Shown in pieces: positions 1 to 64,000 of a DNA stretch of 64,000 nt. The notes below the pieces were generated by a model. That model made no database searches, was not told the origin of the DNA, and saw nothing but the letters and a program-made list of their open reading frames with translations. Origin of the DNA: Pseudoalteromonas tunicata. Lineage in GTDB: Bacteria; Pseudomonadota; Gammaproteobacteria; Enterobacterales; Alteromonadaceae. The stretch is taken from assembly GCF_002310815.1 (NCBI RefSeq), contig NZ_CP011033.1, positions 372,001-436,000 on the forward strand, read 5' to 3'. Position numbers and translations under genes: made by a program. How positions within the stretch are numbered: position 1 is the first letter of the stretch; every line of letters begins with the position of its first letter.

Positions 1-289
1 ATTGGCCTGTTACTTTTAGTTTATCGCCCATATCGGCTGATATTTGCAGGGCAAACACCGTTTCAGGTTCAAAAGTAAAATCATTACTGTATTGGCCTAC
101 ATCATAAAAATCAGCGGTAAAAATCTCGTCTCGTTTAGTGCCGGGTTTTAGCGGGTCTTCAACCGTGCCTAAGGTTTTACCTGCTACGATAGAACCAAAA
201 CCGGAAATACTGACTTCTGCTTGTGCAATATGTGATACACAACTTCCAGAAATAATTAATGCTAAGAGTGTTTTGTTAAAATGCTTCAT
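1..289 (-). CDS. Outer-membrane beta-barrel (porin-like) protein, N-terminal part
   Basis: The gene runs off the left edge, so only the first 96 codons are visible. It opens with a signal peptide (hydrophobic residues 8-18, likely cut after AQA at residues 22-24) followed by a sequence rich in short alternating strands (VSISGFGSIVAG) that resembles the first strands of an outer-membrane barrel. It begins 10 bases after the stop of the phosphate-binding-like gene on the same strand, with GGGACGG just upstream of the ATG, so the two are co-transcribed. The pairing of a small PstS-like periplasmic protein with an uncharacterised barrel is common in related marine bacteria. Substrate is not readable from this fragment; phosphate or another anion is a guess from the neighbour. 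Confidence 0.7.
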   Translation of the reverse strand, partial: MKHFNKTLLALIISGSCVSHIAQAEVSISGFGSIVAGKTLGTVEDPLKPGTKRDEIFTADFYDVGQYSNDFTFEPETVFALQISADMGDKLKVTGQ

Positions 290-299
290 ACCGTCCCAC

Positions 300-740
300 C
301 TAAAATTTAGCAATTACTTTGACATCATCAGTTACGGACGAAACGCTAACATAGCCAATCGCTCCTTTATTTGATGATATTGTTGAAATAATTTCGGCAT
401 CGGATGCAAGTTCCATCGGCATATTACCTTTACCTGTGAATACCAACTTAGACCAGTAAGCGTTTACTTGGCTGCTGGTTCGCCCAAGCACGCTTTGATT
501 GAATTCATCCCTTGTGCTCATGTTTTTTGCGGCATTCATAGGTATCGCAACATTTCCGTCGGGATAAGACTTCATCCGACCGGTAAATATTTTTTCGATA
601 TCTGCTTTTTCAAGAGTGGTATTGTTGGCGGTGTTAACAATTACGGCAATTTCGGCTGAGGCTCCAAAAGTGGTGGATAACCCTGAGAGCATGATGGCGG
701 CTAATATACTTAGTCGATTTACGTTACATGGTTTATGCAT
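300..740 (-). CDS. Small periplasmic phosphate-binding-like protein (PBP superfamily)
   Basis: A 146-residue exported protein. Signal peptide residues 1-29 end in ASA before EIAVIV. The rest matches the short PstS-like binding-protein fold: an IFTGR motif near residue 52, 'P-D-G' turn, a region R-D-E-F followed by a W-S-K-L-V-F-T-G segment, and a conserved GAIGYV near the C-terminus. It is about half the size of a full PstS, as is normal for this orphan group, which lacks its own ABC permease here. A GGGGAT ribosome site precedes the ATG. It probably feeds or regulates the barrel protein just downstream. Ligand identity is inferred from family only. Confidence 0.8.
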   Translation of the reverse strand: MHKPCNVNRLSILAAIMLSGLSTTFGASAEIAVIVNTANNTTLEKADIEKIFTGRMKSYPDGNVAIPMNAAKNMSTRDEFNQSVLGRTSSQVNAYWSKLVFTGKGNMPMELASDAEIISTISSNKGAIGYVSVSSVTDDVKVIAKF

Positions 741-1054
741 TATTAAATCCCCGATATTAACTCTGGCAGTAATATCTACCAGATTGTTTGTAGCAAGATA
801 ACTATAGAATTAGTCTGTAAATTCGCCAATTTTTGAGTTAATTAGGGAGGATAAGTGCAGTTTTTGCGCTATTGATATGCCATGAAGTTTAAAATAGCTA
901 TTTTAGCGCCCAATAAAAAATAGCTGCTAACTAGCGTTAAGATTACATATCACAATAATTGAATCTGATGATTTGTATCTATGATATCTAAGGGCCGCAA
1001 GGTTTCTAGATACAAGTTTTATATTAGAGAAAATCACATTGAGTGGAATGAATA
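741..1054. other. Intergenic region, no gene seen
   Basis: Roughly 310 bases between the phosphate-binding-like gene start and the terminator of the PepSY gene. It is AT-rich and carries short repeated words (AAATAGCT near 889 and 926), but no open reading frame with a ribosome site. It must hold the promoter of the leftward pair, but no confident -35/-10 can be named. Confidence 0.5.
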
Positions 1055-1086
1055 AAAGCCCCTTAAATTAATATAAATGGGGCTTT
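1055..1086 (-). terminator. Rho-independent terminator of the receptor/PepSY operon
   Basis: Arms AAAGCCCC (1055-1062) and GGGGCTTT (1079-1086) are perfectly complementary. Read on the minus strand the stem is followed by TTTATTC, and it lies about 87 bases after the PepSY stop codon. The loop of 16 bases is long, so strength is uncertain. Confidence 0.6.
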
Positions 1087-1172
1087 ATGGTTTAGAACCA
1101 AAGTGATTAAAATAGAATAATAATTATTAATTCACTGAGCTTAGCGTAAGCATTTTAGTGGTTAAGCGGCCC

Positions 1173-2327
1173 TTAATTTTGGCATCTTTTTGAGTTTAGT
1201 ACCGCTGAATCTGCATTAATCGAGTGAGATTTTCTAGCGCGTTTGTTTCGTCTTGAAATCCATAAATAAGCACCTGTAATCCCTAATAATAAAGGTGTTA
1301 AGCCAACGATGGTATAAATTACTTTGCTTGTGAGTCCGGCGAAATTGCCAAAATGAAGCTTTCTGAAGGTATCGACCATGACCATCACAAAAGATTGTTG
1401 TCGGATATCGTAACTATTAAGCAGATTACCTGTTTGGGCATCAAACGTTAAGGTGCTGCCATAATCACTTAAAAGGGGATTATTACTGCTGACTTTGCCA
1501 AACAAGGTGATTGGATATTTGGGCTCAGTTGGCATTAATACATAGGTTGTTTCAAACCCTGTTAGGTATTGTTCTGTTTGGGTGAACAGCTGTTCAAAAT
1601 TGAGATCACTATTGTATAAACGAGCGCTTATTTTATGATGCTCTTGCCCATCTTGGTGTTCTTGCCACTCATGAACATAAATAGCGATATTGTAATAACC
1701 TCCGGTGATGCCAAGTACTAATAAAATAGGTGACGCAAGGGTGCCAACCATTTTATGGAGATCACTAAAGACCACTAACAAGCGCTGATCCCACCGTAAG
1801 GTAAATATACGACGCCAAAAGTGTCGATAAATAATCAGACCTGAGATCCCTAAAAAAATTAAAAGTAAGGCAAAAATACTAGTAAAAGCCGTTCCTAAAT
1901 GCTCATCTAACCCTCTAATATCATTTAATAATAAAGTGTAGTGTAACTCAAGTAACCAATCGGTGAGATAATGACTCATCAGGGTCGGTTCACTGAGCTT
2001 GTCACCCGTAAATGGGTTGATATGCGCTTTATACCAAATATCTGTGCCCTGTTTTATAAGATATATCCGGTCTGCTTGGCCATTATTACCGAGTAACTCC
2101 CAACTGCCGAGCTCATAATCTGGATAGTGCTGATGGATTTGTTGCAATAATCGATTAGCATTAAGGCGTTGCTCGCCTTCAACCACAGCAGCGATATCTG
2201 GCATTAGCCACATATCGATTTCTGTTTTAAATACTAAAATACTGCCGGTAAGACAAATTAACATAAAGGGGATTAAGCAGAATAATCCCGCCCAGCCATG
2301 CATTTTGTAAAGTTGTTTTTTAGTCAT
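1173..2327 (-). CDS. PepSY-associated transmembrane protein (PiuB-like)
   Basis: An inner-membrane protein of 384 residues in the PepSY_TM family, often encoded beside siderophore receptors and thought to act in reduction or release of iron from ferrisiderophores. Starting at the ATG at 2327 (MTKKQLYKMHGW) gives the family's typical N-terminus 'K-x-H-x-W-x-G'; a TTG 33 bases upstream is less likely. Four or more membrane helices are visible (about residues 11-35, 133-160, 190-212 and 335-355), with a large periplasmic PepSY-like loop after the first. It follows the TonB receptor on the same strand with a 54-base gap containing a hairpin. Function in iron uptake is inferred from family and the upstream Fur box. 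Confidence 0.87.
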   Translation of the reverse strand: MTKKQLYKMHGWAGLFCLIPFMLICLTGSILVFKTEIDMWLMPDIAAVVEGEQRLNANRLLQQIHQHYPDYELGSWELLGNNGQADRIYLIKQGTDIWYKAHINPFTGDKLSEPTLMSHYLTDWLLELHYTLLLNDIRGLDEHLGTAFTSIFALLLIFLGISGLIIYRHFWRRIFTLRWDQRLLVVFSDLHKMVGTLASPILLVLGITGGYYNIAIYVHEWQEHQDGQEHHKISARLYNSDLNFEQLFTQTEQYLTGFETTYVLMPTEPKYPITLFGKVSSNNPLLSDYGSTLTFDAQTGNLLNSYDIRQQSFVMVMVDTFRKLHFGNFAGLTSKVIYTIVGLTPLLLGITGAYLWISRRNKRARKSHSINADSAVLNSKRCQN

Positions 2328-2350
2328 TCTTATACCATTAAAACGGTTAA

Positions 2351-2370
2351 AGCACGGCAAATGCCGTGCT
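2351..2370 (-). terminator. Perfect hairpin between receptor and PepSY genes, possible attenuator
   Basis: The 20-base sequence AGCACGGCAAATGCCGTGCT is self-complementary and sits 11 bases after the receptor stop codon. On the minus strand it is followed only by TTTAACC, so it may terminate partially or protect the 3' end of the receptor message, giving less PepSY protein than receptor. On the plus strand it is followed by TTTTTA. Confidence 0.5.
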
Positions 2371-2381
2371 TTTTAGTTAAA

Positions 2382-4532
2382 TTAAAATGCCCAATTGAGG
2401 CTCACACTATAATGCTGTGGTGGTGCATAAAATCCTTGTGCCCATTGCAAGCTATTAAGGTATTTTTTATTCGTAATGTTGTTAGCATTGAAGGCCAATG
2501 CAAGGTGTTTATTAATGTCGTAAGACGCCATTAAATTAATGCGAGTGACTGCAGGTTGGTGAGTTATTATCTCTTGACCAGCATTGGCGTAAAGTGCAGA
2601 AACAACCCCTTGATTACGCCAAATAGCCTCCTGCCATTTGGCATTAACGCCAAAACGCAGACCATCTAGTAATGTAGGAGACCAGGTGAGCGATATATCG
2701 ACAGAACGTTTGACAGTATAAGCACTGACTTGTTCATCGCCATCAATAGCAAAATCAGTTAGACCCACTACCCCATTGAGTGTGTCACTCAGTTTGCCCG
2801 CGACTTCAAACTCAATTCCTTTGCTTGAAATGCCGTCTGCAGCTTTGTAAACATCTTCTTCAATACCAGTAACGGGATTGGGCGCTTTTGCCGCAGGGAC
2901 CGCTAAATTGACTTGTTTGATGTCAAACCAAGCCGCCGTAAGCAGGGCATCACCGTCAAATAAGTCGGCTTTAATACCAACTTCGGTTGCTTGGCCCGTG
3001 AGTGGAGCGATAAGGTCCCAATTGGCATCGCGTTCTTTTTGCGACATAAAGGTTTCGGTATAGCTGCTGTATGCAGTAATCGCATCAGTGAGTACGTATG
3101 TTAGGCCAAGGTAAGGGACGACCTTATCATCGTCACGCAATTGCGGTTTGTTGTAGGATTCACCTTGCGTTTGCCAGCGGTTATAACGCATTCCTGTGAG
3201 TAAGTGCAGGCCATCTGCAAGATTAAAACGTGCAGAAAGGTACGCTGATGTTTGCGTATTTTCAACTTGGCCACCGGTCAAACCATCAATGAATTCTGGA
3301 TAAGGGGTATTTCCAGTAAAGTCTTCAATGCGTGGCATAGTAGGGAAGCCATTGCCAGTATGAAAATCATATAAAGAAACATCAATATAATCTAAGCGTG
3401 CATAACTGGCTCCAGCCACCAGTTCATGAGCGCGGCCAAACGCATTAAAACTACCACTGACATAAGCATCAAACATATCTTGTTTATCATTTATATCGTA
3501 CTCGCTGGCATAACCTGTGAGGCCTAAACCAGTTTTTGGGTCTAGACCCACTGCGCTGTCGGTTAGATAGGTATAAAATAATTCAGAGTCTTCATCGGTA
3601 CGCACGCGGTTGTACATTAAACGAAGTTGCCAATCAGGAGAGATGTTATGGCTAAAATCAATAAAACTGCGGCTTTCATTGACATCCCATCGCGACCAGT
3701 TGGCAGATGTATTGGTGTTTATTGCATAGTCAGTGGCCGTTCCATCGCCATAATACAGCGTCAATGCGCCCCATAAATTGCCTTTAGATTGATTGCTGTG
3801 CTCACTGTGGCCAAAAGTAATGAGCGTATCTGCATTAAACGCATAATCAAGCACACCATAAACAAGTTGGCTATTTGTTGAATAGCGATCTAAATAAGAC
3901 TCTGATTTATCTTGGCTGAGCACTGCGCGCGCACGTAATGAGTCTGTTATGGCACCTGAAATATCGCTTTCAAATCGTTGTTTATCCCAAGAGCCAAAAG
4001 TGGTGCTGAAATTTACCATCAAATCAGTGGTGGGGCGTTTACGTTTTAAGCTAATGGTGGCCGATGGGCTACCTGCCCCTGTCATAATGCCATTGGCACC
4101 GCGCACTATTTCGACTTGATCATACAGCGCCATGTCCATTTGGCCATGCGTATTGTCATTAATCAGCGGTAAACCTAGCCCGTCGATTTGAATGTTATTG
4201 ACCGCAAAACCTCGGGCATTGTAATAAGTGCGATCAGTTTCTATTTGTTCAACATTAATAGCAGCAGTATTGTTAAGCACATCATTCATATTTGATAAAG
4301 CAAAATCTTTTATTTGCTGTTGCCCAACAACAGAGATTGCCTGCGGGGTTTCTTTTGCCAAGATCCCTAGTTTACTTGCAACATTGGTTGAGCTTGGTTT
4401 GTACTGATTATATTGGTCACCCGAAACAGTAATTTTTTCAATCGAATCGTCTGCAATTGTATTTGCGTAAGTGGGTTGCGTAAGAATTGATGAAACGGCC
4501 AAAGCAATAAGTGATAAATGCGAAAACGGCAT
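2382..4532 (-). CDS. TonB-dependent siderophore receptor
   Basis: A 716-residue outer-membrane receptor of the TIGR01783 type that takes up ferric siderophores. Signal peptide residues 1-23 end at YANTIADD; a TonB box-like stretch IEKITVSG follows. The plug domain spans about residues 50-165 (QAISVVGQQQIKDF, then NARGFAVNNIQIDG and VEIVRGANGIMTGAGSPSA), and the remainder forms the 22-strand barrel ending in the aromatic LNWAF. The sequence resembles FhuE/FpvA-like receptors for hydroxamate siderophores, but ligand specificity cannot be read. A Fur box lies about 50 bases upstream, and a PepSY membrane protein follows in the same transcript. Confidence 0.93.
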   Translation of the reverse strand: MPFSHLSLIALAVSSILTQPTYANTIADDSIEKITVSGDQYNQYKPSSTNVASKLGILAKETPQAISVVGQQQIKDFALSNMNDVLNNTAAINVEQIETDRTYYNARGFAVNNIQIDGLGLPLINDNTHGQMDMALYDQVEIVRGANGIMTGAGSPSATISLKRKRPTTDLMVNFSTTFGSWDKQRFESDISGAITDSLRARAVLSQDKSESYLDRYSTNSQLVYGVLDYAFNADTLITFGHSEHSNQSKGNLWGALTLYYGDGTATDYAINTNTSANWSRWDVNESRSFIDFSHNISPDWQLRLMYNRVRTDEDSELFYTYLTDSAVGLDPKTGLGLTGYASEYDINDKQDMFDAYVSGSFNAFGRAHELVAGASYARLDYIDVSLYDFHTGNGFPTMPRIEDFTGNTPYPEFIDGLTGGQVENTQTSAYLSARFNLADGLHLLTGMRYNRWQTQGESYNKPQLRDDDKVVPYLGLTYVLTDAITAYSSYTETFMSQKERDANWDLIAPLTGQATEVGIKADLFDGDALLTAAWFDIKQVNLAVPAAKAPNPVTGIEEDVYKAADGISSKGIEFEVAGKLSDTLNGVVGLTDFAIDGDEQVSAYTVKRSVDISLTWSPTLLDGLRFGVNAKWQEAIWRNQGVVSALYANAGQEIITHQPAVTRINLMASYDINKHLALAFNANNITNKKYLNSLQWAQGFYAPPQHYSVSLNWAF

Positions 4533-4580
4533 GATTATCCTGTAATTAAGAACAACAATTTTTAATTATAGTAATTCAAA

Positions 4581-4595
4581 TGATAATTATTATCA
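4581..4595 (-). promoter_or_regulatory. Fur box upstream of the siderophore receptor
   Basis: TGATAATTATTATCA is a perfect 15-base palindrome matching the inverted 7-1-7 core of Fur sites. It lies 49-63 bases before the receptor ATG, where a repressor would block the promoter. Iron-replete repression is inferred from family knowledge. Confidence 0.85.
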
Positions 4596-4804
4596 ATTGC
4601 TTTATTGTTCGTTAAGTACTCTGCTTTGGTAAGAAAAAATCATGGTACTTGATTATAGAGTTACTGTTTTATTTGTATCATTAATGGGAACATTGACTCG
4701 GGTGTTTAACCGCAATAGAAGATGAATCAACGGCGCAGTATTTTATTCGAGCCAGTTCTCTTACAATTTTGTATCATCAGGTTTAATCATTTAAAGGGGT
4801 TAAT

Positions 4805-5224
4805 ATGAAACACGTTGTGCGAGTGGGTATTGCTGTGATCATTAAACGTGGCAACCGTATTTTATTGGGGGAGCGGCTTGGTGCACATGGCGCTCATACT
4901 TGGGCAACACCCGGTGGCCATTTAGAGTTTGGTGAAAGCATTGAGCAATGCGCCAAGCGCGAAGTGTTTGAAGAAACAGGGTTGGTTGTTTCAGCGTTGC
5001 AAAAACTCGGTTTTACTAATGATATTTTTGTAAAAGACGGCAAACATTATGTCACTTTATTTATGCTTGCTGAGTGCGAAGAGGGTGAGGCGCAGGTTTT
5101 AGAGCCTAACAAATGTGTGCAATGGCAATGGTTTGCGCAAAACACTTTACCAGAACCACTCTTTTTATCGTTAGCTAACTTTTTAGCAGAGCAGCCTGAT
5201 TTAGTATTTAGCGATGTTGAGTAA
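4805..5224 (+). CDS. Nudix hydrolase
   Basis: A soluble 139-residue Nudix enzyme that hydrolyses a nucleoside diphosphate linked to another moiety. The Nudix box is complete: GG-x-LEFGES-x6-REV-x-EETGL at about residues 39-61, with the metal-binding REVFEE core. The length and the early TWATPGGHLE segment resemble the NUDT15/MutT-like subgroup (nucleotide triphosphate pyrophosphatases), but substrate cannot be set. A strong ribosome site AAAGGGG precedes the ATG by 6 bases. It stands alone between divergent and unrelated neighbours. Confidence 0.9.
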   Translation: MKHVVRVGIAVIIKRGNRILLGERLGAHGAHTWATPGGHLEFGESIEQCAKREVFEETGLVVSALQKLGFTNDIFVKDGKHYVTLFMLAECEEGEAQVLEPNKCVQWQWFAQNTLPEPLFLSLANFLAEQPDLVFSDVE

Positions 5225-5640
5225 GTAAAGTCTGTAATTGAGTTTATATCAGATTGATTTATATTTTTTTAGATCAAAGTACTTCACTCAGACTTATGGA
5301 TAAATAAAAAAAATACTCATAAAGATGTTGAGATTGAAATTTAAACAATTATTTTTCATAGGCTTATTGTTATGTACAGGCTGTAGTGTAATTGAAAAAA
5401 AATCACAGATACTGTGACTCAAAAGTATATCACTCTAAAATATCTTAATGGCTTTGTATTTCAGTGACTGGAATTACCGCGTACCTAAAAAATAAATTAA
5501 ATTATAAGCTATAACAAAAAATAGCATCATTTTGTTCCTAAAATGTGTAATTTCACTGTCACAGCACTATGTTATTAATATGTTAAATTAATATTTGCTG
5601 TGATTTACTTATCAAAACGTTATCTTATCAATTTGCAATT
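5225..5640. other. Gap between Nudix and cytochrome genes
   Basis: About 415 bases. It contains a 30-codon lipoprotein-like reading frame (5325-5417, listed separately) and an inverted repeat TCACAGCA (5559-5566) / TGCTGTGA (5596-5603) 37 bases before the cytochrome gene, which could be an operator. No other gene is visible. Confidence 0.5.
5325..5417 (+). CDS. Tiny lipoprotein-like ORF or remnant
   Basis: A 30-codon frame starts with positively charged residues, continues with a hydrophobic stretch (FFIGLLLCTG) and a Cys followed by Ser (TGCSVIEKK), which is the layout of a type II signal peptide, then stops. The -3 position is Cys rather than Leu, so the lipobox is imperfect. It may be an entericidin-like mini-lipoprotein or the 5' stub of a decayed lipoprotein gene. 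Only a weak AAAG ribosome site precedes it. Confidence 0.3.
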   Translation: MLRLKFKQLFFIGLLLCTGCSVIEKKSQIL

Positions 5641-7164
5641 TTGCATCTATTGGCAATTGTATTGCTTTTTACCAGTCTTTTAACAGGCTTACGGATTAGT
5701 TTAGTCAGCCATGATACTTTTGCGTTTTTATCAGCCATTTTACCGCAAGGCCGTGTCCATCAGTGGCATTTTTATAGCGGCGTAATACTCAGTTGTGTCG
5801 CAGTGTTTTATTTACTTCGCGTAAAAAAAATCCGGCCTGTTCGTCAACTTCTTAATACTAAGCAGCGTTATCATCGCTTTATTAATCGTATTGGCTATCT
5901 TGGATTAACGTTAACTTTGTTGACTGGCTGGTTGCATTGGCTGGCACTGGATTTAGCTTGGTTTAATGGTAATTGGCATTATTTGAGTGTCTTCACTATT
6001 TTACTGTATTTGGTATTGCATGGTTATGTGTATTGGCTTGAATGTGGTGTCGGTATTTTCAAACGAGTTTTCCCAAGAAGGCTTATTTATCAACCAGTTG
6101 TTTGGTTGAGTTTGTCTTGTAGTTTTGGTTTCGCTTTGCTGGTTTATGCCTTGGTTGTAAGCCCCTTAAAAACAAAAGCACTTGTTGTTCAACCGATCCC
6201 TTTAGCGACCGTGATAGATATTGATGGCCAAGGAAATGAAGCGAGCTGGCAATACGCCCCTGCGATAATAATACAGACTCATGGTGGGGCCAATTTTGTC
6301 AATGGTCAAACCAAGGTCGAAATTAAAGCGCTGTCTAATTCAGAGGAGGTCTATTTTTTATTTCGCTGGGCTGATCCGAGTGCAAGCTTATTACACTTGC
6401 CGCTTGAAAAAACACTTGATGGTTGGCAGGTCAAAGAGCATGGTTTTTATCAATTTAATGAAACGAAATTCTATGAAGATAAGTTTGCGGTCATGCTCTC
6501 GCCAAGTTGTGAGCATGGTGGTGATGGCACTACGCATTTAGGGCCTGAACCTTTAGCGGGTAAACCTAAAAATTTTCATGGCAAAGGTTATCATGCCAGT
6601 TTAGATGGAAAACCCCGAGATCTGTGGCATTGGAAGGCATTGCGCACCAATGATATGTTTTTGGCCGATGATAACCATATTGGCGCCCCTTTATTAGCGC
6701 AAAGTGGCAGTCGTCGTTATAGTGCTGGGTACTTTGTTGATAGCAAAGAAAGCGGCGCTTATGTGATGAATTGGCAGTGGTATTCCCCTAAGGGTATTAC
6801 GCCTAAACGTTTACCTAAAGACTCAAACCTATCTCTCAACCTGGCTTTAGCTGCGTCGGTCGCCCCTTGGTTTGATTATCAACCCTATCAGGCATCGTTA
6901 GATTCATACCCTGTAGGCAGTGTTTTGCCTTCGGTGCTGTATCGCTCCAATCGTTTTGAAGGTGATCGTGCTGATGTCAGGGCTCGGGGTGAGTGGCTTG
7001 ATGGTTTTTGGACACTTGAAATGGTACGTAAACGCGAGATTCGTTCACCTAATGATGTGCCATTAGTACAAGGCACTTGTATGTGGGTTTCGGCATTTGA
7101 TGCTTCACAAATTGCCCATACTCGCCACGACCGTCCTGTGCAATTGGTATTTAGCTCGCTATGA
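5641..7164 (+). CDS. Cytochrome b561-like membrane protein fused to an ethylbenzene-dehydrogenase-type haem domain
   Basis: Two parts are visible. Residues 1-180 form about five membrane helices in the style of bacterial cytochrome b561 (LHLLAIVLLFTSLLTGLRIS, HQWHFYSGV, HRFINRIGYLGLTLTLLTGWLHW) with several His that could ligate haem. Residues 190-507 match the EB_dh family (PF09459), a beta-sandwich that binds one haem b in DMSO-reductase-family gamma subunits: see DGQGNEASW and the FRWADP strand. The fusion suggests electron transfer between the quinone pool and a periplasmic partner. The start is odd: no ATG fits, the called TTG at 5641 lacks a ribosome site, and homology-like sequence (IKTLSYQFAI) continues upstream to a stop at 5584, so a rare ATT/ATC start is possible. 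It overlaps the next gene by four bases. Confidence 0.82.
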   Translation: MHLLAIVLLFTSLLTGLRISLVSHDTFAFLSAILPQGRVHQWHFYSGVILSCVAVFYLLRVKKIRPVRQLLNTKQRYHRFINRIGYLGLTLTLLTGWLHWLALDLAWFNGNWHYLSVFTILLYLVLHGYVYWLECGVGIFKRVFPRRLIYQPVVWLSLSCSFGFALLVYALVVSPLKTKALVVQPIPLATVIDIDGQGNEASWQYAPAIIIQTHGGANFVNGQTKVEIKALSNSEEVYFLFRWADPSASLLHLPLEKTLDGWQVKEHGFYQFNETKFYEDKFAVMLSPSCEHGGDGTTHLGPEPLAGKPKNFHGKGYHASLDGKPRDLWHWKALRTNDMFLADDNHIGAPLLAQSGSRRYSAGYFVDSKESGAYVMNWQWYSPKGITPKRLPKDSNLSLNLALAASVAPWFDYQPYQASLDSYPVGSVLPSVLYRSNRFEGDRADVRARGEWLDGFWTLEMVRKREIRSPNDVPLVQGTCMWVSAFDASQIAHTRHDRPVQLVFSSL

Positions 7165-7826
7165 AAAATCGCATGTTACTTTCACTTATGCTGCTAGGAC
7201 TGATTGGTTTTTTGAGTTATCGCGATCATTCGCTCCCTTTACAAACGCAAGATAGCCGCTGGCAAAAAATTAACCGTGCGGGCGTAAAGTTATCGGCTTG
7301 GCAAGGACCTTGGAGCTGTGTTTATGACCTAGAACAACATCTACTTTGGGAAGTTAAAACCAATGATGAATCGATTCATGATGGTGATTGGACGTACTCG
7401 TGGTTTATTGCCCAGCAAGGTCAAGCTAACAGTGGCGATTGCTATTTTGAACAAGCGCGATGTGATACCACAGACTTAATTAATCGCAGTAATCAAACTC
7501 AATTGTGTGGGGTGCAAGGATGGCGGTTGCCTACGCAAGCAGAGTTAACAGCTTTGTTGCAACACCATGACAGAGTAGGTCAAGTGCATGTTGCTACTGA
7601 TTATTTTTTGCATCTTAAACATGGCGATTATTGGACATCTAATGCAAATCAACCTTTATCGGGTATTTACCAACATTTGAAACAAGGCGCTATTGCCATC
7701 AATATGAGTCAAGGAAGTGTTGTTACCTTACCTTATCGTAATGCTGCTTTTGTGATGCTGGTCAGTGATGTGAACCCAAAAGGAATTAATACAACAGTTC
7801 ATTCACCACAAAACAGAGTCCACTAA
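7161..7826 (+). CDS. Membrane-anchored or exported Lcl-domain (DUF1566) protein
   Basis: The 221-residue product begins with a hydrophobic helix (residues 4-20) that is either a signal peptide or an anchor. Residues about 45-200 carry the Lcl C-terminal-domain pattern (PF07603): VYDLEQHLLWEVK, three or four paired Cys, GWRLPTQAEL, then GDYWTSN. Such domains occur on secreted proteins of marine bacteria, some linked to cell-surface adhesion; no enzyme activity is known for most. Its ATG overlaps the cytochrome stop (ATGA), so the two are translationally coupled and probably work together, perhaps as a periplasmic partner of the haem domain. Confidence 0.8.
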   Translation: MKNRMLLSLMLLGLIGFLSYRDHSLPLQTQDSRWQKINRAGVKLSAWQGPWSCVYDLEQHLLWEVKTNDESIHDGDWTYSWFIAQQGQANSGDCYFEQARCDTTDLINRSNQTQLCGVQGWRLPTQAELTALLQHHDRVGQVHVATDYFLHLKHGDYWTSNANQPLSGIYQHLKQGAIAINMSQGSVVTLPYRNAAFVMLVSDVNPKGINTTVHSPQNRVH

Positions 7827-7858
7827 AAATGGCTGTTTTGATTTAAAAGGAGCACACA

Positions 7859-9844
7859 ATGACATTGCGCCATAAGTCCGTGCTTGCCATAGCGTTACTT
7901 GCGTTAGCAGGCAATGTTTATGCAGGCAGTAAGCAACATAGGTTGATTTGGGATACCAACCCAAGCAGCCAAGCCACTATTGGTTTTAGTCCCTCGGGCA
8001 GTCAAAATCATCAGCTAAAATATGGTTTTGATACCAATGAGCAAAATTGGTCAACAAAGCCAGTTACTATGAGTCGTACGTTTGCAGGTAGTTTAGTGAG
8101 CCACTTTGTTAAATTAACTAATTTGCCAAGCAACAGTTCGGTTTATTATCGAATTTGTGATGATAGTGGTTGTGGAGAGCGTTTGTGGTTTAAAACGGCC
8201 CCAACTGATAACAGCCCATTTGTGATGGTCGCAGGTGGAGACACCCGCACTGGTTGGACAACTCGGCGTCAAGGTAATAGCTTAATTGCTAAAATTCGTC
8301 CGCTTTTTATTATGCATGGGGGCGATTATACCAATGCAAATTCAGCCTCTGAAATGAACAGCTATTTGGATGATTGGCAGTTGACGTTTTCCAATGACAA
8401 CATTGCAGGTACAAGTTATAAACGGATTTATCCATTTATTGCCACTCATGGTAATCATGAAGACAATAACTTTAATACTTTATGTGAAGTGTTTGGTGTT
8501 GATTACGATAACAATGGCCAATGTAATGCTAATGACACCTTTGGTGCGGTTAAGGTTTCGCCGTTACTTAAGGTGTACACTCTCAATAGCCAATTTCAAA
8601 ATAGCGGTTGGGCGAGTTATGCTTCAGCGATGAATACTTGGTTGCAGCAAGATTTAGCGGCTAATGGTAGTAGTGTTAAATGGCGTTTTGCGCAGTACCA
8701 TAAACCTATGTATCCGCACTACACTGGTAAATCAGACAATACCACCCTCTATAATTGGTGGGCGAATCACTTTTATACTTATGGCATGAATTTGGTGGTT
8801 GAATCCGATACTCATATTAACAAACTCACCAAAGCAATTAAGCCCAGCGGCAGTGGCTTTGTAGAAACTACATCGGGCGGCACTGTGTTCGTTGGTGAGG
8901 GCAGTTGGGGCGCACCTGCACGCTCTGCAAATAACCCACGTTCATGGACGCTTGATTTAGCCAGTATTCAACAATTTAAAGTGATAAGCGTGACTAGTGA
9001 TGCCCTTGCGGTACGCACTGCCCAATTTGGTTCTGGTGCACAAACCCTGAGTCGTGAGCAGCGTGCGCAAGACTCACTGGTTTTGCCTGATAATGTCGAT
9101 TGGTGGCTTGCAAACGGTATTGGTGAGGTATTGCCACTTATCCAGACTGCGTCTGGTAAAACCATTATTGATACAGCGCCAACCGATCCGACTGATCCTG
9201 TTGATCCTCCGAGCTCTGAGCTTATCAATAATCAAGCAGTCACTAATCTTACAGCCAATAAAGGCCAGCAATTGGCGTTTACCTTCAAAGTGCCAGCGGG
9301 CGCACAAAATCTCAGCTTTAGTACCCGAGGTGGCAGTGGAGATGTTGATTTATATATAAAATTTAATGTTCCAGCCACTACTAATAATTACGATTGTCGT
9401 CCTTATGAACATGGTAATGCAGAAAGCTGTGTCGTTAGTAATATCCAAACAGGTACCTATCATGTGATGCTCAATGCCTACAGCACCTTTAGTGGTGTGA
9501 GTTTGGTGGCCAAATACGACAACAGTGATTCAGGTGGGGAGCCAGGAGGCAGTGATTTATTTAATGATTTATCTGCCACAGCCGATAATTGGCTATATAA
9601 AAGTATCTCAGTACCAAGTGGTGTGAGTAAATTAACCGTAACCATGTCAGGTGGCAGCGGTGACGCAGACTTATATGTCCAAAGTGATGCTCAACCCACA
9701 AGCAGCAACTATCAATGCCGACCTTATAAAAATGGTAATAGCGAAACCTGTACTATTAATAATCCTGCGGCCACAGACTGGTTTTTTGGCATCTTTGCGT
9801 ATAAAACATTTACCGGTGTAACGCTCAGTTACCGTTACGAGTAA
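7859..9844 (+). CDS. Secreted metallophosphatase with two PPC domains
   Basis: Signal peptide residues 1-22 (ends VYA). Residues about 25-110 resemble the Fn3-like N-terminal domain of purple acid phosphatases. Residues 118-400 are a calcineurin-type phosphoesterase with the expected metal ligands: GGDTR (D127), HGGD (D156), GNHE (N199, H200), a YHKP His and a final SDTH. A proline/Asp linker (DPTDPVDPP, about 443) leads to two bacterial pre-peptidase C-terminal domains (about 454-552 and 565-661), each with GGSGDVDLY or GGSGDADLY, which usually aid secretion or substrate binding and are often removed. It likely releases phosphate extracellularly. AAAGGAG precedes the start; it lies 32 bases after the Lcl gene. 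Confidence 0.9.
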   Translation: MTLRHKSVLAIALLALAGNVYAGSKQHRLIWDTNPSSQATIGFSPSGSQNHQLKYGFDTNEQNWSTKPVTMSRTFAGSLVSHFVKLTNLPSNSSVYYRICDDSGCGERLWFKTAPTDNSPFVMVAGGDTRTGWTTRRQGNSLIAKIRPLFIMHGGDYTNANSASEMNSYLDDWQLTFSNDNIAGTSYKRIYPFIATHGNHEDNNFNTLCEVFGVDYDNNGQCNANDTFGAVKVSPLLKVYTLNSQFQNSGWASYASAMNTWLQQDLAANGSSVKWRFAQYHKPMYPHYTGKSDNTTLYNWWANHFYTYGMNLVVESDTHINKLTKAIKPSGSGFVETTSGGTVFVGEGSWGAPARSANNPRSWTLDLASIQQFKVISVTSDALAVRTAQFGSGAQTLSREQRAQDSLVLPDNVDWWLANGIGEVLPLIQTASGKTIIDTAPTDPTDPVDPPSSELINNQAVTNLTANKGQQLAFTFKVPAGAQNLSFSTRGGSGDVDLYIKFNVPATTNNYDCRPYEHGNAESCVVSNIQTGTYHVMLNAYSTFSGVSLVAKYDNSDSGGEPGGSDLFNDLSATADNWLYKSISVPSGVSKLTVTMSGGSGDADLYVQSDAQPTSSNYQCRPYKNGNSETCTINNPAATDWFFGIFAYKTFTGVTLSYRYE

Positions 9845-9858
9845 CCGAAATAGGTGTA

Positions 9859-9904
9859 AATGGCCTCTCAAATGCTGTGAAGTTAAGGAGGTCATTTTTT
9901 TTAA
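9859..9904 (+). terminator. Terminator after the phosphatase gene
   Basis: AATGGCCTC and GAGGTCATT form a nine-base stem with one G-T pair, and the second arm continues into TTTTTTT. It sits 15 bases after the stop codon. Confidence 0.75.
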
Positions 9905-10234
9905 ATTATGGTATTAAAACCATGCTGTTACCTGATTTTATTTATGTATTTGCATATTACAGCTAAAAAGCTATATCAGACGTTGTTTTTTTGCCTTTAA
10001 CTTGATGGTTATGAATATAACTTTATTGAAATAAACAACTAAAATATTGTTTCATCTGTTCCTTTTTTAATCCTCAATGTTATTATTTTGTTTCCTTTGG
10101 TTGTATTTTGTTACATTCAGTAATGCTTAGACATACTTTTATTGTTTCTTGAGGGTGTGGATAGTTACTTTTGATGGGCATAAAAACATAAAGAAGGTAA
10201 AAAAATAATAAAATCTATTAGGGACAATTTAACT
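9905..10234. other. Leader region of the Oar-like receptor
   Basis: About 330 AT-rich bases with no reading frame. It contains T-rich and TTTC-rich tracts and must carry the receptor promoter; no known operator or riboswitch was recognised. Confidence 0.5.
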
Positions 10235-13200
10235 ATGAAAAATAATACTTGGAAATTTAAACGTTCAATGACAGCGCTAGCAGTTGCATCCTGTCTATTG
10301 AGTTTACCAAATGCATACGCCAATAACGCATTTGGATCTGCGTATGGTAAGGCGCAAGCTGGTGTTGTGGTAACGATTAAAAATGACAATACAGGGTTAT
10401 CACGCAAAGTAAGCGTTGGTGAAGATGGCCGTTTTGATATCAAAAACCTACCGGTTGGACAATATACCGTTATAGATAGCTTAGGTAATACCGATTCAGT
10501 CATTATTAATGTAGGAACTGGCTCAATTATTAACCTTGAGGGCACAGAACGCATTACCGTGGTCGGTGCACGAGTATCGTCAATTGATACAACATCGGTT
10601 GAGTCTACTAGCGTGTTTTCGGCCAGTGATTTTGAGCTGTTGCCTGTTGGACGTGATTTAACCTCGGTTGCATTGTTAGCGCCAGGTACAGTGCAAGGTG
10701 ATTCAGGTTTTGGCAATCTTGCATCTTTTGGTGGCTCATCAGTAGCTGAAAATGGTTATTACTTAAATGGCTTTGATATTACCGATAGCCGTAAATTATT
10801 ATCGTTTGCTAATATCCCATTTGATGCCATTGCTTCACAACAAGTAAAAACCGGTGGGTATGGTGCCGAATATGGGCGCTCTTTAGGTGGTGTGGTTAAC
10901 CAAGTTACAAAGTCAGGGACTAATGAATGGCAGTTTTCTGCATCAGTCCATACCAATTTAGATGCGTTACGTGCTGAACCTAAAGATGTTAAAACGTTAA
11001 ATCAAGATACACTGTCCGATCCTTATGGTGCCCATTATTTAAAATATCGTAAAGCGAATACCCAAGATGCAACTAGCTATGTATTAACAGCAGGTGGACC
11101 GCTGATTGAAGATAAGCTTTTTGTTTTTGCGGCATTAGAAGGATTTTATAATCAGTACGACGATTATTTTCAAAATGAAAGTCGTAATATAAAACGCACC
11201 TCACCACAAGGATTGGTTAAAGTAGATTGGTATTTATCGGATGAGCATATTTTTGAATTTACCGGTGTGTACAACAAAAAAACAGAAAAACGCACTATTT
11301 ATGATAATCCAAAGTCAGCAGTTGACCCTGAATACCGTGTGCCTTATACCGGTGAGCATGGTGAGCACCGTTCAACATTTGACCGTGAAAGTGGTGGCCA
11401 CATTGCTATTGCTAAATATACCGGGATATTGACCGATAATCTTTCTTTATCAGTAATGTTGGGTGATTTGAAATCCGTTAATGATAAAGACAGTCCTGAA
11501 GTACCAGATGGTGTTGATACTAGTTGTAACCGTATTTGGGATTCAAGTGAAAATGCGCGAGGTTTAGTGCATCGTGGCTGTTGGAATGAAGGGACGGTGG
11601 ATATTTTAGATCCAGATACACCAGAAGAATATTCAGCAAGAACTGCTATCCGAATTGATGGTGAATACCAATTAGGCGATCATTCAATTCGTTTTGGTTT
11701 TGATGAAGAGCGTTTAACCAACGTTGACCGTGGTTGGGTATATGTGGGTGATGACCGTAAATATTATCGTTATTTTGAAGTGGGTTCGTTAAATCATGCA
11801 TTTACTAAAGTCAATGGTGTTGAACTCGAACCAGGCACTAAGTATGTACGTATTTGGGATGGCGCTAAGCTTTCAGCAGAATATAAATCAGTCAATTCAG
11901 CTATATATATCGAAGATAGTTGGCAAGTGAGTGACGATTTATTGTTATACGCAGGTTTGCGCTGGGAAAGTTTTAAAAATGAAAACTCAGAAGGCGCCGC
12001 TTTTGTGGATGCAAAAAATGAGTTAGCGCCTCGTTTTGGTTTTTCGTGGGATGTTGATGGCAATTCAGAGAAAAAACTGTTTGCTAGTTTAGGGCGTTAT
12101 TTTATCCCAGTCCCTGGTAATACTAATGAGCGATTATCAGGGGTAGAATATCGTGATGTATCTTACCATTATTATGATGGTTATGATGAACGTACTTGGG
12201 TGCCTAATATTACCGGTGATATAGGCGACGCTAATATTGAAAATAAACAAGCACCAAACCCGGCTTCAATTGTGTCGCAAGATCTTCGTCCTATGTTTCA
12301 AGATGAATTTATTTTGGGCTATCAACAAGAGATTTTCGAAAATTGGACCGTCGGTATAAAGGGCATTTATCGTAAAATTAAAAATGGTATGGATGATTTC
12401 TGTAGCCCAGGTGATATTTATAAATGGGCACTCGATCAAGGTTACAATCAGATGGATTGGCATGACATCCCAAGTTGTATCGTACTCAATCCGGGTGAGG
12501 ATTTGAATTTCCAAGTTGATACCAATGACGATGGTACTGTTGAAGATGTAACCGTGCCAAATAGTTATTTAGGATTACCTGAATACCAACGTGATTATAA
12601 AGCGATAGAGTTGTCATTTAACCGCGGTTTTGTCGATGGTTGGAATCTGGGTGGCTCATATGTTTGGTCTAAGTCACAAGGTAATGTTGAAGGCTATGTT
12701 AACTCTGGTTTAGGCCAAGATGATCCAGGCATTACACAAGATTTCGATCATCGTTTATTCCAAGAAAATACTTATGGCTATACACCAAACGATCGTCGTC
12801 ATGCGTTTAAAGCCTATGGTTCTTATGAGTTAACGCAAGAAATCATTGTTTCGTTAAGCTTTAATGCAACATCAGGGCAAGCAAAAAATTGTTTAGGTTT
12901 CGTGCCATATGAGCAATTTGAAAACTTCCCATCAAATTCACCAGAAGATATCACTTATGATCGTTTGGCGCGTTATTCAGCGTCTTCGTTTTATTGTCGT
13001 AATGAGGCTGGTGAACGTGAGTTAACTACAAAAGGACAGTATGGTCGTACACCATGGACATTTAATACTGACTTATCGTTCAAATACACACCGACATGGG
13101 CAGATGATAAATTGTCGTTACGCGCTCGTTTATTAAATGTATTTAATGCACAGAAAACGGTAAGTGTTGAGCCTCAAGGTGACTTTGGCCGTGATTCAAC

Positions 13201-13282
13201 AGCGAAAAATCCAGATTTCTTAGTGCCGTTGAATTTCCAAACTCCAAGAAGATTGTATTTATCACTTTCGTATAAATTTTAA
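10235..13282 (+). CDS. Oar-like TonB-dependent receptor with carboxypeptidase-regulatory domain
   Basis: A 1015-residue outer-membrane receptor. The signal peptide (residues 1-30) ends in AYA. Residues about 38-100 form a CarboxypepD_reg-like beta-sandwich (AGVVVTIKNDNTG, DGRFDIKNLPVGQYTV) typical of the Oar/OmpA-related group. The plug follows (EGTERITVVGARV, SVAENGYYLNGFDITD, VKTGGYGAEYGRSLGGVVNQVTKSG), then a long barrel ending in LSYKF. Relatives in Alteromonadales take up peptides or oligosaccharides; substrate here is unknown. It is a single-gene transcript with its own terminator, followed by an AraC-type regulator that may control it. Confidence 0.92.
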   Translation: MKNNTWKFKRSMTALAVASCLLSLPNAYANNAFGSAYGKAQAGVVVTIKNDNTGLSRKVSVGEDGRFDIKNLPVGQYTVIDSLGNTDSVIINVGTGSIINLEGTERITVVGARVSSIDTTSVESTSVFSASDFELLPVGRDLTSVALLAPGTVQGDSGFGNLASFGGSSVAENGYYLNGFDITDSRKLLSFANIPFDAIASQQVKTGGYGAEYGRSLGGVVNQVTKSGTNEWQFSASVHTNLDALRAEPKDVKTLNQDTLSDPYGAHYLKYRKANTQDATSYVLTAGGPLIEDKLFVFAALEGFYNQYDDYFQNESRNIKRTSPQGLVKVDWYLSDEHIFEFTGVYNKKTEKRTIYDNPKSAVDPEYRVPYTGEHGEHRSTFDRESGGHIAIAKYTGILTDNLSLSVMLGDLKSVNDKDSPEVPDGVDTSCNRIWDSSENARGLVHRGCWNEGTVDILDPDTPEEYSARTAIRIDGEYQLGDHSIRFGFDEERLTNVDRGWVYVGDDRKYYRYFEVGSLNHAFTKVNGVELEPGTKYVRIWDGAKLSAEYKSVNSAIYIEDSWQVSDDLLLYAGLRWESFKNENSEGAAFVDAKNELAPRFGFSWDVDGNSEKKLFASLGRYFIPVPGNTNERLSGVEYRDVSYHYYDGYDERTWVPNITGDIGDANIENKQAPNPASIVSQDLRPMFQDEFILGYQQEIFENWTVGIKGIYRKIKNGMDDFCSPGDIYKWALDQGYNQMDWHDIPSCIVLNPGEDLNFQVDTNDDGTVEDVTVPNSYLGLPEYQRDYKAIELSFNRGFVDGWNLGGSYVWSKSQGNVEGYVNSGLGQDDPGITQDFDHRLFQENTYGYTPNDRRHAFKAYGSYELTQEIIVSLSFNATSGQAKNCLGFVPYEQFENFPSNSPEDITYDRLARYSASSFYCRNEAGERELTTKGQYGRTPWTFNTDLSFKYTPTWADDKLSLRARLLNVFNAQKTVSVEPQGDFGRDSTAKNPDFLVPLNFQTPRRLYLSLSYKF

Positions 13283-13304
13283 TTTCTAAAATTTGTAATA
13301 GCAT

Positions 13305-13342
13305 AAAGCCACTCAAGGTATTTAATTTGAGTGGCTTTTTTA
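13305..13342 (+). terminator. Terminator of the Oar-like receptor gene
   Basis: AAAGCCACTCAA (13305-13316) pairs with TTGAGTGGCTTT (13327-13338) and is followed by a T run. It starts 23 bases after the stop codon. Confidence 0.9.
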
Positions 13343-13400
13343 TTGTGAGTGTTTTTCAATAGCAGGAGTTATTTAGCTTCCATGTAGAAGAAGGACACAT

Positions 13401-14228
13401 ATGAACAAGCTGCTCAATAGTATAAAAATCCATAAAAGTGATGTTGAGCCTTTGCCTTATGCGGTTTATTCGTCAGTATTTGAACAACGTTTATTAAATG
13501 TGCCTATTGTAAAACCTATGTTGATTGCCGTATTAAGTGGCGATAAACAGTTAGATGGTGAACAGCAGTTAACCTGTAGTGCAGGTCAGTTTGTTTTCTT
13601 ATCGAATAGTCCGACAACGAGTATGCGTAATATTCCAATAGGCTCACAGTACTGTGCGCTGTTAATCGAATTCGAAATAAGTGATTTTGAAGGGATAAAA
13701 CTAAACCAAACACAAAGTTATGGGCTTTGTTTTGGCGAGATTTGCTCGCGTTTATCGGCGTGTTTAGCGCAATTTGTCGAATGGGCGCATATTGCCCCGC
13801 CAGCAATGTGGGCAATGAGGCGCAAAGAAATTGTGCATTTACTATTTCAATTAGGCCATAGCAACATTGCAGGGTTAGTTCACAGTCATAGTCTTAGCAA
13901 TCAAATTCATCTCGTTATTGCTAATGACCAAGAGCTTGATGTAACAATCGAATCATTATGCCAACGATTTGCCATGAGCGAATCAACTTTAAGACGTAAA
14001 TTAAAAGCCGAAGGTATCACATTGCAGGACATAAAAGACCAAGTGCGTCTTGGTCAAGGGTTACATTTATTACAAAGTACCCGTAAATCAATAGGCATGA
14101 TTGCAAACGTGTGTGGTTATCAATCACAATCGCGTTTTAGCGAGCGATTTAAATATCGATTTGGCTTAACCCCTTCTCAATTGCGTAAAACCCAAATGGC
14201 GGTTTCGGGCGAAAACTTGACGGTTTAA
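13401..14228 (+). CDS. AraC-family transcriptional regulator
   Basis: A 275-residue regulator. The C-terminal third (about 178-265) is a double helix-turn-helix AraC domain: LDVTIESLCQRFAMSESTLRRKLK, then the signature IGMIANVCGYQSQSRFSERFKYRFGLTPSQLRK. The N-terminal 160 residues form a cupin-like sensor region without recognisable ligand residues. AGAAGGA precedes the ATG by 7 bases. Position between the Oar-like receptor and the PEBP gene on the same strand suggests one of them as target, but no operator repeats were identified. Confidence 0.9.
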   Translation: MNKLLNSIKIHKSDVEPLPYAVYSSVFEQRLLNVPIVKPMLIAVLSGDKQLDGEQQLTCSAGQFVFLSNSPTTSMRNIPIGSQYCALLIEFEISDFEGIKLNQTQSYGLCFGEICSRLSACLAQFVEWAHIAPPAMWAMRRKEIVHLLFQLGHSNIAGLVHSHSLSNQIHLVIANDQELDVTIESLCQRFAMSESTLRRKLKAEGITLQDIKDQVRLGQGLHLLQSTRKSIGMIANVCGYQSQSRFSERFKYRFGLTPSQLRKTQMAVSGENLTV

Positions 14229-14299
14229 AGACTAGTTATTCTTTAGCGACAGGCTAGACTATTGATACTTACTTTATTGATAGTTAGAAGGAATTTTTT

Positions 14300-14857
14300 A
14301 TGCGTACATCATTTATTTCCACTGTACTTGTATCGTTAAGTTTATCGCTGCCTGCGATGGCTGATGTGTTTACTCTGAGCAGCCAAGACATTGCAACGGG
14401 CAAGTTGATGGCTAAAACTCATGAGTTTAATGGTTTTGGTTGTAGTGGTGATGATTTATCCCCCCATTTGACGTGGTCAAATGTGCCAGAGGGCACCAAA
14501 AGTTTTGCTATCACTGCCTATGATCCAGATGCGCCAACAGGCAGTGGCTGGTGGCATTGGCAAGTGGTTAATATTGCAAAAGACGTACGAGCATTACCCC
14601 GTGGTGCGGGTAGCGTAAAAAGCACCTTGCTTGGCGAAAATGCACATCAAGTGGGTAATGATTATGGCGTAAAAGCGTTTGGCGGTGCGTGCCCACCTAT
14701 TGGCCATGGTGTGCATCATTATCGCTTTACCATCCATGCGCTGTCTGTTGAAAAGCTTGATTTACCATCTGATGCATCGGGTGCACTAGCAGGCTATATG
14801 ATCAATGCCAATACAATTGCATCAAGCACTATCGAAGCCCTGTATCAGCGAGATTAA
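14300..14857 (+). CDS. Periplasmic YbhB/YbcL-family (PEBP-like) protein
   Basis: A 185-residue exported protein of the phosphatidylethanolamine-binding-protein family. Signal peptide residues 1-21 end in AMA. Family signatures are present: CSGDDLSPHLTW, the AITAYDPDAPTGSGWWHW ligand-pocket segment, and GVHHYRFTIHAL. Length is standard for the bacterial family. The biochemical role of bacterial members is unsettled; kinase inhibition is only a name inherited from eukaryotic relatives. AAGGAA precedes the start. A terminator follows, so it is probably monocistronic. Confidence 0.9.
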   Translation: MRTSFISTVLVSLSLSLPAMADVFTLSSQDIATGKLMAKTHEFNGFGCSGDDLSPHLTWSNVPEGTKSFAITAYDPDAPTGSGWWHWQVVNIAKDVRALPRGAGSVKSTLLGENAHQVGNDYGVKAFGGACPPIGHGVHHYRFTIHALSVEKLDLPSDASGALAGYMINANTIASSTIEALYQRD

Positions 14858-14931
14858 AGCCTTTAGGCCTCAATAGTATTTAAATGAACCTCACTACTTG
14901 ATAATAAATCTATTTCAGGCTGTGACACAAT

Positions 14932-14954
14932 CCCAGCTTTGGCTGGGCTTTTTT
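14932..14954 (+). terminator. Terminator after the PEBP gene
   Basis: CCCAGC-TTTG-GCTGGG followed by CTTTTTT; a compact textbook stem-loop 74 bases past the stop codon. Confidence 0.9.
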
Positions 14955-15091
14955 GTAAAAAGATAACGGATAAACTTGTAATATATCCTTACAATTAAAC
15001 AACTTAAATAATCAATTAAACATATTACAAGACTGAACTATCTATTTGACAGCCTGTCAGATTCAATACTTAATTTGATAAGGAGTGTTGC

Positions 15092-15745
15092 ATGATAAAT
15101 AAGAAATCTAGTTTGCGAGCCTGGTTTAAAGCTAATCTTGGTTTTGTGGTTTTTGTGGTGGTGTTATGTATATCGCGCAGCAGTGTGGCCGATTGGTATG
15201 TAGTGCCGACAGGCTCAATGAAACCGACCATAGTTGAAGGTGACCGGATTTTTGTAAATAAAATGGCCTATCAACTTGAATTACCTTTCACTGATATTCC
15301 AATTGTAAAAATAGCAAATCCTGAACGTGGCGATATTGTGATCATTAATTCGATTGCCGCCGATACCAGACTGGTAAAGCGAGTGATTGGTTTACCAGGT
15401 GACAAAATTGCGATGATGAATAATCAACTGGTGATCAACGGCAAAGTCATCCATTATCTGCAAAGCGCGGATCCTGCTTTGGCAATTGAACAACTACCAA
15501 CAAAAGCTCATGCGCTGCAATGGGTTGGACAAAACACTTCGATGGATCATTTTTCGACCATTACAGTGCCAGAAGGTCAATATTTAGTGCTTGGTGATAA
15601 TCGAAATAACAGTGCAGACTCGCGGGTCTATGGTTTTGTTCCTAAAGCGCAAATTCAAGGTAAAGCACTTAACGTTATTGTATCGTTAGATGCTGATAAT
15701 TATTATTTACCGCGTGCAGAGCGCTTGCTGCATCAGTTGATTTAA
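15092..15745 (+). CDS. lepB: Signal peptidase I, short accessory type
   Basis: A 217-residue type I signal peptidase that cleaves exported preproteins at the periplasmic face of the inner membrane. One membrane helix (about residues 15-33) precedes the catalytic serine S42 in PTGSMKPT; the general-base lysine is K96 in RLVKRVIGLPGD; box E appears as GDNRNNSADSR near 170. It lacks the second membrane helix and the long insert of E. coli LepB and is not beside lepA or rnc, so this is probably a second copy rather than the housekeeping enzyme. GGAG precedes the ATG. Which substrates it handles is unknown. Confidence 0.9.
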   Translation: MINKKSSLRAWFKANLGFVVFVVVLCISRSSVADWYVVPTGSMKPTIVEGDRIFVNKMAYQLELPFTDIPIVKIANPERGDIVIINSIAADTRLVKRVIGLPGDKIAMMNNQLVINGKVIHYLQSADPALAIEQLPTKAHALQWVGQNTSMDHFSTITVPEGQYLVLGDNRNNSADSRVYGFVPKAQIQGKALNVIVSLDADNYYLPRAERLLHQLI

Positions 15746-15838
15746 GCGCTATAATTGAGACAATCGTAAGTGAACCAACACTCATTGAACAAATTACTGT
15801 TGGTTCACTGCTTAATAACACAAAAATGGAGTCATCAC

Positions 15839-16195
15839 TTGTATCAAATGAGCTTGGGAATAGTCAGTTTACTGTTTTATAGCCAAGTTTCATTGGCAGC
15901 TGTGCAAGACGAAATTAATCATTTATTGGGTTTTGTTGCAAGTACCCATTGCCAATATGAACGCAATGGGGAATATCATTTGGGGCCAAAAGCGCTTGCC
16001 CACATCGAAAAAAAATATGCCTATTATAAAAAAGAGATAAAAACCGCAGAGGATTTTATTGCCCTAAGTGCAACCAAAAGTAGCATGTCGGGTCGGGAGT
16101 ACTTAGTGCATTGCCCAAATCAAACTGTTATTCCAAGCAAAACCTGGCTTTTAATGGAGCTTAAGGCTTTTCGTTCTCTTAAGGCTGCGCAGTAA
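15839..16195 (+). CDS. Exported DUF5329-like protein
   Basis: A small periplasmic protein. A TTG start at 15839 has GGAG seven bases upstream and gives a clean signal peptide ending in SLAAVQ; an ATG at 15848 and a GTG at 15770 are alternatives. The mature part shows the DUF5329 pattern: EINHLLGFVASTHCQYERNG, then KTAEDFIALSATKSSMSG and YLVHC, with two conserved Cys likely forming a disulfide. Function of the family is unknown. It follows signal peptidase by about 90 bases on the same strand. Confidence 0.75.
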   Translation: MYQMSLGIVSLLFYSQVSLAAVQDEINHLLGFVASTHCQYERNGEYHLGPKALAHIEKKYAYYKKEIKTAEDFIALSATKSSMSGREYLVHCPNQTVIPSKTWLLMELKAFRSLKAAQ

Positions 16196-16237
16196 TGTAT
16201 GATCGTTTTTTAATATCTTGCTAGGCCTGATTTTTAG

Positions 16238-16516
16238 ATGAAAAAAATCAACAAAACAATAGCGCCACTGAGTACAACTCCTAGTGAATTGCTTCCAGCA
16301 CAAGACAGTGACGTCCTCGAGTTAATGAATAAATTTAAATGCCAACAGGCAAAGACCTTGGCACTTAGCCAACAACTTTCAGGGCAAATGATGTTTATCG
16401 AGCAGGCACCAGTTTTAAATCAGACACCGCTTAGTCCATTTGAGCGTCAAGCAGTTACTGATCTGCTCAATGCGATTAATGATGGCAAGTTTTCAGGGGT
16501 TAAACGCTTAAAATAG
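16238..16516 (+). CDS. Hypothetical small soluble protein
   Basis: A 92-residue product without signal peptide, membrane helix or recognised domain. It has a basic start, a central helical stretch around residues 28-50 and ends in basic residues (GVKRLK). It lies 42 bases after the DUF5329 gene on the same strand and may share its transcript. The upstream sequence has only weak ribosome-site character, so the gene is probable rather than certain. Confidence 0.55.
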   Translation: MKKINKTIAPLSTTPSELLPAQDSDVLELMNKFKCQQAKTLALSQQLSGQMMFIEQAPVLNQTPLSPFERQAVTDLLNAINDGKFSGVKRLK

Positions 16517-16673
16517 TACTTTGGAACATTTCCACCGAGTTATGCTAATAAAATGTGCAGATTATGCGCAATCAGCTTTTAACTGTAAAACTAATGCATG
16601 GTTATTAAATTTTTTTAGATAACTATTCGTGCATTGTATTTGGTTCGGTATATACTGCACATCATAAAAAGAA

Positions 16674-16716
16674 TGGGCTTATAGTGTATTAATTGTGAAA
16701 ACAATTATTAAGCCCA
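16674..16716 (+). promoter_or_regulatory. Structured 5' leader of the decarboxylase gene
   Basis: TGGGCTTA (16674-16681) pairs with TAAGCCCA (16709-16716), and inside it AATTGT (16691-16696) pairs with ACAATT (16701-16706) around a GAAA loop. The nested hairpin lies 73 bases before the ATG, downstream of a plausible TATACT -10 (about 16650). No T run follows, so it is not an ordinary terminator; a regulatory or stabilising leader is inferred. Confidence 0.45.
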
Positions 16717-16789
16717 ATGTAAGTCCATGCTTGTCTCTTTTTTAATTCAGAGCATGAATAATTCAGCTACTCACTTCAAGGAATCAAGA

Positions 16790-19048
16790 ATGAAGTTTCG
16801 TTTTCCCGTAGTAATTATCGATGAAGATTTTCGCTCTGAAAATATTTCAGGATCTGGCATTCGCGATTTAGCCCACGCGATTGGCGAGCAAGGTTATGAA
16901 ATTGTTGGTTTTACTAGCTATGGCGATTTAAGTGCGTTTGCACAGCAAGCTAGTCGTGCCTCGTGTTTTATTTTATCTATCGATGATGAAGAGTTTGGAA
17001 CCGGTACTGCTGAAGAAGTTGAGCACGCATTAGTCGCACTGCGTGAATTTATTGTGCAAGTGCGCCGTCGCAATAGCGATATCCCTATTTTTCTTTATGG
17101 TGAAACGCGTACCGCAGAACATATTCCAAATGATGTACTGCGCCAACTACACGGCTTTATTAATATGTTTGAAGATACCGCTGATTTTGTGGCCAAGTAT
17201 ATTATCCGTGAAGCAAAAAAATATTTAGATTCTTTAGCACCGCCGTTTTTTAAAGCCCTAATGAATTATGCCAGCGATGGTTCTTACTCTTGGCATTGTC
17301 CGGGTCACTCAGGTGGCGTGGCATTTTTGAAAAGCCCCGTTGGACAAATGTTCCACCAGTTTTTTGGCGAAAACATGCTGCGCGCCGATGTCTGTAACTC
17401 GGTTGATGAGTTAGGCCAATTGCTTGATCACACAGGCCCAGTTGCTAAAAGTGAGCAAAATGCGGCGCGAATTTTTAAAGCCGACCATTTGTTTTTTGTT
17501 ACTAACGGCACTTCAACATCGAATAAAATTGTTTGGCATTCTACCGTTGCGCCGGGTGATATTGTCGTAGTTGACCGTAACTGTCATAAATCGATTTTAC
17601 ATTCGATCATCATGACCGGTGCTATTCCGGTGTTTTTAATGCCAACACGTAACCATTACGGCATTATTGGGCCTATTCCAAAACATGAGTTTTCACCGGA
17701 GTCTATCAAAGCTAAAATTGATGCCCATCCGTTTGCGTCTAAAGCTAAAAATAAAAATCCACGTATTTTAACCATTACCCAAAGTACCTACGATGGCGTA
17801 CTTTATAATGTGGAACAAATTAAAGCAGAGCTTGGTTCGTATGTTGATACGCTGCATTTTGATGAGGCGTGGCTACCCCATGCGACGTTTCATGAGTTTT
17901 ATCAAGATATGCATGCCATTGGTGGCGATGAACGCCCGCGTTCTGATGATGCGGTGGTATTTGCAACGCAATCAACCCATAAGCTACTAGCTGGTATTTC
18001 TCAGGCATCACAAATTTTGGTGCAAAATGCTAAAAATCGTCCACTTGATACCCATAGATTTAATGAATCATACTTAATGCATTCATCAACGAGCCCGCAA
18101 TATTCAATTATTGCTTCGTGTGATATTGCAGCTGCCATGATGGAGCAACCTGGTGGCCGAGCTTTGGTTGAAGAATCGTTATCTGAAGCGATTGATTTTC
18201 GCCGAGCGATGCGCAAAGTCGCTGCTGAATTTGGTGACGATGATTGGTGGTTCAGCGTTTGGGGACCAAAAAATCTGCCAGAAAGTGGCATTGGTGGCCG
18301 TGAAGATTGGTTAGTAAAAGCACAAGATGATTGGCATCAATTTGGTGATATTGAAGCTGGCTTTAATATGCTCGATCCGATTAAAGCGACCATTATTACC
18401 CCTGGACTTGGTGCTGATGGCAGCTTTGAGGCCACAGGTATTCCGGCTACAATTTTAACTAAATATTTGGCTGAACACGGTATTGTGGTTGAAAAAACAG
18501 GCCTGTATTCATTCTTTATTATGTTTACCATTGGTATTACTAAAGGTCGTTGGAATTCAATGGTCACTGAATTACAACAGTTTAAAGATGATTATGACCA
18601 AAACTTACCTCTTTGGCGTATTTTACCTGAGTTTGTAGAGCGCAATCCTCAATATGAAAAAGTAGGTTTAAAAGATTTGTGTCAGCAGATCCACGCGATT
18701 TATCAGCAGTTTGATATTTCTAAAGTGACAACAAATATGTACCTTTCCAGTATTGAGCCTGCGATGTTACCAGCCGATGCATGGACTAAAATGGCTCACC
18801 GTGAAATTGAGCGTGTCAGTATTGATGAGCTAGAAGGGCGCATTACCGCGATGTTAGTGACACCGTATCCACCGGGGATCCCATTGATGGTGCCAGGTGA
18901 GCGTTTCAATACAACGATTATCAATTATTTAAAGTTCACTCGTGAATTTAACGAGCGTTTCCCAGGGTTTGAGACAGATGTTCATGGTCTGGTGCGCGAA
19001 AAAATTGATGGCACTAACCATTATTTTGTTGATGTAGTTGGTCAATAA
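16790..19048 (+). CDS. Orn/Lys/Arg decarboxylase, LdcA-like (lysine decarboxylase likely)
   Basis: A 752-residue PLP-dependent decarboxylase with all three domains of the family: an N-terminal receiver-like wing (1-130), the large PLP fold with K398 in STHKLL forming the Schiff base, preceded by HFDEAW and GTSTSNK, and a C-terminal domain with PYPPGIPLMVPGER. Overall the sequence tracks Pseudomonas LdcA (lysine to cadaverine) more than E. coli AdiA, e.g. YSWHCPGHSGGVA, SILHSIIMTGAIP and VEKTGLYSF. Arginine or ornithine use is not excluded. The ATG at 16790 has AAGGAA upstream and is preferred over the in-frame ATG at 16727. It would raise pH or feed polyamine pools. Confidence 0.92.
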   Translation: MKFRFPVVIIDEDFRSENISGSGIRDLAHAIGEQGYEIVGFTSYGDLSAFAQQASRASCFILSIDDEEFGTGTAEEVEHALVALREFIVQVRRRNSDIPIFLYGETRTAEHIPNDVLRQLHGFINMFEDTADFVAKYIIREAKKYLDSLAPPFFKALMNYASDGSYSWHCPGHSGGVAFLKSPVGQMFHQFFGENMLRADVCNSVDELGQLLDHTGPVAKSEQNAARIFKADHLFFVTNGTSTSNKIVWHSTVAPGDIVVVDRNCHKSILHSIIMTGAIPVFLMPTRNHYGIIGPIPKHEFSPESIKAKIDAHPFASKAKNKNPRILTITQSTYDGVLYNVEQIKAELGSYVDTLHFDEAWLPHATFHEFYQDMHAIGGDERPRSDDAVVFATQSTHKLLAGISQASQILVQNAKNRPLDTHRFNESYLMHSSTSPQYSIIASCDIAAAMMEQPGGRALVEESLSEAIDFRRAMRKVAAEFGDDDWWFSVWGPKNLPESGIGGREDWLVKAQDDWHQFGDIEAGFNMLDPIKATIITPGLGADGSFEATGIPATILTKYLAEHGIVVEKTGLYSFFIMFTIGITKGRWNSMVTELQQFKDDYDQNLPLWRILPEFVERNPQYEKVGLKDLCQQIHAIYQQFDISKVTTNMYLSSIEPAMLPADAWTKMAHREIERVSIDELEGRITAMLVTPYPPGIPLMVPGERFNTTIINYLKFTREFNERFPGFETDVHGLVREKIDGTNHYFVDVVGQ

Positions 19049-19084
19049 TTAAATATTGAAATTAATGAATAATGATAAATATTA

Positions 19085-19115
19085 AAAACCAGCCGAGTGA
19101 GGCTGGTTTTTTTTT
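19085..19115 (+). terminator. Terminator of the decarboxylase gene
   Basis: AACCAGCC-GAGTGA-GGCTGGTT followed by eight or more T; it lies about 40 bases past the stop codon. Confidence 0.92.
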
Positions 19116-19202
19116 ACAGTGAAATAGTATGGTTTTAGTGGTGATCTGCTTATCAATAGAATCAGTAATGACGACTTAATTAACGCTAAGGATTTGACAT
19201 AA

Positions 19203-19727
19203 ATGATAAAAATTAACCATTACCTCTTGCTGTTTTTAATAATAATGCTCAGTGGATGCGTGGGGATGCCTCAAGGTGTGAAGCCTGTTGATGATTTTGA
19301 GCTAAATAAATATTTAGGGACTTGGTATGAAGTGGCAAGGCTCGACCATTCTTTTGAACGCGGCTTAGATCAAGTCACTGCTGAATATGTTTTGCAAGAC
19401 GATGGCAGCGTCAATGTAATTAATCGAGGTTTTTCGTTGAAAAAACAGCAATGGCAAGAGGCTAATAGCCGGGCTTATTTTGTTGAGTCTTCTGATCTTG
19501 GTTATTTAAAAGTATCGTTTTTTGGCCCTTTTTATGGCTCATACGTTATTTTTGGCCTGGATAAATCTAATTATCAATATGCGTTTGTTTCAGGCCCCGA
19601 TCTTGATTATTTATGGCTGTTGGCTCGGACAAAAACACTGTCACCTGAAGTGATAACTCAATTTACTGACCAAGCCCAGGCACTCGGTTTCGAAACTGAT
19701 AAATTAATATTCGTAAATCACCAATAA
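19203..19727 (+). CDS. blc: Outer-membrane lipoprotein lipocalin (Blc-type)
   Basis: A 174-residue lipocalin. The lipobox LSGC puts the lipidated Cys at residue 19. The bacterial lipocalin signature GTWYEVARLDHSFERGL occurs at about residues 39-55, followed by the strand pairs GSVNVINRGF, YLKVSFFGPFYGSYVIFGLD and the closing YLWLLARTKTL. Blc binds lysophospholipids or fatty acids and is membrane anchored; this role is taken from the family. It is followed 48 bases later by another exported protein. Confidence 0.92.
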   Translation: MIKINHYLLLFLIIMLSGCVGMPQGVKPVDDFELNKYLGTWYEVARLDHSFERGLDQVTAEYVLQDDGSVNVINRGFSLKKQQWQEANSRAYFVESSDLGYLKVSFFGPFYGSYVIFGLDKSNYQYAFVSGPDLDYLWLLARTKTLSPEVITQFTDQAQALGFETDKLIFVNHQ

Positions 19728-19775
19728 TCGCTAATACTGTAAAAGGACACCGAGTCTTTCTATCAGGATAAACAA

Positions 19776-20195
19776 ATGGTTAAACGAATTATTTGCTTGG
19801 CACTCGTTTTTTGTAGTGATGCTAGCGCGCAGTCGTGGTACTTAGGGCAATGGCGAGTCGTTGATATGGTCTTTGCTGGGATCACAGCTATGGATATAAA
19901 CGAAGCGCAAAATTGGGTTGGCAGAAAAGCGACTTTACGCAGTGAAAAAGCTTTTTTTCGTACTTGGCAATGCGAAAAACCCCGTTACCTTGAAGTTGAT
20001 TTAACCGAAGCGCAATTTTATTCAGACTATCGAGTCAGTTTTGAGATGCTGGATATTCAAACGGATACAGTCACGATACTTGATATTAAATGCCCATTTG
20101 AAATCTCAGCCAAGGGAGCTGTACTTATTCAAGCTAATCATCAATTTAGTTACAGTTTATGGGACGGTGTTTTTTTTAAAATGTCTAAAATTTAA
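19776..20195 (+). CDS. Exported protein of unknown function
   Basis: A 139-residue protein with a short signal peptide (residues 1-19, ends ASA before QSWYLGQW). Two Cys in the mature part could pair. The mature sequence is about 120 residues, predicted mainly beta (TLRSEKAFFRTW, YLEVDLTEAQFYSDYRVSFEMLDI, TVTILDIKCPFE), compatible with a small periplasmic barrel or sandwich. I do not recognise the family. It follows blc in the same direction; co-transcription is plausible. Confidence 0.75.
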   Translation: MVKRIICLALVFCSDASAQSWYLGQWRVVDMVFAGITAMDINEAQNWVGRKATLRSEKAFFRTWQCEKPRYLEVDLTEAQFYSDYRVSFEMLDIQTDTVTILDIKCPFEISAKGAVLIQANHQFSYSLWDGVFFKMSKI

Positions 20196-20244
20196 ACCTG
20201 CTTGTAGTTTAAGTCTTTAAGGCTGCATTTTAGCCACTCTTTCA

Positions 20245-20269
20245 ATAGACAATTAAGATTATTGTCTAT
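20245..20269. promoter_or_regulatory. 25-bp palindrome upstream of mntP, candidate operator
   Basis: ATAGACAAT (20245-20253) and ATTGTCTAT (20261-20269) are perfect inverted arms around AAGATTA-like spacer TAAGATT. It lies 71-95 bases before the mntP start. It does not match the E. coli MntR box or a yybP-ykoY riboswitch, but a dimeric repressor site is inferred. Confidence 0.5.
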
Positions 20270-20340
20270 CTAATCTTCTTTATTCCTTGATATTATACTG
20301 CCTTATTTTTGCTGCATTGAGCAGGCTAAAGGGGTAATAA

Positions 20341-20880
20341 GTGGTCGAAGTGATTATTCTTGCAATTGCGTTAAGTATGGATGCATTTGCCGTTGCCATT
20401 GGCCTTGGGTCAAAACATCAGAAAAAAACCAGTGTCCTCGCTGTAATGGCGGCAGGCTATTTTGGCTTTTTTCAAGGGGTGATGCCACTCATTGGTTATT
20501 TAGGTGGAAAAGGGTTGTTAGGTTGGATGCAGGCTTATGCTAGCTGGGTCGCATTTATTTTATTGGTGCTGATTGGTGGCAAAATGATTTACGAATCTTT
20601 TTCCGAAGGCATTGAAGAAGATATAGCCAAAATTACCCACAGAGTGATGTTGGTTTTAGCGATTGCTACCAGTGTGGATGCGATGGCGGCCGGTTTTACA
20701 TTGACTTTATTAGCAGTGAATCCATTTGTGGCATGTGCATTAATTGGCGTTATTACCTTTGGCTTTAGTTGGTTAGGGGTACTGATAGGCAATAAAAGTG
20801 GCACTTATTTAGAAAGTCATGCTGAGCGATTAGGCGGCATCGTATTAATTTTAATTGGTTTTAAAATATTGTTGTTTTGA
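20341..20880 (+). CDS. mntP: MntP manganese efflux pump
   Basis: A 179-residue, six-helix inner-membrane exporter. The two internal-repeat signatures are both present: [14 protein letters not shown] near residue 10 and [14 protein letters not shown] near 107, with the paired Asp residues that bind Mn(II). The GTG start has AGGGG seven bases upstream. It is monocistronic. The 25-bp palindrome upstream suggests control by a metal-responsive repressor; no manganese riboswitch was recognised. Confidence 0.95.
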
Positions 20881-20884
20881 GAAT

Positions 20885-20916
20885 AAAAAAAAGGTGAGTA
20901 CATAAGGTACTCACCT
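20885..20916 (-). terminator. Terminator of the leftward FAD/aminotransferase/DsbA operon
   Basis: AGGTGAGTAC-ATAAG-GTACTCACCT is a perfect 10-base stem preceded on the plus strand by eight A, i.e. a T run on the minus strand. It can also form on the plus strand just after mntP, but without a T run. Confidence 0.88.
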
Positions 20917-21012
20917 CTCAGCCAAAAAGGGGCTTCGTATGCTCATTGAGCAAAGCGGCTGAAAAAGGGGGATTGTCCTCATCGCAAATCAGTACAATGA
21001 GGATTAGCCCCT
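20917..21012. other. Structured convergent intergenic segment
   Basis: Between the minus-strand terminator and the DsbA-like stop are further complementary arms: GGGG/CCCC around TCCTCAT (20977-20983) and ATGAGGA (20998-21004), GCTCA/TGAGC (20941-20951), and CAGCC/GGCTG (20919-20923, 20959-20963). This may be a long 3' UTR fold or a small RNA. No Rfam family was recognised. Confidence 0.35.
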
Positions 21013-21024
21013 TGGGGAACAAAC

Positions 21025-21888
21025 CTATTTTTGCCAAAAATCTCCTTGGGCAATAATGCTGTGATTAAAGTTAAGCGCGTTTAACAGCTCACGTGCTTGT
21101 TGGTTGGCACATTGCAATACTTCAGTGGCTTCTTTGAGTGTCCAACTAGGGTAACGTAACAATTTTTGCTCATCAGTTAATTGAAGCGGTTTTACTTTGT
21201 GATTATTTTGTAGCAGTAGCGCTCTTTCTAATGCAACGTAACTGGCCGAACCGACCACTCGTTCTGGAAATTGAGATAAAAATATAATCGAAGGAAAACC
21301 TCTGGCACCAAGTGCTAGCATTTCTTGTTGTTCACGTAAAAATAAACTGCTAATGGATGCACTGTGTAATAGGCTTTGGAACGTATCGACATCGAAGCCA
21401 AATTCGGCCACACAGGCTAATAGCTTTTGCTCATCTGATAGATTTATCGCTAAAAGAAATATTTTCTCTCGCATAAAACGCACAAAATCACTTTCTCTGT
21501 GAGGCTGTAATTGACGGGCAACCAAGGCTGCTTTACATAAAATATAGGAATTTGTGATGGGATCGGTACGCCAAACACTGGGGTCAATGGGTTGCTGATA
21601 ATGAGCTGCTACTTGTTGCCAATGAGGAATAACGTCAAGTGGGCCGCTTATGCCGTTGCCAGCATCGCCAAATCCTTGCCAACTAGGTAACAAACCACCG
21701 TGAATATAACGCGTAGTAAAGCTAAAATTACAATTTAAGCGTCGCCAAGCTGGCTCTATCGCCCAACAATGTGAACAAATTGGGTCGGTAACAAAAACAA
21801 CATCAGCTGCATTTAAATGGCTTGGCTTTGCACTGTGAGGTTGCTGGCTTTTAGGTAAAACACATCCTTGTTCACTATCACACTGCAT
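21025..21888 (-). CDS. DsbA-family (FrnE/thioredoxin_5-like) protein
   Basis: A 287-residue thioredoxin-fold protein. The redox motif is CSHC (in DPICSHCWAIEP, about residues 37-40), followed by a helical insertion and the cis-Pro region ARGFPSIIF. There is no convincing signal peptide, and the layout resembles the cytosolic FrnE/YjbH (SpxH) group rather than periplasmic DsbA. The N-terminus adds two further Cys (MQCDSEQGC). Its start overlaps the aminotransferase by 11 bases, showing translational coupling. It may reduce, oxidise or isomerise a thiol-bearing intermediate made by its partners; that is inference. Confidence 0.85.
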   Translation of the reverse strand: MQCDSEQGCVLPKSQQPHSAKPSHLNAADVVFVTDPICSHCWAIEPAWRRLNCNFSFTTRYIHGGLLPSWQGFGDAGNGISGPLDVIPHWQQVAAHYQQPIDPSVWRTDPITNSYILCKAALVARQLQPHRESDFVRFMREKIFLLAINLSDEQKLLACVAEFGFDVDTFQSLLHSASISSLFLREQQEMLALGARGFPSIIFLSQFPERVVGSASYVALERALLLQNNHKVKPLQLTDEQKLLRYPSWTLKEATEVLQCANQQARELLNALNFNHSIIAQGDFWQK

Positions 21889-23074
21889 TTGAGGTTACTC
21901 CTAAACGTATTAATGTGGTTTCCATGCGATCTAATCCCTGTTGCAAAATGCTAAAACTGGTCGCAAAACAAATTCGAACGTGCCCCTTTGCCGCAGGGCC
22001 AAAAAAGCGTTCATTACCAGGTACAATTGCCAGTTTATCTTTTAGGCACTCTTTAACAAATTCATCGGCGCAAAGTCCTGTTGCACGGATATCTGGAAAT
22101 AATAAATAAGTAGCTGCAGGGATACGACATTGTATGCCTGGCATTTGGTTTAAACGCGTTACTGCGTAATCGCGCAAGTGCGTTAGGTGAGCAATAAACG
22201 CATCAACCCAATACCAGCAATTTAAAATGGCTTCAGTGGCGGCAATTTGCGATAAAGTAGACACACCTCCTGCGGTGGTCATCACATTAGCAGCGTTCAC
22301 CAACGCTTGATAATGTGCTTGATTAGGCGCAAAAATAGCCCCGACTCTAAGCCCCGCTAGTGCAAATGATTTAGAAAAACCATACACAGTCACAACCTGC
22401 TGTTGTAGAGCGTTGGATAAATGATGAAAGCTGGTCATTTGTTGATCGGGGTAGACAATATCTGACCAGATCTCATCATTTAAAATTATTAAGTTATGTT
22501 TTTGTGCCAGTAGAGCGAGCTGCTCAAGTTCAGCTTTGCTCATAATAAGGCCAAGCGGATTGTGTGGATTACATACCCCAATTAACTTAGTACGGTTATT
22601 AATGAGTTTTGGCAGTTGTTCGAAACAGAATGCGCCTCTTTGCTCATCAAACGGGCAGCGTTTTACTGACGCACCAGCTGCAAGGGCGGCTTGTTCAAAT
22701 AAAAAATCAACGGGATCAAAAATAATAGCTTCATCACCTGGTTGTAAATAACATCGAGCGACTGCGTACATTGCACTGGCGACACTGTCAATCGGTAGAA
22801 TTAACTCTGGAAACAGATGATAGTTTTTGCGTTTCAATAACCCGGTCGCGAGCGCCTGTTTAAAACTATTAAGTCCTTGATGTGGGCCATATGAAAATAC
22901 CCCGTCTAATGCATATTCGGCAATGGCACGACTGATCTCAGGCGCAGCACGAAAATCAGGATCGGCAGCCGTAAGAGGGATGACATCAGGTGCGGTTTCA
23001 GCCCAGCGAAAATTAAATGCGCGCTCTTTTAATAATAGTAACGGTACATTTTCGGCATCAAATAAGTTCTTCAT
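21878..23074 (-). CDS. PLP-dependent class I/II aminotransferase (MalY/PatB-like)
   Basis: A 398-residue fold-type I PLP enzyme. The ATG at 23074 follows TAGGAT; a non-ATG start 15 bases earlier is less likely. Visible landmarks: LTAADPDF and FSYGPHQGL near the N-terminus, CNPHNPLGL (substrate Asn), NDEIWSDIVY (PLP Asp) and YGFSKSFALAGLRVG containing the Schiff-base Lys. The substitution of NPTNPTG by NPHNPLG and the LNDEIW segment recall MalY/PatB cystathionine beta-lyase-like enzymes, so C-S lyase or aminotransferase activity are both possible. It is sandwiched between a flavin monooxygenase and a DsbA-like protein. Confidence 0.88.
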   Translation of the reverse strand: MKNLFDAENVPLLLLKERAFNFRWAETAPDVIPLTAADPDFRAAPEISRAIAEYALDGVFSYGPHQGLNSFKQALATGLLKRKNYHLFPELILPIDSVASAMYAVARCYLQPGDEAIIFDPVDFLFEQAALAAGASVKRCPFDEQRGAFCFEQLPKLINNRTKLIGVCNPHNPLGLIMSKAELEQLALLAQKHNLIILNDEIWSDIVYPDQQMTSFHHLSNALQQQVVTVYGFSKSFALAGLRVGAIFAPNQAHYQALVNAANVMTTAGGVSTLSQIAATEAILNCWYWVDAFIAHLTHLRDYAVTRLNQMPGIQCRIPAATYLLFPDIRATGLCADEFVKECLKDKLAIVPGNERFFGPAAKGHVRICFATSFSILQQGLDRMETTLIRLGVTSNAV

Positions 23075-23094
23075 ACAAATCCTAGGCAAAGTGA

Positions 23095-24183
23095 TTAAAA
23101 AGCAAACGGTATTTTTTGTTCATGATGGTGGCACTGCAAAAATTCATCTTGTAAGACAATACCTTGAGATAAATAGCAATCTGCTAGTAGTTTGCGTTTT
23201 TTACTGTATTGAGCCAAAGCCAAAGGGACAAGCTCGGCACTAATATCAATTAAGCTACTTGCCAGCTCAATGGCGTCGACCATTGCAGAGTTCACCCCTT
23301 GACTGGTGAAAGGCAATAAAGCGTGGGCAGCATCCCCAAGTAAAACAATATTGCGGTGAAAATACTGCGCTATGGGTTCTAAATAACGGGTTTGCCATAA
23401 ATGGGAGCAATTAAAATCAGTATATTTAATTAGGTGTTGCACAGGTTTTGGAAAATGACCTACGGTTTGCTGGGCAAATTGCCACATGTCGCTTTGGCTT
23501 TGACCTGTGAGCTGATATTTTTGGTTATCAAATTGAATAAACCAGACAATACGCTCTGAACTTGCTGGTACCATACCCACTGCAAGCCCGCCTTCTTGCA
23601 GTTTATATTTCACAAAATGTCGATTTAAGTCTTTAACTAAATTAACATCATCAATAATCGATACGAGTTCATTTACTTTGCCGTGTGATGTTTGGGCCGT
23701 TGGAAATATCTGTTGGCGCACTTTAGAGCGTCCGCCATCACAGCCTAAAAAAATATCGGCTTGAATGCGTTTGTTACCTTCAAACACTGCGGTACTCGCA
23801 TGACCATCAGGCTCAAATTCAAAGTGGCTAAATTGATAATTGAAATGCAACCACTGTGCTGGGATTTGGCTTAGCAAGCAATCAATAAAGGCTTTTCGGG
23901 TAGTTGCAAAACTGTTTGGTAACGCGTGTGATTGTAAATTTGTATTATGCTGGTCGCGGATATTGCAACCACTTAGCGTATAGCCACAATTGCGGGTTTT
24001 ATCTAACATGCCAAGCTGGTTGAGTGCATTAAGGCCATTTTCGAGCATAATAAAGCCTAACCCTTCGCGGCCTGAAAGCGCACTGCGCTCATAAATGTCG
24101 ACTCGGCCACCGAGCTTTTTATAATAAACAGCAAATGCTAAACCTGCTATTCCACCACCAATAATTGCAATACGCTGCTGCAT
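23095..24183 (-). CDS. FAD-dependent monooxygenase (PHBH-type)
   Basis: A 362-residue flavoprotein aromatic-hydroxylase-type enzyme using NAD(P)H and O2. The start at 24183 (MQQRIAIIGGG) has GGAG seven bases upstream. It has all three family fingerprints: the Rossmann GGGIAG at residues 8-13, the DG motif GCDGGRSKVRQ in the middle, and GDAAHALLPFTSQGVNSAM for FAD ribityl binding. Length fits the UbiH/PHBH superfamily. It is the first gene of a leftward operon, divergent from a LysR regulator. Its substrate is unknown; an aromatic or heteroaromatic amine metabolite is a guess. Confidence 0.88.
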   Translation of the reverse strand: MQQRIAIIGGGIAGLAFAVYYKKLGGRVDIYERSALSGREGLGFIMLENGLNALNQLGMLDKTRNCGYTLSGCNIRDQHNTNLQSHALPNSFATTRKAFIDCLLSQIPAQWLHFNYQFSHFEFEPDGHASTAVFEGNKRIQADIFLGCDGGRSKVRQQIFPTAQTSHGKVNELVSIIDDVNLVKDLNRHFVKYKLQEGGLAVGMVPASSERIVWFIQFDNQKYQLTGQSQSDMWQFAQQTVGHFPKPVQHLIKYTDFNCSHLWQTRYLEPIAQYFHRNIVLLGDAAHALLPFTSQGVNSAMVDAIELASSLIDISAELVPLALAQYSKKRKLLADCYLSQGIVLQDEFLQCHHHEQKIPFAF

Positions 24184-24265
24184 AGCGTTACTCCGAATAA
24201 ACAAACGCAGATACTATGTTAACAGTTGGTAACTTTGTGTGTAATATGGGTACGTACATAATAGT

Positions 24266-24281
24266 TATGCAAATTTGCATA
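24266..24281. promoter_or_regulatory. Candidate LysR operator dyad in the divergent promoter
   Basis: The sequence TTATGCAAATTTGCATAA in the 118-base region between the divergent starts is a near-perfect inverted repeat (TATGCAA / TTGCATA). Its location 20-36 bases before the regulator ATG fits autoregulation. LysR sites usually contain T-N11-A, which this dyad also satisfies loosely. Confidence 0.5.
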
Positions 24282-24301
24282 ATCAAAACCGAAGGGATTA
24301 A

Positions 24302-25189
24302 ATGAGTCATTTTAGTTGGGACGATATCAAAATCGCTCATCAAGCAGCAAAACTAGGTTCGCTCAGTAAAGCGGCAGAATTTTATGGTATTAACTATTCA
24401 ACAGTACTGCGACGTATTGAACAGCTCGAAAAGGCACTTGAATGTAAGTTATTTTTACGTCATCAAAGAGGCTATCAGTTAACGGATGCAGGGCGACAAT
24501 TACTGGCTTTTATGCCAGATATCGAAACTCGATTTCATCATTTTCAAAGCTCATTAACTCAGCATAAAAGCGAAATTAACGGCACCTTGAAAATTACCAC
24601 ACTGCCAGAGTACTCCTCTTTTTTACATGCTATTTTATTAAAGTGTCAGCAGCTATATCCTAAACTGCGTTTATTGGTAGATGTCAGTAACGATATCGTA
24701 AAGTTAGAAAGTGGTGGTGCACATATTTCAATTCGAGCTGGTAAAGGCACTGATATTCAAGCTGATTTAATCGCCAATGCAATTTGCCCTTTAACCTATT
24801 CGTATTATGCCGCAGAAAGTTATATTACTCGCCGAGGATTGCCAGAAAGTGAAGCGCAGTTTAATGAGCATACTTGGGTGATGCCAAGTGGACGCAAGCA
24901 AAGTTTGTCTTTTGTGAGGGATATTTATCCGCTTTTAGCGACTCAAAGTATTAGTTATCAAAGTAATCATTTTTTTGATATTCAATCGGCAATTGAACAT
25001 GGCATAGGCATAGGGCCGATTGATGATGCCAAAGTAATTAAGGGCAGTGGTTTGCAAAGGGTTAACACTATAATATGCAAAAATGAAAATTTTTTATGGT
25101 TTGTTTATCATAAAGATTTAAGGGATGACGTTAAAGTACAAGCCGTCGCAAAATTAATTAAACAAGACTTTAATGGGCTGGAGGGTTAA
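24302..25189 (+). CDS. LysR-family transcriptional regulator
   Basis: A 295-residue LysR regulator. The winged helix-turn-helix covers residues 1-62 (DDIKIAHQAAKLGSLSKAAEFYGINYSTVLRRIEQLE), and the periplasmic-binding-like effector domain covers about 90-290. It is divergent from the FAD/aminotransferase/DsbA operon with a 118-base shared promoter region, the classic layout for a LysR protein controlling its neighbour. The region carries TATGCAAATTTGCATA-like dyad (about 24266-24281), a good candidate operator. GAAGGGA precedes the start. Confidence 0.9.
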   Translation: MSHFSWDDIKIAHQAAKLGSLSKAAEFYGINYSTVLRRIEQLEKALECKLFLRHQRGYQLTDAGRQLLAFMPDIETRFHHFQSSLTQHKSEINGTLKITTLPEYSSFLHAILLKCQQLYPKLRLLVDVSNDIVKLESGGAHISIRAGKGTDIQADLIANAICPLTYSYYAAESYITRRGLPESEAQFNEHTWVMPSGRKQSLSFVRDIYPLLATQSISYQSNHFFDIQSAIEHGIGIGPIDDAKVIKGSGLQRVNTIICKNENFLWFVYHKDLRDDVKVQAVAKLIKQDFNGLEG

Positions 25190-25596
25190 TTTTCGCTAAA
25201 TTGCTTGATCAAGGATCTCCGTTCAGGATATTGCGAAAGGTATTGCTCCGTTGAGTCAAAAAAATTAACTTTAACGGGTAAATCTTGCCAGAGCTTTTTA
25301 AGGTAAAACGTTGCAATTGAATTACCATTGGCGAGGTAATCGACATTGGTATAACCGCGCATTGCCATATTTTCAAACATTTTACGGCCTTGCTCCATGC
25401 TATCTGCGGTTCCTAATTGCCAATGAGTTAAATTGACAATTGCATAATGAATCGCATTTTCCGGATACTTTTGATATTCCAAAAACATGGCATTGCGAAA
25501 TTGGATCACCCCTTCTTTATTAAATCCTTCAAATAACTCCAGATACAAAAATGGGGGATCAATAGCAAAATGATACTTACCATGACCAACGAACAT
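25186..25596 (-). CDS. Hypothetical protein, STAS/SpoIIAA-like length, unknown family
   Basis: A 136-residue soluble protein with no signal peptide or membrane segment. The sequence mixes strands and helices (YHFAIDPPFLYLELFEGFNKEGVIQFRNAMFLE, NAIHYAIVNLTHWQLGTADSM), a pattern reminiscent of small alpha/beta domains that bind partners, but I cannot assign it. A strong AAGGAAAAGG ribosome site supports the start. Its stop codon overlaps the LysR stop codon by four bases in tail-to-tail arrangement, so the two genes lack any space for a terminator between them. Confidence 0.75.
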   Translation of the reverse strand: MFVGHGKYHFAIDPPFLYLELFEGFNKEGVIQFRNAMFLEYQKYPENAIHYAIVNLTHWQLGTADSMEQGRKMFENMAMRGYTNVDYLANGNSIATFYLKKLWQDLPVKVNFFDSTEQYLSQYPERRSLIKQFSEN

Positions 25597-25776
25597 GCCT
25601 TTTCCTTTTTAATACAGCCACGCTAACCTTTAGCATAATACGTTATCATTTGGCCTTGGCCAAGCAATCGTGATTTATTGTTAGATTAAGGTATTTTTTA
25701 CTCGTATTAGGACTTAAGAGTCAAAATAAAAAAAATATTCATAAAACTATTGTATCGTAGAATAAATGAACTATCA

Positions 25777-25806
25777 TGACGAAGCGTCACAAATGACGGT
25801 TCGTCA
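25777..25806. promoter_or_regulatory. Tandem TetR operators upstream of the tetR gene
   Basis: TGACGAAGCGTCA (25777-25789) and TGACGGTTCGTCA (25794-25806) are two 13-base dyads TGACG-N3-CGTCA whose centres are 17 bases apart, with a third half-degenerate copy TGACGAAGTCG at 25820-25830. The same motif occurs before the RND gene at 26711, so the TetR protein encoded between them is the obvious ligand. Confidence 0.8.
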
Positions 25807-25897
25807 TAAACTAATGTACTGACGAAGTCGTTGGAATGTTTAGCGTTGAATTACTGGTAAAAATACACACATTATGGTAACTAGAGGGCGGGAAAAT

Positions 25898-26698
25898 GTG
25901 AAAGTGAAGAATATGTTTAAGTTTTTGTGCAAAATTGATGAGAGTCAAACCGATGGCTGTTTATTTCAACGGGCGTATACCCCGAAACAACAAGCCATTG
26001 CTGATCGTGAGCATGAACTTCTCCATATTGCCAAGTCGATAGTAGAGCAAGAGGGATTTAATAACTTTACTATGGATAAACTCACAGCAGCAAGCCCGTA
26101 CTCCAAAGGAACTATTTACAATCATTTTTCAAGTAAAGAAGACGTGATCACAGCCCTATGTAGCGCTGCACTTCGTCATGAAATCAGCTTTTTTCGACGA
26201 GCTCAAAAGTTTAATGGCACTTCGCGTGAGCGTGTAATTGCATTACATGTAGCCTATGTGATGTCTGCCAAGGTTGAGCCTGTCTTATTTAACTGTTTGA
26301 TGACCGCAAAAACACCTTGGGTGATAGGAAAATCATCGGCGGAACGTTTGAAGTTGCAAGCGGATTTAGAGCAGCAATGTTCTGAATTAATTGATGAAGT
26401 ATTACATGGTGCACTGGCTACAGGTGAGCTGAAAATTAGTTCATCTAGCGGGTTAGATTGTGTGGCATTTGCTAACTGGGCGGTATCGTATGGCAGTATT
26501 GCTTTATTATCTAGTACGATAGATTGTCATAGTATTGCGCGCGTGCGTGATCACAATGTATTTTTATTTGGCATTAATTGCTTATTAGATGGCCTTAATT
26601 GGCAGCCGCTTTCTACTGCGTGGGATTATCAGCGCACATGGCAACGGGTCGAACAAGAAATTTTTGCTGAGGAATTAAAAATGCTAAACGAATTGTAA
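25898..26698 (+). CDS. TetR-family repressor of the RND operon
   Basis: A TetR regulator. The helix-turn-helix is around HIAKSIVEQEGFNNFTMDKLTAASPYSKGTIYNHFSSKEDVI; the C-terminal ligand domain is helical. A GTG at 25898 with AGAGGG nine bases upstream is preferred; an ATG at 25874 in frame would add eight residues. Compared with usual TetR proteins it has an N-terminal extension of about 35 residues. Two or three operator dyads lie upstream and one lies between it and the RND gene, implying autorepression and control of the exporter. Its inducer is unknown, probably a hydrophobic compound moved by the pump. Confidence 0.88.
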   Translation: MKVKNMFKFLCKIDESQTDGCLFQRAYTPKQQAIADREHELLHIAKSIVEQEGFNNFTMDKLTAASPYSKGTIYNHFSSKEDVITALCSAALRHEISFFRRAQKFNGTSRERVIALHVAYVMSAKVEPVLFNCLMTAKTPWVIGKSSAERLKLQADLEQQCSELIDEVLHGALATGELKISSSSGLDCVAFANWAVSYGSIALLSSTIDCHSIARVRDHNVFLFGINCLLDGLNWQPLSTAWDYQRTWQRVEQEIFAEELKMLNEL

Positions 26699-26710
26699 TT
26701 TTTTGCACTT

Positions 26711-26729
26711 AAGTGACGTTTCGTCACTT
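26711..26729. promoter_or_regulatory. TetR operator before the RND gene
   Basis: AAGTGACGTTTCGTCACTT is a 19-base dyad with the same TGACG-N3-CGTCA core as the two sites upstream of tetR. It sits 13 bases before the RND start codon and just upstream of its GGAG ribosome site, so binding there would stop transcription entering the operon. Confidence 0.85.
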
Positions 26730-26741
26730 TTTGGAGTTAAA

Positions 26742-29072
26742 ATGAAAACGGACACATTGCCAGCTTGGTTAACCAAGCCTGGTATTTTATTAATATTACT
26801 ATCCATCTTAATAACGATTATTGCTGCAGGGATGCAGAACTTGAGCTTTCGTGGTGATTATCGGATTTTTTTTGCTGAAGATAATCCGCAGTTACAAGCT
26901 TTTGATGCAATTGAGCGCACATTTAATAAAAATGATAATTTAAGCTTGGTGATTGCACCGCCAAGTGATGAGTTATTTAGTCGCCAATACTTAACCCTAG
27001 TGCGAGATATTACTGAGGCCGCTTGGCAAATCCCTTATTCAACTCGGGTTGATTCGATTTCTAATTATCAACATACCCAAGCTCAACAAGATGACTTACT
27101 CGTTGCTGATTTAATCGATAAATTTGATAGCGTGACGCAAGAACAAGTTCAGCAAGCAAAAGCGGTTGCGTTAACTCGTCCAGAATTGGTAAATCGTTTA
27201 GTTTCCTTTGATGGCAAGGTGGCGGTTGTGAATGTCACAATAGCATTAGATGATGCCGAAAAAACCGCACAAGCAAATGAAATTGAAGCATTTAGCAAAA
27301 AATTAATAGCTGAATTTCAAGAACAATACCCTGAAGTTACATTCTATCGCAGTGGTATTATCATGATGAACTACAGCTTCTTCAGTTCGGCGCAGCAAGA
27401 TAGCAGCACGTTAGTTCCTTTAATGTTTCTAATTGTATTGATTGTACTTGGGCTCATGTTGCGTTCAATCACCGCAGTAATCACAACTTTTGTGGTTTTA
27501 ATTGTGGCAATTACGAGCACGTTAGGGATTGCAGGATGGCTTGGCATGGCTATCAATACTGCTTCAGTGAATGTACCTACCATAGTAATGACGTTAGCGG
27601 TGGCAGATTGTGTGCATATCATTGCCTCGATGCGGCATGGCTTAAGCCAAGGAAATAATAAACTTCAAGCACTTGCATTTGCAGTGCGGATCAATAATAA
27701 GCCTGTATTTATTACCAGCATTACCACAGCGATTGGTTTTTTAACCATGAATTTTTCAGATGTACCTGCAATTAGGGAGTTTGGAAATTTAACCGCCATC
27801 GGAGTGATATTTGCTTGGTTATTATCGATAAGTTTATTACCCGCAATGCTGTATTTTTTACCACAAAAAGTAACTCAACAATCAGCTAGGCAGCTTGAAC
27901 AGCAAGGGATGGCGCGTTTTGCCGAATTTATTACATCGCGTGCTAAGCCAGTACTGTGGATAAGTGTAATCTTAATTGCCTTTGCAACTGGTTTTATTGG
28001 TCAAAATAAAATTAATGATGAAGCGGTGAAATACTTCAGTGTTGATAATGAATTTCGTCAAGCCGCAGATTTTATGGCTGAGCGAATTTCAGGGATGGCG
28101 ACCTTGAGCATTGCTCTAGATAGTGGTGCGCCTGGTGGAATAAATGAACCCACTTATTTAGCTGTACTTGACCAATTTAGTACTTGGTTACGTGCTCAGC
28201 CAGAAGTCAATAATGTCGTGAGTTTAAGTGACGTATTAAAACGCTTAAACAAAAGTATGCACGGTGATGATCAAGCCTTTTATCGCCTTGCACCAGAGCG
28301 GACTCTCGGTGCGCAATACTTATTAATGTATGAAATGAGTTTGCCTTACGGTCTTGATCTTAATAATCAAATCAATATTAGTAAGTCTCAAAGCCGCGTT
28401 ATGGTGGTGCTGGAAAACTTGGGTAGTACAGAAATGTTAGCATTTGAACAACGAATGAATACTTGGTTAGCACAGCATGCAAGTCAATATCATTATCTTG
28501 CTTCGAGTCCGAGTTTGATGTTTGCCCACATTGGTGAGCGCAATATGAAAAGTATGCTCACTTCCTTGCCGTTAGCTTTGATTTTAATTTCGGCGTTATT
28601 AATTTTTGCTCTGCGAGATTGGCGTTTGGGTACGATGAGTTTATTACCAAATATCCTGCCTGCGTTAGCTGGATTTGGACTCTGGGGTCTCATCAGTGGA
28701 GAAATAAATTTAGGTTTATCGATTGTGGCTTCAATGACACTAGGCATCATAGTTGATGATACCGTGCATTTTTTAGCTAAATATCAATATGCTAAGCGTC
28801 AAGGTAATAATGCTGCTGAGTCAGTGCGATACGCTTTTGTCACAGTCGGTAAAGCACTTTGGATCACCACAGTTGTCCTTGTTGCGGGATTTAGCATTCT
28901 GGCATTGTCGGATTTTAGGCTTAATTCAGACATGGGCCAGCTAACCGCTCTCATTATCAGTATTGCTTTACTGGTAGATTTTTTCTTATTACCTGCATTT
29001 TTAATTCTATTTGATCATCAATATACATCGGAGGCACACAATGAAAATTTGGTTCGCACTACTACTGCTTAG
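26742..29072 (+). CDS. RND-superfamily lipid-type exporter (MMPL/HpnN-like)
   Basis: A 776-residue inner-membrane protein. The ATG at 26742 follows GGAG; the upstream GTG-type start at 26703 would overlap the operator. It has the 12-helix RND plan with two repeats: helix 1 near residues 15-35, a large periplasmic loop with YRIFFAEDNPQL, a helix bundle (about 215-385), a second loop, and a second bundle (about 605-765) with GIIVDDTVHFLAKYQYAK. The single-subunit architecture with a paired LolA-like protein matches exporters of hydrophobic lipids, not AcrB-type drug pumps. It overlaps the next gene by 32 bases. Confidence 0.9.
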   Translation: MKTDTLPAWLTKPGILLILLSILITIIAAGMQNLSFRGDYRIFFAEDNPQLQAFDAIERTFNKNDNLSLVIAPPSDELFSRQYLTLVRDITEAAWQIPYSTRVDSISNYQHTQAQQDDLLVADLIDKFDSVTQEQVQQAKAVALTRPELVNRLVSFDGKVAVVNVTIALDDAEKTAQANEIEAFSKKLIAEFQEQYPEVTFYRSGIIMMNYSFFSSAQQDSSTLVPLMFLIVLIVLGLMLRSITAVITTFVVLIVAITSTLGIAGWLGMAINTASVNVPTIVMTLAVADCVHIIASMRHGLSQGNNKLQALAFAVRINNKPVFITSITTAIGFLTMNFSDVPAIREFGNLTAIGVIFAWLLSISLLPAMLYFLPQKVTQQSARQLEQQGMARFAEFITSRAKPVLWISVILIAFATGFIGQNKINDEAVKYFSVDNEFRQAADFMAERISGMATLSIALDSGAPGGINEPTYLAVLDQFSTWLRAQPEVNNVVSLSDVLKRLNKSMHGDDQAFYRLAPERTLGAQYLLMYEMSLPYGLDLNNQINISKSQSRVMVVLENLGSTEMLAFEQRMNTWLAQHASQYHYLASSPSLMFAHIGERNMKSMLTSLPLALILISALLIFALRDWRLGTMSLLPNILPALAGFGLWGLISGEINLGLSIVASMTLGIIVDDTVHFLAKYQYAKRQGNNAAESVRYAFVTVGKALWITTVVLVAGFSILALSDFRLNSDMGQLTALIISIALLVDFFLLPAFLILFDHQYTSEAHNENLVRTTTA

Positions 29073-29814
29073 TACAGGGTTAATGTTTGGTGCTAATGCT
29101 GATGAACAAGGCTCAGCTATCGCTAAAGAGCGTAAAATTCGTGATAGCGGTTGGGGCAACTCTGATGCCCAGATGACTATGATTTTAAGTAATGCTCAAG
29201 GCGATAAAAGTGAACGAGCGTTGAGGATTAAAAGTCTTGAAGTTGAAGGCGATGGTGATAAAGGTTTAACCATATTTGATCAGCCACTTGATGTGAAGGG
29301 CACTGCATTTTTAAATCACAGTCATGTTGAGGGAGCTGACGATCAATGGTTATGGTTGCCAGCTTTAAAACGAGTAAAACGGATCGCATCTCAAAATAAG
29401 TCAGGTCCTTTTATGGGCAGCGAGTTTTCCTATGAAGATTTAAGCTCTTTTGAGTTGGGAAAGTATCATTTTGATTTTATTGAAGAGTCAGAGTTTGAGC
29501 AGCAAGCGGTTTATATTCTAGAGCAGCGTCCTGTTGATAAATACTCCGGATATAGTAAACAAAGAGTTTGGTTGGATAAAACGCATTATCGACCATTAAA
29601 AGTGGATTATTATGACCGTAAAAACAGCTTATTAAAAACGCTGATCCTGACTGATTATCATCTTTATCAAGATAAATTTTGGCGAGCACATCTGCTAAAG
29701 ATGGACAATCATCAAACAAAAAAACAAACCATTTTGCAAACTCATCAAATGAACTTTGATATAGGCTTAGTTCAAAGTGACTTTACTGAAGCAAGTCTAA
29801 GAAGGGCGCGATAA
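29041..29814 (+). CDS. Periplasmic outer-membrane lipoprotein-sorting (LolA-like) protein
   Basis: A 257-residue exported protein; the ATG at 29041 has CGGAGG eight bases upstream, and the first 20 residues form a signal peptide ending in NADEQ. The mature part matches the PF17131 family (LolA-like half barrel): DAQMTMILSNAQGDKSERALRIKS, then DQWLWLPALKRVKRIAS, FMGSEFSYEDL and YSKQRVWLDKTHYRPLKVDYYDR. Such proteins accompany MMPL-type RND exporters and probably carry a lipid between membranes. It overlaps both neighbours, giving a tight three-gene operon. Confidence 0.9.
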   Translation: MKIWFALLLLSTGLMFGANADEQGSAIAKERKIRDSGWGNSDAQMTMILSNAQGDKSERALRIKSLEVEGDGDKGLTIFDQPLDVKGTAFLNHSHVEGADDQWLWLPALKRVKRIASQNKSGPFMGSEFSYEDLSSFELGKYHFDFIEESEFEQQAVYILEQRPVDKYSGYSKQRVWLDKTHYRPLKVDYYDRKNSLLKTLILTDYHLYQDKFWRAHLLKMDNHQTKKQTILQTHQMNFDIGLVQSDFTEASLRRAR

Positions 29815-31010
29815 TGGTCAAAGTCATCAGTGGTTTTTTTCTCGTTTTTCTGATGGCGTTAATGAGCATAAGTTCATGCCAAGCTTATGATATTTATCAT
29901 GAGTTTGGTGTGCAGCATCGTCAATTTAGTGCTGCTAGTAATGCTAACCAAGCTTATTCAAACTCAGCACTGAGCATCAATAGTTTTTATAGCTATGCTC
30001 AAGGAGAGGAACAGTGGAATGGAGAATTGTGGTTAAGATTAGATAAAGAAAATAGCGAACGTAATCATTTAGATTTACGAGAGTTTTATTGGCTTAACTA
30101 TGGTGAGGATTATGAATGGCAAATAGGGGTGGCACGAGTTTTTTGGGGCGTGACCGAATCTGCTCATTTAGTTGATGTGATTAACCAAACAGACCAACTT
30201 GAGGGCTTAGATGGCGAAGACAAACTAGGCCAAGCTATGATCCATTACACAAAGCAAATTGATAATGGTCAAGTGGAATGGTTTTTATTGCCTTATTTTC
30301 GCCCGCAAAAATTTTATGATGTTGGTAATCGATTTGCCCCACCGATGAACATGGATAAAAAAGCTCTGTATGATTCTGGCGCTTTACAGCGACATCTTGA
30401 TAGTGCAGTACGCTTAACTCAGCATTATGGTGCTTTCGATTGGAGTGTGATGGCGTTTAGTGGCACAAACCGAGAGCCGATTGTGCAACTTAAGGGTGAA
30501 ACTGGTCAGGCTTTTTATGGGCAGATGCAGCAATTGGGGATCACAGCACAATATATTCAAGATGCTTGGATTTATAAAGCGGAGTTGATGTTGCGGAAAA
30601 ATCGCGCACATGTTCTCAATCAAGATCAAAAAAGTCGTATTTCCGCTGTGGTGCTAGGCGCTGAATATACGCAAGTTGGTATTTTTTCCACTGTGTATGA
30701 TCTTGGTTATTTAATTGAATATCAGAGTGATAATCGAGATAAAACTCAAGTGCTTGGTCAAAATGATTTATTTATTGGTACGCGCTTGGCGTTTAATGAT
30801 AGTGATAGCTCCGAAATGATCCTTGGTGTACTGCATGATTTAACCGATGCAAGCCAAAGTATTCGATTAGAAGCGAGTATGCGCTTAGGGCAATCGACTA
30901 AACTGGAGGTGGCTGCATACCATTTTAATGGCAAAGGAGATAATTGGCTCAAGCAACTCAATAAACAAGATTTACTTGAGATCAATCTATTTTGGTATTT
31001 TAGCCATTAA
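29814..31010 (+). CDS. Outer-membrane beta-barrel protein of the RND operon
   Basis: A 398-residue exported protein; the signal peptide is residues 1-24 (ends CQA before YDIYHEF). The rest shows alternating strands typical of a 16-18 stranded barrel, finishing with a terminal aromatic segment (LLEINLFWYF near the end). It resembles the DUF1302-like/porin-like barrels found beside RND and LolA-like genes. Its ATG shares a base with the preceding stop (TAATG). With the RND protein and LolA-like carrier it plausibly spans all three envelope compartments. Substrate is unknown. Confidence 0.82.
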   Translation: MVKVISGFFLVFLMALMSISSCQAYDIYHEFGVQHRQFSAASNANQAYSNSALSINSFYSYAQGEEQWNGELWLRLDKENSERNHLDLREFYWLNYGEDYEWQIGVARVFWGVTESAHLVDVINQTDQLEGLDGEDKLGQAMIHYTKQIDNGQVEWFLLPYFRPQKFYDVGNRFAPPMNMDKKALYDSGALQRHLDSAVRLTQHYGAFDWSVMAFSGTNREPIVQLKGETGQAFYGQMQQLGITAQYIQDAWIYKAELMLRKNRAHVLNQDQKSRISAVVLGAEYTQVGIFSTVYDLGYLIEYQSDNRDKTQVLGQNDLFIGTRLAFNDSDSSEMILGVLHDLTDASQSIRLEASMRLGQSTKLEVAAYHFNGKGDNWLKQLNKQDLLEINLFWYFSH

Positions 31011-31024
31011 CGCTGACAGCAGTA

Positions 31025-31053
31025 AAACAAGGCTGTAGAAAACAGCCTTGTTT
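31025..31053 (+). terminator. Terminator of the TetR/RND operon
   Basis: ACAAGGCTGT (31027-31036) and ACAGCCTTGT (31042-31051) form a ten-base stem with a five-base loop, followed by TTATTC. It lies 16 bases past the barrel stop codon. Confidence 0.88.
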
Positions 31054-31153
31054 ATTCGTTCATATTGTAAAATGAAATTAATAAATTTTGTGTAGGTATA
31101 GTCATGGTTTTTAAGGCTATAATCAGTCAAACCATCTCAAGAAGAGCTGAAAT

Positions 31154-33181
31154 TTGAAAGCCAAATCACTTGATTTCACCGCTATTTTTCAAAGCTGGAT
31201 CCATTCTCGGTATCTACTCTCTTTGCGAGAGTCATTTATTGCTTTATTACCTTATTTTGTCAGCTCTGCACTGGCTATTTTACTCATTAATGGTGCCATT
31301 AACTTTAGCCTGACGGACAGTGATAGTCGAATTAACCAAACGGTAGAGCAAAGTGCGCAGCTAATTTTGTTGCTATTTCCGCTGATGGTAACGCTTTCGG
31401 TTGGGTTTCATTATTCAAAGAATTTAGGCCATAGCGGTATTGTCGGCGCTATTTTGGCGCTACTGAGTTTTGCCGTGCATAGTCATTTTTTAGTCTTCAA
31501 TCAAGGGGAAATTAGTTTAAACCCTACAGGTTCAAGTGCTTATGCGGTGGTCATTCCCTCATTAACCAGTGCATTGCTGCATTATATCTCAATATTTTTG
31601 CCGAAAAATAGTCGTTATTTATTTGGGGTAAGTGAATTTTTAAAAGAAAAACTATTGCTCGTATTACCCTTTAGTTTAGTGTTTTTTGGTTTATTTTTTT
31701 TAATACCTATTTTTGATTGGTTGGGTATTCAAATTATGTTAGTGCTGACGCCAGACCCTACGTCGAGTGTCGCAGAGCTGATGTTTGAGCGCATGATAAC
31801 CACTCATATGTTTTGGTTTTTTGGCGTACATGGTGACAATATGTTTACCATGTTATTTGAGCAGTCCTTTCTTGAACAAGATATTATTCCTGGTTTAAAT
31901 GCCAAAACATTTTACGATACCTTTGTTTTGCTTGGTGGCACAGGTTGTTTTGTTGGACTTATTTTAGCGGCGCTCGCATTGCCAAAATATACGCATGAAC
32001 GAAATATCGCAAAGTTATCTATCCCATTCACTATATTCAACTTTTGTGAAATCTTATTATTTGCTTTGCCAGTATTTTTGAACCCAATTCTATTACTGCC
32101 TTTTATAATCGCACCTTGCATCAATTTTTTATTGGCTTATCTGTTTTTATCTTCTGGCTGGGTCGGGTTTGAACAAGCCGAAATCAGTTGGATGACGCCC
32201 ACATTGATTAATGGCTATCAAGTGGGCACCGATTTAGGGGCCATTATTTTACAGCTGTGCTTAATTTTAATTAATACGTTGATTTATTACCCTTTTTTAA
32301 AGTGGAGCGCAGAAAAAACGAACTATCATTTAGCCTTACAACGTTTAACCGAACAATTACACTTGTCAGAGCAATATGCAGCGACCAGTGAGCGACGCTT
32401 TTTAAATCAGCAGCGGGTTTCGAAACAATCGACTAAGGCATTAAATTCGGTACTCAATGAAATTGCCCAAGGACAATTACAGTTGCATTACCAGCCTCAA
32501 GTGTGTTTATTAACGGGAAAAGTACAGGGCTTTGAAGCGTTATTACGGTTAAAAACAGCCCAAGGTAAATTAATTGGCCCTTATTTTCTTGATACCTTAG
32601 TGGCGCATCAACAAACAGAACTGATTGATTTATGGGTGATGGAGCAAACAGCAAGAGATTTACTCCATTGGCGTAAACAAGGTTTTGTGCCCATTGTCAG
32701 TATTAATCTTAATCCTAATGTACTCACACAAGCCGAATTGGTTGAAAAGTTATGTCAATTATTTACTGAGTTTCCTAATCAGGTAAAAGTGGAAATAGTA
32801 GAATCTAGCTATTTAAACGACCAAGCTTTAGTGTGTGAGCACATCAGCAAGCTTAAAACATATGGAATTGATACTGTGATTGATGATTTTGGCACGGGTT
32901 ATTCGAGCTTGTTTATGCTGGCGAATTTGCCGGTTAATCAGGTTAAATTAGACCGCCAATTTTTAGTGCAAGCGCAAACTGATAAAGGCAAACTGCTGTA
33001 TCAGCATGTGGTGAATATTTTTATTCAAATGGGTTATACCATAGTGGCAGAAGGGATTGAAACTGAGCAAGAACTCAATTGGATTAAAAGCTTAGGCGTG
33101 CAAGTTGCCCAAGGTTGGTACTATGCCAAGGCGTTACCCGCAAAAGATATTATGGAGTTTAAGCTGAATCAAGCCCAATAG
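31154..33181 (+). CDS. PTS EIIC-like membrane domain fused to an EAL phosphodiesterase
   Basis: A 675-residue protein. Residues 20-400 are a lactose/cellobiose-type EIIC sugar transporter domain (FFGVHGDNMFTML, FNFCEILLFALPVFLNPI), with about ten helices. Residues 440-670 are an EAL domain: the signature reads FEALLRL, catalytic acids appear in EIVESS and DDFGTGYSS, KLDRQF and AEGIETE are intact, so c-di-GMP hydrolysis is likely. There are no PTS phosphorylation domains, and the EIIC lacks EIIA/EIIB partners here, so it may act as a sugar sensor. The start is TTG. It is an unusual but known combination in Vibrio-like bacteria. Confidence 0.9.
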   Translation: MKAKSLDFTAIFQSWIHSRYLLSLRESFIALLPYFVSSALAILLINGAINFSLTDSDSRINQTVEQSAQLILLLFPLMVTLSVGFHYSKNLGHSGIVGAILALLSFAVHSHFLVFNQGEISLNPTGSSAYAVVIPSLTSALLHYISIFLPKNSRYLFGVSEFLKEKLLLVLPFSLVFFGLFFLIPIFDWLGIQIMLVLTPDPTSSVAELMFERMITTHMFWFFGVHGDNMFTMLFEQSFLEQDIIPGLNAKTFYDTFVLLGGTGCFVGLILAALALPKYTHERNIAKLSIPFTIFNFCEILLFALPVFLNPILLLPFIIAPCINFLLAYLFLSSGWVGFEQAEISWMTPTLINGYQVGTDLGAIILQLCLILINTLIYYPFLKWSAEKTNYHLALQRLTEQLHLSEQYAATSERRFLNQQRVSKQSTKALNSVLNEIAQGQLQLHYQPQVCLLTGKVQGFEALLRLKTAQGKLIGPYFLDTLVAHQQTELIDLWVMEQTARDLLHWRKQGFVPIVSINLNPNVLTQAELVEKLCQLFTEFPNQVKVEIVESSYLNDQALVCEHISKLKTYGIDTVIDDFGTGYSSLFMLANLPVNQVKLDRQFLVQAQTDKGKLLYQHVVNIFIQMGYTIVAEGIETEQELNWIKSLGVQVAQGWYYAKALPAKDIMEFKLNQAQ

Positions 33182-33487
33182 TGGATAATAACTCTATCTC
33201 AGGCTTCTATTTTTAACGTTAATCGGATTGGATTAATGTGCAACAAGCTTGCTATTGACGCGCCAATCCACTTTGTTATTTTTGAAAAGTGCTAGTTAGA
33301 AAAATATAACTAATAAATCTACTTTTAATTCAATATGTTGTTGAATCTCTTATCCAGAACTCAAATTAATTAAATTGAAGCAAACTTTTACTATCATTTA
33401 CAACCGAGTGCACTCACTTAAAGTTTGAATCGTTTGAGCCATGTTTTAGGTATGATAGGTTTTTAAGTCTAGATTTTAGGAAGTTAA
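33182..33487. other. Gap after the EIIC-EAL gene, contains dispersed repeat copy
   Basis: About 305 bases without a reading frame. The middle part (33311-33361) is repeated at 48893-48943. The 3' part must contain the ridA promoter. Confidence 0.6.
33311..33361. repeat. Dispersed 51-bp repeat, copy 1
   Basis: This AT-rich block starting TAATAAATCTAC and ending TCCAGAACT is about 90% identical to 48893-48943 (five substitutions and no gaps by eye). Flanking sequences differ. Both copies are intergenic. Its origin is unclear; the shared TTAATTCAATATGTTG core and CTCTTATC end suggest a remnant or end of a mobile element, which I cannot identify. Confidence 0.6.
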
Positions 33488-33838
33488 ATGGATATTAAAC
33501 GTATTAACCCTACGCCACGTTGGTCTGATATCACCGTTTTTAATCACACAGCCTATTTTGTTGAAGTGGCTGATGACTCAACGGCTGATATTGAAAGCCA
33601 AATCAAACAAGTTTTTCAACAAACAGAGCGTTCTTTGGCATCGGTTGGTAGTGATCTATCAAGTTTGCTGTCGGTCACTATTTATCTTACCGATTTGGCC
33701 CACCTTGGTTTATTTAATCAACTTTGGGAAGCATGGTTACCTGAGGGAAAAGCGCCAAGCCGTGCCTGTATCAATGCGCAATTGGCCGATCCTAGCCTGT
33801 TAGTTGAAATTACTGTGGTGGCTGCAATTTTACCTTAA
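33488..33838 (+). CDS. RidA-family enamine/imine deaminase
   Basis: A 116-residue trimeric RidA-family protein that hydrolyses reactive enamine or imine intermediates, for example from PLP enzymes. The key arginine appears in APSRACINAQL (about residue 97), and the fold pattern QVFQQTERSLASVGSDLSSLLSVTIYL is typical. Length is slightly short but complete. AGGAAG precedes the ATG. It sits alone. Paralogues with other names exist in this family, so the precise subgroup is not set. Confidence 0.9.
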   Translation: MDIKRINPTPRWSDITVFNHTAYFVEVADDSTADIESQIKQVFQQTERSLASVGSDLSSLLSVTIYLTDLAHLGLFNQLWEAWLPEGKAPSRACINAQLADPSLLVEITVVAAILP

Positions 33839-33973
33839 TGTTATCTAGGGTAGGAAATCAGCTTATGCTCAATTGATGCGCTACCTTAGCGCTCTTTTAA
33901 GCCCTCAATACTTGCCCAAATATAAAATCATGGTATGTTTCATGGCGCAAAAAATCTTATAAGGAATTCCTTT

Positions 33974-34549
33974 ATGCCAAAGGCAAGTGAAGTTAAAAAA
34001 AGTACCGCAATTGAACACAATGGTCGTGTACTGATGATTAAAGATATTACCCGTTCAGTCCCACAAGGACGAGCTGGTGGTAGTTTATATCGTATGCGCC
34101 TTTATGATGTCGTCACTGGAGCGAAAGTAGACGAAACGTTTAAAGACGTTGATATGCTCAAATTAGCGGATTTGTTGCGTAAAGAAGTGATGTTCTCTTA
34201 TGTTGATGGCACAGAATATGTGTTTATGGATATTGAAGACTACACGCCTTACAGTCTTGATAAAGAAATGGTTGCAGATGAAGTGCCTTTTTTTAACGAT
34301 GAAACCCAAGGCTTATATGTCATTTTGATTGGCGGAAAACCAGTTGGTATTGATTTACCGCCAAGTGTTGAGCTAGTAGTTGAAGAAACCGATCCTTCGG
34401 TAAAAGGTGCATCAGCGAGTGCGCGAACTAAACCAGCACGTTTAAGTACCGGTTTAACGGTTCAAGTTCCTGAGTACATTGCTGTGGGTGATCGATTGAG
34501 AATTAATACTGCCGAGCAACGTTTTATGAGCCGTGCCGAAATCAAATAA
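33974..34549 (+). CDS. efpL: EfpL (YeiP-type EF-P-like protein)
   Basis: A 191-residue elongation-factor P paralogue. The ATG at 33974 has AAGGAATT upstream; the in-frame ATG at 33935 adds a non-homologous tail. The N-terminal KOW domain carries the long tip loop [14 protein letters not shown] with R33, the arginine that defines EfpL, in place of the modified residue of EF-P. The C-terminal OB domains contain [23 protein letters not shown] and [13 protein letters not shown]. It relieves ribosome stalling at certain motifs, as described for EfpL. Having it 1.9 kb from efp and earP is notable. Confidence 0.93.
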
Positions 34550-34567
34550 GCGTAACGAGCTCATTAG

Positions 34568-34590
34568 ACCTGAGCTTTGCTGGCTCAGGT
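34568..34590. terminator. Hairpin between efpL and the thioesterase gene
   Basis: ACCTGAG (34568-34574) and CTCAGGT (34584-34590) form a seven-base stem with a nine-base loop between convergent genes; on the plus strand it is followed by TTAAC. It may terminate both directions weakly. Confidence 0.55.
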
Positions 34591-34595
34591 TTAAC

Positions 34596-35081
34596 TTATG
34601 CTTTTGGCTTTTCTGAAATCCACAATTTAATGTGGCCTTTGACCACAATAGTACCTTGTTCATCGTAAGCGGTGACGGGCACGAACATATCACCAACTAC
34701 CCATTGTTGCGGTGTTACTTCGGCCACACAACGAATATCACTGCCTGCTTTTGCTGTGTAATCTAAACTCATGCCTTTTGGGATCCAGCGTAAATGTTTT
34801 GGTACTGATGCTTCAGCCATCACGCCCATTGCCATTTCTAACCCATTACAAATTGCAATGACATGCACGGTTTTGATGTGATTGTGCACAGCCCGACGTT
34901 TTCGAATTAAACATTCACAGTAATTGACTCTAAGCTCGGTGATGAGTGGATTGATGGTGCCAAAATAAGGCGCCATTCTGGCGACTAAAAGCGAAAACAT
35001 TTTCTGCCCAAACGGCCAAGATTGAAGTTTTGTATATAAAGCCATCACTTTATTTGGTTTATTGATGTGTTGCTGGCTCAT
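34596..35081 (-). CDS. DUF4442 hotdog-fold thioesterase-like protein
   Basis: A 161-residue soluble protein of the DUF4442 family, hotdog-fold relatives of PaaI/YbgC thioesterases. Visible are a helical N-terminal part (KVMALYTKLQSWPFGQKMFSLLV), the hot-dog core AICNGLEMAMGVMAE, and the strand segments LRWIPKGMSLDYTAKA and VVGDMFVPVTAYDEQGTIVVKGHIKLWIS. The family has no firmly assigned substrate. It faces efpL tail to tail and is not part of the EF-P group. Confidence 0.88.
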   Translation of the reverse strand: MSQQHINKPNKVMALYTKLQSWPFGQKMFSLLVARMAPYFGTINPLITELRVNYCECLIRKRRAVHNHIKTVHVIAICNGLEMAMGVMAEASVPKHLRWIPKGMSLDYTAKAGSDIRCVAEVTPQQWVVGDMFVPVTAYDEQGTIVVKGHIKLWISEKPKA

Positions 35082-35290
35082 AGTGTCCCCTTATTATTTT
35101 ATATTTAATCTGGTCTGATGAGTTTAGCATCCAAAGTGAACAAAAAGCCATGCTCGAATTTAGCCTATTTTATCGAGTGCTTATTTTTGTTAAACGTGGC
35201 CATCTTTGTCATATTCTGGTTCAGGAACATCACCGTTTTAAGGCATAATAATAGATAGAAATGCGATAGGTGCTTACAAAAGAGATAAAA

Positions 35291-36424
35291 ATGCGAACAA
35301 AGTGGGATATTTTTTGTTGTGTTGTTGATAACTTTGGCGACATTGGTGTGACGTGGCGTTTAGCAAAACAATTAGTGGCAGAGCAAAATGTTGATGTGTG
35401 TTTATGGGTTGATGAATTAGATGCTTTTGCCCGTATTTGCCCGCAGGCCAATGCTCATTTAACAATGCAAGTACAGCAAGGTGTGACGATTCGCAAGTGG
35501 CCTGCGAACTGGCAAGCGTGTGATGCGGCCGATGTGGTGATTGAAGCTTTTGCGTGTGAATTACCAAAAGACTATATCCAAGCGATGGCGCTGCGAGAAA
35601 AACCATCGTTATGGCTTAATTTAGAATATTTAAGTGCAGAGCCTTGGGTTGAAGGTTGCCATGGTCTGCCATCTTTGCAATCAAATGGTTTACAAAAATA
35701 TTTTTTCTTTCCAGGATTTACGCCTAAGACAGGCGGTCTTTTTAAAGAGCAAGATTTAATTTTACAGCGCGATCGGTTTTTGAGTCACCCTGATTATCGT
35801 GCGCAGTTTTTACAGCAATTAGGTGTCGAGGTTAAAGATGATACGTTGTTAATCTCGCTCTTTGCTTATGAAAATGACAGCTTAGCCAGTTGGCTAAACT
35901 GTTTAGCCAATGGCGATGAATCGGTGCATTTATTAGTGCCTGAAGGACGTGTCATTCCGCAAATAAAAGCATTTTTAGGGCTCGAGGAACTCCGAGTTGG
36001 CGGCATTTATCAACGAGGGCAATTAACTGTTCAAATGATTGCGTTTATGAGCCAAGAGCAATATGACCAATTGCTTTGGAGCTGTGACTTCAATGCTGTA
36101 CGAGGTGAAGATTCATTTTTGCGTGCTCAATGGGCTGGTAAACCTTTTATGTGGCATATTTATCCGCAAGAAGAAGAGGCACACATCCCAAAATTAGACG
36201 CTTTTTTGGCACTTTATTGTCCAAACTTAGCATTGTCACACCAAATGGCGTTAAACGACATGTGGCGTCAGTGGAATATTGGTGAAGATATAAGCAATAA
36301 TTGGCTTACATTACGGGAAAATTGGCCACAAGTGTCAAAACATAGCAATAATTGGTGCGAACATCAGGCAAAACAAACAAATATTGCCCAAGCTCTGGCA
36401 CTGTTTTATTTAAATTGGTTATAA
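35291..36424 (+). CDS. earP: EF-P arginine rhamnosyltransferase EarP
   Basis: A 377-residue GT104 glycosyltransferase that transfers rhamnose from dTDP-rhamnose to arginine 32 of EF-P. The start at 35291 (MRTKWDIF) is supported by numbering: catalytic D13 and D17 fall in [10 protein letters not shown], and E273 in RGEDSF, the positions known for EarP. Also visible are [23 protein letters not shown] and [15 protein letters not shown]. It sits 47 bases upstream of efp in the same direction, the usual arrangement. A GTG start 21 bases upstream is possible but unnecessary. Confidence 0.95.
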
Positions 36425-36470
36425 TGCTCGTTCAATTATTTTATGTATTCATCCTTTTTCGGAAATTAAT

Positions 36471-37043
36471 ATGAAAACTGCACAAGAAATGAAGCCTAAC
36501 AGCGTTGCGCTTATCGACGGTCAACCATGGCTAATTCAAAAAGCTGAGTTCACTAAATCTGGTCGCTCTAGTGCTATCGTTAAAATGAAATTGAAGAACT
36601 TATTAACTGGTTCTTCAACAGAAACAGTTTACAAAGTTGACGATAAAATGGAGCCAGTAATTCTTGATCGTATCGAAGTTACTTACTCTTATACTGCTGA
36701 TGATCTTTATGTATTCATGGATGCGGATTACAACCAGTATGAAATCAATGCTGAAGATTTAGAAAGCGTATTACCATACATTGTTGATGGCATGGAAGAC
36801 ATTTGTACTGCGGTTTTCTTCGAAGGCAAAGTAATCACTGTTGATTTACCAACCACTATCATCCGTCAAGTAACGTACACTGAAGGTTCAGCACGTGGTG
36901 ATACAACAGGTAAAGTAATGAAGCCTGCTAAATTAAGCAATGGTACAGAAATTAAAGTACCTGATTTTTGTAACATCGACGATTGGATCGAAATCGATAC
37001 TCGTACTGGTGAGTACAAATCTCGCGCTAAAGCACCCGTTTAA
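36471..37043 (+). CDS. efp: Elongation factor P (EarP type)
   Basis: The 190-residue EF-P that helps ribosomes through polyproline stretches. The tip loop is [10 protein letters not shown] with R32, the arginine rhamnosylated by EarP, instead of the lysine modified by EpmA. The domain II/III segments [31 protein letters not shown] and [17 protein letters not shown] complete the three-domain layout. It follows earP directly. GGAAATTAAT precedes the ATG. Codon use (GTA, GCT, AAC, TTC richer) looks like that of a highly expressed gene. Confidence 0.97.
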
Positions 37044-37056
37044 CTGGTGTTTATCG

Positions 37057-37077
37057 GCGGGTGGTAATACTACCCGC
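37057..37077 (+). terminator. Terminator of efp
   Basis: GCGGGT (37057-37062) and ACCCGC (37072-37077) form a stem with a nine-base loop; it is followed by TGTTCTATTTATT, a weak T-rich tail, 14 bases past the stop codon. Confidence 0.7.
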
Positions 37078-37157
37078 TGTTCTATTTATTATCCTTTCTC
37101 GCTACTGCCAAAATCTATCATTTAATTTTGTTTTTACTTATCAAAAGCAATGCTCGA

Positions 37158-37514
37158 TTAGTTATCCGTTTTATTTGACGATGTTTTTTTTAGCGTTGTA
37201 AGTAAAGCGTCAATATCCTCATCATTATGATCTGCAAGTTGTTCAATTAAAAGCCGTAAAATACGAGATTTTGCAAAACCTGTGTGCTCAGCTAAATGAT
37301 TAAGTTGTTCTATATGCTCGTGGCTGAGTGTAAAGGTCGCATTTTTGAAGTTGCGCGCTCGTGCGTTTTGCTTTCGTTTTTTAGCTGGCAAAGTAGGTTG
37401 AGTTAAAATTGAATGGCCTTGTGCGTAGGCAGTCGCATCTTCTATAAATTCATCTACATCCAATTTTTTGAGGTTTTTGCCTGCCACCTTTTTTTTCAGA
37501 TCAGCTAAACTCAT
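37158..37514 (-). CDS. Ribbon-helix-helix partner of ParA-like protein
   Basis: A 118-residue basic protein. The C-terminal half carries a ribbon-helix-helix pattern: a strand NATFTLSHEHIEQL followed by two helices (HIEQLNHLAEHTG, FAKSRILRLLIEQL), preceded by a very basic stretch (KKRKQNARARNFK). The N-terminal 50 residues are likely a disordered or ParA-contact region. It overlaps the ParA-like gene by 14 bases. In plasmid systems such RHH proteins are the centromere-binding ParG/ParB-like partner; that role here is inferred. No parS-like repeats were found nearby. Confidence 0.78.
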   Translation of the reverse strand: MSLADLKKKVAGKNLKKLDVDEFIEDATAYAQGHSILTQPTLPAKKRKQNARARNFKNATFTLSHEHIEQLNHLAEHTGFAKSRILRLLIEQLADHNDEDIDALLTTLKKTSSNKTDN

Positions 37515-38169
37515 GGCTTGTTCCTGGTTTTATAGCCAGCATTTCTTCAGCAATGGCAATAATTTCTTCAGCTGCTTTGCCTGACGGATCAATTTCAATC
37601 ACGGATTCGCCGTTTTCTTCACTATCGTCATAAATATTACGACTGTAAGTAATAGCATTAAGTACATTAATGCCAAAAGAATCACAGACCTCTTTGGCTT
37701 CTATGATCCGGCTGGATTGATTTGGTAATGATGGGCATTGTGTCATCACAAATGAAGCATTCATTTTAGGATTGACCATTTTACAGGTCGATAAAATATC
37801 TTCCATATGAGGCACGGTTTTTAAATCACGGCGTTTTGGTCTAAGTGGAATTAAGACATGATCTGCAACAGACATGGCTGCACGTAGCGCTAAATTATCT
37901 TGCCCACCACAATCGATGACTAAATAATCATAATGGTTTTCAAGGCTGATAAGATCGTTGCGGATCTTACCGTATAATTGCACGCAATTAATCATCGGTA
38001 GTTTTGGATTGGCCGAGCGCGCTTGGATCCAATCTGAGGAAGTACGCTGTGGATCACAGTCGACCATCAACACTGTCGATTGTTTATGTTTTGCTAAGTA
38101 AACCGCTATGTTTTGGGCTAAACAACTTTTACCACTACCACCTTTTTCACCACCAACTAAAATAATCAT
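37501..38169 (-). CDS. ParA/MinD-family ATPase (chromosomal orphan)
   Basis: A 222-residue ParA ATPase without an N-terminal DNA-binding domain. The deviant Walker A motif is GGEKGGSGKS with K14 as P-loop lysine and K9 as signature lysine; D38 of VDCDPQ and VIDCGGQD of motif III are present. It lies upstream of an RHH protein and downstream of a PilZ gene on the same strand. It resembles type Ib plasmid partition ATPases, but nothing here looks plasmid-borne, so a role in positioning a protein cluster, or a captured plasmid module, is more likely. Confidence 0.88.
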   Translation of the reverse strand: MIILVGGEKGGSGKSCLAQNIAVYLAKHKQSTVLMVDCDPQRTSSDWIQARSANPKLPMINCVQLYGKIRNDLISLENHYDYLVIDCGGQDNLALRAAMSVADHVLIPLRPKRRDLKTVPHMEDILSTCKMVNPKMNASFVMTQCPSLPNQSSRIIEAKEVCDSFGINVLNAITYSRNIYDDSEENGESVIEIDPSGKAAEEIIAIAEEMLAIKPGTSHEFS

Positions 38170-38202
38170 TACAAATCCTTAATACGTACTGAGGTAAACT
38201 CA

Positions 38203-38508
38203 TTATTTTTTAGAAAAGATAAGACCAATATCAAACCAGCCATGATCTTGCTGCTCTGAGCGAATGACTGTTGCTAAACGTTTTGTAGTTAAAGGTTGGC
38301 GAGGTTTGAAATGTACTTCTATTTGAGCGTCAATTGGAATGCTTTGCTCTAAGCTAAAGCGCAGGCCACCGCTTGAGACATCAACACACATTACATCACG
38401 GTTTTGTTGTATGCCTTTGGCATCAAGCCAATGGATAGAAATGAGTTCTTTTTCCATATCAAGGCGAAGTGAGGACCGTCTATCATGAAAGCTAGGCTCA
38501 TCAGTCAT
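38203..38508 (-). CDS. PilZ-domain c-di-GMP-binding protein
   Basis: A 101-residue stand-alone PilZ protein. The c-di-GMP motif RRSSLR (RxxxR) lies at residues 10-15, and the second motif DVSSGGL (D/NxSxxG) at about 43-49. The length is one domain and nothing else. It is encoded 33 bases upstream of the ParA-like gene and may be in the same transcript, tying a partition-like ATPase to c-di-GMP. GGAGCAG upstream of the ATG serves as ribosome site. Confidence 0.9.
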   Translation of the reverse strand: MTDEPSFHDRRSSLRLDMEKELISIHWLDAKGIQQNRDVMCVDVSSGGLRFSLEQSIPIDAQIEVHFKPRQPLTTKRLATVIRSEQQDHGWFDIGLIFSKK

Positions 38509-38624
38509 ATCTACTGCTCCATTTTTAATTTAAAAACATCTAATGAGGTGTATTTAAAAATGTAGCTGATGTTTATAAAAAAACGAGTTTAATGAGTATT
38601 TTGCAAAAATAGAGCTTGTGGTTA

Positions 38625-38645
38625 AGGGCGCGCAGTGCGCGCCCT
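38625..38645 (-). terminator. GC-rich hairpin after the KAS III gene
   Basis: AGGGCGCGC-AGT-GCGCGCCCT is a nine-base perfect stem just past the minus-strand stop codon at 38670, lacking an immediate T run. It probably ends the KAS III transcript and separates it from the PilZ gene. Confidence 0.6.
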
Positions 38646-38669
38646 GTGTGTTCTGGATACTGCAGTAAA

Positions 38670-39743
38670 TTACGCTGATTGGCAGGCTTTGATTGCGCCA
38701 TCAAGCAGTTCGAGCGCTGTTTTAGTGTTTTGAGGTAGCTTTGCTGTTGGCTGGTTGATAGGGGTAATACGCTCACCCCATTTGATATAAGAGGCAGCCC
38801 AGGTTAAGCCTGCACCAAATGCGGCAGACATAATATTCGAATCAGGTTGAATAAGCCCTTGTTCAACAGCTTCACACAATGCAATAGGCACAGTTGCTGC
38901 CGAGGTATTGCCATATTTGTTGATATTGACCATGATTTTGTCATCTGAAACATCAAGACGTTGAGCAATCGCTTGGATGATCCGTAAATTTGCTTGATGC
39001 GGAATAAGCACATCAATATCTGTTAACGCTAAATCAGCCTTTTGCAATACATCATCACAGGCGTCGCTCATGCCTTTAACGGCACGTTTGAATATTTCAC
39101 GTCCTTCAAATAATAAATCAGAAGGCCCTACAGGGGCATCGTATTTATTGATGTCGGTACCAAAATTGGTGATATGTAATATGTCTCTGTCGGTGCTATC
39201 ACAACCTGTTTTGGTTGCCATTAGGCCACATGGCTCATCACAGGCTTCAATGACCACTGCACCTGCGCCATCACCAAATAATACGGCGCTGTCGCGTCTT
39301 GCCCAGTTAACGTACCAAGTCATGCGTTCTGCACCAATCACCACCGCTTTTTTGATCATTCCAGCCTGAATTTGCGCTGTGGCATTTTGTAATGCATATA
39401 AAAAACCAGAACATGCAGCATTAACATCACAGGCTGCGGCACCAACGGCACCAATATTTTTTTGTACCAATGAAGCGGTATTGGCCACCATTGTTGATGG
39501 ACTGCAGGTTGCAAGCAGCACTAAATCAATATCACTGCCATCAATGCCTGCACACGCAAGTGCATTTTTTGCCGCAGCAGTTGCTAATTCTGCGGTGGAG
39601 ACATGACTGACCCGACGTTCAGAAATGCCGGTACGCGACGTGATCCATTCATCGTTAGTATCAACTACGTCACTAATTGCTTGATTTGTGAGAATTGCAG
39701 GGGGTAAACATTTACCCCAGCCAGTAATTTTGCCGTATAACAT
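38670..39743 (-). CDS. Beta-ketoacyl-ACP synthase III family protein
   Basis: A 357-residue thiolase-fold condensing enzyme of the FabH group. The catalytic triad is intact: C111 in NAACSGF, His in IPHQAN and Asn in GNTSAA. Sequence GAGAVVIEA and FGAGLTWA are also present. It is longer than E. coli FabH by about 40 residues, the extra sequence being a C-terminal tail (after [12 protein letters not shown]) that is rich in polar residues. It is not in a fab cluster, so it may be an accessory starter-unit enzyme rather than the housekeeping FabH. GGAACAC precedes the ATG. Confidence 0.9.
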
Positions 39744-40022
39744 GTGTGTTCCAAAGTGTTTATGCTTGCATCCAGTGTAGTGGATATCACGCGGATCGGG
39801 TGTGGTCAGAGGAGTTATAACAAAATCTAGAAATGAACTCTAGCAAATTTAATAAATTGCTGTTTTAGGGGCATTAATTAGCCTATTTACTGAGGTATGT
39901 TGGCCTTTTAGGTATGATTTGTGTTCAAATCAAAACTCAACACTTGTTAGCAATAAACGCAAAATTAGAGATTTTGATGTTGTTTGTGGTATGAATAGCA
40001 GCACAATAATAAGAAAAGGTAA

Positions 40023-41339
40023 ATGACCATGTCAAAATTCTCCTTAGGCGTATTAAGTACTGTGATGCTCGCGATTAGCCCAGCCCTTTTTGCACAAGTA
40101 GATGCTGTAATTTATGGTGGTACTGTGCTAACCGTTCCCGGGAAATCACCTCTCAAAGAGCAAACCTTAATTTTGGAAGACGGAAAAATTAGTGCGATAC
40201 ACAATGGTTATCGCACTTTAGCACAGCTGAAATTAACCGATGTACCTGTGATTGACCTAAAAGATAGTTATGTCATGCCAGGGCTGATAGATATGCATGT
40301 CCATTTGACGTTTGAGCGCGACCCGACAGCGAATCCTCATGTGTGGTTAACACAATATGATGCAGATTTTGCTTTGGCGTCAGTTCCTTATCTTGAAAAA
40401 ACGCTCAATGCTGGCTTCACTACCGTGCGTGATTTAGGCGGTTCTTATAAAGTTATTTTTCCCTTAAAACGAGCTGTTAATAACCAAACAATTGTTGGGC
40501 CGCGCATTTTTGCAGCTGGCGATTTTATTTCTGCAACTGGAGGCCATGGCGATTTACATGGTTATCGTCATGATGTTACAGAGCTTGTTACTGGTGGTCT
40601 GGGCATTTGTGATGGTGCTGACGATTGCCGAAGAGCGGTGCGAGAAGTGATTAAAAGTGGCGCCGATGTCATTAAAATTACTGCAACTGGCGGCGTGTTA
40701 AGTAATACTGCGGCTGGAGTAAAACAACAATTTACCGACCAAGAGCTCGAAGCTATTGTTAGCACTGCGCATAATTTAGGACGTAAAGTGACGGCTCATG
40801 CCCATGGCACCGATGGCATTAATGCAGCAATCCGCGCTGGAGTTGATTCAATTGAGCATGGCTCTTATCTTGATAAAGAATCCATTCGTTTGTTTAATAA
40901 GCATCAAACCTATTTAGTGCCAACATTATTAGCAGGCGCAACGGTATCAGAAGAAGCCCTAACGAATCCAAATATGCCCGCTGCGATTGTCGCTAAAGTA
41001 AAACAAGTTGCGCCAGTGATGGAGCAAGCGTTTCGCACTGCATTAAAAAATAACGTTAATATTGCTTTTGGCACGGATTCTGGGGTGTCACAGCATGGCC
41101 AAAATGCCAAAGAATTTGCTTTAATGGTTAAATATGGCATGTCACCCAAAGATGCGATTGTCAGTGCTACACTCAGTGCTGCAACCTTGCTTGGCATGCA
41201 ACAGCAGCTTGGCAGTTTAGAAGTAGGTAAATTTGCCGATATTATTGCTCTTAAAGGTGATCCAGAACAAGATATCAGCGAGTTATCTCGAGTATCATTT
41301 GTGATGAAAAATGCGGTGATTTATAAAAATGAAAAGTAA
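40023..41339 (+). CDS. Exported metal-dependent amidohydrolase
   Basis: A 438-residue amidohydrolase-superfamily enzyme (imidazolonepropionase/Xaa-Pro dipeptidase-like group). The signal peptide (residues 1-24) ends in LFA before QVDAVIYGG, so it acts in the periplasm or outside. Metal ligands are visible: HVH in DMHVHL, a carboxylated Lys candidate in VIKITATGG, His in VTAHAHG and SIEHGSYL, and Asp in FGTDSGV. Relatives cleave dipeptides such as prolyl or aminoacyl compounds. AAAAGG precedes the start. Its stop overlaps the next gene's start region by 11 bases. Confidence 0.9.
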   Translation: MTMSKFSLGVLSTVMLAISPALFAQVDAVIYGGTVLTVPGKSPLKEQTLILEDGKISAIHNGYRTLAQLKLTDVPVIDLKDSYVMPGLIDMHVHLTFERDPTANPHVWLTQYDADFALASVPYLEKTLNAGFTTVRDLGGSYKVIFPLKRAVNNQTIVGPRIFAAGDFISATGGHGDLHGYRHDVTELVTGGLGICDGADDCRRAVREVIKSGADVIKITATGGVLSNTAAGVKQQFTDQELEAIVSTAHNLGRKVTAHAHGTDGINAAIRAGVDSIEHGSYLDKESIRLFNKHQTYLVPTLLAGATVSEEALTNPNMPAAIVAKVKQVAPVMEQAFRTALKNNVNIAFGTDSGVSQHGQNAKEFALMVKYGMSPKDAIVSATLSAATLLGMQQQLGSLEVGKFADIIALKGDPEQDISELSRVSFVMKNAVIYKNEK

Positions 41340-41733
41340 TTTACCTGTAGACCTGTCACTATCGCAACATTTAGTGATGTTAGAGCTTTCGTTATTAAAA
41401 CCCAATGTTCGAGCTTCATCTCAGATGCTTGATAATTTACTTGCAGATGATTTTGTTGAGTTTTCTGCAACGGGAAAATGCTTTGATAAACAGCATGTAT
41501 TATCGCGTTTACCGTCAGAGATGATGCCTGATTTTCATAATCAAGATTTTGATGTGCGTTTGATCAGTGCTGAAATTGCACAAGTGACGTATCGTGCGCG
41601 ATTGGTGCGTGATAAAGAACCTCGTCCGCAGTTTTCAAATCGAAGTTCAATTTGGCGTAAAACGACCGATGGCTGGCAAATGGTCTTCCATCAAGGCACA
41701 CCATGTGCCGAGTTCACTATTGATAAAAAATAA
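41329..41733 (+). CDS. DUF4440/SnoaL-like protein
   Basis: A 134-residue cytosolic protein of the NTF2-like superfamily. Family features: LLADDFVEFSATGKCF, a central VTYRARLVRD strand, and the closing WRKTTDGWQMVFHQGTP. The domain forms a cone-shaped pocket that can bind or isomerise small molecules. The gene overlaps the amidohydrolase by 11 bases and is followed 8 bases later by the sensor kinase, so these belong to one operon. Its role is unknown. Confidence 0.88.
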   Translation: MKSNLPVDLSLSQHLVMLELSLLKPNVRASSQMLDNLLADDFVEFSATGKCFDKQHVLSRLPSEMMPDFHNQDFDVRLISAEIAQVTYRARLVRDKEPRPQFSNRSSIWRKTTDGWQMVFHQGTPCAEFTIDKK

Positions 41734-41741
41734 GGCATGCA

Positions 41742-42995
41742 GTGGTAAAATGGTCTTTTGGTAGCAGCCGGCCTATGGATAAGCTGCTATTACTGCGCAG
41801 TGGTGCAATTGTTATACAATTAATCACCGTGTTTGCAGTGTACTTTCTAATGGCGTTAGATATCTCATTAATGCCATTAATTGTGGTTATTTGTGGCGAA
41901 ACTATTTTTCATTTAGCCAGTATTTTATTTTATCGTAAGCGCCATATTCGCCAACATGATTTAGTTTTACAATTGTTGGCCGATGTGGTTTTTTTAACGC
42001 TTTTGTTGTCGTTAAGCGGTGGTGCAACCAATGCATTTGTCTCGCTGCTCCTGCTGCCTATTGTGATAGCTGCCGTAACGTTACCAACACGTTGGTTGGT
42101 TTTAGTCTCAGTTACTGCGATGGCCGCCTACAGTATTATGTTGTTAAAAATGCCCAGCCACAGCATGCATCATATGGATATGACAAAACATTTTATTGCC
42201 ATGTGGGCTAATTTTATTTTGTCAGCACTGGTGGTGACGTTAGTTGTTGGGGCATTGGCTCGGATGATCATCGAACGAGAGCAAGCAATAGCTAAACAGC
42301 GAGAAGAACAACTTCGAAGTGAGCAGTTGCTTGCATTAGGTATGGCGTCAACTCAGGTTACCCATCAATTAGCAACGCCGCTTGCCACAATACAACTTTT
42401 GTACGATGAACTGCTTGAAACCGATCCTACTAATCCTGCGGTACAAGATATGGCAGGGCCCCTTCGCACTTGTGCTACGCAACTGGCTTCTTTTAGAGAA
42501 TTAGCCAGTGCTGTGCGCGATAAAAAACCACAGCGCTTGGTTGTTTCCGCGCTGGTTGCACAACTGCAAGAGCAGTTTCAATTACAATTTCCATTGCAAC
42601 AACTACATGTAAATCCTGTACCTGATGGCTACATTGAAGCAGATGCATTGTTGTTACCTGCTTTGTTTAATTTATTGCAAAATGCGGTACAAGCAAATCA
42701 AAACCAAGGTCAACATCAAGTGAATATAGACTTTAAAGTGCACACCATTCAAAGCGATACCAGATTACACATCACCATTCGTGATTTTGGCTCAGGCGTA
42801 AGTGACCATCAAGCAATAAAGCTTGGTGAGCAGTTAATTGAAAGCGAGCAAGGTTTAGGCATGGCATTGTTATTATCTAATGCCACAATTGAGCGTTTTA
42901 GCGGTAAATTGAGTTTAATTAATCATCCAGAAAAAGGGATGCAAGCTATTGTTGAGCTACCACTTTGTTCTGATCCGCAGCAGGTAAGTTCGTGA
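41742..42995 (+). CDS. Redox-sensing histidine kinase, RegB/PrrB/ActS-like
   Basis: A 417-residue sensor kinase. Six membrane helices span about residues 12-185. The ubiquinone-site motif GGATNPF is present as GGATNAF (93-99), so the conserved proline is replaced by alanine. The H-box THQLATPLATIQL puts the phosphorylated His at residue 208, and a Cys at 244 (RTCATQLASF) occupies the place of the redox-active Cys of RegB. The HATPase core (NLLQNAVQAN, DFGSGV, GLGMALL) is complete. The GTG start has AAGG six bases upstream. It overlaps the response regulator by four bases. Confidence 0.92.
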   Translation: MVKWSFGSSRPMDKLLLLRSGAIVIQLITVFAVYFLMALDISLMPLIVVICGETIFHLASILFYRKRHIRQHDLVLQLLADVVFLTLLLSLSGGATNAFVSLLLLPIVIAAVTLPTRWLVLVSVTAMAAYSIMLLKMPSHSMHHMDMTKHFIAMWANFILSALVVTLVVGALARMIIEREQAIAKQREEQLRSEQLLALGMASTQVTHQLATPLATIQLLYDELLETDPTNPAVQDMAGPLRTCATQLASFRELASAVRDKKPQRLVVSALVAQLQEQFQLQFPLQQLHVNPVPDGYIEADALLLPALFNLLQNAVQANQNQGQHQVNIDFKVHTIQSDTRLHITIRDFGSGVSDHQAIKLGEQLIESEQGLGMALLLSNATIERFSGKLSLINHPEKGMQAIVELPLCSDPQQVSS

Positions 42996-43525
42996 GTGGC
43001 GCTCAAATGCGACTGCTGATCATTGAAGATGATGTTGCCTATGCCACTGTATTGGCACGTCGTTTATCACAGCATGGCTTTAGTTGTGAGCTGGTAAATC
43101 ACAGCTGTGATGCACTTTCAAAAGCACAACAGTTTAACCCTTCTCATGTCTTATTAGATATGAAGCTTAATAATGACAATGGCTTACATTTAATTAAGCC
43201 ACTTAGAGCTGCATACCCAAGTTGCCATATGGTACTGCTTACTGGCTTTGCAAGCATTGCTACCGCAGTTGAGGCCATGCGTTTTGGTGCTAATGATTAT
43301 TTAGCTAAACCGGCCGATACATTGACCATTCTCAAAGCACTCACAGGCGATAAAGCCGAATGTACTATAGAAGAAGCGCCTATGTCTGCTGAACGATTAG
43401 AGTGGGAGCATATTCAGCAAACACTAAACGCCAATAATGGTAATGTCTCTGCAACGGCACGGCAATTGGATATGCACCGTCGCACCTTACAACGAAAACT
43501 ACAGAAAAAACCTGTGCAGCGTTAG
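42992..43525 (+). CDS. Response regulator, RegA/PrrA/ActR-like
   Basis: A 177-residue regulator. The receiver domain (residues 6-118) has acidic pocket residues IEDD, the phosphorylated D56 in LLDMKL, and the signature GANDYLAKPA; the C-terminal 45 residues form a Fis-type helix-turn-helix (NGNVSATARQLDMHRRTLQRKL). It starts with GTG overlapping the kinase stop. In relatives the pair controls redox and respiration genes. Here the operon is led by an amidohydrolase and an NTF2-like protein, an uncommon context. Confidence 0.92.
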   Translation: MSGAQMRLLIIEDDVAYATVLARRLSQHGFSCELVNHSCDALSKAQQFNPSHVLLDMKLNNDNGLHLIKPLRAAYPSCHMVLLTGFASIATAVEAMRFGANDYLAKPADTLTILKALTGDKAECTIEEAPMSAERLEWEHIQQTLNANNGNVSATARQLDMHRRTLQRKLQKKPVQR

Positions 43526-43636
43526 CTTCATTAACGCTTTATAAATGCATATAAAAAATAATTTTATTGTGTTTATTGCAATAAACTTGAGTTATTAATT
43601 AATTCTGGCTAGCTTTTGTTTATATACAGTTGAAAC

Positions 43637-44059
43637 ATGCAGTTGCTAATGTTTGATTTAAGTACGCTCAATTTAGGCGCAATTTTAGTTGCTACCTGCT
43701 CTTCATTTTTATTGTGGGGGATTTGGTATTCACCTTGGTTATTTGAGCTAGCGTGGCTAGAAACTTCCGGTTTAACTCCTTTTGATATTAAAAAGGCCGA
43801 TCCACTAAAAGTAATCGGTATTGCATTTATAGCTACATTTTTAATTAGTATGCTGTTTGGCTTTTTGGTTGGTACGCATCCTGGCGTTGTTTTTTCTACT
43901 TCCTTAGGTTTTATTGTTGGTTTATGTTGGGTTTCAAGTGTATTGGCAATTAATTATGTATTTGAGCAAAAGCCATTAAAATTGTTTTTAATTAACGCGG
44001 GTTATCACACTGCACAGTTTACCTTAATTGGTCTCGTGTTTGGTTTATGGCCTTACTAA
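43637..44059 (+). CDS. DUF1761 membrane protein
   Basis: A 140-residue protein with four membrane helices, of the DUF1761 family (LLWGIWYSPWLFELAWLETSGL near the first loop, then FGLVFGL at the end). It is predicted to be an inner-membrane protein of unknown function. It stands alone, between the response regulator and a zinc-ribbon gene, with a 111-base upstream gap. Confidence 0.85.
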   Translation: MQLLMFDLSTLNLGAILVATCSSFLLWGIWYSPWLFELAWLETSGLTPFDIKKADPLKVIGIAFIATFLISMLFGFLVGTHPGVVFSTSLGFIVGLCWVSSVLAINYVFEQKPLKLFLINAGYHTAQFTLIGLVFGLWPY

Positions 44060-44101
44060 ATGGGTTACACTAAGCAGTATATGTAATTAAAGTAAAAGCA
44101 G

Positions 44102-44353
44102 ATGGCCCGCCCAAATAAAAACGCACCCACTCGCACAGTCGATATTTTTTGTAAAGCTTGCCAAGCAAAGTTGTATAAATACCAAAAAGGAGGCAAGGGC
44201 GCTTTAGTGAAGTGTTTTGTTGAACGGATTACTCAAGATTTCACGATAAATGCTGGCCAATGCCCCAATTGTCAGCAATTTTTTGCTCGCCAGTGCCTTA
44301 TACGCGGAGTCCCTGCGTTAAAAATTATCGGTGGCAAGGTCCACAGTAAATAA
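44102..44353 (+). CDS. Zinc-ribbon motif protein
   Basis: An 83-residue protein of the 'Zn-ribbon motif protein' group conserved in Shewanella-like bacteria. Metal ligands: CKACQ (first knuckle), then LVKC in a mid segment, and CPNCQQF (second knuckle). The region LYKYQKGGKGALVKC is family-typical. Its function is unknown, perhaps nucleic-acid or protein binding. It is 42 bases after the DUF1761 gene on the same strand. Confidence 0.85.
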   Translation: MARPNKNAPTRTVDIFCKACQAKLYKYQKGGKGALVKCFVERITQDFTINAGQCPNCQQFFARQCLIRGVPALKIIGGKVHSK

Positions 44354-44726
44354 TCAAAGTTAAATAAAATGGTAGCGACAAATAAGCCAGAAAAAGGAGT
44401 GATAAGGATTTTTGTCCTTGCTTCTGTGTTTTTGCTTACCTAAAATGGCAGCCCTTTGTCGGATACTCTATATACCAAGTGCATTTAATAACTGACATGT
44501 TTGTGAAACAGACTTGTACGTAAGCATGGTTGAAATTTCTTTGTAAAACAATTGCATCAGAAATTTTTATGACATGATCATTGGTCATATTGTCACAAAA
44601 AATGACTACTGAATTAATACAATTGGTATTAAGTATCTAACTACAAGCTGTTTCATGGAATGAAAAACGTCCTCCCCACGGATAGGGCCAGCAGATCTGG
44701 ACGAATTTTTAGCTTGGAGTTGTGTA
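44354..44726. other. Gap before the CBU_0592-like gene; possible leader
   Basis: About 370 bases. It contains AAGGA/TCCTT arms near 44405-44420 that could end the zinc-ribbon message, and a segment at 44640-44700 with TTTCAT/ATGAAA arms and a GC-rich TCCTCCCCACGG block just before the gene. No assigned riboswitch or small RNA. Confidence 0.4.
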
Positions 44727-44984
44727 ATGACTGATTTAATTTTTGATATTATCGGTATGTCGGGTACGTGTTTGGTAGTAGGTGCTTTTTTTCTACTACA
44801 ATTAGGTAAAGTGAATCCAACGGGGTTAAAGTACAACCTGATGAATTTATCAGGTGCAATCTTGTTATTGATAAGCCTTTGTTATAACTTTAATTTAGCA
44901 AGCTTTGTAATTGAACTATTTTGGATTGCAGCCTCATTGATTGGGTTGTATAAATACTTTACTAAACCCGCCGTAGCCGCGTAG
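44727..44984 (+). CDS. CBU_0592-family small membrane protein
   Basis: An 85-residue protein with three membrane helices (about residues 4-23, 35-54 and 60-76) that matches the CBU_0592 family described across proteobacteria; the motif LGKVNPTGLKYNLMNLSGAILLLISL is typical. It is probably an inner-membrane protein. TTGGAG precedes the ATG. A two-gene transcript with the following barrel gene is possible (gap 22 bases). Confidence 0.85.
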   Translation: MTDLIFDIIGMSGTCLVVGAFFLLQLGKVNPTGLKYNLMNLSGAILLLISLCYNFNLASFVIELFWIAASLIGLYKYFTKPAVAA

Positions 44985-45006
44985 CTCGGCATTAAGGGAG
45001 TGAACA

Positions 45007-45987
45007 ATGCAACGAATTTTTTACTCCCTCTGTTATTTCTTAATCCTAATCACACTCAGTGATGCCTTCGCAAATCAAGATACACAGACGAGCCCCACAC
45101 CGCTTGAAACTGCCGCTCAAGCTGCTACAACCGACATAAGTACTCCCGCTGATGAAACGAGTAATTTACTCGCATTTCGTGAGCAAATTAATCGGCAAAT
45201 GCAAAACAGTGCCCAGTGGCTTGATGATTTAATGGCCGAAGTGCCAAGTGACAAAAAAGCGGCTGCCAAAGGTTACTTGCGCTTAGGATGGTTACCCCGC
45301 AATAACGATTGGAGCGAAACTGAAGTTCGCTTTACTGTATCGTTGAGTTTACCGAATTGGAAAAAACGCCTAAAGCTCATTGTTGATAATGATGCAGATG
45401 AATTTGCTCGCCTACCATTTGAAACTGAAAATCAAGCTGCTGGTAATAATCACCAAGGCAATGAAATTAACGCTTCGCTGCAATACTTAGTTGAAAAAAA
45501 TGACAATTTGAATATCGATCATCGAATTGGGATTTCACGTACTCAGCTCTATGCTCGCAGCTCCGCCGTATGGGAAAAAAAAATAGATACTCATCTGCTC
45601 GCTGCAACCGCAGGTCTTGAATATTATTACTCCGATGGCTTTGGCCAGTTTATTAAATTAGCTTACGATAAAGAACTCTCACCTACTATGAGCTTAAATT
45701 GGTCTGCGAATTTGCGTCACTTACAAAGTGAACCCGACAGTGAAGTGCGCAGTGGCCTTTATTTCAGTTATTTACCTGATCAAAAACGTGCCATGATTGT
45801 CGGTATTAATGGAAAAGACGCGTTTAACGGGCTGCGAAGTTATACTTTATCGTATCGTTATCGCGAGCAGTTTTTGCATAGCTGGCTTTATTATGAAATT
45901 GAACCTTTTTTAGAATACCGAGAGTTACGCCAATATAATGATGAAGTAGGGATTGCACTGCGTTTTATCGGCTATTATGGTCAATAG
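45007..45987 (+). CDS. Outer-membrane beta-barrel protein of unknown family
   Basis: A 326-residue exported protein. The signal peptide (residues 1-22) ends in AFA. Residues 25-60 are a Thr/Ala/Pro-rich linker, then a helical segment, and residues about 85-326 consist of long alternating strands with aromatic girdles (YLVEKNDNLNIDHRIGISRTQLYARS, SWLYYEIEPFLEYRELRQY), ending IALRFIGYYGQ. This is the pattern of a 10-12-stranded barrel. I do not recognise a family name. Confidence 0.75.
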   Translation: MQRIFYSLCYFLILITLSDAFANQDTQTSPTPLETAAQAATTDISTPADETSNLLAFREQINRQMQNSAQWLDDLMAEVPSDKKAAAKGYLRLGWLPRNNDWSETEVRFTVSLSLPNWKKRLKLIVDNDADEFARLPFETENQAAGNNHQGNEINASLQYLVEKNDNLNIDHRIGISRTQLYARSSAVWEKKIDTHLLAATAGLEYYYSDGFGQFIKLAYDKELSPTMSLNWSANLRHLQSEPDSEVRSGLYFSYLPDQKRAMIVGINGKDAFNGLRSYTLSYRYREQFLHSWLYYEIEPFLEYRELRQYNDEVGIALRFIGYYGQ

Positions 45988-46018
45988 TGCTTTTTAACAG
46001 CCTACACTAACCTTAATC

Positions 46019-46048
46019 AATTAATCAAAAGCGTATTTTTGATTAATT
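46019..46048 (+). terminator. Terminator after the barrel gene
   Basis: AATTAATCAAAA (46019-46030) pairs with TTTTTGATTAATT (46036-46048); an AT-rich stem with a T-rich arm, 30 bases beyond the stop codon. It also works on the minus strand. Confidence 0.7.
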
Positions 46049-46111
46049 ATTCTGCTCGAAATTTACCGCGTTAACATTATGATGATGTTAACAATATCTT
46101 GATGATTTAAG

Positions 46112-47111
46112 GATTGGAAAAGAAGAGTGGAATATTCGCTTGCTACCGGGAGCACTGGCATACGGCGTTGATGGCCAGATGGTCAGTGCGCAGCTACGGA
46201 GTGCTTTTTTTGGTGAAGTGGCCGATGAGATACAGCGAAATACCGATACGGTTGAGATTTTTGTACAGCTCCAAGCACAAGATAAAGAGCGCCTGGCACA
46301 GTTGAAAAATTACCCTATCATTCTTGCTGATGGAAGCCAACATCCGTTATCTGCCTTAGCTGAACTTACCGCAATACGCGGTGTTACTAGGTTAAACCGA
46401 GTTGATGGAGAAAGAACTTTAACAATTACCGCAGATGTTGATACCAACCTTGGAAATACCAATGAAATAGTAACGCAATTACAGCGTACCGTTATGGTCG
46501 ATATCATGGCTCAATGGCAAGATATTTTAGTTAGTTATGAAGGTGAAATTAAAAATGGTGGTCAAACGGGTAAATCGATAGGCGGTAAATTTCTATTAGG
46601 GCTAATTGGTATTTTTGTCATCTTAAGTTTTCAGTTTCGCAGCTATTTCGAACCTATTATGGTGATGATAGCAATCCCGCTGGCATTAATAGGCGTACTT
46701 TGGGGGCACTGGTTACTAGGTTATGACATTTCGATGCCAAGCATGATAGGGTTTGTTTCGTTAGCTGGGATTGTCGTAAATGATTCAATTTTACTTGTTG
46801 CATACATCAAAGAACATCAGCAGCAAGGTATGGATATTCACCAAAGTGCTGTGATGGCAGCCAAAGAGCGTTTTCGTGCAATTTTTATTACCTCTGCAAC
46901 CACTATTGCTGGCACCGTGCCACTACTGTTGGAAAGTAGTCTACAAGCACAGGTTGTACAGCCGTTGGTCGTGAGTATTATTTTTGGCATGATAGTATCA
47001 ACACTATTGATTTTATTAGTATTGCCGGCATTTTATGTTTTGCTTAACGATTTATCGTTGACCTCAAAGCATCATCTAACAAGTGAGCCGATTGTAAAAA
47101 CAACGAACTAA
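46112..47111 (+). pseudogene. C-terminal fragment of an AcrB-type RND pump
   Basis: Homology to hydrophobe/amphiphile RND pumps begins abruptly at about 46112 (GKEEWNIRLLPGALAYGVDGQMV) right after a stop codon at 46108-46110, and continues to the normal C-terminus at 47111. Only the last 330 of about 1030 residues remain: part of the second porter region and helices 7-12 (GFVSLAGIVVNDSILLVAYIKEH). There is no start codon with a ribosome site, so the 5' two-thirds were deleted. No membrane-fusion partner is nearby. It is non-functional. Confidence 0.85.
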
Positions 47112-47116
47112 CAGGG

Positions 47117-47878
47117 TTAAAATTTATATCGGCTTAATAAAGTGGCAAGAGTCCCTTTATTTTCAAGCTCAGCGAGTACCTCGCTAAGCTGAGCTTGAAG
47201 CGCAATATGCGGTGATTTTTTGGACAGTGCAATAAACCCCTCCGATTTAGCTGGAAGACTCAGGGTTGAACTATAAATCGTATGGGCATGATCGTATTGG
47301 GCTAAATACGGTTGGATCACTTGATCAGAATGAATAATCGCATCGACCCTGCCTTTTTGTAATGCGTTAAACAATGACTGCACATCAACAAAGGTTTCTT
47401 TGCTCAACGTTTGGTCGTTATCAAAGGCTTTGGTATGCAATGCACCACGGAGCATACCCACAGTCAGTGGGGCTAAGTCTGCAACGTTATCAATGGTTAA
47501 ATTTTTATCGGTATAGTAAAACTTAAAATGGTTTTCACGCTTAAAAAAAGCCGGTTCAATAAAAGCAAAAATTTGCTCGCGCTCAGCTGTTTTGGTGATC
47601 CCTGCTAATAAATCGATTTGACCTTCACTGACTAATTTTACGCAGCGTGCCCAAGGGCATTCTACAAATTTAAAGTCATAATTAAATGAGCGACTAATCT
47701 CTTGAAATACATCAACAATTAAACCACTAGGCCTACCTTTATCATCAAAATATGAGTAAGGTGGTGAATGATCAATGGCTACAGTTAAACTTTGCGATTT
47801 TGCAGCACTTGGCATGCTGAGCACCAGACTCAAACAAAATGAACAATAAAACAAAACAATAATAAAGTGTTTAATCAT
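47117..47878 (-). CDS. Periplasmic amino-acid-binding-like protein (SBP_bac_3)
   Basis: A 253-residue exported solute-binding protein of the family 3 type. The signal peptide (residues 1-29) ends before QSLTVAIDHSPPYSYFDDKG, a strongly conserved start of this family. FKFVECPWARCVKLVSEGQIDLLAGITKTAER, then GVAD-like LAPLTVGMLRG and GRVDAIIHSD follow. It is standalone, with no ABC permease or ATPase, a common state in marine bacteria where such proteins may serve as sensors. Ligand is likely an amino acid but not proven. Confidence 0.88.
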   Translation of the reverse strand: MIKHFIIVLFYCSFCLSLVLSMPSAAKSQSLTVAIDHSPPYSYFDDKGRPSGLIVDVFQEISRSFNYDFKFVECPWARCVKLVSEGQIDLLAGITKTAEREQIFAFIEPAFFKRENHFKFYYTDKNLTIDNVADLAPLTVGMLRGALHTKAFDNDQTLSKETFVDVQSLFNALQKGRVDAIIHSDQVIQPYLAQYDHAHTIYSSTLSLPAKSEGFIALSKKSPHIALQAQLSEVLAELENKGTLATLLSRYKF

Positions 47879-48089
47879 GTAAGGACTGTTAGATTTATGG
47901 ATGGGTTAAAATCAGGCGTGATTATAACGTAAAAAAACAGTATAAAAACTATTCAACAATGATAAATGCATATTTTACTGCCCATCATGATAGTAGGCTG
48001 TTGATAAATGGTACAAGTGTCAATCAATCTATTCGTAATTGTAGCAATAACGTTACTTGATTTAAGTTGAATTAATGTGCAGAGGTATA

Positions 48090-48842
48090 ATGCGTTTTTT
48101 GTTATTAAAGTTTGACCGCTTTGCGGCTAATTTGTATTGGTTTGCGATGAGTGTTTTTTTATTGATTGTGCTGGCTTGGCTAAGTTGGCAATCTCTCACG
48201 CTGTCTGATTTTCATTATTCATTTTGGTACGATTGGCTTGAAATCAAGCAACACATCGTACTTTATGGCCCTCAAAATCGGCATTATTTAGGATTAGAGC
48301 TGCTAACAACATCGCAGCACGTGGCATTGTTTGGTCAAATTGTCGCGGCGATACATCAGCATGGCCAAGGCTTAGCAGAAATTACCTTTTATAATGGGGC
48401 AATGCTACAACCATTATTAACTCCAGCAGAAATAACCCATTTACAAGACGTTGCAAATCTCATTGATGTTGCAACAGCAGTTGCTTATGGCAGCATGTTT
48501 TTTTTAATTGTACTTATGGGTTATCCGCGTTTATTAAAACGCAGTTACCCCCATTTTTACTTTAAAGCTGTGTGCCGTTTTTACCTTATCACCTTGTTTA
48601 CATTAGGCCTTTTTTTGATCTTGATCGGACCAAAAGCCGTGTTTTACTGGTTTCATACCCTTGTTTTTCCTGACGGCCATCAATGGTTTTTTTATTATCA
48701 AGACTCTTTAATGACGACGTTGATGAAGGCGCCAGATTTATTTGGCGCAATAGCGATTGCTTTAGTCTTTTATGTCATGGTGATTGGCGGTTTGTTCGTA
48801 CTGTTGATAAAAGGTGTTATGAAAATAAACAGCAACATTTAA
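48090..48842 (+). CDS. DUF1461-family membrane protein (Lit-like fold)
   Basis: A 250-residue inner-membrane protein. The ATG at 48090 has AGAGGT five bases upstream; the ATG at 48075 is less good. Four to five helices (about residues 12-33, 138-157, 168-192 and 222-246). Family signatures of DUF1461 (TIGR01906) appear: EITHLQDVANLID, then FHTLVFPDGHQWFFYYQDSLMTTLMKAPDLFG. Lit (lipoprotein intramolecular transacylase) belongs to a related group, but the activity has not been shown for this subset. It is isolated. Confidence 0.82.
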   Translation: MRFLLLKFDRFAANLYWFAMSVFLLIVLAWLSWQSLTLSDFHYSFWYDWLEIKQHIVLYGPQNRHYLGLELLTTSQHVALFGQIVAAIHQHGQGLAEITFYNGAMLQPLLTPAEITHLQDVANLIDVATAVAYGSMFFLIVLMGYPRLLKRSYPHFYFKAVCRFYLITLFTLGLFLILIGPKAVFYWFHTLVFPDGHQWFFYYQDSLMTTLMKAPDLFGAIAIALVFYVMVIGGLFVLLIKGVMKINSNI

Positions 48843-49173
48843 TAATATATTCCGCGCTATTTTTGCTTGAGTTAAATAACCGCAAGGTAGAATAATAAAT
48901 CTACCTTTAATTCAATATGTTGCTAAATCTCTTATCGGGAACTTAGGTTAAATACTCACTTCACAATTTTATGTCCAACGGTAAGAGAGCAATTTAAAGG
49001 GTTATTTAGATCCGATTTTGAATCGAAAAACTGCTCAACAGATCATTTGACCACTTACCATAAAACTCACCCACCTTTGCACAAGGCTGTTTATAGTCAC
49101 TTCATTAACAATGAGTCTTAGCGTAATTTACCTCTAGCTCTGTAATATTGAACTCACTTATTGGAGTCAGCAA
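48843..49173. other. Gap with repeat copy
   Basis: About 330 bases without a gene. It contains the second copy of the dispersed 51-bp repeat (48893-48943) and a plausible GGAG ribosome site for the decayed hydrolase. Nothing else was seen. Confidence 0.55.
48893..48943. repeat. Dispersed 51-bp repeat, copy 2
   Basis: Matches 33311-33361 in the same orientation, with substitutions at a few positions. It lies just before a stretch of gene decay, whereas the first copy lies before ridA. Confidence 0.6.
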
Positions 49174-49718
49174 ATGAAGTTACGCAAACAGCTTATAAAA
49201 TCAAACCTTAGTCTACAGTCTATGAAAACAATCAAGCTGGGACATCAGTTGCAAAAAGGGTTGAAATTCTTTGCGATAACCCTTTTAGGTGGCTTTTGTT
49301 TTATCCAAGGCGCAGTGGCAAATATTGAGACCCCACAAGATAAAATGATCTCGATAAGCGACCACGCTTTACATCCTATCAGCCTGGGCGAAGTTGAATT
49401 TACGGTGATTTTTGAGTCTGGTTTTGGTAGCGATCTAACACATTTGCGAAAAGTTGCACCCGCAATTAGCAAGCAAGCTAAAGTGGTTGTTTACTCCGTG
49501 CCGGATATGGTAAATCAGATCCAGTAACAAGGGCGAGAACCTTAATTGCAACCAGTAATGAATTGAGCCAATTAATAACCGTAGCCGAGTTAAAACCGCA
49601 TTTTATTTTGGTTGGACATTCTTATGGTGGTCATATTATTCGCACCGATGCAGCGCAGCATCCAAGCGCGGTTGCTGGATTGGTGTTTGTCGACCCAGCT
49701 AATGAAGTTGCTGGTTGA
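49174..49718 (+). pseudogene. Frameshifted and truncated alpha/beta hydrolase
   Basis: The frame from 49174 encodes an exported N-terminus and FTVIFESGFGSDLTH, then would give VVVYSR-AGYGKSD, but the frame breaks at about 49500: a single C missing from TCC(C)GTGCC produces a stop at 49525. In the next frame homology continues exactly (AGYGKSDPVTRARTL, ILVGHSYGGH nucleophile elbow, LVFVDPANE), ending at a TGA at 49716. The C-terminal half with Asp and His of the triad is missing because foreign sequence abuts at about 49700. Not functional. Confidence 0.8.
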
Positions 49719-49842
49719 AAACGCAATACAGCATGGCTTTAGCCAATCTGCGGCACCCGCGATACTGCAGATTACGATTATGAATGAAACGAGTAAACAA
49801 TATCCAAATGCGTGTGTTATTTCAGTCAAAAATGCTGGTTGA
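49702..49842 (+). pseudogene. Fragment of a LytS-type histidine kinase (HATPase N-box)
   Basis: The frame reads LLVENAIQHGFSQS-x10-TIMNETSKQ-x7-VISVKNAG. LVENAIQHG is the N-box of LytS/YehU-like sensor kinases; the rest of the ATPase and all membrane helices are missing, and a stop follows at once. It begins inside the remnant of the hydrolase gene, so two deletions or rearrangements met here. Confidence 0.7.
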
Positions 49843-50126
49843 TAAAAATTAACGAGGTGCGTTACATTGCAGCTATTGGCAATTACAGTCGAATTTACTT
49901 CTCTACTCATTCACCAATGAATTACAGTTCATTGCAAAAAATAGAACAGCGATTTGATGCAACACAATTTTTTAGGATTAATCGTCAGCAGTTAGTCAAT
50001 CTTCATTATGTGACAGCAATTGAATCTTGGATCACGGGCGGCTTTAAAATCACCCTAACATGCGGCACTGAACTTGAAGTTTCAAGGCGTCAGACTAATC
50101 ACTTTAAACAGCTTTTAAATTTATAA
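49843..50126 (+). pseudogene. LytTR DNA-binding domain fragment of a response regulator
   Basis: About 94 residues of a LytTR domain (IKINEVRYIAAIGNYSRI, LQKIEQRF, RINRQQLVNLHYVTAI, LTCGTELEVSRRQ) without a receiver domain. The natural gene would begin some 110 residues earlier; it follows the kinase fragment in another frame, exactly where an operon partner of LytS should be. No start with ribosome site, so a relic. Confidence 0.72.
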
Positions 50127-50698
50127 AGGCCTACCAATTTAAATTACTGACGATTGGCTTATAAGTAATTCTTTTAATTGCTAATGTAAAACTACTTTGC
50201 ATGATAAGTATAATCTGATTTCCGTTAAACCCCTCCCTAAAACAGTTTATTATCCAACGCTAATTGGTCAAAATACACTCAATTAACGTTACGTATAGTG
50301 AGTTAATTTCGAGAGTATTCAGGTGCTAATATCAGCAAGTTTACCCAACCAATATGTCAATTAAAGCATCATTAAAATAGCGAGTTTAAACAGCTATTTT
50401 TTGACTAAATGTTCATGGGCTATTAACAGTTTATGAGGCGTTTATATCTTAAATTGATATTTTTAATGTGTGGTTGTCAGAGATAAAGCACAGCGGAAAT
50501 GTATAAATTTAATTTTTTGTTCCTTTTTATAGAGCTTTTAAGTCTTGGTTTATTGTAAAATACAAATTAATGCGATGTAGCAGTCAGGTTTTTATCTTTA
50601 ATCAGCTTGCCTGTCACGTTATAAAAAACGCAAGGTTAAATCGCAGTTATTGTTGAGTGTTTTTAATACATATTAATAAAAATTATAAAAAGGATGTG
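50127..50698. other. Gap between decayed genes and yqiJ
   Basis: About 570 AT-rich bases with no supported gene. Short frames exist (for example a 19-codon hydrophobic frame at 50499) but lack coding signs. It must hold the yqiJ promoter. No insertion-sequence end was recognised. Confidence 0.5.
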
Positions 50699-51349
50699 AT
50701 GTGTATGATGGAATTTATGCTGGCAGATTTTAATCTGCTTTTTAGCTGCGCAATTTTCTTTGTTTTTATATTGTTACTTATCGAAGGCTTAGGGTTAATT
50801 ATTGGTTTTAGTTTAATGAATGCGTTAGATCAGTTAACTGGATTTGATTTAGACGCAGATATTGACTTAACCGCTGGCGGATTGACCTCATTATTAGGCT
50901 GGTTATGTTTAAACCGCTTACCAATGCTTATTTGGTTAGTACTTTTTCTCAGTAGTTTTGGTATTTTTGGTTACAGCATCAATTATTTTAGTACCCTTAT
51001 TTTTGAAACGTCTCTTGCAAGTTATTTGGTTGTGAGTAGTGCGTTGATCATAACTGTTTATTTTATAAAACTAGTTGCGGCACCCTTAACGAAGATATTG
51101 CCAAAAAATGAAAGCTCTGCAATTTCAAATCATAGTTTTGTCGGGAAACTGGCAAAAATTACTCAAGGTAAAGCCAGCTTTCAAAATCCAACCGAGGCTG
51201 TACTTCAAGATGAATACCATCAAAAACACTATTTATTAGTGGCGCCACAAAGCAAAGACGAAATTTTTATTGAAGGAACTGAAGTTGTTTTAGTAGAAAA
51301 AAATGAAAACTATTGGCTTGGTATAGCCTTTAATCAAAATCTAAAATAG
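50699..51349 (+). CDS. yqiJ: YqiJ-family OB-fold membrane protein, flotillin partner
   Basis: A 216-residue protein. The start at 50699 has AAGGA five bases upstream (ATG at 50705 is also possible). The N-terminal half has three to four membrane helices (about residues 8-36, 66-92 and 96-120); the C-terminal 75 residues form an OB-fold (FVGKLAKITQGKASFQNPTEAVL, HYLLVAPQSKDEIFIEGTEVVLV). It precedes the flotillin gene by 11 bases. In E. coli the YqiJ/YqiK pair forms flotillin-type membrane cages; the role is inferred from that. Confidence 0.88.
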   Translation: MCMMEFMLADFNLLFSCAIFFVFILLLIEGLGLIIGFSLMNALDQLTGFDLDADIDLTAGGLTSLLGWLCLNRLPMLIWLVLFLSSFGIFGYSINYFSTLIFETSLASYLVVSSALIITVYFIKLVAAPLTKILPKNESSAISNHSFVGKLAKITQGKASFQNPTEAVLQDEYHQKHYLLVAPQSKDEIFIEGTEVVLVEKNENYWLGIAFNQNLK

Positions 51350-51360
51350 GGAAGAAAAAT

Positions 51361-53127
51361 ATGGATTTAAATAACCTCACTTTTATTTTAACTGTGACGG
51401 GGATCGGTTTAGTCGCCTTGCTCACAATCGGTTTTATATTTGCAAAATTATATGTCAGAGCCAGTAAAGAAGTCGCTTTCGTTCGTACTGGTTTAGGCGG
51501 TGAAAAAGTAGTTAAAGATGGTGGCGCAATTTGTTTGCCGGTTTTGCATGAGACTATCCCAGTTAATATGAATACACTTCGTATTGAAGTTGAAAAAATG
51601 CAAAAAAATGCACTAATCACCAAAGATAGAATGCGTGTTGATGTGAAAGCCGATTTCTATTTGCGTGTTGCACCGCATATCGAAGGTATTTCGATGGCAG
51701 CACAAACCCTTGGTACGCGTACCATGCGTGTGGATGAATTAAAGAAATTAATGGAATCAAAATTTGTCGACGTGCTTCGTGCTGTTGCCGCCGAAATGAC
51801 CATGATTGAAATGCATGAGCAACGTGCTGAATTTGTGCAAAAGGTACAGCAAAACGTTGCTAATGATCTTGAAAAAAATGGTTTACAACTTGAGTCAGTA
51901 TCGTTGACGGGTTTTGATCAGACTGATCTTGAATTTTTTAATGAAAATAATGCCTTTGATGCTGAAGGTCGTGCAAGACTTGCCAAGATAATTGAAGAAA
52001 AACGTAAAGAAACCAATGATATTGAGCAAGAAAATCGCGTTAAAATTGAGCGTAGAAATCTAGAAGCTGAACAGCAATCACTCGAAATTAAAAAAGAAGC
52101 AGAAGAAGCTCGTTTGTCTCAAGAACAAGTAGTTGAATTTAGACGTGCCCAGCAAAAAGCTGAGATTGCCGTGACCCGTGAACAACGCGCAAAAGAAGAA
52201 CGCGAAGCGGAAATTGCGAAAGAACAAGCCATTGAAGCGGCACAAATTGGTAAAGCTCAAGGTATTGAATTACTTGAAATTGCAAAGAAAAATGCGCTAG
52301 ACCAAGCCTCAATTAAACAAAAACGTGACATTGAAGTCGCAGAACAAGAAAAACACATCGCAATTGCTATCAAGTCTGAAGAAGAGTCTGCGGCACGTGC
52401 AAAAGCAGCGCAAGCTGAAAAAATTCGTGTTGAAAAAGAAGAGGAAGTGATCACTGCCCGTTCTGTGGCCCAAGCAAATCGTCAAAAAGAAATTGAAGTC
52501 ATTGATGCGAAAAAAGAAGCAGAACGTGATGCGGTAAGTATTACGGTGCAAGCGGCATCTGAAAAAAGTGCTGCAGAAGACCGCGCGAGTGCGGTATTAA
52601 TTCAAGCCCGTGCCGATGCTAATGCGAAAGTTCTTCGCGCTGAAGCGGATGAAAAAATATATGCGGTAGAAGCAGCTGGTAAAGAAGCACTCTATCAAGC
52701 TGAGAATTGCTTAAGCTCAGAGCAAATTGAATTACAAAAAACCTTAGCCATGTTAAAAGCCCTCCCTGAGATTATTGCAAAGGCTGTGAAACCGCTTGAA
52801 AATATCGACAGCATTAAAATTTTGCAAGGTTATGGTGCGGGTCAAACTGGCAATGGCCACAGTGCTGCCGCCAATTCATCAGGCATTGCTGAACAAGTGA
52901 CCAATGCGGCATTAAATTATCGTGCTAACGCGCCACTGATTGATTCAATGCTGCGCGAGCTTGGTTTAGTTGATAATAATAAAGGGACTTTGGTCGATTT
53001 ACTCAATGGCGATCATACCCTAGCCCAACAGTTTAATAAGGCCACACAGCAGCCTGAGCTACTGTCTAATGACGTGTCAGACGACGTTGAAAAGCACGTT
53101 CAGGCTGATCTAAAAGAGCACGTATAA
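51361..53127 (+). CDS. yqiK: Flotillin-like protein YqiK
   Basis: A 588-residue flotillin. One membrane helix (about residues 7-30) at the N-terminus, an SPFH/Band-7 domain (about 35-200: VAFVRTGLGGEKVVKDGG, KDRMRVDVKADFYLRVAP), and a very long charged coiled coil (200-460) rich in Glu, Lys, Ala and Arg. The last 100 residues include an alanine/glycine region (YGAGQTGNGHSA) and a globular tail. It forms membrane-scaffold microdomains in homologues. It is co-transcribed with yqiJ. Confidence 0.95.
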   Translation: MDLNNLTFILTVTGIGLVALLTIGFIFAKLYVRASKEVAFVRTGLGGEKVVKDGGAICLPVLHETIPVNMNTLRIEVEKMQKNALITKDRMRVDVKADFYLRVAPHIEGISMAAQTLGTRTMRVDELKKLMESKFVDVLRAVAAEMTMIEMHEQRAEFVQKVQQNVANDLEKNGLQLESVSLTGFDQTDLEFFNENNAFDAEGRARLAKIIEEKRKETNDIEQENRVKIERRNLEAEQQSLEIKKEAEEARLSQEQVVEFRRAQQKAEIAVTREQRAKEEREAEIAKEQAIEAAQIGKAQGIELLEIAKKNALDQASIKQKRDIEVAEQEKHIAIAIKSEEESAARAKAAQAEKIRVEKEEEVITARSVAQANRQKEIEVIDAKKEAERDAVSITVQAASEKSAAEDRASAVLIQARADANAKVLRAEADEKIYAVEAAGKEALYQAENCLSSEQIELQKTLAMLKALPEIIAKAVKPLENIDSIKILQGYGAGQTGNGHSAAANSSGIAEQVTNAALNYRANAPLIDSMLRELGLVDNNKGTLVDLLNGDHTLAQQFNKATQQPELLSNDVSDDVEKHVQADLKEHV

Positions 53128-53140
53128 CTAGCCTTATTTG

Positions 53141-53177
53141 AAGTAGTAAAGCAAGCGTCATGCTTTACTACTTTTAT
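53141..53177 (+). terminator. Terminator of yqiJK
   Basis: AAGTAGTAAAGCA (53141-53153) and TGCTTTACTACTT (53161-53173) form a 13-base perfect stem with a seven-base loop, then TTATCC. Confidence 0.9.
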
Positions 53178-53291
53178 CCAGTAACATTTTAAAAAATCAC
53201 CAGATTACACTCAAAAAAAAACAGGTCCTCAAATAAAACAACTGTAGTGGTCAACTAATTCCTGACAGTAAATTAGATAGATCCTCAGCTT

Positions 53292-53522
53292 TTGCCTGTG
53301 GCACACCATATCGAGTCAGATAGCACAGGTGTTTTATTATCAGAAGTGGGTCCTAATACGCTTTGTTTTACCTATGTTCGAATTGGGCTACTGCATGAAA
53401 AGTTAGGCAATCAAGAGCAAGCCGCTATTGCGTTTAGCCAAGCAATCAAAAGCAACAGTGGGAACGCAGAGCTATCAGTGTTAAAAGCCTCAGTATTAAA
53501 GCTTGATGAAAAAGCAGCCTAG
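53292..53522 (+). pseudogene. C-terminal TPR-protein fragment
   Basis: A 76-codon frame bounded upstream by a stop at 53274. It encodes one TPR-like repeat (RIGLLHEKLGNQEQAAIAFSQAIK) and part of another. It lacks a plausible start and is preceded by TGTAGTGGTCAACTAATT (53242-53259), which resembles the end of an IS3-like element. It looks like the remaining 3' end of a larger TPR gene cut by a mobile element. Confidence 0.6.
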
Positions 53523-53556
53523 ATTTTGCCATAGGCTGCAGCATTATCTTTAAAAT

Positions 53557-54705
53557 TTAAGCAATATTGGCCTCTGATCCGAGCAATGTTTGGCTATGAG
53601 GACGCGTGACAGGGCAAAAGTGCAATAGAATTTGGCTCATTTCATGGATACGACGTGCAAAACTCGCTTTTTCAGCACGCTCATTAATGGTGTGATCGCC
53701 ATCGCCATAAGGGCCAAATCCATCAAGTGTGACTAATCCGGCTGCGGCCATGGTATTGGCGTCACTGACACCACCGCGTGCTTCGGTCTGAAACGGATAA
53801 CCAATGATATCGCCAATCAAGGTAACTAACTCGGTTTGCCCTTTGGTTGGCGCCATAACATCACGTTGTACCCCACCAGAAATGGCCACTTCGATGCCTT
53901 CTATAAGCGGGTTATCAACAAGGTGAGCAATGCTTTCGAGCAAGCGCAGTTTTTCGTATGCACAAGTAAAACGGGCTTCAACAATTAACTGCGCACTCGG
54001 TGAGATGGTATTGGCGCCAATCCCACCACTCATTTTGCCCACGTTAACAGTAGTATTTTGGCTTAAATCAGTCAATTCGGTCAGTTCAATTAGCATCTTA
54101 GCTGCCGCTAAATTAGCATTAATTCCCGCTTGATAATGATTACCTGCATGGGCGGCTTTGCCGGTGATATCTATAGTAAAGGTGGCAACCCCTTTGCGGG
54201 CGGTGACAATTTCATGATTTTTACCTGCGGCTTCAAAAACAAAACAATAATCATAGTTTTTAGCGAGTTTACTCGATAGTTGTTTGCTGTCATCGCTGCC
54301 CGTTTCTTCATCGCTTACAAGTAGCATATCGATATTAATAATGTCACCAAGCAAGGTTTTGACTTTACGAAGTGCGTTTAAGGCAACAAAGTTACCACCT
54401 TTCATATCACACACTCCTGGGCCATAGACCCACTGTGCATCTTCACTAAAGTGGCAGAATGTTCCTTGCGGGAAAACGGTATCAAGATGACCTAATAATA
54501 AGATTTTTTTGCCCAAACGTTTTGGTGAACTAAATAATAGGTGGTTGCCAATGTGCTCACGCGCAAACGTTTGGCAGCTAAAACCAAGCGGTTGCATCCA
54601 TGCTTTAAAAATTTCAGCGTTTTCATCAATACCGGTTTTGTTTTTACTGTGAGAGTTACAATTAACCATTTTTGCCAGTTCAGAAAAATCGATACCATTA
54701 CTCAT
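53557..54705 (-). CDS. M20-family metallopeptidase (CPG2-like)
   Basis: A 382-residue cytosolic zinc peptidase of the M20A/M20F type. Metal ligands and catalytic residues: H in GHLDTVF, D in CDMKGG, E-E in SDEETGS, and H in GDGDHTINERA; the lid domain follows around GKAAHAGNHYQAG. No signal peptide. The closest functional models are glutamate carboxypeptidase CPG2 and aminoacylases, which remove C-terminal or acyl-linked residues. It is divergent, with a 200-base gap, from two ATP-grasp ligases, so it may undo an amide they make. Confidence 0.9.
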   Translation of the reverse strand: MSNGIDFSELAKMVNCNSHSKNKTGIDENAEIFKAWMQPLGFSCQTFAREHIGNHLLFSSPKRLGKKILLLGHLDTVFPQGTFCHFSEDAQWVYGPGVCDMKGGNFVALNALRKVKTLLGDIINIDMLLVSDEETGSDDSKQLSSKLAKNYDYCFVFEAAGKNHEIVTARKGVATFTIDITGKAAHAGNHYQAGINANLAAAKMLIELTELTDLSQNTTVNVGKMSGGIGANTISPSAQLIVEARFTCAYEKLRLLESIAHLVDNPLIEGIEVAISGGVQRDVMAPTKGQTELVTLIGDIIGYPFQTEARGGVSDANTMAAAGLVTLDGFGPYGDGDHTINERAEKASFARRIHEMSQILLHFCPVTRPHSQTLLGSEANIA

Positions 54706-54905
54706 TTTATAGCCTTCCTTAGGGGATGTTATTGCAGTGTGCTTGCATAGTTAAGTACAACTATTTAAACGGCGAGTTGCAGTTTCGTGACCGTTTTATT
54801 AAGTCTTTTGTTGTACATATTTTCGTCAATCTACTGTCACAATCCTGTCCTTTAATAGAAGGCCTAAGCAGTTAATGAATTGAACACAGATAAAGGGAAT
54901 GAGGA

Positions 54906-55829
54906 ATGACAACAGCAAATGTTGGCCTGTGGTTATATGAAAATAGCGGCGGTGCACAAATTGAAGCTAAGATGATAAACGCACTTAAAGAGCGCAATAT
55001 CATGTGTTTTAACAACCTAAATTTACGAGATGCCTATGCCCGAGATGGCAAAATTATCTGTAATGGGATGGTGATGGAAGAGTTAGATTTATTCTTGAGT
55101 TACAACGCAGGACAGCAGTCTCAATTTCAAGTGTATTTGTATGAAGCCATTAGCCGCAGTATTCCTACTATTAATAATTACCCTGCATTTGCGTTATCTG
55201 AAGATAAATTTAAAACCTCTTATTTACTTAATAATCATGGTATTGCAACTGCTGATTATCGTCTTTGCCATAAAAACGATATGGAAGGCCTTAAACTTGC
55301 GATGCGAGAATGGGGTGGGCGGGTGATTTATAAACCCACCGATGGCTGGGGTGGTGCAGGCATTGTTAAAATTGAAGGCGAACATGCCCTCGATATGCTG
55401 GTGCCGTTTTTGAGCCGCACTGATCTGCGTTATTTTTATCTCGAACGTTTTATTGATTATGACAATACCGATTATCGCGTTGATATTGTTGATGGTCAGT
55501 ATATTGGCTGTTATGGCCGCAAAGCCCCTAAAGATGATTGGAAAACCAATATTACCAGTGGTGGGAGTGTATTTTTACGTGAACCGTGTGATGAAGTGGT
55601 GCAGCTTGCCATTAAAGCGGCTGCGGTTAGTGGGCTTGAAATTGCAGGTGTCGATATCATTTATGATCGCGAAAAAGAGCAATTTGTAGTGCTTGAAATT
55701 AACGGTATTCCAGCCTTTGCCACCCCAGAGCAAGAGCAAATGGGGCTTAATTTTAATCAGAAAAAAATAGATGCCATTGTTAACTTGATTGATCGCACCG
55801 TGCATCTTGCACACGCTAAGGTGGCCTAA
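54906..55829 (+). CDS. ATP-grasp ligase 1, RimK-like
   Basis: A 307-residue ATP-grasp enzyme that joins a carboxylate and an amine using ATP. The N-terminal preATP-grasp part (1-90) has NSGGAQIEAKMINAL; the grasp proper spans about 95-300 with VIYKPTDGWGGAGIVKIEG (ATP phosphate loop), LERFIDYDNTDYRVDIVDG and the metal site VLEINGIPAF. It is about the size of RimK/LysX-type amino-acid ligases. GGAATGAGGA precedes the ATG. The next ligase begins one base after its stop codon. Confidence 0.9.
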   Translation: MTTANVGLWLYENSGGAQIEAKMINALKERNIMCFNNLNLRDAYARDGKIICNGMVMEELDLFLSYNAGQQSQFQVYLYEAISRSIPTINNYPAFALSEDKFKTSYLLNNHGIATADYRLCHKNDMEGLKLAMREWGGRVIYKPTDGWGGAGIVKIEGEHALDMLVPFLSRTDLRYFYLERFIDYDNTDYRVDIVDGQYIGCYGRKAPKDDWKTNITSGGSVFLREPCDEVVQLAIKAAAVSGLEIAGVDIIYDREKEQFVVLEINGIPAFATPEQEQMGLNFNQKKIDAIVNLIDRTVHLAHAKVA

Positions 55830-57209
55830 GTGAACAGTAGCAATAGAGCGCTCCCTAAGTTGGGTTTTTTATATTTAAATCACGTTATGCGGTTTTTCGA
55901 TAAATCGAATTTTAAAGGCTGGCCCGACAAAATAGAGCAAGTTACCTACCGTTGGGGGAAAGATAAACAGCGTTTTATTAATGAAATCAAAGCAAAAAAA
56001 ATAGAGGTGCTGATCGGCAATATTCCAGCAACGGCGTACGAAACATTTCGTGAAATCGCAAAAGCGCTGCCGAATGTCGAATTTGTGCCTTCACTTGATG
56101 CGCAGTTTGCCAATAAATCGAAAGAAAATGTCACCCATTTTTGCAATAAATATGATTTACCGACCCCAGCAACCAGCATTTTTTATGTGCCACAACGCGC
56201 CGAGCATTATTTAAAAAGCGCTCAGTATCCAAAAATTATTAAACGCTCGTTTGGCCCATCTAATTATGGCGGCTATTTTGTCCATAAAGTCGATAGCTAT
56301 GCGCAGGCGAGCGCATTACTTAATAAACGCAAATATTATCCGGTTTATGTGCAAGATTTTGTGCCAATGGAAGCGGATATTCGCGTAATGCTGATTGGCC
56401 ACAAACCCGTTTGTGCTTTTTGGCGCCGCCCACCAGAGGGCGAATGGCTGACCAATACCAGCCAAGGTGGCAGTATGGATTATCAAAATGTGCCAAAACG
56501 TGTGCTTGATTTAGCGGTAAAAACATCAAAAGCTGCCAAGGCTGAGTATTGGGCGTGTGATATTGCACTGGGTAAAAATGGCCAAGTGTATATTTTGGAA
56601 TGTGCCACCGCGTTTGCAGCTTTTCCGTATATTCGAGATTGGATTGGCCAATATTTAATGTGGAAATACTCAGCTGGTCTGTTTAAAAAACCGCACATTC
56701 CGATGTGGAATTGGGAAGAGCTTGGCAAAATTAACCCTTTGTTATTGCGCACAATGCGCCATATCAGTTTTGGCCACTATAGCCCAAGTAATGACAGTAA
56801 CGAGTTGTTTAACCAATGTGATGAGCAGGGTTATCCACTTGTGTCTTTTACCCAAAATAGTCAAGAAGAATGGCCAAGTGATGTCTGGAATTTTCAAGAT
56901 AATTTTGCTCGCCCAGCCGTAATAGAACAAGTTGGCCAAGATGAAAGTGTGCCAATAAGCTCTGCGTTAGTACCCATTAAAAGTGATGATAAAACCGCGC
57001 TCACCCATTTAAGTTTGATGAGTTTTTTTACCGGTATTAAAGGCATAGGTGAAAAAATGGCGCATGAAATTATTCAAACGCTGGGTATTAAAGGTGTTGT
57101 AGAGGCGTTGACGCATCAGCCTGAAAAACTGTGTGAAGTAAAAAATGTGAAAGCAAAAAAATTGGCGTTAATTACCAGTCATTGGCAGCAATTTAGTCAA
57201 ACGTTATAA
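55830..57209 (+). CDS. ATP-grasp ligase 2 fused to a RecD2-type HhH domain
   Basis: A 459-residue protein with a GTG start directly after ligase 1. Residues 1-300 are an ATP-grasp fold: RSFGPSNYGGYFVHK (P-loop-like), YVQDFVPMEADIRVMLIG, and YILECATAFAAFP for Mg-binding. Residues 300-385 are a poorly conserved linker. Residues 395-455 are a tandem helix-hairpin-helix: GIKGIGEKMAHEIIQTLGIKG then EKLCEVKNVKAKKLALI, closest to the N-terminal HhH of RecD2. The combination is unusual. HhH domains contact DNA backbone or ribosomal RNA, so the ligase may be recruited to nucleic acid or a DNA-bound protein. Confidence 0.88.
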   Translation: MNSSNRALPKLGFLYLNHVMRFFDKSNFKGWPDKIEQVTYRWGKDKQRFINEIKAKKIEVLIGNIPATAYETFREIAKALPNVEFVPSLDAQFANKSKENVTHFCNKYDLPTPATSIFYVPQRAEHYLKSAQYPKIIKRSFGPSNYGGYFVHKVDSYAQASALLNKRKYYPVYVQDFVPMEADIRVMLIGHKPVCAFWRRPPEGEWLTNTSQGGSMDYQNVPKRVLDLAVKTSKAAKAEYWACDIALGKNGQVYILECATAFAAFPYIRDWIGQYLMWKYSAGLFKKPHIPMWNWEELGKINPLLLRTMRHISFGHYSPSNDSNELFNQCDEQGYPLVSFTQNSQEEWPSDVWNFQDNFARPAVIEQVGQDESVPISSALVPIKSDDKTALTHLSLMSFFTGIKGIGEKMAHEIIQTLGIKGVVEALTHQPEKLCEVKNVKAKKLALITSHWQQFSQTL

Positions 57210-57281
57210 ATTTGTTGTGGGCCAAAGCGCGCATGTTACTTTGGTCTGCTGCTTTTTTAGCTCAATAAAAAGGCACCATCG

Positions 57282-59960
57282 ATGAAAATCCAGTACGCAT
57301 CTTATCAAGAAACGTTATCTTTTTTACAACAAGCGATGAGCGAACACCCCCACCTAATTCGGCTGCAAAGCATTGGTGATACATGGGAAAAAAGGCCTAT
57401 TATGTTAGCCACGGTATCCCTTGATGTCGCTTATGCGGATCAAAAACCGGCCTTACTTTATACCGGCACCATTCATGCTCGCGAATGGATTGGCAATGAG
57501 TTAGCCATTAAGTTTGTAAAATATATTATTGAAAATTATCGCTTTAATCCAAAGCTGATGAACGCACTCACTCGCAATACCTTGTACATAGTACCGTGTT
57601 TAAATCCTGATGGATTTGAATATTCACGCAATCATTTTTCGTTTTGGCGAAAAAACCGCAGAGACAACGGCGATGGTACCTTTGGTGTTGACCTTAACCG
57701 TAATTTTGATTCGAATTTTCGTAAAAACCCCGACACTAACAGCAATACGTATCCAGGACCCGCTCCTTTTTCGGAGCCCGAAACACAAGCAATAAAAGCG
57801 TTTGTTGAGCTGCATCCTAATATTACTGTTTCACTAGATTACCACTCACAAGGTAACGTGTTTTTTCCTGCGCATAAATTTAATCATGAAGTCGAAATTG
57901 AAGGCACAGACTTAAATGTATTGTGCGCCAATATGAATGCCGAAATTAAAAAAGTAACGGGTCGGCAATATGGTATTCATCGTGGCAAGCCACCGGCTAA
58001 TTTAATTCGTGGCAGTGGCCGCGAATACTATTATGCCAAAGGAATTTTAGCTGTGGTGGTTGAGGTCGGCACACAGAATATTCCCGATTATATGCAAAAT
58101 ATGGCGCAAAGCGTGGCCGAAAATATTCCCGCACTAATTTATGCTTTAGGCGAAGCTATTAACTATTCGAGCCTTGCGCCTAAACGGGTTGAGGGGTTTA
58201 CCATTTCGTCGATTGCGATGCATAGTGTCAGCCTTGAATGGCGTTATCAGGCTAATGTTGATGTTTATTTTGAAATTTATCGCAGTGAACGTAATAAAAA
58301 TACCTGTAATGAACAAACGTTAGTGGCCATTACCAAGTCGACTTTTTTTACTGATGTGCAACTTAAAAGTGGCCAGCACTACTTTTATAACATTCGTGCG
58401 GTTGATAAAGTGACGAAAATCAAGTCACCGTTTAGTCCGGAAATTCGCTTAAAAACTCAGTTGGCCAACGATGAATTTTCACTGACTGTATTTGCTAGCA
58501 AAACCGATGTCGGGTATCTCGGTGAAAACTACACAGCCAAAAATAAAGAACATTTTGGTTATAACTCAATGTTTATTGGTGTAAATATCAAGCGTGGTAT
58601 TTGTTATGGCTTGGTGCGTTTTGATTTAACTCAGCTGCCATCTAACGCAGCGCTGCGCAGTGCCAGTTTTTCGCTTTATCCGATGAATCGTGTGGGGGCT
58701 AAGGTCGAAAAATATGGCCATTGGTCAATTGATATTATCGATAATGATGCGCTTGATGATATTTATGATTATCAAAAAGTGAAAAATGCTAAAAGCTTAT
58801 TCAGCCTAGGTTACACCATAGAATCAGATAAAATGACCCAAGGTATTTGGAGTAAATGGCGCTTTAATGGTGTTGAGCGTACAGGGCTGCAAGCGTATTT
58901 GAACCGGCAAAAACAAAGCGGTAAATCGTGGCTTATTTTACGTTTAAAAGGGCCAACAACTTTACCCCTTGGCAGTGATTCTCAAATGATGCAGTTTGAT
59001 ATTGGGTATGGCCCATTTGGCAGTGGTTTGCATTATCGTCCCTCCCTTGAGCTTATTTACACAAAATCAGAGCAGATGTTAACTTTAGTGCCCGAAGTCT
59101 TACATACTATTTATCCTGAACATGTGGTGGCAAACAAGTTGGCGTCGGGGTTTGATGAGCATGGCTTAATTGTGTATGGTCAGATGGCCTTTTCGAGCCA
59201 AAGTTTGCCAGCACCTGATACAACAGTGATCACTCAAGCGTATTTGCAGCTTAATAATAGTAATAAATTAACGACTAACAAAGATATACGTTTTACGATT
59301 GAGTTGGTTGAGCTTAACGATGTTAACTATGTCAGTGTTAAACAGCGAGAGAAAATCGAATACATAGGCTATGAAATTAGCCATGAGCAACTGGCCGATA
59401 AAAATAGTCAGCATTTTATTTTCGATAGTTATTCGCGCCAAGCTCTCGAGCGCCTTCATAGTGAAAACAAACCGTTTTATTTTATTATTCGTGCCACCGC
59501 AGCCTCAAAAGCCAATAACTTACTGATTGATTGGTATCCTGCAGGCCATGCATTACAAGCAAAATTAGTGATCCATACCATTTCACGGCGTAAATATCCC
59601 CTTGCGACACCTACTGATTTTACCCTTACCAATGAGGCCAAGCAGCTAAAACTGAGTTGGAAAAACCCAGATCATGCTGATTTTGTAGGCACATTTGTGG
59701 TGCGTAATCGCTTTCATCCTCCAAAGTCACCTTTTGATGGGGTAAAACTTTATGCAGGAAAAGATGAATATACCTATGATCGCTTTGGTCATGAGCATAT
59801 CGCTAAATATTATTCGGTATTTAGTTATGATGATGTACCAAATTATTCAGCTCCGACCTCGTTATATTACTCAAATAACCAAGTGATCAGCATGGATGAA
59901 TTAAATGATGATTTACCCTCCGAGATTGAAGACGAAGATATGTTTTTAGGGGACGATTAA
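57282..59960 (+). CDS. M14-family zinc carboxypeptidase with Fn3-like and DNRLRE-like modules
   Basis: An 892-residue protein. Residues 1-290 are an M14 metallocarboxypeptidase: zinc ligands H65 and E68 (HAREW), H188 (YHSQG), catalytic E261 (VVEVGTQN), with NPDGFEYS and GVDLNRNF. Residues 300-390 look like an Fn3 domain, 395-600 and 605-770 are two DNRLRE-type beta modules (RGICYGLVRFDL, SASFSLYPMN), then another Fn3-like domain (774-860) and an acidic tail (EIEDEDMFLGDD). No signal peptide is seen, so it is cytosolic or exported by an unknown route. It follows ligase 2 by 72 bases. Confidence 0.88.
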   Translation: MKIQYASYQETLSFLQQAMSEHPHLIRLQSIGDTWEKRPIMLATVSLDVAYADQKPALLYTGTIHAREWIGNELAIKFVKYIIENYRFNPKLMNALTRNTLYIVPCLNPDGFEYSRNHFSFWRKNRRDNGDGTFGVDLNRNFDSNFRKNPDTNSNTYPGPAPFSEPETQAIKAFVELHPNITVSLDYHSQGNVFFPAHKFNHEVEIEGTDLNVLCANMNAEIKKVTGRQYGIHRGKPPANLIRGSGREYYYAKGILAVVVEVGTQNIPDYMQNMAQSVAENIPALIYALGEAINYSSLAPKRVEGFTISSIAMHSVSLEWRYQANVDVYFEIYRSERNKNTCNEQTLVAITKSTFFTDVQLKSGQHYFYNIRAVDKVTKIKSPFSPEIRLKTQLANDEFSLTVFASKTDVGYLGENYTAKNKEHFGYNSMFIGVNIKRGICYGLVRFDLTQLPSNAALRSASFSLYPMNRVGAKVEKYGHWSIDIIDNDALDDIYDYQKVKNAKSLFSLGYTIESDKMTQGIWSKWRFNGVERTGLQAYLNRQKQSGKSWLILRLKGPTTLPLGSDSQMMQFDIGYGPFGSGLHYRPSLELIYTKSEQMLTLVPEVLHTIYPEHVVANKLASGFDEHGLIVYGQMAFSSQSLPAPDTTVITQAYLQLNNSNKLTTNKDIRFTIELVELNDVNYVSVKQREKIEYIGYEISHEQLADKNSQHFIFDSYSRQALERLHSENKPFYFIIRATAASKANNLLIDWYPAGHALQAKLVIHTISRRKYPLATPTDFTLTNEAKQLKLSWKNPDHADFVGTFVVRNRFHPPKSPFDGVKLYAGKDEYTYDRFGHEHIAKYYSVFSYDDVPNYSAPTSLYYSNNQVISMDELNDDLPSEIEDEDMFLGDD

Positions 59961-59966
59961 GCGATA

Positions 59967-59996
59967 GACCACAGCCATAATGAGTGGACTGTGGTC
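59967..59996. terminator. Bidirectional terminator between carboxypeptidase and desaturase
   Basis: GACCACAG (59967-59974) and CTGTGGTC (59989-59996) form an eight-base stem between convergent genes; A-rich and T-rich flanks on either side. It is seven bases after the carboxypeptidase stop. Confidence 0.75.
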
Positions 59997-60011
59997 AAAA
60001 TTAAGAGCGGC

Positions 60012-61013
60012 TTAATTAGACGTATGGTGGTAATAATTGGCTTGTTTAAGGCTTGCCAAATCGTTGTGATGCACGCCGTTTTTGAGCATCACCGGAATAA
60101 TTTTGTTACTGATCCATTGGCGAATATAAAACGGCTGGTTTGGAATAAAATGGTGAATGGTATGGGTATGACCAAAATTAAAGCAAAACCATTGAAAAGG
60201 CGCAAAAAGCCAGTGATTAAGCACATAGGTTTGTTGTAATACGTTAGTCACACCACCATAGTAATGCATGGAAGAGGTCACAAAATTTAAGCAGGCAGAG
60301 CGAACAATATTAGGTGCAATCAAGACCACCATTAAAAAATTAACCCAATCCATTATGCCAAGCAAATAGGTAGGGTAAACAAGTTGTCCCGCGGTGACAA
60401 AATCAACTGCATGAAAAACAATAAAACTGTAGAGCACGACAAAGTAACTGGTGGTAATAGGAAAGCCCGCATTAAACACCTTTAAAAAGTGAAAGCCTTT
60501 AATTTCAGCGCTAAAGCGCTTTTGAAAAATCAACAAACCCAGCAAGCCATCAACAATCACAATAAAACGCAGCAGCGGGTTTTTAATGCCATTGCCGACT
60601 AATCGCTCTTCTAAGTCTTGATGGGTACCCGATACTTTGTGATGGTTTAAATGCATCACGCGCCGTGCCCACGGATTAATGGTATTGGGGCGCATTAGCC
60701 ATACAACCAACATCATCAGGTTATGCATGATTGGTTGTTTATTAAAATATTGTTTATGAATTAAGTCGTGCTCAAGCTCATGAGAAATCGAGGCGAAAAA
60801 AGCCGCTAATACAATGGTGAGCCACGCCGGAATAAGTGCCAGAGAATATAAAAAACCAACGCCCACCATCGCAGATAAAGACACCACCAATAAGGTCAGT
60901 GCAATGGTATTTTGATGGGCCAAAAGAGGATGACGTGCTCGCAGCAGTTGTTCTTCTTTTTTTATCGCTTTGACGATAGTTTGAATGCGTTGATTGCTTG
61001 ATGAAGAATTCAT
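60012..61013 (-). CDS. Membrane fatty-acid desaturase family protein
   Basis: A 333-residue, four-helix membrane protein with the three histidine clusters of desaturases/hydroxylases: HELEH (H78, H82), HLNHH (H121, H124, H125) and HTHTIHH (H284, H287, H288). These bind a di-iron centre that inserts a double bond or hydroxyl into an acyl chain. It is small for the family but complete. It faces the carboxypeptidase tail to tail, so its membership in that cluster is uncertain. No electron-transfer partner is adjacent. Confidence 0.88.
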   Translation of the reverse strand: MNSSSSNQRIQTIVKAIKKEEQLLRARHPLLAHQNTIALTLLVVSLSAMVGVGFLYSLALIPAWLTIVLAAFFASISHELEHDLIHKQYFNKQPIMHNLMMLVVWLMRPNTINPWARRVMHLNHHKVSGTHQDLEERLVGNGIKNPLLRFIVIVDGLLGLLIFQKRFSAEIKGFHFLKVFNAGFPITTSYFVVLYSFIVFHAVDFVTAGQLVYPTYLLGIMDWVNFLMVVLIAPNIVRSACLNFVTSSMHYYGGVTNVLQQTYVLNHWLFAPFQWFCFNFGHTHTIHHFIPNQPFYIRQWISNKIIPVMLKNGVHHNDLASLKQANYYHHTSN

Positions 61014-61252
61014 GGTTCGTTTTTAACAGCAAAATTTGCGCCCATAATACGGTTTTAGCTCCTCATATCAACAAAAAGCGTTTAACGGTAAACAAGAAAA
61101 ATAACCTTATTAAAATCAAATTATTACAGAGCTTTAAACTACCTAGCCCGCTGATGTTTTCACATTTCAAACAGTTTTTAATAATGCTATGGTACGTTGT
61201 CTTAAAAAGGGCATAACAAACGGATTAAAACCCGTAAATTAAGGATCAATAG

Positions 61253-61615
61253 ATGTTACTTTTTGCTGCTGCATTACTTATTATTATTGGTTTTGTTCAC
61301 TCCTACTTAGGTGAAAAATACCTACTTATTCGTTTATTTAAACGTGATAACTTACCAAAATTACTCGGTAGCGATTGGTTCACTAAGCGTGTATTACGCT
61401 TTGCTTGGCACATTACAACCTTGGCATGGTGGGGTTTTGCTGCCATTTTATATTTTTTACATAGCCCGAGCGCACAGCTTAAAGTTGATATTTTGTTGAG
61501 CATTGCATGGGTATTTACCTGTAGCGGCCTCGTCTCTTTAATTGTGGCACGGGGTAAACACTTGTCTTGGTTGTTCTTTTTTGCCATTGCATGTACCTGT
61601 TTTATGAGCGTTTAG
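61253..61615 (+). CDS. Small membrane protein, unknown family
   Basis: A 120-residue protein with three to four membrane helices (about residues 2-20, 51-70, 78-96 and 102-117) and a basic loop after the first. The segment HSYLGEKYLLIRLFKRDNLPKLLGSDWFTKRVLRFAWHITTLAWWG looks conserved, as in a group of hypothetical proteins in marine bacteria. It is monocistronic; AAGGATC precedes the ATG. Confidence 0.8.
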   Translation: MLLFAAALLIIIGFVHSYLGEKYLLIRLFKRDNLPKLLGSDWFTKRVLRFAWHITTLAWWGFAAILYFLHSPSAQLKVDILLSIAWVFTCSGLVSLIVARGKHLSWLFFFAIACTCFMSV

Positions 61616-61734
61616 CCCGTAAAGGTTTAGCTGCAATTACTTGGTTTACGTGATTTTTATTCGACCGCTTGCGCGGTCAAAAAGATAAGTAATGCCAATT
61701 GACGAGAGAAGCTCGTATTTGTATGTGCGCTTAA
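61616..61734. other. Gap with hairpin
   Basis: About 120 bases. GACCGC (61663-61668) and GCGGTC (61673-61678) form a short stem with T/A-rich flanks, which could terminate either neighbour. Nothing else is seen. Confidence 0.45.
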
Positions 61735-61908
61735 TTATTTTTTTTGAGTTAACATAGACCAGATTACAGTAATGACGAAGGTAAAAACGCTAACAAAAAC
61801 GGGTTTATAAACTTCAAAAATGCTTAATGGGTGGGCTAGTTGTTGATAAATTCCAGTATTTTAAGCGGTTCCAAGTGCAACAATTGCCGCAAATTTAATG
61901 TTCTTCAT
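61735..61908 (-). pseudogene. Small membrane-protein ORF interrupted by one in-frame stop
   Basis: An ATG at 61908 starts a 57-codon frame with an exported or membrane N-terminus (KNIKFAAIVALGTA); codon 16 is TAA (61861-61863), and the frame then continues without stop for 41 codons (NTGIYQQLAHPLS-IFEVYKPVFV, a hydrophobic helix FVSVFTFVITVIW, then LTQKK) to TAA at 61735. A single base change (TAA to TTA or CAA) would restore it. It may be a recently killed cassette gene. Confidence 0.45.
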
Positions 61909-62023
61909 TTTACTATTATTCTTATTTGTTAGGTTTAAATATTGTATTAATTTTGATTTATTTCACTATCAAACTTTTTTGCTTTTTCTAATATCAGCAA
62001 AATTTCACTATATTCTAACGCAG

Positions 62024-62209
62024 CTAACCTGCCACCTTGGATAAAAACATGAAAAAGCCACCCAGCAAAATAATTATAATGATTACTATAGCTGTGAGCG
62101 TTTTAGACTGAAACATTGATTCAATTAAACCGACTTCAGTTTGCATTTTAATTAGGTCTCTTAGCTCAACGCCTTCTCGAATGCGAGAGTTATTTTTTTC
62201 GGTATTCAT
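62024..62209 (-). CDS. Small single-pass membrane protein
   Basis: A 61-residue protein when started at 62209, where GGAG lies six bases upstream; an ATG 12 bases upstream overlaps that ribosome site. The N-terminal 35 residues are charged and helical, followed by one membrane helix (TLTAIVIIIIILLGGFFMFL) and a short tail. Function is unknown. It lies between the integron-like cassettes and the interrupted small ORF, and it may be a remnant cassette, but no clear attC was found immediately downstream. Confidence 0.65.
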   Translation of the reverse strand: MNTEKNNSRIREGVELRDLIKMQTEVGLIESMFQSKTLTAIVIIIIILLGGFFMFLSKVAG

Positions 62210-62221
62210 TGGCAACTCCAT

Positions 62222-62315
62222 ATGAGAAATATTTATGTATTGCTAGGCATTTATTTAAAAAAAGAATTTAAAAACAGCCAAAAATATATCAACCAAAATT
62301 AGTCCTATTATTTTT
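62222..62315. other. AT-rich spacer left of the last recognised attC
   Basis: Very AT-rich sequence between the small membrane protein and the attC-like site of the DUF413 cassette. It contains no reading frame. The boundary of the recognisable cassette array is placed here. Confidence 0.45.
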
Positions 62316-62366
62316 CAACGAGATATTTATGGTCATATAATTGTTTGCTAAGCTCTTGTTATGTTC
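62316..62366 (-). repeat. attC-like site of the DUF413 cassette (compact)
   Basis: On the minus strand it begins GAACATAAC, which is exactly complementary to the GTTATGTTC that begins the same cassette at 63010-63002. The two ends AACAAGAG and CTCGTTG can pair with one mismatch, as R'' and R' arms of a folded attC do. The internal sequence is short and AT-rich, so the site is weak or decayed. Confidence 0.6.
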
Positions 62367-62407
62367 ATTTACCACACACGCAAAAATCAATGTTTCTACC
62401 ACAAGCT

Positions 62408-62980
62408 TTACATTTTTTTAACGCCAACCTTTTCAATTTTAAAGCTATTTTTGTGATAGCCAAAGTCACCTCCAGCTAACCGAGAAGCAACTTTCTTGTA
62501 ATTATACCAAGCTATTTCAGTAGCGTTTATGGGATTCTGAAAACCTCGACATACATCTAAAAATCGATTCTGCTCTTCGGTAATAGGAGCTATTTGGCCA
62601 GTCTCTAACGCACTCAACCATGCTCCATATTTTTCTAAGTGAGCAATGTTTGCGCGATTGAGAGACTTTGCTATTTGTGGGTCTACTTGAAATCCCTTTT
62701 TGATTAGATTTTTATGAGCCTCTTCCATAGAGGAAACACCAAAGTCTGGAATATTTTGTGGCTTAGATTTTGTGCGCGACTTAAAATTTCCAATCTTTTC
62801 TAAGGTTACCGTGAACCCTATTATGAGCAGAATAATTGTAATTCCAGCAGCCCAATCAGGGATAAATAAGGAAAACACAGTAACATAAAGGATTATTGGA
62901 ATTGCAAAAAAAAGTGCCATCAGAGCCAATACTGCTTGGCCTAATATGAAATTTCGAATTAGACGAAATATATCTTTCAT
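62408..62980 (-). CDS. Membrane protein with C-terminal DUF413/MaoP-like domain, cassette-borne
   Basis: A 190-residue protein. Two membrane helices (about residues 8-32 and 38-60) precede a cytosolic part. Residues 105-170 match DUF413 (MaoP): GAWLSALETGQIAPITEEQNRFLDVCRGFQNPINATEIAWYNYKK. The frame ends in VKKM* at an A7 run; skipping one A would add KCKACGRNIDFCVCGK*, a zinc-ribbon tail ending at 62365. So the C-terminus may be frameshifted or the gene mutated. It is located in a cassette with matched ends. Confidence 0.78.
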   Translation of the reverse strand: MKDIFRLIRNFILGQAVLALMALFFAIPIILYVTVFSLFIPDWAAGITIILLIIGFTVTLEKIGNFKSRTKSKPQNIPDFGVSSMEEAHKNLIKKGFQVDPQIAKSLNRANIAHLEKYGAWLSALETGQIAPITEEQNRFLDVCRGFQNPINATEIAWYNYKKVASRLAGGDFGYHKNSFKIEKVGVKKM

Positions 62981-63001
62981 ACACCCTCAAAACCTTCAAA
63001 T

Positions 63002-63010
63002 GAACATAAC
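63002..63010 (-). repeat. Start of the DUF413 cassette (R' half core site)
   Basis: GTTATGTTC on the minus strand; the recombination point would be after the G. It is followed by the 146-bp inserted element on one side and the DUF413 leader on the other. Confidence 0.6.
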
Positions 63011-63156
63011 GAGGCTGTAGAATTTCTATTTTTATAAATTTGGCCATTTTTTGAGCTCCCGTATCGCTTTCTAAGCGACTATCTCGGACTAAGCAATGCA
63101 TTTGAGAACCCTTAAATCACCTAAAAACTTGACCAAATGAGTAATTCTACAACCTC
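63011..63156. mobile_element. 146-bp MITE-like element inserted in an attC core
   Basis: The element begins GAGGCTGTAGAATT (63011-63024) and ends AATTCTACAACCTC (63143-63156), a 14-base terminal inverted repeat with one mismatch. It encodes no transposase. It splits the attC of the LysE cassette exactly at its R' core: the stem on one side ends GCGGC, the other side starts GTTATGTTC, and the flanking triplets GTT and GAT (minus strand) look like a degenerate 3-base target duplication. Its mobilising family was not identified. Confidence 0.65.
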
Positions 63157-63158
63157 AT

Positions 63159-63250
63159 CGCCGCATTAAGGTGTGATCGGCGCTTGGCTATACTTGAGCG
63201 AAGCGAAACTGCCAAGCGTTGCGAATCACTCTTAAATGCTTTGTTATGCC
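63159..63250 (-). repeat. Integron attC site of the LysE cassette
   Basis: On the minus strand it reads from GGCATAAC (complementary to the cassette's own first bases GTTATGCC at 63913-63906) into a long imperfect palindrome: GCATTTAAG pairs with CTTAATGC leaving one extrahelical T, GTGAT pairs with ATCAC, CGCTTGGC pairs with GCCAAGCG, with a loop of about 22 bases. These are the hallmarks of a folded attC. It is 92 bases long before the inserted element. Confidence 0.88.
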
Positions 63251-63251
63251 A

Positions 63252-63878
63252 CTAGCGATCGCTGATCGCAACTTTGCTTGCTAGCCCAATAAGTAAAACA
63301 CCAGAGACGCCCTCTAGCCCTCGTGAGTAGCGCTGAGAATTCGGGCGACTAAAGACCCAACTACCTACTGACGCATACAGGATATTACACATTGTAGCCA
63401 GTACGCTAAATAACAAACCAAGCCACAATAATTGCATCGAAGCCGAACCTGATGATGTGTCAATAAACTGAGGTAGGAACGAAAGGAAGAACAGTGCAAC
63501 TTTCGGGTTTAATACACTAACAATTACGCCTTGTACAAATACATTTTTGTCACTTTCAACGCTTTCACTTACTTTCAATGTGCTATCCCCACGCCACATT
63601 GAAAGTAACGACTGAACACCCAAATAGACTAGATAAGCGGCACCCAACCATTTGACTGCGCTAAAAGCTACCGCTGAGCTGAGGATAATTGCAGATAATC
63701 CTAATGAAGCTGCTAAAGTATGAACAAAATAACCTACACCAAGTCCCATTGCAGCTTTGAACCCAGTGACCAACTTACCTTTCATTGTGTTTGAAACAAT
63801 ATAGATAACGTCTGGCCCTGGTATCATATTGATAGCAAGACAAGCGACTATAAATAGTAGTAGTGAATTAAGATCCAT
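63252..63878 (-). CDS. LysE/RhtB-family exporter, cassette-borne
   Basis: A 208-residue inner-membrane exporter of amino acids or homoserine lactone-like metabolites. Six membrane helices with the family start CLAINMIPGPDVIYIVSNTM, a central loop with VFVQGVIVSVLNPKVALFFLSFLPQF, and GVLLIGLASK at the end. GAAAAGGA precedes the ATG. It is the only gene in an integron cassette whose ends are attC-like sequences (63906-63964 upstream, 63159-63250 downstream). Such exporters occur occasionally in cassettes; the substrate is unknown. Confidence 0.92.
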   Translation of the reverse strand: MDLNSLLLFIVACLAINMIPGPDVIYIVSNTMKGKLVTGFKAAMGLGVGYFVHTLAASLGLSAIILSSAVAFSAVKWLGAAYLVYLGVQSLLSMWRGDSTLKVSESVESDKNVFVQGVIVSVLNPKVALFFLSFLPQFIDTSSGSASMQLLWLGLLFSVLATMCNILYASVGSWVFSRPNSQRYSRGLEGVSGVLLIGLASKVAISDR

Positions 63879-63905
63879 TTCCTTTTCTCCATATTTTCTG
63901 GCTGT

Positions 63906-63964
63906 GGCATAACAATTTAGTATTTATGCGACACACTGTTTGTGTTGCATAATCGCTTGTTGGA
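63906..63964 (-). repeat. Integron attC site of the preceding (off-window) cassette
   Basis: On the minus strand: CCAACAAGCG, then ATTATGC-A-ACACA pairing with TGTGT-C-GCATAAAT with one bulged base, then TTGTTATGCC. GTTATGCC is the R' core and the first bases of the LysE cassette. It is short (about 58 bases). The gene it belongs to lies beyond the right edge. Confidence 0.75.
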
Positions 63965-64000
63965 CTGAGGCGCTACCTGCTCGGTGTTTGAGTGGGCATT

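What the first reader, a model, noticed from the sequence alone, without database searches (positions are those of the whole stretch)
53557..59960. M20 peptidase / two ATP-grasp ligases / M14 carboxypeptidase: candidate undescribed amide-ligation system
Two adjacent ATP-grasp enzymes (one base apart), a downstream carboxypeptidase of M14 type and a divergent M20 peptidase form a compact set able to make and break amide bonds, all apparently cytosolic. Ligase-hydrolase sets exist for peptide tags and for protein C-terminal tailing, but this combination with an HhH-tailed ligase and a modular 892-residue carboxypeptidase does not match a pathway I can name. No precursor peptide was seen in the gaps.
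Basis: inference. Interest (0 to 1): 0.74.

Follow-up and report, generated by a model that had tools for sequence, protein, structure and literature searches.

The report
Mobile four-gene acidic amide-bond cassette
Four adjacent genes in a marine bacterium, two enzymes that join amino acids on and two that clip them off, travel together as one unit between distant marine bacteria and probably build and trim an unidentified glutamate- or aspartate-tailed product.

Summary
A divergent M20 peptidase (CPG2-like), two abutting RimK-type ATP-grasp ligases and an 892-aa M14 carboxypeptidase lie at the stated coordinates. They are one unit: of 60 relatives, the same 16 genomes hold close orthologues of all four and 44 hold none. 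Of 81 loci with ligase 2, 74 show all four in one order and orientation; of the other seven, three end at contig edges, three have M14 elsewhere in the genome, one lacks M20. Neighbours are unrelated; the tree suggests transfer between families. Catalytic residues are invariant, except that ligase 2 has E-x-A for E-x-N throughout. The M14 residue aligned with position 255 is Arg in 69 of 69, as in acid-cleaving carboxypeptidase O. I read this as a cytosolic, mobile glutamate/aspartate ligation-and-trimming cassette with an unknown acceptor. It failed membership in the named pathways I tested. The HhH tail is optional (73 of 81), so it says little about DNA or ribosomes.

The parts
53557..54705 (-). 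M20 metallopeptidase, carboxypeptidase G2-like, divergently oriented; predicted to release an acidic residue from an amide
   Evidence: Pfam M20 and M20_dimer; nearest solved structure CPG2 1cg2, E 1.1e-29; H73, D100, E133, E134, E158, R310, H338 invariant in 72 of 72 long members
54706..54905 (.). 200-bp divergent intergenic region between M20 and ligase 1; presumed shared control region
   Evidence: coordinates; median gap 147 bp in 76 loci, range -50 to 1526; promoter-like sites in 53300-60300 are no more than chance, 19 found, 19.2 expected
54906..55829 (+). Ligase 1: RimK-type ATP-grasp ligase
   Evidence: Pfam RimK; best NCBIfam model MptN 121.8 bits, below its cut-off of 350; K143, R191, N215, E264 and N266 in 78 of 78
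55830..57209 (+). Ligase 2: RimK/ArgX/LysX-fold ATP-grasp ligase with C-terminal HhH tail; E-x-A in place of E-x-N
57006..57197 (+). helix-hairpin-helix tail of ligase 2 (residues 393-456), after a low-confidence linker
   Evidence: AlphaFold block pLDDT 93-97; present in 73 of 81 relatives; DUF1643 in its place in L086 and L101
57282..59960 (+). M14 carboxypeptidase, 892 aa: catalytic domain (1-297), then beta-rich C-terminal modules (FN3-like and DNRLRE-like), acidic tail
58020..58022 (+). codon for M14 Arg247, aligned with bovine CPA1 residue 255 (S1' specificity position; numbering of the CPA4 sequence recalled)
   Evidence: alignments; Arg in 69 of 69; Arg255 gives acidic specificity in CPO (PMC9925722, passages)

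Best explanation
A self-contained, horizontally mobile cassette for acidic amide chemistry in the cytosol. The two RimK-type ligases use ATP to attach glutamate (or aspartate), one residue or a short tail, to an acceptor that is not encoded in the cassette. Ligase 1 and ligase 2 probably do successive or different couplings. The M14 enzyme, with Arg at the specificity position, removes C-terminal acidic residues, and the CPG2-like M20 enzyme releases the last or a differently linked acidic residue, so the product's tail length or amount is set and reversed. Shown: the unit, its conservation, its patchy spread, and intact catalytic residues (with the E-x-A deviation in ligase 2). Inferred: acidic specificity (sequence position and relatives only), cytosolic location, horizontal transfer. 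Not known: the acceptor, and whether it is a metabolite, a peptide or a protein C-terminus.
For: All-or-none presence, 16 of 60 relatives. Fixed order in 73 of 81 loci by ORF, 74 with tblastn. M14 matches elsewhere in the genome in 3 of 3 loci that lack it beside the ligases (one partial, residues 433-864 at 44%). Pairwise distances of the four proteins correlate, r 0.83-0.89 over 65 loci. M14 Arg at position 255 in 69 of 69, plus H233, R234 and K236 invariant nearby, with the CPO precedent. M20's nearest solved relative is CPG2 (that CPG2 releases glutamate is recalled). Ligase 1 scores best against glutamate-ligase models, MptN and the RimK family, below cut-offs; ligase 2 folds like RimK and ArgX. 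No signal-peptide-like start: K-x-Q-Y follows the first residue in 30 of 30 aligned M14s (rows whose picked ORF began further upstream were left out of that alignment, but show the same motif inside).
Against: No substrate was identified. The Arg255 assignment needs a one-residue gap before the catalytic Glu, and the model has low confidence around it (residues 235-243 and 263-273 under pLDDT 50). CPA Tyr248 has no conserved equivalent (position 240 varies). One genome (L075) has no M20 that the search found. FN3/DNRLRE-like modules are usual in secreted proteins (recalled), which sits oddly with a cytosolic enzyme. Ligase 2's E-x-A leaves its activity unproved.
Confidence: 0.5

Rival explanations
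1. A small-molecule pathway in which all four enzymes are biosynthetic or salvage steps: an acidic-tailed cofactor or osmolyte-like amide is built by the ligases and recycled by the hydrolases, for example a polyglutamate tail on a pterin or another cofactor.
For: Ligase 1's best NCBIfam model is MptN, a pterin glutamate ligase; the M20 enzyme is closest to CPG2 (folate substrate recalled).
Against: MptN score is far below cut-off (121.8 against 350). No recurring cofactor gene beside it: neighbours fall into 74 clusters, and the 20 scanned show none.
Confidence: 0.2
2. Protein C-terminal tailing: the ligases add an acidic tail to a protein (as RimK does to ribosomal S6) and M14/M20 remove it.
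For: RimK fold; RimK-RimB is a ligase-protease pair (PMC12239564, passages); cytosolic M14 enzymes with acidic specificity modify tubulin (PMC6214572, passages), and a bacterial one with a lysine in S1' is proposed to act on acidic substrates (PMC3940198, passages).
Against: The host already has two genes above the curated RimK cut-off. No target protein was found.
Confidence: 0.15
3. A nucleic-acid-linked modification: ligase 2's HhH tail binds DNA or RNA and an amino acid is attached to a base or tRNA.
For: HhH in 73 of 81 members; weak hits of the tail to RecD2 and ribosomal S13 models; cassette next to a mutM-like gene in 23 loci and an nth-like gene in 5 (names by eye).
Against: The tail is absent from 8 of 81; the mutM and nth neighbours look like one insertion each in one lineage; two exopeptidases do not suit a nucleobase amide.
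Confidence: 0.07
4. A ribosomally made, ATP-grasp-crosslinked peptide (graspetide-like) with an unlinked precursor.
For: Two ATP-grasp enzymes side by side, and peptidases nearby; weak hit of ligase 2 to TIGR04187 (24.7 bits, cut-off 350).
Against: Far below cut-off; no small frame in or just after the cassette is shared beyond one lineage (ten largest groups printed); no recurring transporter among the neighbours scanned.
Confidence: 0.05
5. A carrier-protein pathway like LysW/LysX/LysK.
For: LysX/ArgX fold of ligase 2 and an M20-type hydrolase.
Against: No LysW match in the genome, while the search rang in 4 of 14 controls; no kinase, reductase or aminotransferase in the cassette.
Confidence: 0.03

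Closest known systems
RimK-RimB (and RimA) ribosomal S6 glutamylation system
   Same: RimK-fold ligase paired with a protease; acidic residue addition (PMC12239564, passages)
   Different: Here two ligases and two metallo-exopeptidases, no retropepsin; the host has two separate genes above the RimK cut-off
Rlo operon (RloA retropepsin, RloB, RloC ATP-grasp)
   Same: ATP-grasp protein with a protease in one locus, full mechanism unknown (PMC12239564, passages)
   Different: Rlo protease is secreted and of another family; the RloB membrane protein has no counterpart among the four genes
LysX/ArgX-LysW-LysK amino-group carrier pathway
   Same: Ligase fold of ligase 2; M20-type hydrolase
   Different: No LysW match and no intermediate enzymes in the cassette
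Carboxypeptidase O (M14A, acid-specific)
   Different: CPO is a GPI-anchored animal enzyme of the secretory pathway (PMC6214572, passages); here a modular enzyme without a visible export signal
Carboxypeptidase G2 (M20)
   Same: Nearest solved relative of the M20 protein, metal ligands aligned (ligand identities recalled)
   Different: Substrate here unknown

Membership tests
RimK (ribosomal S6 glutamate ligase, NF007764) | score over the curated cut-off of 331 bits | tested here: not met
   ligase 1 46.1 bits, ligase 2 20.9 bits; two other host genes pass
RimK-fold ATP-grasp ligases | RimK-type ATP-grasp domain or fold | tested here: met
MptN glutamate ligase (NF040720) | score over the cut-off of 350 bits | tested here: not met
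   ligase 1 121.8 bits, ligase 2 68.1 bits
LysW-type carrier pathway | a LysW carrier protein in the genome | tested here: not met
   no match in the own genome; 4 of 14 controls rang
Graspetide (TIGR04187-type) maturase | score over the cut-off of 350 bits | tested here: not met
   ligase 2 24.7 bits
Graspetide (TIGR04187-type) maturase | linked precursor peptide | tested here: inconclusive
   no small frame shared beyond one lineage in the gaps and 400 bp downstream; the rest of the genome was not searched
M14 zinc carboxypeptidase | zinc ligands and equivalents of CPA Arg127, Asn144, Arg145 and Glu270 | tested here: met
   H65, E68, H188, R123, R126, N139, R140, E261 in 69 of 69; equivalences by alignment, CPA roles partly from PMC3940198 passages, zinc ligands recalled
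Acid-specific M14 (CPO-like) | basic residue at bovine CPA1 position 255 | tested here: met
   R247 in 69 of 69 by sequence alignment; activity not tested
CPG2-like M20 | metal ligands and catalytic Glu | tested here: met
   72 of 72, aligned to 1cg2; roles recalled
Known anti-phage defence system (PADLOC) | match to a PADLOC model | tested here: not met
   0 families for 4 proteins at E up to 0.1
Rlo or RimB systems | retropepsin protease in the locus | tested here: not met
   the four genes are M20, two ATP-grasp and M14; neighbours vary, 20 of 74 clusters scanned

The most novel reading that the evidence does not exclude
An undescribed, self-sufficient and horizontally spread pathway of marine bacteria that makes and reversibly trims a new class of acidic-tailed product, with its own ligase pair and its own acid-specific exopeptidases, kept as one unit across Gammaproteobacteria and Campylobacterota.
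Probability: 0.45. Interest if true: 0.78.

Novelty: new variant of a known kind. Interest (0 to 1): 0.62.

Why it matters
A four-enzyme unit this strictly kept together, in unrelated genomic places and across two phyla, points to one product that marine bacteria repeatedly acquire. If the acidic chemistry is right, it gives a small, testable system for how bacteria write and erase glutamate or aspartate tails, and a source of two ligases and two matched exopeptidases. The acceptor can be sought by comparing metabolites and proteins of cassette-positive and cassette-negative strains of one genus.

Tried and rejected
Independent assortment of the four genes: rejected. Chance neighbours: rejected. 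Phage or defence origin: no PADLOC match, no pattern match in viral contigs (close relatives only), only partial ATP-grasp matches at 22-23% identity in 16 cyanophage records, and one plasmid record, a 2.1-Mb Photobacterium replicon. Carrier-protein pathway: no LysW. A recurring linked transporter or regulator: none recurred in 20 neighbour representatives scanned of 74 clusters, nor in 17 cluster representatives printed and read by eye (names such as MutM and Nth are my reading, from no family search). Linked precursor peptide: no small frame shared beyond one lineage. Shared promoter: pattern scan at chance level. DUF1643 in the host: no match, but no control rang either, so uninformative. 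Residue-level structural check of Arg255: not possible, as no coordinates are returned. Ligase 1 was not modelled, both folding jobs having gone to ligase 2 and M14. Papers: ten searches, all that the cap allows. Five were for the gene set, one for M14 with DNRLRE (61), three for comparators (37 CPO, 43 CPG2, 67 LysX/ArgX), one for DUF1643 (74). No listed title or abstract start describes this cassette; the library holds open-licence papers only. A class-wide search found ligase 2 at E 1e-30 or better in 1 of 369 genomes, the own one, so breadth comes from the genome-contig scan, which kept the best 80 of 138; several of the 80 are near-copies.

Rows dropped before counts: the residue counts use only long members (A1 78, A2 81, M20 72, M14 69 of 81 loci). 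The tree uses ligase 1, ligase 2 and M20 of 51 of 71 loci after removing near-copies. L060's ligase 1 was missed by my ORF picking and found by tblastn, so ligase 1 is present in 80 of 81, the one miss (L102) being a contig edge. M20 is not in 4 of 81 loci: three are contig edges (L090, whose genome has an M20 at 60% on another contig; L098; L102) and one is L075. The search of a 60-relative set reports many weaker paralogues; the best of them in cassette-free genomes are E 1.8e-47 (M20), 1.9e-21 (M14), 9.6e-15 (ligase 1) and 3.0e-6 (ligase 2), and one short M14 stretch reaches 43% identity over 69 residues (the list is cut).
Full report
What is there. One search places four genes at 53557-59960: a divergent M20 peptidase (382 aa, - strand) and, on the + strand, ligase 1 (307 aa), ligase 2 (459 aa, GTG start directly after the ligase 1 stop) and an M14 carboxypeptidase (892 aa). 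Pfam gives Peptidase_M20 with M20_dimer, RimK, RimK, and Peptidase_M14. The HhH tail of ligase 2 is a sub-threshold Pfam match (20.4 bits, cut-off 27), yet AlphaFold models residues 393-456 as confident helices. The window lies on the 980-kb second contig of a 4.96-Mb, two-contig genome. The nearest named proteins are from Motilimonas and Pseudoalteromonas. The host is Pseudoalteromonas by inference: same-genus genomes G005 and G034 have contigs of the same length as the matching records of Pseudoalteromonas sp. H105 and P. denitrificans.

Is it a unit? Searches of the same 60 relatives with each protein give the same 16 genomes with close orthologues of all four (58% identity or more) and no close orthologue of any in the other 44. 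Paralogues in those 44 are far weaker: best E 1.8e-47 for M20 at 36%, 1.9e-21 for M14, 9.6e-15 for ligase 1 and 3.0e-6 for ligase 2; one short M14 stretch reaches 43% over 69 residues. Fifteen of the 16, the own genome included, are in the same genus (15 of 36) and one is outside it (1 of 24). A scan of genome contigs with ligase 2 kept the best 80 of 138 loci. With the window, 73 of 81 loci show all four genes in the order M20(-), ligase 1(+), ligase 2(+), M14(+); tblastn adds L060, making 74. The other seven: L090, L098 and L102 end at contig edges; L085, L092 and L096 have no M14 beside the ligases, but each of their genomes has an M14 match elsewhere (in L092's genome a partial one at 44% over residues 433-864); L075 has no M20 beside the ligases, and none was found in that genome, a metagenome bin. 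So each of the 81 loci, or its genome, has an M14 match, some partial.

Surroundings and spread. The nearest genes of 100 aa or more on either side fall into 74 clusters. Twenty representatives scanned with Pfam show no recurring theme: transporters, sensor kinases, peptidases, a nucleotidyl transferase, polyphosphate kinase and others. A mutM-like gene borders it in 23 loci and an nth-like gene in 5 (names by my reading of the printed sequences), each within one lineage, which I read as single insertions. The tree of ligase 1, ligase 2 and M20 (51 rows, FastTree, midpoint root) puts Motilimonas inside the group of Pseudoalteromonas that holds the window, Veronia (Vibrionaceae) beside Pseudoalteromonas and away from Photobacterium, Shewanella marina inside Photobacterium, and the Campylobacterota beside Cycloclasticus. 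I infer horizontal transfer of the unit; no formal test of transfer was made. Pairwise distances of the four proteins correlate at r 0.83-0.89 over 65 loci, which fits joint travel but also reflects shared relatedness. Ligase 2 was found in 1 of 369 class-wide genomes, the own one, so the cassette is rare and patchy.

Are the enzymes intact? Ligase 1: K143, R191, W212, N215, E264 and N266 in 78 of 78. Ligase 2: K138, R185, N209, D244 and E257 in 81 of 81, with A259 in place of the Asn of the E-x-N motif, also 81 of 81 (the usual form is visible in ligase 1 and in the RimK and ArgX sequences). M20: H73, D100, E133, E134, E158, R310 and H338 in 72 of 72, aligned to CPG2. M14: H65, E68, H188, R123, R126, N139, R140 and E261 in 69 of 69. 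The deviation in ligase 2 may or may not matter; PurK-type enzymes also lack that Asn (recalled).

What chemistry? The M14 residue aligned with bovine CPA1 255 is Arg247 (numbering of the CPA4 sequence recalled). Two alignments agree: HMMER against CPA4, and a MAFFT alignment bridged by nine other M14 proteins. It is Arg in 69 of 69. Passages of PMC9925722 state that residue 255 sets specificity, that CPO's Arg255 gives acidic specificity, and also that pocket size and shape matter besides this residue; passages of PMC3940198 infer acidic specificity from a lysine in a bacterial enzyme. Against this: one gap is needed before the catalytic Glu, the model is of low confidence there, and the Tyr248 equivalent is not conserved. 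The M20 enzyme is nearest to CPG2. Ligase 1 scores best against MptN and the RimK family, both below cut-off. Ligase 2 folds like RimK, ArgX and LysX. Together these point to Glu or Asp as the group moved; this is inference.

How it probably works. The ligases add acidic residues to an acceptor made elsewhere in the cell; M14 trims acidic C-termini; M20 releases a further acidic residue, perhaps of another linkage. Cytosolic location is inferred from the M14 start, which runs straight into the catalytic domain in the 30 rows aligned; no signal-peptide program was available. M14's beta-rich C-terminal modules are unexplained. No small frame in the gaps or just downstream is shared beyond one lineage, so the acceptor is probably not a linked peptide.

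Comparison with known systems. Ligase-hydrolase loci are known: RimK-RimB and the Rlo operon (PMC12239564, passages). This cassette differs in its protease families, its paired ligases and its mobility. It fails the tests for RimK proper, MptN and graspetide maturases, LysW pathways and PADLOC systems. The host keeps two genes above the RimK cut-off besides it. Five paper searches for the gene set, one for M14 with DNRLRE (61), three for comparators and one for DUF1643 (74) listed no title or abstract start that describes this cassette, in an open-licence library only.

Verdict. Its hints toward ribosome or DNA are weak, because the HhH tail is missing from 8 of 81 members, two of which carry DUF1643 instead.

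Noticed in passing
L086:10475-12121 and L101:6610-8223: In two uncultured Cycloclasticus loci ligase 2 ends in a DUF1643 domain (E 1e-38 and 2e-32) where others have the HhH tail.
   Followed up: partly
L085:11936-12709 and loci with mutM-like or nth-like genes next to the cassette: DNA-repair-like genes border the cassette in several lineages (mutM-like in 23 loci, nth-like in 5, exonuclease III-like in 1; names by eye from printed sequences); probably single insertions.
   Followed up: partly
50657-53127: YqiJ-family membrane protein followed by a flotillin, upstream of the cassette.
   Followed up: no
H1: NZ_CP119424.1, 1695435-1696838: Ligase 2 at 58% on a 2.1-Mb Photobacterium sp. DA100 record, with no annotated feature under the match (the gene table is incomplete).
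   Followed up: no
35270-36424: EarP, EF-P rhamnosyltransferase.
   Followed up: no
L060 and L064: The M14 gene reads as two frames; not studied further.
   Followed up: no
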